From the NCBI GenBank assembly GCA_000310025.1, contig FN649746.1, positions 2,968,704-2,992,591 on the forward strand: a stretch of 23,888 nt of DNA, given 5' to 3'. This DNA is from Ectocarpus siliculosus (lineage: Eukaryota; Sar; Phaeophyceae; Ectocarpales; Ectocarpaceae). Position 1 is the first letter of the stretch, and each line of letters starts with the position of its first letter. Positions 1 through 23,888 of the stretch are shown piece after piece. A model generated the notes under the pieces. It was not told the origin of the DNA. It ran no database searches and was given only the letters and a program-made list of their open reading frames with translations. Position numbers and translations under genes: made by a program.

Positions 1-48
<48 letters not shown>

Positions 49-55
49 AAAAGAG

Positions 56-101
<46 letters not shown>

Positions 102-102
102 G
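1..102. repeat. Poly-G tract at window start
   Basis: Two runs of G, each over 40 bases, are separated by an A/G-rich break (aaaaagaggga at 48-58). The tract is followed by gtactcatgatgtgcatgcc. Its true length is likely uncertain because such homopolymers assemble poorly. Confidence 0.9.
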
Positions 103-135
103 GGTACTCATGATGTGCATGCCTTCTAGCGTTGG

Positions 136-206
136 GCCATTGACCACGCGTCTCAGGACGGAGCATTGTTTCCACAGGACGGACCACAAGTAGCCAATCG
201 TTCCTT
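136..206. repeat. Dispersed repeat copy A
   Basis: Shares aggacggagcaYtgttYcc, the following acaggac, and gccaatcgttcc with 2957-3013 in the same orientation. The two copies lie in introns 3 and 1 of the complex I gene. The unit is short and diverged, and its origin is unknown. Confidence 0.65.
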
Positions 207-238
207 CCTACTTTCAACAACAACAAAACAAAACTCCA

Positions 239-1043
239 CGTCCGCGGCCAGAAAAAAGTATGACTGCGTGTTTTTGCTATTAGTGGTGATCTTTTCAGGC
301 CCCTTGTTGCCGTAAACGCCGATGAGCTTGACATTGGAAACTCCTAACAGGCGTTGTTTTTTCTTGATGGTGGTAGTTGCAGCAGTCGCACGCTCGCCCT
401 AGTATACTGTTGTGTTGCTGTCCTTTTGGTGAGGGTCGTGGTGCGTTCGCGGTACAAAAGCGGTGAGTGCTGTGGTGTTGTTTCGCGTGGCGACGTTCCC
501 CTGCTCTAGCGTGTTTCTTCATGAAAGGACATGTTCTGTTTCATCAAATTGTGTTTCTTCATGAGCACGTTTTGTTCCAAATTCGACGTTACCCTGCTTT
601 TGTATGTCTCTTCATGAACATGTTTTCGCTTCACACGTGTTTCTTCATGAAAGGACAGGTTTCGTTTCAATTTTTGAACGTTTGAAACAAGCATTTCCAT
701 GAAGAATACATCCGAAAGAAAGCGCGTTCAAAAAACAATTTCTGAAAGGAAACGTGTTCACGAAGGTACACACAGGAGCAGGGGAACGTCGCCACGCGAA
801 ACAACACCACAGCACTCACCGCTATTGTACCGCGAACGCACCACGACCCTCACCAAAAGGACAACAACAGCAAACAACAGGGCGAGGAGCGTGCGACTAC
901 CGCAACTACCACCATCAAGAAAAAACGACGCCTGGGAGGGGGTCCCAATGTCCGACTCATCGGCGTTCACGGCATCACGGGGCCTACAAAGACCACGACT
1001 ATCAACGGAAACACTCAAAATGAAGAGCTCGGGCTGCGGACAC
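239..1043. repeat. Long inverted repeat (foldback element) in NDUFV1 intron 3
   Basis: The left arm (about 239-520) and the reverse complement of the right arm (about 760-1043) align along nearly their whole length. Shared blocks include cgttttttcttgatggtggt, ccttttggtgagggtcgtgg and gtttcgcgtggcgacgttcc. Identity is high but not perfect. The spacer of about 240 bp contains at least three copies of a gtgtttcttcatgaa-type motif. This fits a foldback or MULE-like non-autonomous transposon, or a local inverted duplication. No transposase is seen. Confidence 0.8.
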
Positions 1044-1083
1044 ATGAGAGCGACACATGACTACCTGCACCTTCCAATATCCG

Positions 1084-1110
1084 TCCAACTGGTCCAACTG
1101 GTCCAACTGG
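1084..1110. repeat. Three 9-bp units tccaactgg
   Basis: Three perfect copies of tccaactgg stand in tandem between the inverted repeat and the echo of the exon 3 donor. No function is apparent. Confidence 0.8.
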
Positions 1111-1510
1111 ACGACCATAAAGGCACGGCAGAGCACCGACCGACCGTGCAGGTTCCCACCGTGGCACAATGAAGGACGAAGAAACAAAATAATTTAAATG
1201 TGTGCAAGACTGCCGTTTCTCCTTGGGTGTAAGTCGTGGTGTGGTCCCGGTTTAGCGGTTAGTTCAACCCCTATTTAGCGGGGCGCGCTGAATAGCGGTT
1301 CCAGTTCTCGTGGCACGGCTGCACGTCGGTAGTCAACACTACCATACCATACCATATAACTGCCAATCCGGTATAGAAACTACCACATAACTGCCAATAG
1401 CGGCGATGCCCTCAACAGCGGTGTACCACATTTTGCGATTCTAAGGACCGCTAAATGGGGACCACGACTGCTGTACGACAAAATATGAAAAAAAAAACAG
1501 AAAAAACGCC

Positions 1511-1538
1511 CGACCGACCGACCGACCGACCGACCGAC
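1511..1538. repeat. (CGAC)7 microsatellite at the NDUFV1 exon 3 donor
   Basis: Seven cgac units on the plus strand read GTCG x7 on the coding strand. The first GT is the splice donor of intron 3. Slippage here would change intron length without touching the exon. Confidence 0.9.
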
Positions 1539-1731
1539 CTTGCAGGTTCCCGGCTCTGATTCGTCGGCGTTCACGACGAGGAACGAGGGCCGGCCATCAG
1601 TGTTCTTGGGCATGAAGGACCACTTCAGGCCAGAAGGGAAGCCGGCACCGCCCCTACCCCTGAGGCCCGAGTCCTTCATCTCCTGCACGATCCAATCGGG
1701 ACCCATCCACATGATTTCCTTCGTCTGGTGC
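1539..1731 (-). CDS. NDUFV1: NDUFV1 exon 3: FMN-binding loop
   Basis: The exon is 193 nt. The acceptor is TCTGCGCAG|GCACC and the donor is TGCAAG|GTCGGT. It encodes [20 protein letters not shown], then the Gly-rich FMN loop [15 protein letters not shown] and [11 protein letters not shown], which in the family contributes to FMN contact. It ends in phase 0. The donor GT is the first unit of a (GTCG)7 microsatellite that forms the start of intron 3. Confidence 0.93.
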
Positions 1732-4700
1732 CTGCGCAGACCAACCAACACAAAAACGGGCCCGCAGTTGAGAAACGGGTGTATATCGTTAAGAAACAGC
1801 GGCTTAAATTTTCACGAATACTAGGGAATATTTTTTAAAGAAAAATATATGTAGCTCAGCGGAGAATCCTACACAAAACTCTATACAATCTAGCCTGTGC
1901 TCGGCTGTGGCCATCAAGTAAGACTTGACGCGCATTTGACCTTCATCTCCGGAGCCGTTCTGTACACAAAGCAGTTTCTGCACAAAGATGTCTCTTTGTT
2001 TTCACAGAAACATTACAGCTTCTGCCCCAGAATATTTACATTTTTTCTCTTGCGGGACATGGATCAAGCCTTGCAACAAACATGCTTGCATCGATCAACA
2101 TATTTGTATCGAATCGAGGCACCCAAAGCCAGCCTACGAACCGCAGGCTGTGGCTCGCACCACCGCACCAGTGAAGGTCTCTTCTTGAACCCTACCGACG
2201 TCGGTACCAGAGATAGCTATCGACGTCAACCAAGTCGGGACGATAGTCATTAGTGACAGAACTGCTTCTGGCATAGAGCCGCCTTCGCCAGAAACTAAGT
2301 TTTTCAAGAGGAAATAGAACAGGGAGGGGGCACGCAGACCGTATTCCCTAACCGTAACCCATACCCAACTTCCCCGATTGCATACTTTATCCAACACGTT
2401 TACTTCATAGAAAAATCCTGCCAAGGCCGCTTTCTTCTTGTTGTTGTTGGTCTTCACTTCAAATCAGCGCTCACAGCATTTGTTGTGCCGTGTACTCCAA
2501 CCCGTGGTCACACAGAAGGGTTCCTCTCCCTGAGGCCCCCTATTGTACCCACCCCTCCTGCGGTACTTTGCCTTCGCCTCTATATGCGAGAAGAGTGCAG
2601 CACTCTCATCCCTCAGGTGTACACACGAATAAAGTAGTGCTTTCCACCCAGGCCAAGAACGGAAGCTAGAGACTAGAGTTGGCACACTGTCGGAACCTCC
2701 CATCTCAAGCTCGAGTTAGCCACCAACATGCCGCTGGGCTACTCACCAGTCTCCGCGCTTCAAGGCATCTCCCACTCGCCAGTCCTGCTCCCCGTACAGG
2801 TTGGTGAAGATTCGGTCCTGGTCCTTGAGCCCGCCGTACACGCGGGGCGGCTCCGGGGCCTCCTCCTTCGCCCCCGGGGCGGCACTCAGGGATCGCCTGC
2901 CGACATTTCAGAGGGAGTGGCACACCAATATTACGTTTTGTACGCCTGAGAGGTTAGACCATTTGACGAGAGGACGGAGCACTGTTCCCACAGGACCGAT
3001 GGCCAATCGTTCCAAGCAGGGAGGGGGAGAAAATGGTATACCATGTTGGAAGTGTAGACGCAAGGGAGGGCGTTGTGTAGGTTGTCAGCGGTGCTCAGGG
3101 ATCACCTCGCAACATCTCAGAGGGGCAGGGGGCAGAACAAAACCGTACCATGTTGGAATATATCTATGTATGGCTACCATAGATGCTCTCACGTTGCTGC
3201 TCTCATGTTGGGGGAGTTCGAAGAGTGATGTTGGCTATCATCGATGCTCTCACGTTGCTGCTCTCATGTTGGGGGAGTTCGAAGAGTGATGTTGGCTATC
3301 ATCGATGCTCTCACGTTGCTGCTCTCATGTTGGGGTAGTTCGAAGAGTGATGTTGGCTATCATAGATGCTCTCACGTTGCTGCTCTCATGTTGGGGTAGT
3401 TCGAAGAGTGATGTTGGCTATCATTGATGCTCTCACGTTGCTGCTCTCATGTTGGGGTAGTTCGAAGAGTGATGTTGGCTATCATAGATGATGCGCCTAC
3501 CGTCACGCAGAAAGAAGGGTGGCGGAAGAAAACCGTGCAGTGGTAATGTTCCAATTTTGATGCTCTGGAGGTGAGTGCTCTGACGTTAGGGTGCTTCGGA
3601 CCGTTAAGTCACAGCGGCACATGCGGTTTATCGATCGCCAAACATACCGTAAACGTCGGAGTTCCCCCCCCCCCAGTAGAGTGTTCCCCTCCCCCCATTA
3701 CCTTGTCGGCCTGGAAGCATGGTTTCTACGATTTTCCCTGGGGTAGATCGTTTTCGACCAAAAAAAAAATCCCCCCGGGTATTTCAATTTCCCCCCGGGG
3801 TACCAGTTTTCCCACGAGTTCCCCACGGGGGGGGTGTATTTCTCTATTTTTCTGAGTCGATTTTGTTGCATCGCGGAGCACAAAAAACATGATATGGGAC
3901 GGAAAATTAATTTGCAGATCTGCGCTTCGAGCGAGATTTAGGTGTACCGTTTGTCACTGGAAGGCGGGCCCTTTCTCTTCTTGGAATCACTTGCGGGACG
4001 AGACAAACTCCCTCAGCTGCTGTTCTCCTTGCTGTATTTTTTCTCTTCGCCTTCGTTGCTCTTATGTTCCTCCTCCCTCTGCTTGTTGAACGCTTGCTCG
4101 TAAACCTTATCCATCTCAGTTTCGCCACTCTCTGTGTGTGTGGTGTGTGGACCATCATTATTTTGCACAACCCCCCGGGGGGGGGGCTTCCCCCCGGGGT
4201 AGCGTTGAAAAAAAAATTACCCCCCCCCGGTACGTCAATTTCCCCCCGAGGGGGTTGGTTTCAGAAAAAAAAATGATCCCCTCCCCGGGGGGGAAATGCC
4301 GACGTTTACGTTACACACCACACGGTCTTGATTTGTTATTTCCGCTCCAGGGGGTTCGGACTTCTCCTGACTCCGTTCGCATGGGCTGTTGCGTGTGTTG
4401 GAAATTGGAAAGTGAGGCTGCTAAGCAGCACCTTGCGCCGCTGTCTTACATCAGGTACTTCTGCCTTTCAACATATGCATGTGCGGATGGTATTCATGGC
4501 ATTGTCTACTTGGGGGCGCTTCGCAGGATTTTTAATGGGGGTGCCCCCTCGAGAGCATGACACCGACGTGTAGGAACATGATGAGGTTTGTCTGAAATCC
4601 TGCCGTTTCGCAAACGACACAACAACCGGCAAACAACGCCAACAACGCCAATGGCAGCAGCAGCAGCAGTAGCAGCATGGGTGTGTAATGTGTAGGGCAC

Positions 4701-5741
4701 ATGCCGCCGTTCTACATACAGTAGTACGAAGCGACATGGCTCCTCTTCCCATACTTGTACGAAGCAACACCACAGACACTGGTGTGCGCGAGAAACACTG
4801 ACAGACACTGGTGTGCGACGCCACGGTCAACCACCTTCGGCTCATGCCTCCGTAGGCACGAACGCTCGCATCCCTCATGTTCACGATTTCTTTTCAGTCA
4901 GAAGAAAGAGAGAGGAGAGAGAGAGAGATAATGCAACTGTACAGCAACCTGGTGCCGGTTATACCGGGAAGTGCGGCAAACAGCCCAAACAGCAAGTAGC
5001 GGTATTCACCAAGCGTGATTCCGGTCATGCTAGATACCAAAAGTTATCGTGCTGGATGGATCACTCAGAATGCTGTACAACAACAACGCACAATTAGTCC
5101 ATGTATGCACAGCAGTTGGCGTTGGCTCTTTCAGCTAGCGACAATAGTGCATGTGGGTGTTGTTTCTTGTGTAGACAAGCGTATTTGTCAAAACATCGGT
5201 CAGGTTCTCCGGGGAGGCAAATGGCGGTGGAATCACAACTACCACCACCGAAAAGCCCTGACGAAAGGAAGCTGTCATGCAACAACACCGTCCGTAGGCA
5301 GCTTTGCACACGAGCGTGTATTTACGTATTTACAAAAACAGAGGTAGGCAGAGCACTGCTGTACCAATCGATTAGTGCGGGCAGCTCCAGGTCCGCGATG
5401 ACGGACTGTCGACAAGCCGGAAGAGGCTTCTCCCTCAACAGCAGTAGCTTCACATGAAAAGCCGTGGGCTCTCTCACTCAGAGATCGCCGCCTGCCTCAT
5501 CACCCACACTCGCTGAATCAGCAGCAGGAATTACTCTGCCAGGACTAAAATGAAGCAGAGGTTGCACAGAAAGCCAACGCTAGAGCATGGCGCGGTACGT
5601 CCACGCGCCCTACTGAACCATCGGAAGCAAACGGAATCAATCGGCTCACCCAAGAACTGCCGCGCTCCGGCCAACTACCCTCGCCGAAGCTCCCTTGGCC
5701 GAAGCCGTCGCCGCTGCCGCGCGGGCCGCCGCCTTGTACAT
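1539..5741 (-). CDS. NDUFV1: Mitochondrial complex I 51 kDa (FMN/NADH-binding) subunit, 5' three exons, gene continues past left edge
   Basis: The product binds NADH and FMN and passes electrons into the iron-sulfur chain of respiratory complex I in the mitochondrial matrix arm. Three minus-strand exons join in frame: 5741-5650 (presequence), 2896-2747 and 1731-1539, with junction phases 2, 2 and 0 and GT-AG introns of 2753 and 1015 bp. Together they encode 145 residues. Exon 2 carries the family signature [15 protein letters not shown] and ends in RGDW. Exon 3 carries [13 protein letters not shown], the FMN-loop motif [18 protein letters not shown], and [13 protein letters not shown]. These match the first third of the family (usual length about 460 residues). 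No continuation (the DREI..RHDPHK stretch expected after GTCK) was found at 1-1538, so the remaining exons probably lie off the left edge. A truncated gene is the alternative. Exons 2 and 3 are certain in identity; exon 1 rests on phase and presequence character. Confidence 0.9.
1732..2746 (-). other. NDUFV1 intron 2 (1015 bp)
   Basis: GT-AG intron between exons 2 and 3. Apart from the dispersed repeat at 2451-2590 it holds nothing recognised. The open frames at 1897-2253 and 2134-2457 have no family features. Confidence 0.85.
2451..2590. repeat. Dispersed repeat shared with receptor intron 8
   Basis: Blocks cttcaaatcagcgctcac, actccaacccgtggtcacac, agggttcctctccc and tttgccttcg recur in the same order and orientation at about 18520-18641. 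This copy lies in NDUFV1 intron 2. The shared length is about 120-140 bp, which suggests a non-autonomous mobile element present in both genes. Confidence 0.72.
2747..2896 (-). CDS. NDUFV1: NDUFV1 exon 2: end of presequence and N-terminal arm
   Basis: The exon is 150 nt. The acceptor is ..CGGCAG|G after a short pyrimidine stretch, and the donor is GACTG|GTGAGT. The exon reads [19 protein letters not shown] and then the conserved [29 protein letters not shown]. The last Trp codon is split by the intron and completed by the first base of exon 3. An in-frame stop lies just upstream of the acceptor (about 2917-2919), which confirms that an exon boundary is needed there. Confidence 0.9.
2957..3013. 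repeat. Dispersed repeat copy B
   Basis: Partner of 136-206, with the same two conserved blocks but lacking several bases between them. It sits just upstream (on the coding strand) of NDUFV1 exon 2. Confidence 0.65.
3172..3491. repeat. 61-bp minisatellite, about five units
   Basis: Unit starts (gatgctctcacgttgctgct) fall at 3182, 3243, 3304, 3365 and 3426, exactly 61 bp apart, with a partial sixth at 3487. Units differ only at a few bases (for example ggggga or ggggta, and atcatc, atcata or atcatt). Such uniformity points to recent expansion or ongoing homogenisation. It sits within NDUFV1 intron 1. There is no CRISPR character: there are no variable spacers. Confidence 0.95.
3646..4314. repeat. 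C/G-rich element with short inverted ends
   Basis: The left end (cgtaaacgtcggagttcccc) and the reverse complement of the right end (cgtaaacgtcggcatttcccc, one base trimmed when compared) match over about 18 of 20 bases. Inside lie repeated modules of A-run, then poly-C, then caatttccccccggggta, at 3755-3835 and again at 4170-4290. The whole is about 665 bp within NDUFV1 intron 1. It could be a non-autonomous transposon. No coding capacity was recognised. Confidence 0.5.
5650..5741 (-). CDS. NDUFV1: NDUFV1 exon 1: mitochondrial presequence
   Basis: The ATG at 5741-5739 opens 30 codons plus two bases, starting [17 protein letters not shown]. The stretch is rich in Ala, Arg, Lys and Ser and has no acidic residue, as in a matrix-targeting helix. 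It ends at a good donor (GG|GTGAGC). Its phase 2 end joins exactly to the phase 2 start of exon 2, giving ..[17 protein letters not shown]. That places arginines at typical processing-peptidase positions. Larger frames that overlap it (5545-5850 minus, 5550-5840 plus) show no family features and are treated as shadows. The link to exon 2 is inferred, because 2.75 kb separates the two. Confidence 0.68.
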
Positions 5742-6228
5742 CGTTTTCGGTCCTCTCGTCTAAAAAACGAGACGTGGGGGCAGGTGAATCCGAACGCCGG
5801 AGACAATCAGGGGCAGGCAAAGTTCTCACCGCCCCACTGACTTTGCACAAGCCCTCGCTATTGGCCGGTCTCGTGCTGTTCTTTGCGCGGCGTCATTGCA
5901 TCAAATTGCATGGCTGGGGGGGGGTCGCCGGCTGGTATGACGTGCCGTGGTGGCGGGGCGTGGGACCACCGTGAATCATGTTGGTGGGGCAGGAGGGCGG
6001 GGTGACAAAACTGACAAACAGCGAGGGAGCTTTCACAGCGAACAAGAGGGAAACTTGAGAGGGTAGCAGCTCAGACGTCGCCGCTGCTTTGGTGGGAGAG
6101 GACGCCAGTCGGGAGTCCCTTGGGGGATCGTCGCTTCTCTCGGCGAACAGGTGAGGAGTCCTGTCAGCAGCGTCTGAATCAGCTCATCGACCCTTCTCGA
6201 CACGGGAGGGACAGATTACCCGAGGCCC

Positions 6229-6330
6229 GGCGTTTATGTGAGAGTCTGCCGAAAATATGATTTCGATGGTCGGGCCATCACTCATCGCGTGCATCAAGGC
6301 AGCGGTTCCTCCTGTTGAGCGCGTCTTTCG
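6229..6330 (-). pseudogene. Possible ankyrin-repeat fragment
   Basis: Minus-strand frame reads GGTAALMHAMSDGPTIEII, then FSADSHINAG. It resembles one degenerate ankyrin repeat: TALxxA, G-x-x-E-I/V, and D/SxxINA at the expected spacings. The frame ends shortly after (stop near 6184), and no neighbouring repeat is seen. It is either a decayed ankyrin gene fragment or a chance likeness. Confidence 0.3.
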
Positions 6331-8870
6331 GTGTAGTCGCTGCTTCCACGGGCCGGAATCATGCGGAATAGGGCGGACACGTCCTGAATCTCTCGAACCT
6401 GCCGCTATGGCCCCGCCCTGTTTTGGTTCCAGGGGCAAACAACTGGCGAAGAGAGTTATGGGGGTGAAGAAAAAAGTTTTTTTTCTTTTTTTGCGTGATG
6501 TTCGTGGGCCTTTGTCCGGTGTGGCGGGTCGGACGGCTCACGCAAGCTCAGGTGCCGCGTTGCGTGACATGCACCACTATAAACCTCCCAGCCTTCGCGT
6601 ACTAAAGCTCCGCCTCTCTCCACAGCCGTTTTCCGCGAGGATTTTCGTTCCAGCTAATAGAATCGAGACACATCAAATGGGGGGTGGGAAGGAAGGAGGA
6701 GGGACTTGGGCCGGGATTCAGCGGCAAACACGACCAGAATCTCCTAAATCTCTCTTCTATTGTAGTGCTTGTGTCAGGAATTTCCGATTACCCTTGGGGA
6801 TCGAGAGGTTCTCAAAAAGAAACTCCACCTTCTGTCGCACCAGCAGGGTTATCATACCTTGCTGCTGACCCGGCTCTGCTGTCCGCGCAGGGAAGGAAAG
6901 ACTGCACGGGCGCCGGGGCACTGAGTTTGGCCCGTGTTCTCTGCCAGATTGTGCCTTTTTCGTTGGGGAAACCAGTGTTGCGCCCCCACTAATGATGGAA
7001 TCAAACCGTTTTTTTGTCATCAATTTTCTCGTTCAAGGAAACTGAGCTTGTATTCCACTCCCAATAGGGTCACTACCTACTCCAGACACACGGGTGACCT
7101 CTTTTTTCCTCTCGGGGCATGGTACGCGTCCGCTGAGCGCACCAACCTGCTGCCTGTGACCCGGTGATAATGCGTAAACCGCCGTTCGAAGATCTGTTTC
7201 TTCTGATCGACATCTGACAAGATCTGAGACATTTCAACGTACAGAAAAACGGCGGCCGGACGCAGCAAGTGCGGCGGCTAGTAGTCCCCCTCCTTAGCTA
7301 TGCCCCATGACTATGCCGCGCACCCTGCCCCCGTCCTATAGCAAAAGGCAAGAGGTTGCTTCAGACGACCACCGCGTGGCGCCTCGGTCTCACTAGAGTG
7401 CTGGCCGAGGTCCCGCGGACGCTCGGTTTTTTTTCATGCAGTCTTCCAGATTTACGGGGAGAAGGAAACGAGAAGTACTTCAGTACAATTAAGGAATAAT
7501 AATACCATGGTACACAATACAGCAGCAGCGGTAGTCGGCATGTGATATCGTGATAACGGTTACCCGCGACATGTTCTCGATACATGTAGATACGCATGCA
7601 AGCATATGTATGGTTACATGTACCTCGCTGCTGCTGGGCGGATGCAGCAGTGGTACGTGTGTGTTTGCAAGATCCCTCTTACAGTGGTAGCTTGTGTCGT
7701 ATGCAGGGAATTTCGAGGCCTCTTGATGGTTTTGTGCGAGGTGCGCGGCACTGCTGCCAGCGACGGAATTCACGGGCAGACATGCAGCATTCCATGGCAA
7801 TATCTACATTCGTACTTGTTGTCGAACATCCCCGATCAGGGAAGGGTACGTTGTAGCCATGATTCACGGAGAAACTCTTGTTCTTCATGTGCGCCCCGTC
7901 GTCACCCATTTGCTCCTCAAGGTATGTAAGCTGATTCAAAATACATTGTAGGCTACCGATGCTGACTGCTGTTGGCACTTGGGGTTTCTCGAGATGATAC
8001 GGTGCAGCCGCTGCTGCCGTGTGCCTGGGAAATAATAGCACCGTGCGATGCGTCTGTCACTCCGTTCAACACAGCAGCGTGATACTTGTAGAGAATCACG
8101 TGCACGATGAAGTGTTAACCTGAAAGTTTTTGTTGTCGTGGCTGTACTCTAAGGCATTCCATACCGAGAGAGGCGTTGAGCTTGGAAACGGCGGGTCTTT
8201 TCTTACCTCGTGCAACACGTATACAATACATTGCAGATGAGGTCAGCATTACAGCGAACACAGCACGTGCCTCTTTGCTGCTACCCCCCTGTGAGAGTAT
8301 GTAGCATGTGCTTCGAACCGGAAAACGAGCCTATTGAGTTGAGTCTCTTTAGAGGAGGAAAAAGCGCAGCACCCACAGGCTTGCTTGCCTTCGCCGGTGT
8401 TTCTGTTGTCGACAGCACGCCTACACCCGCGTGTGCTAGTGCTAGTACAGCAGTTATGGAAATTGATTAGGTTCCTGATGATCACGACGGTTTTATGAGA
8501 CGTCAAGATTTCAGAACAGCAAAGTGCGTGTTTCCATTGGAGGTGGCATAAATTCCAACGTATATGTCGCGGACGCATGGCGCAGACCAAAGAACAATTG
8601 TCCGTCTAGGCTCTTCCATCCTCAGAGAGATGAGCTGGAGCGCTATGAACGCAGAGTTCAACCATCCCATATCTCCGCTCGCGTTCTTCGGGGAAGGTTT
8701 GCGGCGATGTCGGGTACTTGAGAATCGCTGTCGCGCCAGTCGGTGGCAATTTTATTCCAGCCCTGTATTGCTCGACCCGTCTCAAGAAATTTCTCTCTTC
8801 GAGGCGAACATGTCCTTTCCAAAGGGTCCAACTGTTTGTCCGTGCGTGTGTGTCTTGTCAAATCGCTTGG

Positions 8871-9050
8871 GCTGCAGCATGCGCACCTGACGCGGCAATG
8901 TTCCTGCACAACAGCAGTGACTCCACGGCCAACGGCGCAACAACATAGAAACCGCTCTTGGCTGCAGCATGCGCACCTGACGCGGCAATGTTCCTGCACA
9001 ACAGCAGTGACTCCACGGCCAACGGCGCAACAACATAGAAACCGCTCTTG
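8871..9050. repeat. Perfect 90-bp tandem duplication
   Basis: 8871-8960 and 8961-9050 are identical over all 90 bases, starting gctgcagcatgcgcacctga. The lack of any difference implies a very recent event or an assembly artefact. Since 90 is a multiple of three, minus-strand frames stay open through it, but no coding signature is visible. Confidence 0.95.
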
Positions 9051-9499
9051 TGTGGGATGGAGTTGACTCGGCGAAAACAGCCGTGATCACCTTGGTACGC
9101 ATCACTTCCGCCCACTAGCTCCTGTCTGGCAAGATGCCTAGATGTGAAGCTTACCACCGAAGAGAAAATCGTTACCATTGTACGCATCCCCTCCGTCCAC
9201 CAGACGGGAGGGAGGAGGGGCAGCGTCCGCATGATTGATTCCGATATTTTTTTATTTTTCTTAATATGACACAACGAATCCATCTTTATCATAGAAAAGA
9301 TATTATTATGTGCGTGCAAGCGGGGGAACTTTGAGGTCTCGTCGATCAAGATGTTGTCTTTGGCCTAAGCGGACTCTGCCTGACTCTTTCCAAATCGCCC
9401 CCCCCCCCTCCTCCTGCCGCGGGAGCGAGGGTCGACGCGCGAGACAGACAAGCAGAAACACCCATTGAAAACGCTGCCTTATCGGAAAATTCATCCTGA

Positions 9500-9535
9500 A
9501 TGCTCCAAATCTGCAAATTTCCAGCCGAGATTTGT
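9500..9535. repeat. Short dispersed motif, copy 1
   Basis: Contains gctccaaatctgcaaatttc followed by cagccgagat. Nearly the same string occurs at 9788-9825 in the same orientation. Confidence 0.6.
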
Positions 9536-9787
9536 GGATCATGAGAAGGCAGTAGTGCGGAGAGCTGCGTGTGTGTGTACAGGCTTCCCTCCACCGCGCG
9601 GTGCGCGCGCAACAGCAGAGACACACCCACCGGCGGCCGTACAGCCATCGTAAAATGGTACCACTTGTCCTAAGAAACCTCTTGACGCTAGGTAGTGCTA
9701 CCGCACGTCAACTTCGCGTGCGACCGAGCCGTCCTTTTTAAGCCTCGCAGCTCCCAACTTTGTGAGTCTCAAGGGCATCCAGGCAGC

Positions 9788-9825
9788 AGCTCCAAACTCC
9801 GCAAATTTCCAGCCGACATGTGTTC
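9788..9825. repeat. Short dispersed motif, copy 2
   Basis: Contains gctccaaactccgcaaattt followed by ccagccgacat, matching 9500-9535 with few changes. Confidence 0.6.
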
Positions 9826-10214
9826 GCAGAAACTGATGTATTGCAATATATTCGTCTTGCGTGTATCATACCGAGGTAGGAAGCGGATTCCCAAATTCCG
9901 CTGCATGGAGAACGAGGTAGACGACGACCGTCACCTTCGTAGAAAGAGGTCCCGGGGATACCTTTCGCAGTGTTCCTGGTATAGCCGTTTCGACGTCTGA
10001 TCCCCTTCCGTTGGGGACGAGATATCGGGCGAGGGGAACCCGATCGGGCCCTCCGCTTTGTTCGCGACAAGTTATGTATGGCCTTGCGAGACCTCGCCAC
10101 GGTCCCGGCACGACCCCGGTGGTGGTAGGGAGCAGTACAGTACAGCAGTAGCCTTTGTAGGGTTTTTCGAATAATAAAAACATTTTGAGTATTGCATGCA
10201 ATTGGGGAAGAAGT

Positions 10215-10230
10215 TGGGTTAGGGTTAGGG
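10215..10230. repeat. Interstitial telomere-like repeat
   Basis: ggttagggttaggg gives two TTAGGG units about 500 bp upstream of the receptor start. It is too short to be a telomere and may be a relic of repair or a protein-binding site. Confidence 0.6.
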
Positions 10231-10770
10231 ACAGGGCCTGTAGGGGTGGGGCACCCACCGATGAATGTGCGAATCCCCCTCTCGATGTACTTCTAAGAGC
10301 GGATTTCATCTACACACCAAGGAGACCATAGACAAGAGCTGTCAATTCGCGTGTTCTCTCGGCGGGCATATTTCCTTGCCCCGAAGCACAGATAAACGCT
10401 ATGCCCCCTCACCGCAACCCTGGACCAAATCGCCCCCTTTCCTTTTCCTTGTTTCACCGCCTGCAGCAGACTTGTGCGGGAGAGGCGGCAGCGGCACCCG
10501 AAGAGCGCGGGAGTCGGCCGGGAGCGAGACCGCGCCACCCCGATGATGAAGTGGCCTTGTTGCGCCCCCGCCGCGGCCGCGGGCCCGAGCACGATGTCCG
10601 ACACCGCCGCCGGTCGACACCGGCCACGACACGGCTGCCTTAAGAGCGAAAACACCTGTCGTCGACGAAGACAGCCCGGGGGGGGCCGCGGCTGTGACCC
10701 AGAGGGGGGTGATGCCTCCGCCGGTGCCCCGGCGATGGGGTGGTGGCAGGAGGGCCGGAGACATCATGGC

Positions 10771-10839
10771 ATGGCGAAGGTGGCCGTGGCGTTGGGGGTA
10801 GTGCTGGCGGCGGGGTGCTGCGCACCGGCGGCGAGGGCA
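10771..10839 (+). other. Signal peptide of the receptor
   Basis: The first 23 residues read MAK, then a hydrophobic core (VAVALGVVLAAGCC), then APAARA followed by ASA. This is a classical n-h-c layout with AxA-type cleavage sites after residue 23 or 26. The signal lies well inside the upstream open frame (open from 10474), so translation most likely starts at 10771 or 10735 and not at the distal ATGs. It sends the repeats to the outside of the cell, which agrees with their paired cysteines. Confidence 0.82.
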
Positions 10840-13800
10840 GCGTCGGCAGGGGCGTCCCACTCGTGCACCGTGCTCGTCGGGGGAACGATCAAGTGCTGGG
10901 GGGAGAACTTCTGGGGCCAGCTGGGGCAGAACGACAACCTCGTCAGGGGCAAGAACGCCTCCGACATGGGCGACAACCTGCCCTACGTCCAGCTGGGCAT
11001 CTTCGAGGCCGACATGGTGGCCTCCGGCAGCGAGTTCAACTGCGCGCGCTCCGTCGACCGGGAGGTCAAGTGCTGGGGCCGGAACAGCGCCGGGCAGCTG
11101 GGATTGGGGGACAACGAGACCCGGGGCGGGGTGAACAACGTCTTCGAGATGGGCAACGAGCTCCCAGTTGTGGACCTGGGCGCCGGGGTGATGGTGGAAA
11201 CCATCGGACTCGCGGGGTCCCACGCCTGCGCCGTGACGCTGAGCGGGCTCGTCAAGTGCTGGGGGGAGAACGAGGGAGGTCAGCTCGGGCTCGAGGACAA
11301 GCTGGCCAGGGGAAACCTGACGGGCCAGATGGGGGACAACCTGCCCTACGTTGACCTGGGGACCGGGGTCTTGGCCTCGTCGGTGGCGCTGGGAGCGAGG
11401 CACACGTGCGCGGTTGTCGATGACGGCGGCGTCAAGTGCTGGGGTAAGAGAGTGTCGTAAGGGGTGGGTGGTGTTTTTAGCTGAGTCGCCGGTTTGGCCG
11501 CGCCGGAATACCCGCGGGGTCTCGACTACGGGATCTATAGGTAGATCCGAAGTTGTCTGCGTGAGGTGTTTAGTTCTCGCGTTTTTTGTTGTATTAGGCG
11601 GCGGTTGAGCGTGGGTCGCACAGCGCGTTACCGTATATGACACAAGATAACACACCCCCTGGGCCGATTTTCAAAGCTCGATTTCTCAACAGCAGGAAGA
11701 GTCACAGCGCCGAAAACGGCGGCGTTGGAACCGTCTCGTCGAGAGGTTTTCGACAATGTATTGTTTCGTTTATGCATCCTCTTCGTCGTGGAGTAATCGA
11801 GCTTTGAAAATCGGTCCAGGGGGTGTGTTATCTTGTGTCATATACGGTATGTCACTGCCTCTCGACGGTCATGCGATGTAGGTGGTTTCTCGTGGAGTTG
11901 GGAACGGAAGGTAGGAGTCTGGTTGGGGGGGTTGTTTGTTCCGTGTGTGTGACTTGCTGTGTGCAGCCGTTGGTGTGCAGCCGTTGGTGTGCAGCCGTTG
12001 GTTGTCCGTGGTGCTGACGGTTTTGTGAGAAACTCTTGCCAGCGGCGATCGTCCCCCTGATTGCAGAGGTGTGTACGTTGTGCGTTCGTGTGTGCCCACG
12101 GGAAAACCGAAGAATCGGATACATGTCGGAAAAGCCCACAACCTGTCAAAATAGTTGCGCCACGTTTTTTGGTTCGCTCTCCCGTGCTGTTTTGATGCAG
12201 GGAACAACGACGGGGGCCAGCTGGGGTATGGAGACACGTCCGCTAGGGGCACTGCTGCCGGCGAGATGGGGGATGATCTTCCGTTCGTGGACCTTGGTCG
12301 CGACCAGAAGGTGGTTGCGGTTGCGGCGGGATTCTTCCACACGTGCGCGCTGCTGTATACCGGCGACGTGAAGTGCTGGGGTGAGTTTCGGACGGAGCAG
12401 CAGCAGTTTGTATCGCTCGAAAGTGCGAGCATCGCATGAAAAGGCATGTGTCGCACACACCCCGGACAGGATTTTCACAGCTCGATTTGCTCCGTCGGCA
12501 GCCGGGAGACATGCAATGATAGGAGCTCGAAAAAGGGTCGTTTGTTGGAGTCTGGTAACGGGCTTGTTATCAGGTATATGTCCTTGCGAACAGCTACGAG
12601 GATGTACTTTTTAACCCGAGATAAACTGGTGCAAGGGTATATCCTCCCAGCTTTGGTACCAAAATTTAATCTTTTATCAGGAGCAACAGGAGGGGGGGGG
12701 GGGGAGGGCGCCGAGAATTATGGCACTCAAAGACAGCACTGGCTTGAATGCCAACTGCTCTGGCGTTGAGCATGCCTGCGTCCTCGCTGAAAACTGTTTC
12801 TAATGGCTGACTGACAAGCTTCTCTACATGCCGCGGTGATGCCTTCACCTGTGAGCTATTGAACCTCGTGAGCGTGCATGCGTCGCCATGCTTGCCTTGA
12901 AAACGAGGCATCAGGTGCATATTCAAACTAGGTCCGTGGTTGGTCAACACACTGGTTGAGACCACAAAAGCGGATGCTGAGAGCTCGTTGGTGCGCCATG
13001 TGTTCATTTTTTTTTTTTTTGCATGTTTTTGCAGGTTTTGGGTCGAACGGTCAGCTTGGTCAGGGCACCAACGAGTCCATCGGGAACTCGGCGGGTACCA
13101 TGGGAGACAACCTCCCGCCTATCGACCTCGGCACCGGGAGCACGGCCATCGCTATGTCCCTGGGAGGGACGCATTCATGCGCAGGTGGGCACCCACGTTT
13201 GTTGGGGGGCCAAAGCAGTTATGCTGGTGATGCTTTGCTATTAGGGCTGCAGTGCAGATTCAGGCGGGCGGTTTTTTATTTTAACGCGTGTGTGTGTTGT
13301 GTTGCATGCAAACTTACAATTTTGTGCCGCCGCCTTCGCCGCTGCCCTTGTACCAACCTTTCGAGAGCCAAGCAAGATAAAAAGATAAAAAGTACAAGAA
13401 AAACGATGATGTTAGACTGCGAAGATGGGCATTTTGGCGTATTCTCCCGAGACCCATTGGTGTTCCTTCACGCTTTTTTTTTTCGCCACTTTTTGTTTTT
13501 TCCTGCGACCCTTGTTGGGGTTGTGCTTTGACGCGATGTTGTGTCGCCGAGTGTACTCAAGCATGCTCCTTCCCCGTCCGACCGTTTCCTTAACGTGGCC
13601 CCCAAACCGCCACCATCTCTTCGTTGTAGCTCGCCTCGAAAACCACGACGAAAAATACAAACGGCCGCCTAGAAATCGCCAACATCTCTTAACAAACTCG
13701 CAAAAATAAATACCACCGCCCACGTGCGTGGCCCCCAAATCCCCATCTTGAGCTAAGTTGCTCCGAAGCGTAGGTACCACCGCCCACAAAGGCGCGATCT

Positions 13801-15388
13801 CTGCAACTAAGTCGCTCCGAATGAGTAAATGCCACCGCTAACAAATCATCATTATCTCTTATCTAAACTCTCTCCGGATAGGGAATACCATCGCCCACAT
13901 GGCCCCTAAATCGCCATCATCTCTAACTAAAGTCTCTTCGAATACGGCATACCACCGCCCACAAAAAATCGACGTGAATCCTTAAAATTAACTCTCTCCA
14001 ATACAATGAATGCCACGACCATCCACACCAGTGCTGGACGACCACACGGTCAAGTGCTGGGGCGGCAACAGCGTCGGTTCGCTGGGCCTTGGCGACATCC
14101 TCAACCGCGGCACGGCACCGGGCGAGATGGGAGACAACCTCCCGGATGTAGACCTGGACTTCGGCACAGGAGCCGGATCGGTGTCCAACGTCTTCGCCGG
14201 TAGGTTCCACACTTGCGTGTCCGGCACCGAGGGCGGGCTGGTCTGCTTCGGGCTTAACACCGGGGGTCAGCTCGGGGCCGGCACCGACGAGAGTAGTATC
14301 GGCGATGAACCCGGCGAGGTTGCCGCGCTTTCGTCCATCAGCCTGGGGACGGACGAAGTGGCGGCGGTCGTTGCGGCCCCCGGGGAAGGGTTAGCCTTGC
14401 AGACGATTTCGCCGACTCCGGCGCCCACCGCAGAGAGATTGACAACTCCGGTGAGCGAGAGAGACCCAGACTACTAAGACACCGGAGCCTTCAGACTTCC
14501 GTAGGTTGTTGCATGATGTAAGATACCACACCGTCTCGAACGATTTTCAAAGCTCGATTACTCCACGACGAAGAGGGTGCTAAAATCAAAGGATAACGTT
14601 GTCGGAAAGCTCTCCACGAGAAGGTTCCAACGTTGCCCTTTTGCGGCACCGTCACTGCTTTTCCTGCCGAGTAATCGAGAAGATCGGACCAGGGTGTGAC
14701 TTGTTACATGCAGCCTACGGTACAGTCTACACGCACCAACAAGACTCCAATGTCTTATGACTACGGGTCTGAACGAAGAAGTCATACACCAAAGCCTTCG
14801 GCGACAGATCTTGAGGTGTTGGCTTTTGAAACGATTGCAGGGTGGGCGTGTGTGTATATACTGTAGTGATATAGTGTAGGAGTAGTGTCGCCAGATTGCA
14901 CTGCTGTACCGGGCACTATGCAGACAACGTTAACATTATTCCACCATTGTCACGCGATTTTTGTGTCATCGGCAAGGTGAGTGGCACTATTGAGAGACGC
15001 GCCCACTGCTGTGCGTGTACCATGTACATCGTATACTGCAGCCAGCTGTTTTTCATTAATTAGCACCGACCGCGCTACAGCAACCGGCGGGCCCACGAGA
15101 ATAAGTCGGGATTGGTGGGTGAAAGACAAGGCACGTGGTGCGGGCCAACTTTGTGTGTGTGTGTGTGTGTGTCTTTATTGTTAGCATCGAGTGCGCTACA
15201 ATACAAGTATTAACCAATGAAATGACGTCAGTCTCAATGCGGCTGAAAACAACGAAACAAACGTGCATGGTTTTTCCTTCTTGTTTCCTCGGCAGCTGGC
15301 CTCTCCTCTCGTGACAGATATATTTTTTTCGCGTTCCCGTTTGCGTTTTTTTTTTTTTTTGTCTCTCTCTCTCTCTCTCTCTCTCTTT

Positions 15389-15434
<46 letters not shown>

Positions 15435-15437
15435 GTC

Positions 15438-15468
<31 letters not shown>

Positions 15469-18400
15469 TTTGTCTCTCTATCTCTCTCTCTATCTCTCTC
15501 TCTCTCTTGTCGCGCAGCCGGTGATTATGACGAGGTCACCTGTCGAGCAAACGGACGCACCGTATGGGGCGGGACACGATTCGGGCCCGGCGGACTTGGG
15601 TACGTACGATATTTCCGGCCTGTTTTGGGTCCATTGCGGAGGAGTCTTGCTTGTTGCTTTTTTGTGTCCAGGTCATTTATCTAGGAGAGAAAAGACGCGT
15701 GTGTGTGTTTGTTATTTTTTTTTCTACGATGACACACTGGATCCATATCTATCCACAGATAGAGAGTCCGGGAGAGATAAGGATTAGATTAGCAATGACT
15801 CAAGCGTTTGAGCGGACACTCTTCTCTTCGTGTTTGTAACCGCCGGATTCCCCTACATATACGACACATTTCAGAAGGCAACGGCGATAGCGGCGATGGA
15901 GGAGACGCTGGTACAACCGCTGCCATCGCCACGGCCGCCATCCTTATCCCTGGCTTCGCTCTCTTCGGCCTCTTCTGCTGCTACCGCCGCCGCAAGCGGA
16001 AAGAGGGAGAGTTGAAACGGCCATCGGCCGCCGTGAGCGCGGGTCCAGGCGGCGGGTCTGGGCGGGAATTCGGACGAGAGGGTGAGTGTTTTTTTTTTTT
16101 TTGGTCGTGTCGTTTGGTCTCTCGATGTCGTCGGTCTTCTTTTGCCCCTTTCGGTACAAGTTTTGGACGAGGTCGCAAAGGATAAAGGCACACGGGAGTT
16201 GTGCTGTCCCCCTTGTTTCCCTCCCGCGGTGCTTGCCTTCATTTATCATTTTTTCGCGAGAAGGGTCCGCTGCTCCTTCCTTCCCCTGTTGAAACGGGAA
16301 AAATTTACCATGGTATATATTTACCATGGATCGGGAGTATTTTTATTTTCTCCGCGTTCTTGCCTTCATTTTATCGCGAGAAGGGTTCCGCCGCTCCTTC
16401 CTTCCCTCGGTGAGATGGAAAATTTTTGTATCATGGTAAACATCGCCATGGATAGATGTATTATGACATATACGCGTACGAAGAGCGCTGCCGCGAAGTT
16501 GCTGGCGGCGCGTCGCAGTGGTCACGTCTTGTTCTTCTTTTGTCCTGCCTTGGCACTCATCTGTTTGCCGGCGCTCGCATGGTTGTCTTGGTCCTACCCT
16601 ACATCCTTGGCTCTCTCTTTCTCATCTATCAGTGTAAGACCATCGAGAGCCGAGTCGCGATAAACGATCGCAGCTGCCCTTTCTATGCATGCATACATGC
16701 ATCCTTTCGACTTGCGAGGTGCCAAAAAGAGCCTCCAACAAACTCCGCCTCTTTTTTTTGCGCGATGCATGTTTCTCCTTTGCCGACTGTATGTGGGATC
16801 TTTGTTGTTGTTCCGGCCTTTCCCCCCCCTCCCCCACGATGATTGTTCTTCTTACGGACGCAAGACTCGTTCACCTCCTCAGAAAACAACGTGGAAGCCA
16901 ATGGCGAAGGGCCCACAGAGACGCTCGCGAACAAGCCCCTCGTGAAACCCCACGCGCTGCAGTCCACGGCGCCGATGACGGACGGACGGCAAGCAGGCGG
17001 CGAGGCCGCCGCCACCGCCGGCACCCTTGGAGACTCCACCGAGGGCCTGCTGAGACCGCCTACCGCGGCGACGGCCATGGCCGTCGGAGCCGCGATAGCG
17101 GCCGGTACCGCCGCCGCCGCAGGAACCGCAGGCGGCGACGATGACGAGTCTTCTAGGTCAGACCTCGAAAATCCAGGCAGGCTTAGGAGGACCGGGTCGA
17201 ACTCGTCGATCAGCACCCTTGGGTCAACGTCGACGGCATCGTCCACGTGGCCGAACGACGGCTTCGTTACCCCGGCGCGGAATAACATCCCGCGGGGGGC
17301 CGGCGGCGGGCGGTACGGGTTGGGCGGGATCGGGGGTAAGGGGGGGGAGGGGCTGCCGCCCGGGTACAAGACGCCCGGGAACCTGTCCGCTGCCACGCCC
17401 AACAGGGAGATGACGATCCCGGAGACGCCGTCGCCGCGGTCGGTGTCCAGCTCCGTCCACGGAACGCCTGCGGTATGTGCTATACGACATACGACGTTTG
17501 GTGTTGCCACGGGTGTGTCTATTGAGTATTAGTATCGGCCGCGCTACGTAACCGACTGACTGACTATTAGACGCCTAACGTGTGTGTATTTTGAGCAGTA
17601 GCATCGGCCGCGTTAGCCGGCTCACCAGTGAAAACACGTCAGTCCTCTAGCGGCTCTAAATTTTGGAGAAACTTCTGCAGACCGTGATCTTAGACCACTT
17701 GAGGGGGGGCTCATGGCTGTGTCCGTGTTTCTTTACTTGGTATGACTGGGTGTTGTCTTCGTGCGGGAGGAAGGGGGGGCTCACGCACACGGTTGGACTC
17801 TCTCCTTCGACCTCCTTCGTACGATGTTTCCCCACACAACGCTGACCCTGGAAATATAAACCCGCACGCGCTCTTCGATTCAATGAATCTTTGATTCAAT
17901 GAAAACGCCCATTCTCTCCGCCGTCAAAACAGCCACCCGGCATGAGGCTCGCGCAGTTCGCAAGGGTGGGCGGGGGCGGGGGCGACACGAGCCTGTACGG
18001 CCTCCCCGAGATGGAAATCGGCCGGTCCACGAGCAACGTCTATGACAGCAGCCCTTCCGGGAGCAGCTGGCCGGTGGGCAGCAAGGGCGGTGCTCCCTTG
18101 ACCGCGGCCTCTATCGCCGCCGCTGCCGCCGCCGCCACCGCTTCCGCCCAGCCGACGCCCGGCGACAGCGCGAATCCTTCGCCGAACAACAACGCGACCG
18201 CTACCTCGCCGACCGCCGAAATCGATACCGGCGGCCGCAAGTCTAACCGCTCGAGCCGGACGGCCGGCGCGTCCCCGACAACGGGGGGGGTGGGCGGGGC
18301 GTGGGGGGACAGGGAGGGCGGGGGGGGCATGGGAGCGGAGGCGGCGGCGCAGGCGTTTACGGAGGAGGCGGAGCTGGAGGCCCTGCAGATCGACAAGAAC

Positions 18401-21400
18401 GACCTCAAGCTCGTGTTCGGGCGGCCGTTCGCGAGAGGGAAGTCCTCGGAGGTGTATCAGGTCACCCACGCCGGCAAGAACCGAGCCGCCAAGGTTCGTC
18501 GCTGTTTTTGTTTTTTTTTTGTCTTTACTTCGAATCAGCGCTCACGAGCACTTGTGAGGTTTAGTCCAACCCCTTGGTCCCACAGGAGGGTTTCCCCCTC
18601 CTACCCACACCTCCATCGGTTCGCTGCCTTCGATTTTCAATGCGACCAGAGTTTGTCTTGATGTTAGGAACCGTTCCGGTCTCCGGTCACTACCTTCGAA
18701 AATCCGACGTTAGTGTGTGTGTCTATATTGTTACAGTATGTAGCATCGACGGCTGACCTGAACTGAAGTCTAGTCTCGGTGTGGCTGAAATCAGAAAGTG
18801 CTTCTAGAGGGCATAGTCTGGTCTGCGACCGCTTGTGTGCATGGAGGCACATGCGATGATATCAGCCTCCCAAGGGGTGAACGGGTGATGTATAGCGGAA
18901 TGCATCCCCGTTGATTCTAACCGTGATTTTTTTTGCTTTTTTTACTCTTTTTGGTCTTTGGCCGGCGGCACTGATTCGACTGCTGGTGTTGTGTGCACGT
19001 ACAACATCAGCCCATCTGCGCAGTAAAATTCAGGCCAGCCACGCTAATAGGTGACATGATGGTGTGAACCTGTTCGCACTGAGTATTTTGTGTGTTGTTT
19101 TGCGCGTCCTTCATCGGCGATGTGGCAGGTCCGACTCGACTTGGTGCTTTGATTGAAAGAAATGATGTGAGGACCATGAAAACCTAACCAACCCTAATAA
19201 CAACGATCAGATCATCCACTTCTTCTCGCTGGGTGGTCAAAATGAAATGATGGACCATGGAGACCTAGTAAACCTTGCCCGAACCCCAACCCTAACCCTT
19301 AACCCTTAACCCTTAACCCTCACCATTTTCAGATCATCGACCTCTTCTCGCTGGGCGTCGTGGGCGAGGAGGTGACTCGCCTCTACGCGTCCTTCGCGCA
19401 AGAGCTAAGGGCGATGAAGGGCATCCGCCACGACTGGTGAGCCGTCATACGTTGCTCAACACCACGGTAGCGAGTTGACCCAAGGACTACTCATACGTTG
19501 CTCAACACCACGGTAGCGAGTTGACCCAAGGAATGGAGTACTAGCAGTAGCACGGTGGCGCCATGACGCCCACAACGCACCCCAGCTGAGCGCATGGCTC
19601 CGTCTTGCCCCTCCTTTCCCGCTATTTTCCGTTGGAAACCCATTGAACGAAAATAGTGTGGCGGCCGTTTACGGCGCGGTTGCGACGCCATCAGAGCTGA
19701 CGATCGTGACGGACCTGGTGAAGAGAGGGCCGCTGAGGACACTCCTCACCGACAAGAAGAAACGAGAGAGTCTCACGCCCGCCATCCGACACAAGATCAT
19801 CAAGGACGTGGCGAGCGGCATGGGCTACCTCTATGAGCAGGGGCTGCAGCACCGGAACCTCCACAGCCACAACGTGCTCATCACGAAGGAGTGGGGGGCC
19901 AAGGTGCGGGAAAAAAAAAAAAACACGCGTTGTTGCGTCGTCTCCGCCCTGCTTGGCTGTCAACCTTGTCATATTCCCCCTCTTTTTGCGACAGGAACAT
20001 CGCCGTTGTTTGTTCGCCAGGCAAACGGCCTCTTTTTTTGCATGCCGGAAAGAACACCTCTTCTTATACCGCTCCCTGCCTGCCGTCGTCGCCATTACGC
20101 CCCAAGCTCCTCTCACGGCAACTCCCCCTCCCCCCCCCCCCCCCCGATCCCTCTTGCGGCCGGTGTCGTCTGTGGTTCCCCCCTGCAGGTGGCCGACTAC
20201 GGCTTGGCGCGCACTAGCGAGGTTATGCTGGGAGCACACGACCGTGCCAAGACCAAGTCTAAGTCCCGGTCGCGGCCGCCGGCCCCCAAAGTCGGCGCCC
20301 TTCGGTGGATGGCGCCGGAGCTGTTGCAGGCGTCCACAGACGGATCTGTCGACTTGTTCACGGAGGCTAGCGACGTCTACAGGTGTGTGTGTCGACCACT
20401 TACACATGTCTGCTGATTCTTACCCCGAAACAATCCGCGTACGCGGGCCCAGCAGCACAGCGCTAAGTAGGCCGTTGCCATTGTTGCGCCGCTCCACGAC
20501 GCTGACGTTACTTTACCCCCGTCTTCGCTGTGTTGCTTGCTCGGTGCTGTACCTACCGCCGTTTTCCCGGCGTCGTTTGACCCTTCCCTTCCCTTTCCTT
20601 CCCTTCCCTCCCCTTCCCTTTACAGCGTCGGAGTGATCGCCTGGGAAGTGCTGTGTGGCGGGTCCAAGCTGCCGTACGATGGCATTGCCGACGACAAGGT
20701 ATATATAGCACCTATACTATGCTTTCCATTTCCCTTTTTTGTTTTATTGCTTGCACCCATTGGTCGTCGAGCGTGCCGAAGATACAGCCGTACGCAGCAG
20801 CAGCCAGCATGTTACCCAACTGGCAAACGATTGTTTGGGGGTGAGGTCCGGAACCCCGCGTGCGCCGGAGCTGACGAGCCGGCGCGCGCCCTTCTAGCGA
20901 TCTGTTTTCCCGCTTTTGTGTCGGTGCGGCTCTAGACGCCTTCGGTATCTTAGTATATCGTGGCATGCGATGCTCCCGACCGCCGCTTCCGGTTGGTCGG
21001 TTAATCCTCTGATGTGCCACTCCGCGTCATCCCCCCCCCCCCCGCTCGTTATGTTTTCGCGCAGGTGAAGTCGATGATAATCGAAGGGAGCACGCCCCCG
21101 GTTTCGATGGAGACTCCTATCGTCTATAGTGAGTACTGACGCCTCTTGTTGGTGTACGTTGACATAACCACGACAGGGGTTTTTGATGGTGTACAGCAGT
21201 AGCACAGCAGCATCTCCGACTTCTGGTCGGTGGTAGCGTGTAGCATGCTTCATGGACGAGAGAGAGATACGATAGTGCCCTCCCTCTACTCAACTTGATC
21301 GCCTACCGCAATGATTTGCAAGAAAATATTGACGTAACAGTCGTGTCTCCGATATCCGATATAAGAGGGTGGTGTGGCAACCGATTTCGACCCTCTTGTA

Positions 21401-22042
21401 TCGCAGCCCCCCCTTTTACCGGAATAAGAGATATCTAAACTTTCCTATAGAGGGTCGAGTCCGTGACAACCGATTTGGACCCTCTTCTGTCGGAACCCGC
21501 TCTTGTGAAGTGCCTGCCATGTTATTTGGGATCCACGACTGTACCATCGCAGAAAGACTACAAGTATTGTAGCCGTTCGAGATGTAACCCATGTGTTGTG
21601 GGGTGGCGTGGTGTCGTTGACTTGTAGTTCGGGTCAGGGTAAGGCTACCCTGAAACCCTAAAACTCTTAAGTTTTTTCTTGTAGCTCTACTCGGGGTAAC
21701 GGACAGGAGCGAGCTGTCGGGAATACACCGGTCCTCGCGCTGCCGTTTGTTTGTTTTTTTTCGAAATCTACGGTGTCTACGAAACATCGCTTGGGGCACG
21801 GCGAAGAAAATCGAGGTGAATGACTCGGGGCGTTGATTCTGCCACCCGCCCAACCACGGACCCCCCCCCCCCCCTCGCGCGCGCGCTCGTGTTTCGTTTG
21901 GACAGATAAGCTCATGCTGCTGTGCTGGAGAAAGAACCCGTTATCGCGGCCTTCGTTCTCGCACATGGCCTCAGTACTTCTCAGGGACCCCCCACCGGTT
22001 GGTAAGGCTTCGCCACGACTACCGGCATCGTCATCGTCCTGA
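10771..22042 (+). CDS. RCC1/BLIP-repeat receptor kinase-like protein (extracellular seven-repeat propeller, one TM helix, TKL kinase with HRN motif)
   Basis: Fourteen exons join phase-perfectly: 10771-11443, 12201-12380, 13035-13184, 14032-14450, 15518-15599, 15875-16081, 16883-17472, 17933-18493, 19333-19436, 19657-19903, 20189-20382, 20626-20698, 21065-21128, 21906-22042 (TGA). They encode about 1226 residues, and every intron is GT-AG. Order in the protein: signal peptide 1-23, seven RCC1-like repeats about 30-454, acidic stem, TM helix about 516-538, RRRKRK stop-transfer, a roughly 370-residue Ala/Gly/Ser-rich linker, and a TKL-type kinase domain about 925-1210. Kinase marks seen: K954, E978, HRN 1054-1056, N1061, DYG 1074-1076, APE 1113-1115, D1133 and R1196. 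It is predicted to be a type I plasma-membrane receptor, with the ligand unknown. An in-frame ATG at 10735 would add 12 residues. Exon 7 could instead start at 16865, adding six residues. RNA data would settle both. Confidence 0.92.
11631..11847. mobile_element. MITE with 53-bp terminal inverted repeats, receptor intron 1
   Basis: The ends read ccgtatatgacacaagataa and continue as inverted repeats for 53 bp with a single mismatch. The element is 217 bp and is flanked on both sides by TA (11629-11630 and 11848-11849), which fits a TA target duplication of the Tc1/mariner type. It has no coding capacity. The near-identical ends indicate recent activity, and it lies in the same orientation-neutral form within intron 1. 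Confidence 0.88.
11961..12002. repeat. Three 14-bp units in receptor intron 1
   Basis: gtgcagccgttggt is present three times in perfect tandem. Confidence 0.9.
12448..12530. mobile_element. MITE end fragment, receptor intron 2
   Basis: cacacaccccggacaggatt followed by ttcacagctcgatttgctcc resembles one terminal repeat of the 11631-11847 element. The opposite end is not clear (a weak gagctcgaaaa lies near 12524). Confidence 0.5.
12681..12715. repeat. G-rich run in receptor intron 2
   Basis: A purine-rich stretch (agcaacaggagg and then over ten G) could form a G-quadruplex on the non-template strand. Confidence 0.6.
13590..14031. repeat. Degenerate ~60-bp tandem array ending at the exon 4 acceptor
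   Basis: Marker taccaccgcccac or a variant occurs at about 13711, 13775, 13829, 13886, 13950 and 14011, each followed by a ccccaaatcgccatc-like and a ctaactaagtctctccgaat-like block. Weaker units start near 13590. The last unit (aatgccacgaccatccacac) runs directly into the AG acceptor of exon 4, so the splice site lies in repeat-derived sequence. Confidence 0.75.
14499..14720. mobile_element. Diverged relative of the MITE, receptor intron 4
   Basis: The ends (ccgtagg...) are imperfect inverted repeats. Internal blocks gattttcaaagctcgatta, ctccacgacgaagag and gagtaatcgag match the element at 11631-11847. Length is 222 bp, close to the intact copy. The right flank is TA and the left is TT. It is older and more decayed. 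Confidence 0.7.
15049..15249. repeat. Dispersed intron repeat family, copies in intron 4
   Basis: Two related units: ttagcaccgaccgcgctaca at 15060, and a (gt)n run followed by gtctttattgttagcatcga, gtgcgctaca and tgacgtcagtctcaatgcgg at 15151-15249. Relatives lie in introns 7 and 8. Confidence 0.65.
15362..15509. repeat. TC microsatellite upstream of exon 5
   Basis: Long (tc)n runs are broken by ttttgtc at regular places, giving a higher-order pattern. The tract ends 8 bp before the CAG acceptor of exon 5 and doubles as its polypyrimidine tract. Confidence 0.95.
15875..16081 (+). other. Exon 6: transmembrane segment and stop-transfer
   Basis: After an acidic, Gly-rich stem (EGNGDSGDGGDAG) comes a hydrophobic stretch TAAIATAAILIPGFALFGLF at residues 516-535, at about 15916-15984 with the following CCY. 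It is followed at once by RRRKRKEGELKR. The positive-inside rule puts the propeller outside and the kinase inside. The CC at the membrane face could be lipidated; that is inference only. Confidence 0.9.
16232..16453. repeat. Two-copy ~127-bp tandem duplication in intron 6
   Basis: Copy 1 (16232-16330) and copy 2 (16359-16453) share cttgccttcattt, tcgcgagaagggt, ccgctcctt-like and ccttcct blocks, and end in ccatggat. They are diverged by small indels. Copy 1 also contains the near-palindrome ttaccatggtatatatttac. Confidence 0.8.
16883..18403 (+). other. Cytoplasmic low-complexity linker, exon 7 and most of exon 8
   Basis: About 355 residues, rich in Ala, Gly, Ser, Thr and Pro, join the membrane to the kinase across intron 17473-17932. 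Exon 7 holds an Ala-rich stretch (residues about 631-655) and Ser/Thr-rich segments such as RTGSNSSISTLGSTSTASS and SPRSVSSSVHGTP, which are plausible phosphorylation regions. Exon 8 opens PPGMRLAQFARV and contains a poly-Ala run. No known domain was recognised. The two exons join in phase 0. Confidence 0.75.
17512..17660. repeat. Dispersed intron repeat family, two copies in intron 7
   Basis: tgtgtctattgagtattagt then atcggccgcgctacgtaacc (17512-17565), and cgtgtgtgtattttgagcag then tagcatcggccgcgtt, with cacgtcagtcc and gcggct following (17579-17660). The order of blocks is the same as in intron 4. Confidence 0.65.
18520..18641. repeat. Dispersed repeat shared with NDUFV1 intron 2
   Basis: Second copy of the 2451-2590 repeat, beginning cttcgaatcagcgctcac and ending near ctgccttcgattttcaatgcg. 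It lies just inside intron 8, 27 bp past the donor. Confidence 0.72.
18709..18792. repeat. Dispersed intron repeat family, copy in intron 8
   Basis: gtgtgtgtgtctatattgtt, then tagcatcgacggctgac, then tgaagtctagtctcggtgtg and gctgaaa. It has the same block order as 15151-15249. Confidence 0.65.
19281..19322. repeat. Telomere-like repeats before the exon 9 acceptor
   Basis: aaccctaacccttaaccctt continues as a short array of CCCTAA and CCCTTAA units, ending 10 bp before the TTTTCAG acceptor of exon 9. It supplies C/T-rich sequence for splicing. Confidence 0.85.
19445..19532. repeat. 46-bp tandem duplication in intron 9
   Basis: tcatacgttgctcaacacca followed by cggtagcgagttgacccaag occurs at 19445 and again at 19491 with no difference over 42 bases. 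It begins 8 bp after the exon 9 donor. Confidence 0.93.
21359..21489. repeat. Two-copy repeat in intron 13
   Basis: Copies at 21359-21400 and 21446-21489 share agagggt, tgacaaccgattt (or tggcaaccgattt) and gaccctctt. Each copy has agagggt near its start and accctct near its end, so each could form a small hairpin. Confidence 0.75.
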
Positions 22043-22050
22043 CCTCAAAA

Positions 22051-22252
22051 GAGAGGAGAATTCGTACCATAGCACCTCCGCCTGTCTGTCGAGAGAGAGT
22101 TTGACTGCGTTTTTTCTTCCTCTTTTTTTAAGGCGAGCCATTTCGACTTGATGATGAAAAGGGGAATAAGTAACATAGTACCTCAGCCTGCCTGCTGCCG
22201 AGAGTTTGATTGCGTTTTTTTCGTTCTTTTTTTAAGACGAGTCATTTCGACT
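22051..22252. repeat. Two-copy ~104-bp tandem duplication just after the receptor stop
   Basis: 22051-22149 and 22157-22252 share accatagcacct or acatagtacct, cagcctg or cgcctgt, gagtttgaYtgcgttttttt, tttttttaa, and cgagYcatttcgact. It starts 8 bp past the stop codon, so it probably lies in the 3' UTR. Confidence 0.85.
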
Positions 22253-23888
22253 CGTGGTTGGTCTGGGAGAGTGTTGTACCGGTCGATATCTATGCTGTAG
22301 GTGTACTTGTATGCGAAGAGAGGCGCGGGTTTTTTTCTGTCGTGTTTTCGTCCATGTCTTTTTCTTAATAGTAATATAGCAGGAGCGTTTTTCGTTCTTT
22401 CTTCGTATGGGTGCTTTTGCAACATGTGAGGACGACGAAGCGTCCCTTTTTGGGGTCGGGGGGGGGGTGGGGGATTTTTTTTGCGGTGCATGGCGGCAAC
22501 AAATCGCCTCTCTCGCTTGGAGATTTACAGTGGATGATGATGGCCACGAAGACGTTGCTTTCTGTGCTGCTGAAAAAAATGGTTTCCAGGAACAACAACG
22601 GAAAATATCAGAGGGTCGGAAATCTTCGTACGAAGAGGGCATACATGACAGTCTTTCGGCCTCATTCGCGTGAGCGGAACTAGGGGGGTGGGGTGGTAGA
22701 CACCAGTCGTGTGGCCCCCTCGATGTCGGCAGCGTTCATGCGTGATGCATTAAGGTTGCAGTGGCGCCCGCCCGCCTACCCAGACCTCGTTTCGAAGAAA
22801 TGGGTCGGGATGAGATGGTTTCGTGAGTATTTCCGGCCCGGAAATACCGTACCATATTGTTCGTTGACGGGCCGATAGTTATTTGTTGCTGAGTGCAAAC
22901 TGTAGCGGCGTGGAACATGAGCGTTGATCGGCACGCGCGCGCCTCCCTTTTTGATCACCTGCTGGGATTTTCGGTTGTCGTTTTTTTTTTTATGCTTTGT
23001 CTGTGGTGGGTTCGAGTTGTGCGTAGTGGAACGGCTTGTACTCTGGGGCATTTCTAGAAGGGTAACATGGGTGAAAATCCGTTGTTGCCCGGGGGGGGCG
23101 GAGGGACGTTGTTTGCTTTGGGTTTACCTACCGCGTAGGCTGTTGCCTCGCGAGTTCTCGTCTCCCGTTTCATTTATATGCTCTCTCGAAACGTATGCGG
23201 CCTGTATGGAGTGAGTGCTGTTTGGTTGTTGATGTAGTCGTTGCCTGGGTGTTGATGACGTTTTGTTTGACGCATGTCAGGGGAGAGGATGGGGTGTTTT
23301 GTGTGTAGCCGTGATTCGGGAGGACTTGATGATTGCCCTTGTGTTAAGCTGGGCTGTGTGTTGCATATTGGGCTAAGAATGCCATGTGCTCGTTCGTCGT
23401 CGTCGCTTTCGAGGAGAAAACGACGAATTTTCCCGGAATTTTCTCCCCCGACCGGTGCACAGAATGTGTCGGCGACGACGATGACGTATTGACAGTTACT
23501 ACATGCGCTGCGGTTAAAGTCTCGCTGCTCCTGCTTGTGGGTTCATTCCTTTCTTCTAGTAAAATAGTCCAAGCTTGGCTTCATTTGCACGTGTCTTTCA
23601 CCCCCGCTCCGTACACACCGTGCCCCGCGTTTCTGGCGCCCTGTATCCACATCATGGGTGTTGGTGGTTCCTCTCGGCCTTGGGCGAAACGACTTCTTTT
23701 TCCCTCAATTCGATGGTGCAGTGATATCGCCAGGCCCCGTTAGGGCTGCTGCGTGACTTGCTGGCTGTTTTTGGTATCACCAGCCCACCAGGGAGGGCGG
23801 GGGTCCAGCCGCGGGTGTTTCTGTTTGGGGGGGGGGGTGTACTCATAGTCGTGCATGCCGTAATCGTTCGGGGGGGGGGGGGGGGCCC
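22253..23888. other. 3' flank of the receptor gene, no recognised gene
   Basis: I see no supported gene here. Open frames (22232-22642 minus, 22407-22673 plus, 23274-23492 plus, 23384-23743 plus) lack motifs. A canonical aataaa signal was not found close to the stop. The segment ends with a short copy of the sequence that follows the left poly-G tract (23836-23857) and another poly-G run (23870-23885). Confidence 0.55.
23828..23888. repeat. Right-end poly-G with copy of the left-end motif
   Basis: gggggggggg then tgtactcatagtcgtgcatg at 23828-23857 parallels the left end (poly-G then gtactcatgatgtgcatgcc at 103-122), in the same orientation, and is followed by a second G run. Confidence 0.75.

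Follow-up and report, generated by a model that had tools for sequence, protein, structure and literature searches.

With moderate confidence, we interpret a gene of the brown alga Ectocarpus siliculosus as coding for a single-pass receptor that joins a propeller of bacterial type to a probable pseudokinase, would signal through an active partner and came about independently of the plant CRINKLY4 (CR4) receptors. The gene occupies positions 10771-22042 (+) of the 23,888-nucleotide stretch of DNA analysed (C21:2968704-2992591; hereafter the window). Related loci were sought in the alga's own genome (189 Mb, 492 contigs) and in prokaryotic and viral sequences. When this genome was scanned for the EsV-1-7 motif, at least 150 matches came from the 150 of 880 candidates that were scored, in line with the expansion typical of brown algae.

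Gene structure and domain organization

The gene model consists of 14 exons separated by 13 GT-AG introns and translates into 1226 amino acids with no internal stop. Since the splice sites were picked by eye to fit domains and phases, the agreement of phases is in part a product of construction. The features are as follows.

10771..10839, +: probable signal peptide, residues 1-23 (hydrophobic N-terminus in the hydropathy scan; cut site by eye)
10771..11443, +: exon 1, signal peptide, repeats 1-3 and, as far as KCWG, the first half of repeat 4 (gene model, Pfam)
12201..12380, +: exon 2, 60 codons from CWG to CWG, one repeat length, phase 1-1 (gene model)
13035..13184, +: exon 3, second half of repeat 5 and start of repeat 6, phase 1-1 (gene model)
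14032..14450, +: exon 4, remainder of repeat 6, repeat 7 and start of the stalk (gene model, unspliced reading frame)
15518..15599, +: exon 5, extracellular stalk without Cys (gene model)
15875..16081, +: exon 6, acidic stretch, transmembrane (TM) helix and basic stop-transfer YRRRKRKEG (hydropathy maximum; weak match to C48)
15922..15981, +: predicted TM helix, residues ~518-537 (hydropathy scan)
16883..17472, +: exon 7, cytoplasmic linker rich in Gly, Ala and Ser (gene model)
17933..18493, +: exon 8, linker, then kinase N-lobe with glycine loop and beta-3 Lys954 (gene model, Pfam)
19333..19436, +: exon 9, alpha-C region (gene model)
19657..19903, +: exon 10, hinge to catalytic loop HRNLHSHN (gene model, aligned kinases)
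19856..19858, +: AAC codon for Asn1056, at the site of the expected HRD catalytic Asp (sequence, aligned kinases)
20189..20382, +: exon 11, DYG (Asp1074), activation segment and APE (gene model)
20626..20698, +: exon 12, alpha-F (DVYSVGVIAWEV) (gene model)
21065..21128, +: exon 13, C-lobe (gene model)
21906..22042, +: exon 14, kinase end (CWRKNPLSRPSF), tail and stop (gene model, Pfam)

The most hydrophobic 19-residue segments of the protein lie at residues 514-538, which contain the TM helix, and at the N-terminus, while the linker of 390 residues (541-930) is devoid of Cys and rich in Gly, Ala and Ser. All Pfam domain scores exceed the curated cut-offs, so that the domains are not attributable to chance. 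The phased model, Pfam and hydropathy together confirm the fourteen-exon gene, the coordinates and the anatomy (signal peptide, seven Cys-paired RCC1-like repeats, TM helix and kinase) put forward in the original prediction. When exon 4 is read unspliced, a stop is reached at 14477, 27 bases beyond the donor, and a soluble isoform of the ectodomain is thus possible.

Intron 1 carries a 62-nt inverted repeat (11629-11690 / 11788-11849; 95% complementary, 97 nt between the arms) that looks like a small MITE-type element. A seemingly similar, more worn stretch was seen by eye in intron 4 (~14510-14720), where the inverted-repeat scan returned no match. Elsewhere in the window, positions 1380-1811 (-) hold an exon of the complex I 51-kDa subunit (Complex1_51K, E 9.9e-14).

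The ectodomain and its bacterial relatives

Pfam recognizes the ectodomain as RCC1_2 (PF13540; 150.7 bits over 6 stretches), RCC1 (PF00415; 91.3 bits) and WD40_RLD (PF25390; 177.4 bits). Seven C-X9-C[W/F]G repeats start at residues 32, 91, 153, 213, 273, 333 and 396, 59-63 residues apart, and four N-glycosylation sequons stand N-terminal to the TM helix. The best PDB match is plant UVR8 (phmmer, E 2e-34, 122 bits). The seven RCC1 blades would probably close into a beta-propeller, with one disulfide in each.

The nearest relatives of these repeats among the collections searched are bacterial. A prokaryote scan of one genome per species (84,980 species) yielded 60 loci, a set that leans towards close relatives because it was chosen by peptide patterns from the window. 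The best blastp match to the ectodomain is L062, from a groundwater metagenome-assembled genome of Lambdaproteobacteria (53% over 410 residues, 378 bits), alongside L063 of Pyxidicoccus fallax (47% over 431 residues), L064 (46% over 410) and L065 (49% over 352). By comparison, four open reading frames (ORFs) from a set of five ordinary RCC1 loci of the alga, hand-picked from the genome scans, reach 27-32% identity and at most 60 bits. The original prediction placed the repeats in a type seen in many bacterial and protist surface proteins; the bacterial part of this is supported by the gap between 53% or 47% to bacterial proteins and 27-32% to the RCC1 proteins ordinary for the alga. Aligned with 21 of 52 bacterial stretches, the exon 1 stretch shows the eight Cys of its four Cys pairs to be invariant. 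A segment resembling MGDNLPxVDLG occurs in five of the seven repeats of the window protein, and 10 of the 60 bacterial loci contain the strict form MGDxLPxVxLG.

The bacterial RCC1-repeat proteins (L062, L063, those of Myxococcales and others) have C-X9-CWG repeats as in the window protein. They differ from it in that Pfam revealed no kinase in the five of their ORFs that were scanned, the repeat number exceeds seven in several, and L062 bears nine Big_5 stretches, owing to which it is probably extracellular.

An ectodomain tree of 33 rows, including 24 of the 60 bacterial loci, joins the window and its paralogs C48 and C21b to the bacterial repeats (84/89, a grouping flagged open), and six ORFs from ordinary RCC1 loci of the alga fall apart from that group. 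In this tree the ordinary rows cover less than half of the columns and mostly form long branches, and the letter composition of seven rows is unusual. On the simplest reading of these comparisons, the algal ectodomain would derive from the bacterial kind of repeat.

Against the paralog C48, dN/dS is 0.13 for exon 1 (186 codons) and 0.11 for exon 2 (61 codons), with dS near saturation at 1.2-1.4; a third segment (0.46) was left out, as it paired different repeats. From these two exons, the ectodomain is under purifying selection.

The scan of viral contigs yielded 12 loci, among them a relative, L127 (IMGVR_UViG_3300020471_002086), with 45% identity to the ectodomain in its best segment. In the alga's own genome, an RCC1-type match at C18:670865-671149 lies within an open frame of 3609 amino acids.

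The kinase domain has lost the catalytic aspartate

The kinase domain scores 151.4 bits with the Pfam profile PK_Tyr_Ser-Thr (PF07714) at 969-1205, compared to 105.6 bits with PF00069. The best 60 of its 1977 PDB matches consist of tyrosine kinases together with CTR1, a Raf-like kinase of plants. Judged by these likenesses, its fold is of the TK/TKL type.

HRD is changed to HRN at residues 1054-1056 (catalytic loop HRNLHSHN), and DFG to DYG with the metal-binding Asp1074 kept. Also kept are the beta-3 Lys954, the alpha-C Glu (by eye), the catalytic-loop Asn, APE and RPSF. The glycine loop (A-x-G-x-x-S) is degenerate, and as it is equally so in the related kinase of the C11 locus described below, it does not set the window copy apart. 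The catalytic Asp does: it is present in C11 and in 19 of 20 other kinase loci of the genome, picked from the better matches of own-genome kinase searches. On account of this replacement of a residue that is otherwise kept, the domain is probably a pseudokinase. The word kinase in the original prediction implied an active enzyme, and to this extent it is not upheld. HRN could also be specific to the strain, one genome having been examined.

The exception among the 20 loci is L060 (C21:674001-679000), a second kinase without the catalytic Asp, where His takes its place (HGHLTSSN). Fifteen kinase segments of close kin in the same genome (L045-L059) have HGD in place of HRD; in five of them GC rather than GT follows the catalytic-loop exon, perhaps marking GC-AG introns.

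A second locus of the same order and kinase-less paralogs

The C11 locus (~1,088,500-1,105,200) presents RCC1 repeats, a TM-like stretch followed by CCCRR, and kinase exons, in the order and strand arrangement of the window. Its kinase exons carry AAK, HRD, DFG, APE and RRPTF. It differs from the window in its intact HRD and DFG, its ectodomain in more segments and its less similar repeats. C11 is partly modelled: ~6 kb separate the last repeat from the first kinase exon, one junction is out of phase as drawn, and part of the kinase C-lobe was not found at the locus.

In a tree of 22 rows and 98 columns the window and C11 kinases group together (93/96; 42% identity). The program gives this group no star and cautions that long branches may be meeting; the row of the window is itself long. 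The best non-self match of the C11 kinase in the genome is a window exon. In the reverse search, C11 has the highest identity among the better non-window matches (45% over one exon, 46.0 bits); two other kinases outscore it (54.3 and 49.5 bits), but at 37 and 35% identity. The best 60 PDB matches of the imperfect C11 kinase draft include IGF1R, CTR1, PAK, RIPK1 and CERK1.

Two intron positions appear to be common to the window and C11 kinases, one at K|(V/I)xD(F/Y)G (phase 0) and one at the alpha-F Ser codon (phase 2; by eye). Ten of the 20 other kinase loci have GT at the former position, a hint that the kinase came from the alga's own receptor-type kinases; perhaps, then, it stems from the alga's own stock.

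As C11 repeats the same order and the two kinases group, the fusion is probably real. Chance adjacency was considered and found unlikely: with ~30 RCC1 clusters (by eye) and an assumed 300 kinase loci, ~0.25 same-strand kinases would be expected within 10 kb downstream, and here are two loci, with kinases that group and a TM stretch between the domains, although a lone pair would prove little. Sequence comparison thus indicates that RCC1 repeats, TM helix and kinase probably belong to one receptor gene. That claim of the original prediction gains from C11 and from the paralog C48, whose ectodomain (75-79% identical to that of the window on the compared stretches) is followed by a hydrophobic exon weakly similar to exon 6 (35.8 bits, 32%, low-complexity filter off). 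The own-genome kinase searches scored 137 of 359, 120 of 678, 107 of 107 and 112 of 112 candidates; given this coverage, further RCC1-kinase genes may exist. At C19, a weak kinase match lies ~26 kb from an RCC1 cluster and was left out of the count.

C48, C8 and C480 have RCC1 repeats, and the 20 kb retrieved per locus yielded no kinase match. The candidate TM segments of C8 and C480 are hydrophobic open stretches outside any gene model, several of them in C8. Based on the repeats, the hydrophobic stretches and the lack of a kinase match, these three may belong to this set as receptor-like proteins. At C21b no kinase was found, and the corresponding TM place holds only low-complexity runs. The trees conflict, since the window goes with C48 and C21b by ectodomain but its kinase groups with that of C11. 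Either domain exchange or a kinase lost from C48 and C21b would account for this.

Comparison with known receptors

CRINKLY4/ACR4, with CCR1-CCR4, resembles the window protein in its signal peptide, seven Cys-paired RCC1-like repeats, single TM helix and cytoplasmic kinase. CR4 is made up of C(X10)CWG repeats of ~39 residues, a TNFR-like region, a TM helix and a kinase (PMC4617170). Hydropathy gives the window protein the signal peptide and the single TM helix of this layout. All seven of its repeats are C-X9-C[W/F]G and 59-63 residues apart, no Cys occurs in residues 410-515 between repeats and membrane, where CR4 would have its Cys-rich TNFR-like region, and a long Gly/Ala/Ser linker, HRN and bacterial-like repeats further distinguish it. 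Repeat type and the lack of a TNFR-like region led us to reject CR4 membership. No K[DE]SAF juxtamembrane motif occurs in the window protein; the KD/ESAF motif also went undetected in moss and lycophyte members of the CR4 family (PMC4617170).

The original prediction had described the linker as unlike that of CR4 and the TNFR-like part as absent, which agrees with the Cys-free residues 410-515 and the 390-residue linker. It had further proposed an independent origin, of which the portion that is supported is a CR4-like layout built from other parts, as seen in repeat type and the absent TNFR-like region. The CR4-like design itself probably arose independently, judging from the repeat type, the lack of a TNFR-like region, the relatives within the alga and green algal CR4-like proteins, which are described as having neither TM helix nor kinase (PMC4617170). 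The protein may work like a CR4-type receptor, and on the features tested it is not a CR4 member.

Such independent assembly has precedent, as LRR receptor kinases are considered to have at least four independent origins, with Ectocarpus among the cases (PMC3268121). Those of Ectocarpus and oomycetes are likewise thought to be independent of the plant ones, but their ectodomain is of LRR type (PMC3268121). HER3/ErbB3 is a receptor that also has HRNxxxxN with the beta-3 Lys and metal-binding Asp (DFG) kept, and is classed as a pseudokinase (PMC13259870). It differs from the window protein in its ectodomain, its His at the alpha-C Glu position and its intact glycine loop and DFG, the window having a degenerate loop and DYG instead; a kinase fold alone is common. 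Plant RCC1-RLK and RCC1-RLP classes combine an RCC1 ectodomain with or without a kinase (PMC9603095); they are defined by a prediction program and are likened to the window by description, not by sequence.

Alternative explanations

The protein might phosphorylate substrates on its own, as an active receptor kinase in which HRN is tolerated or a different residue serves as base. Some kinases without the standard motifs are still active, and Lys954, Asp1074, the catalytic-loop Asn and the RPSF arginine are all present in a frame that stays open through the kinase exons. Retention of the Asp in C11 and 19 of the 20 other kinases, together with the pseudokinase status of HER3 under the same substitution (PMC13259870), makes this reading unlikely, and a probable pseudokinase is preferred.

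Two adjacent genes, one for an RCC1 protein that is secreted or membrane-bound (exons 1-4 or 1-6) and the other for the kinase, would accord with the stop just past the exon 4 donor and with C48, C8 and C480, where RCC1 repeats and hydrophobic stretches occur with no kinase match in 20 kb each. We regard this division as very unlikely, considering that phases can be matched over all 13 introns, that an exon 6-like hydrophobic exon lies behind the C48 ectodomain, and that the RCC1-TM-kinase order recurs at C11 with a kinase that groups with that of the window. Least credible of all, to the point of being nearly dismissed, is membership in or direct kinship with the plant CRINKLY4 family. The common layout speaks for it, as does the plant receptor kinase CERK1 among the best 60 PDB matches of the C11 draft; C-X9 in place of C-X10, the 59-63 versus ~39 residue spacing and the Cys-free stretch from repeats to TM tell against it, as do the bacterial affinity of the repeats within the collections searched and the green algal CR4-like proteins without TM helix and kinase (PMC4617170).

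Proposed mechanism and origin

In the proposed mechanism, the seven-blade propeller outside the cell would bind an extracellular ligand, and the one helix crossing the membrane would relay the signal to a kinase fold carried on the long flexible linker. The fold may have kept the ability to bind nucleotide, with phosphate transfer most likely slight or absent. The window receptor would then pair with an active receptor, which it either activates or is phosphorylated by. The candidate partner is the HRD-bearing RCC1 kinase at C11, a natural choice on the grounds of a common ectodomain type and, probably, common kinase ancestry. The plant CR4 family offers a parallel in its mixture of active and nearly inactive members: ACR4 is active, CCR1 and CCR2 are nearly inactive, and ACR4 is able to interact with CCRs (PMC4617170).

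As for origin, most likely a propeller of bacterial type was fused with a receptor-type kinase native to the alga. A fuller history is put forward tentatively, as a possible course that we would stop short of calling probable: the family would have arisen by horizontal transfer of a bacterial surface propeller, later cut in part into blade-sized exons, and its fusion to a native kinase, independently of CR4. It would then have split into an active kinase (C11), a pseudokinase co-receptor (the window) and kinase-less members (C48, C8, C480), echoing ACR4 and the CCRs.

No such receptor was met in the titles and abstract openings of open-access literature on RCC1, propellers and receptor kinases in brown algae or Ectocarpus. 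A 2024 brown algal genomics paper in Cell reportedly discusses receptor kinase ectodomains, and a prior mention there is possible.

Overall, brown algae gained multicellularity on their own, and their receptors are little known. If the present reading is true, the same signalling design would have been assembled twice, here from a bacterial-type ectodomain and a local kinase, and in plants as a cell-fate receptor. The active and inactive pair would furnish a testable model, in which C11 is the enzyme and the window protein its partner.
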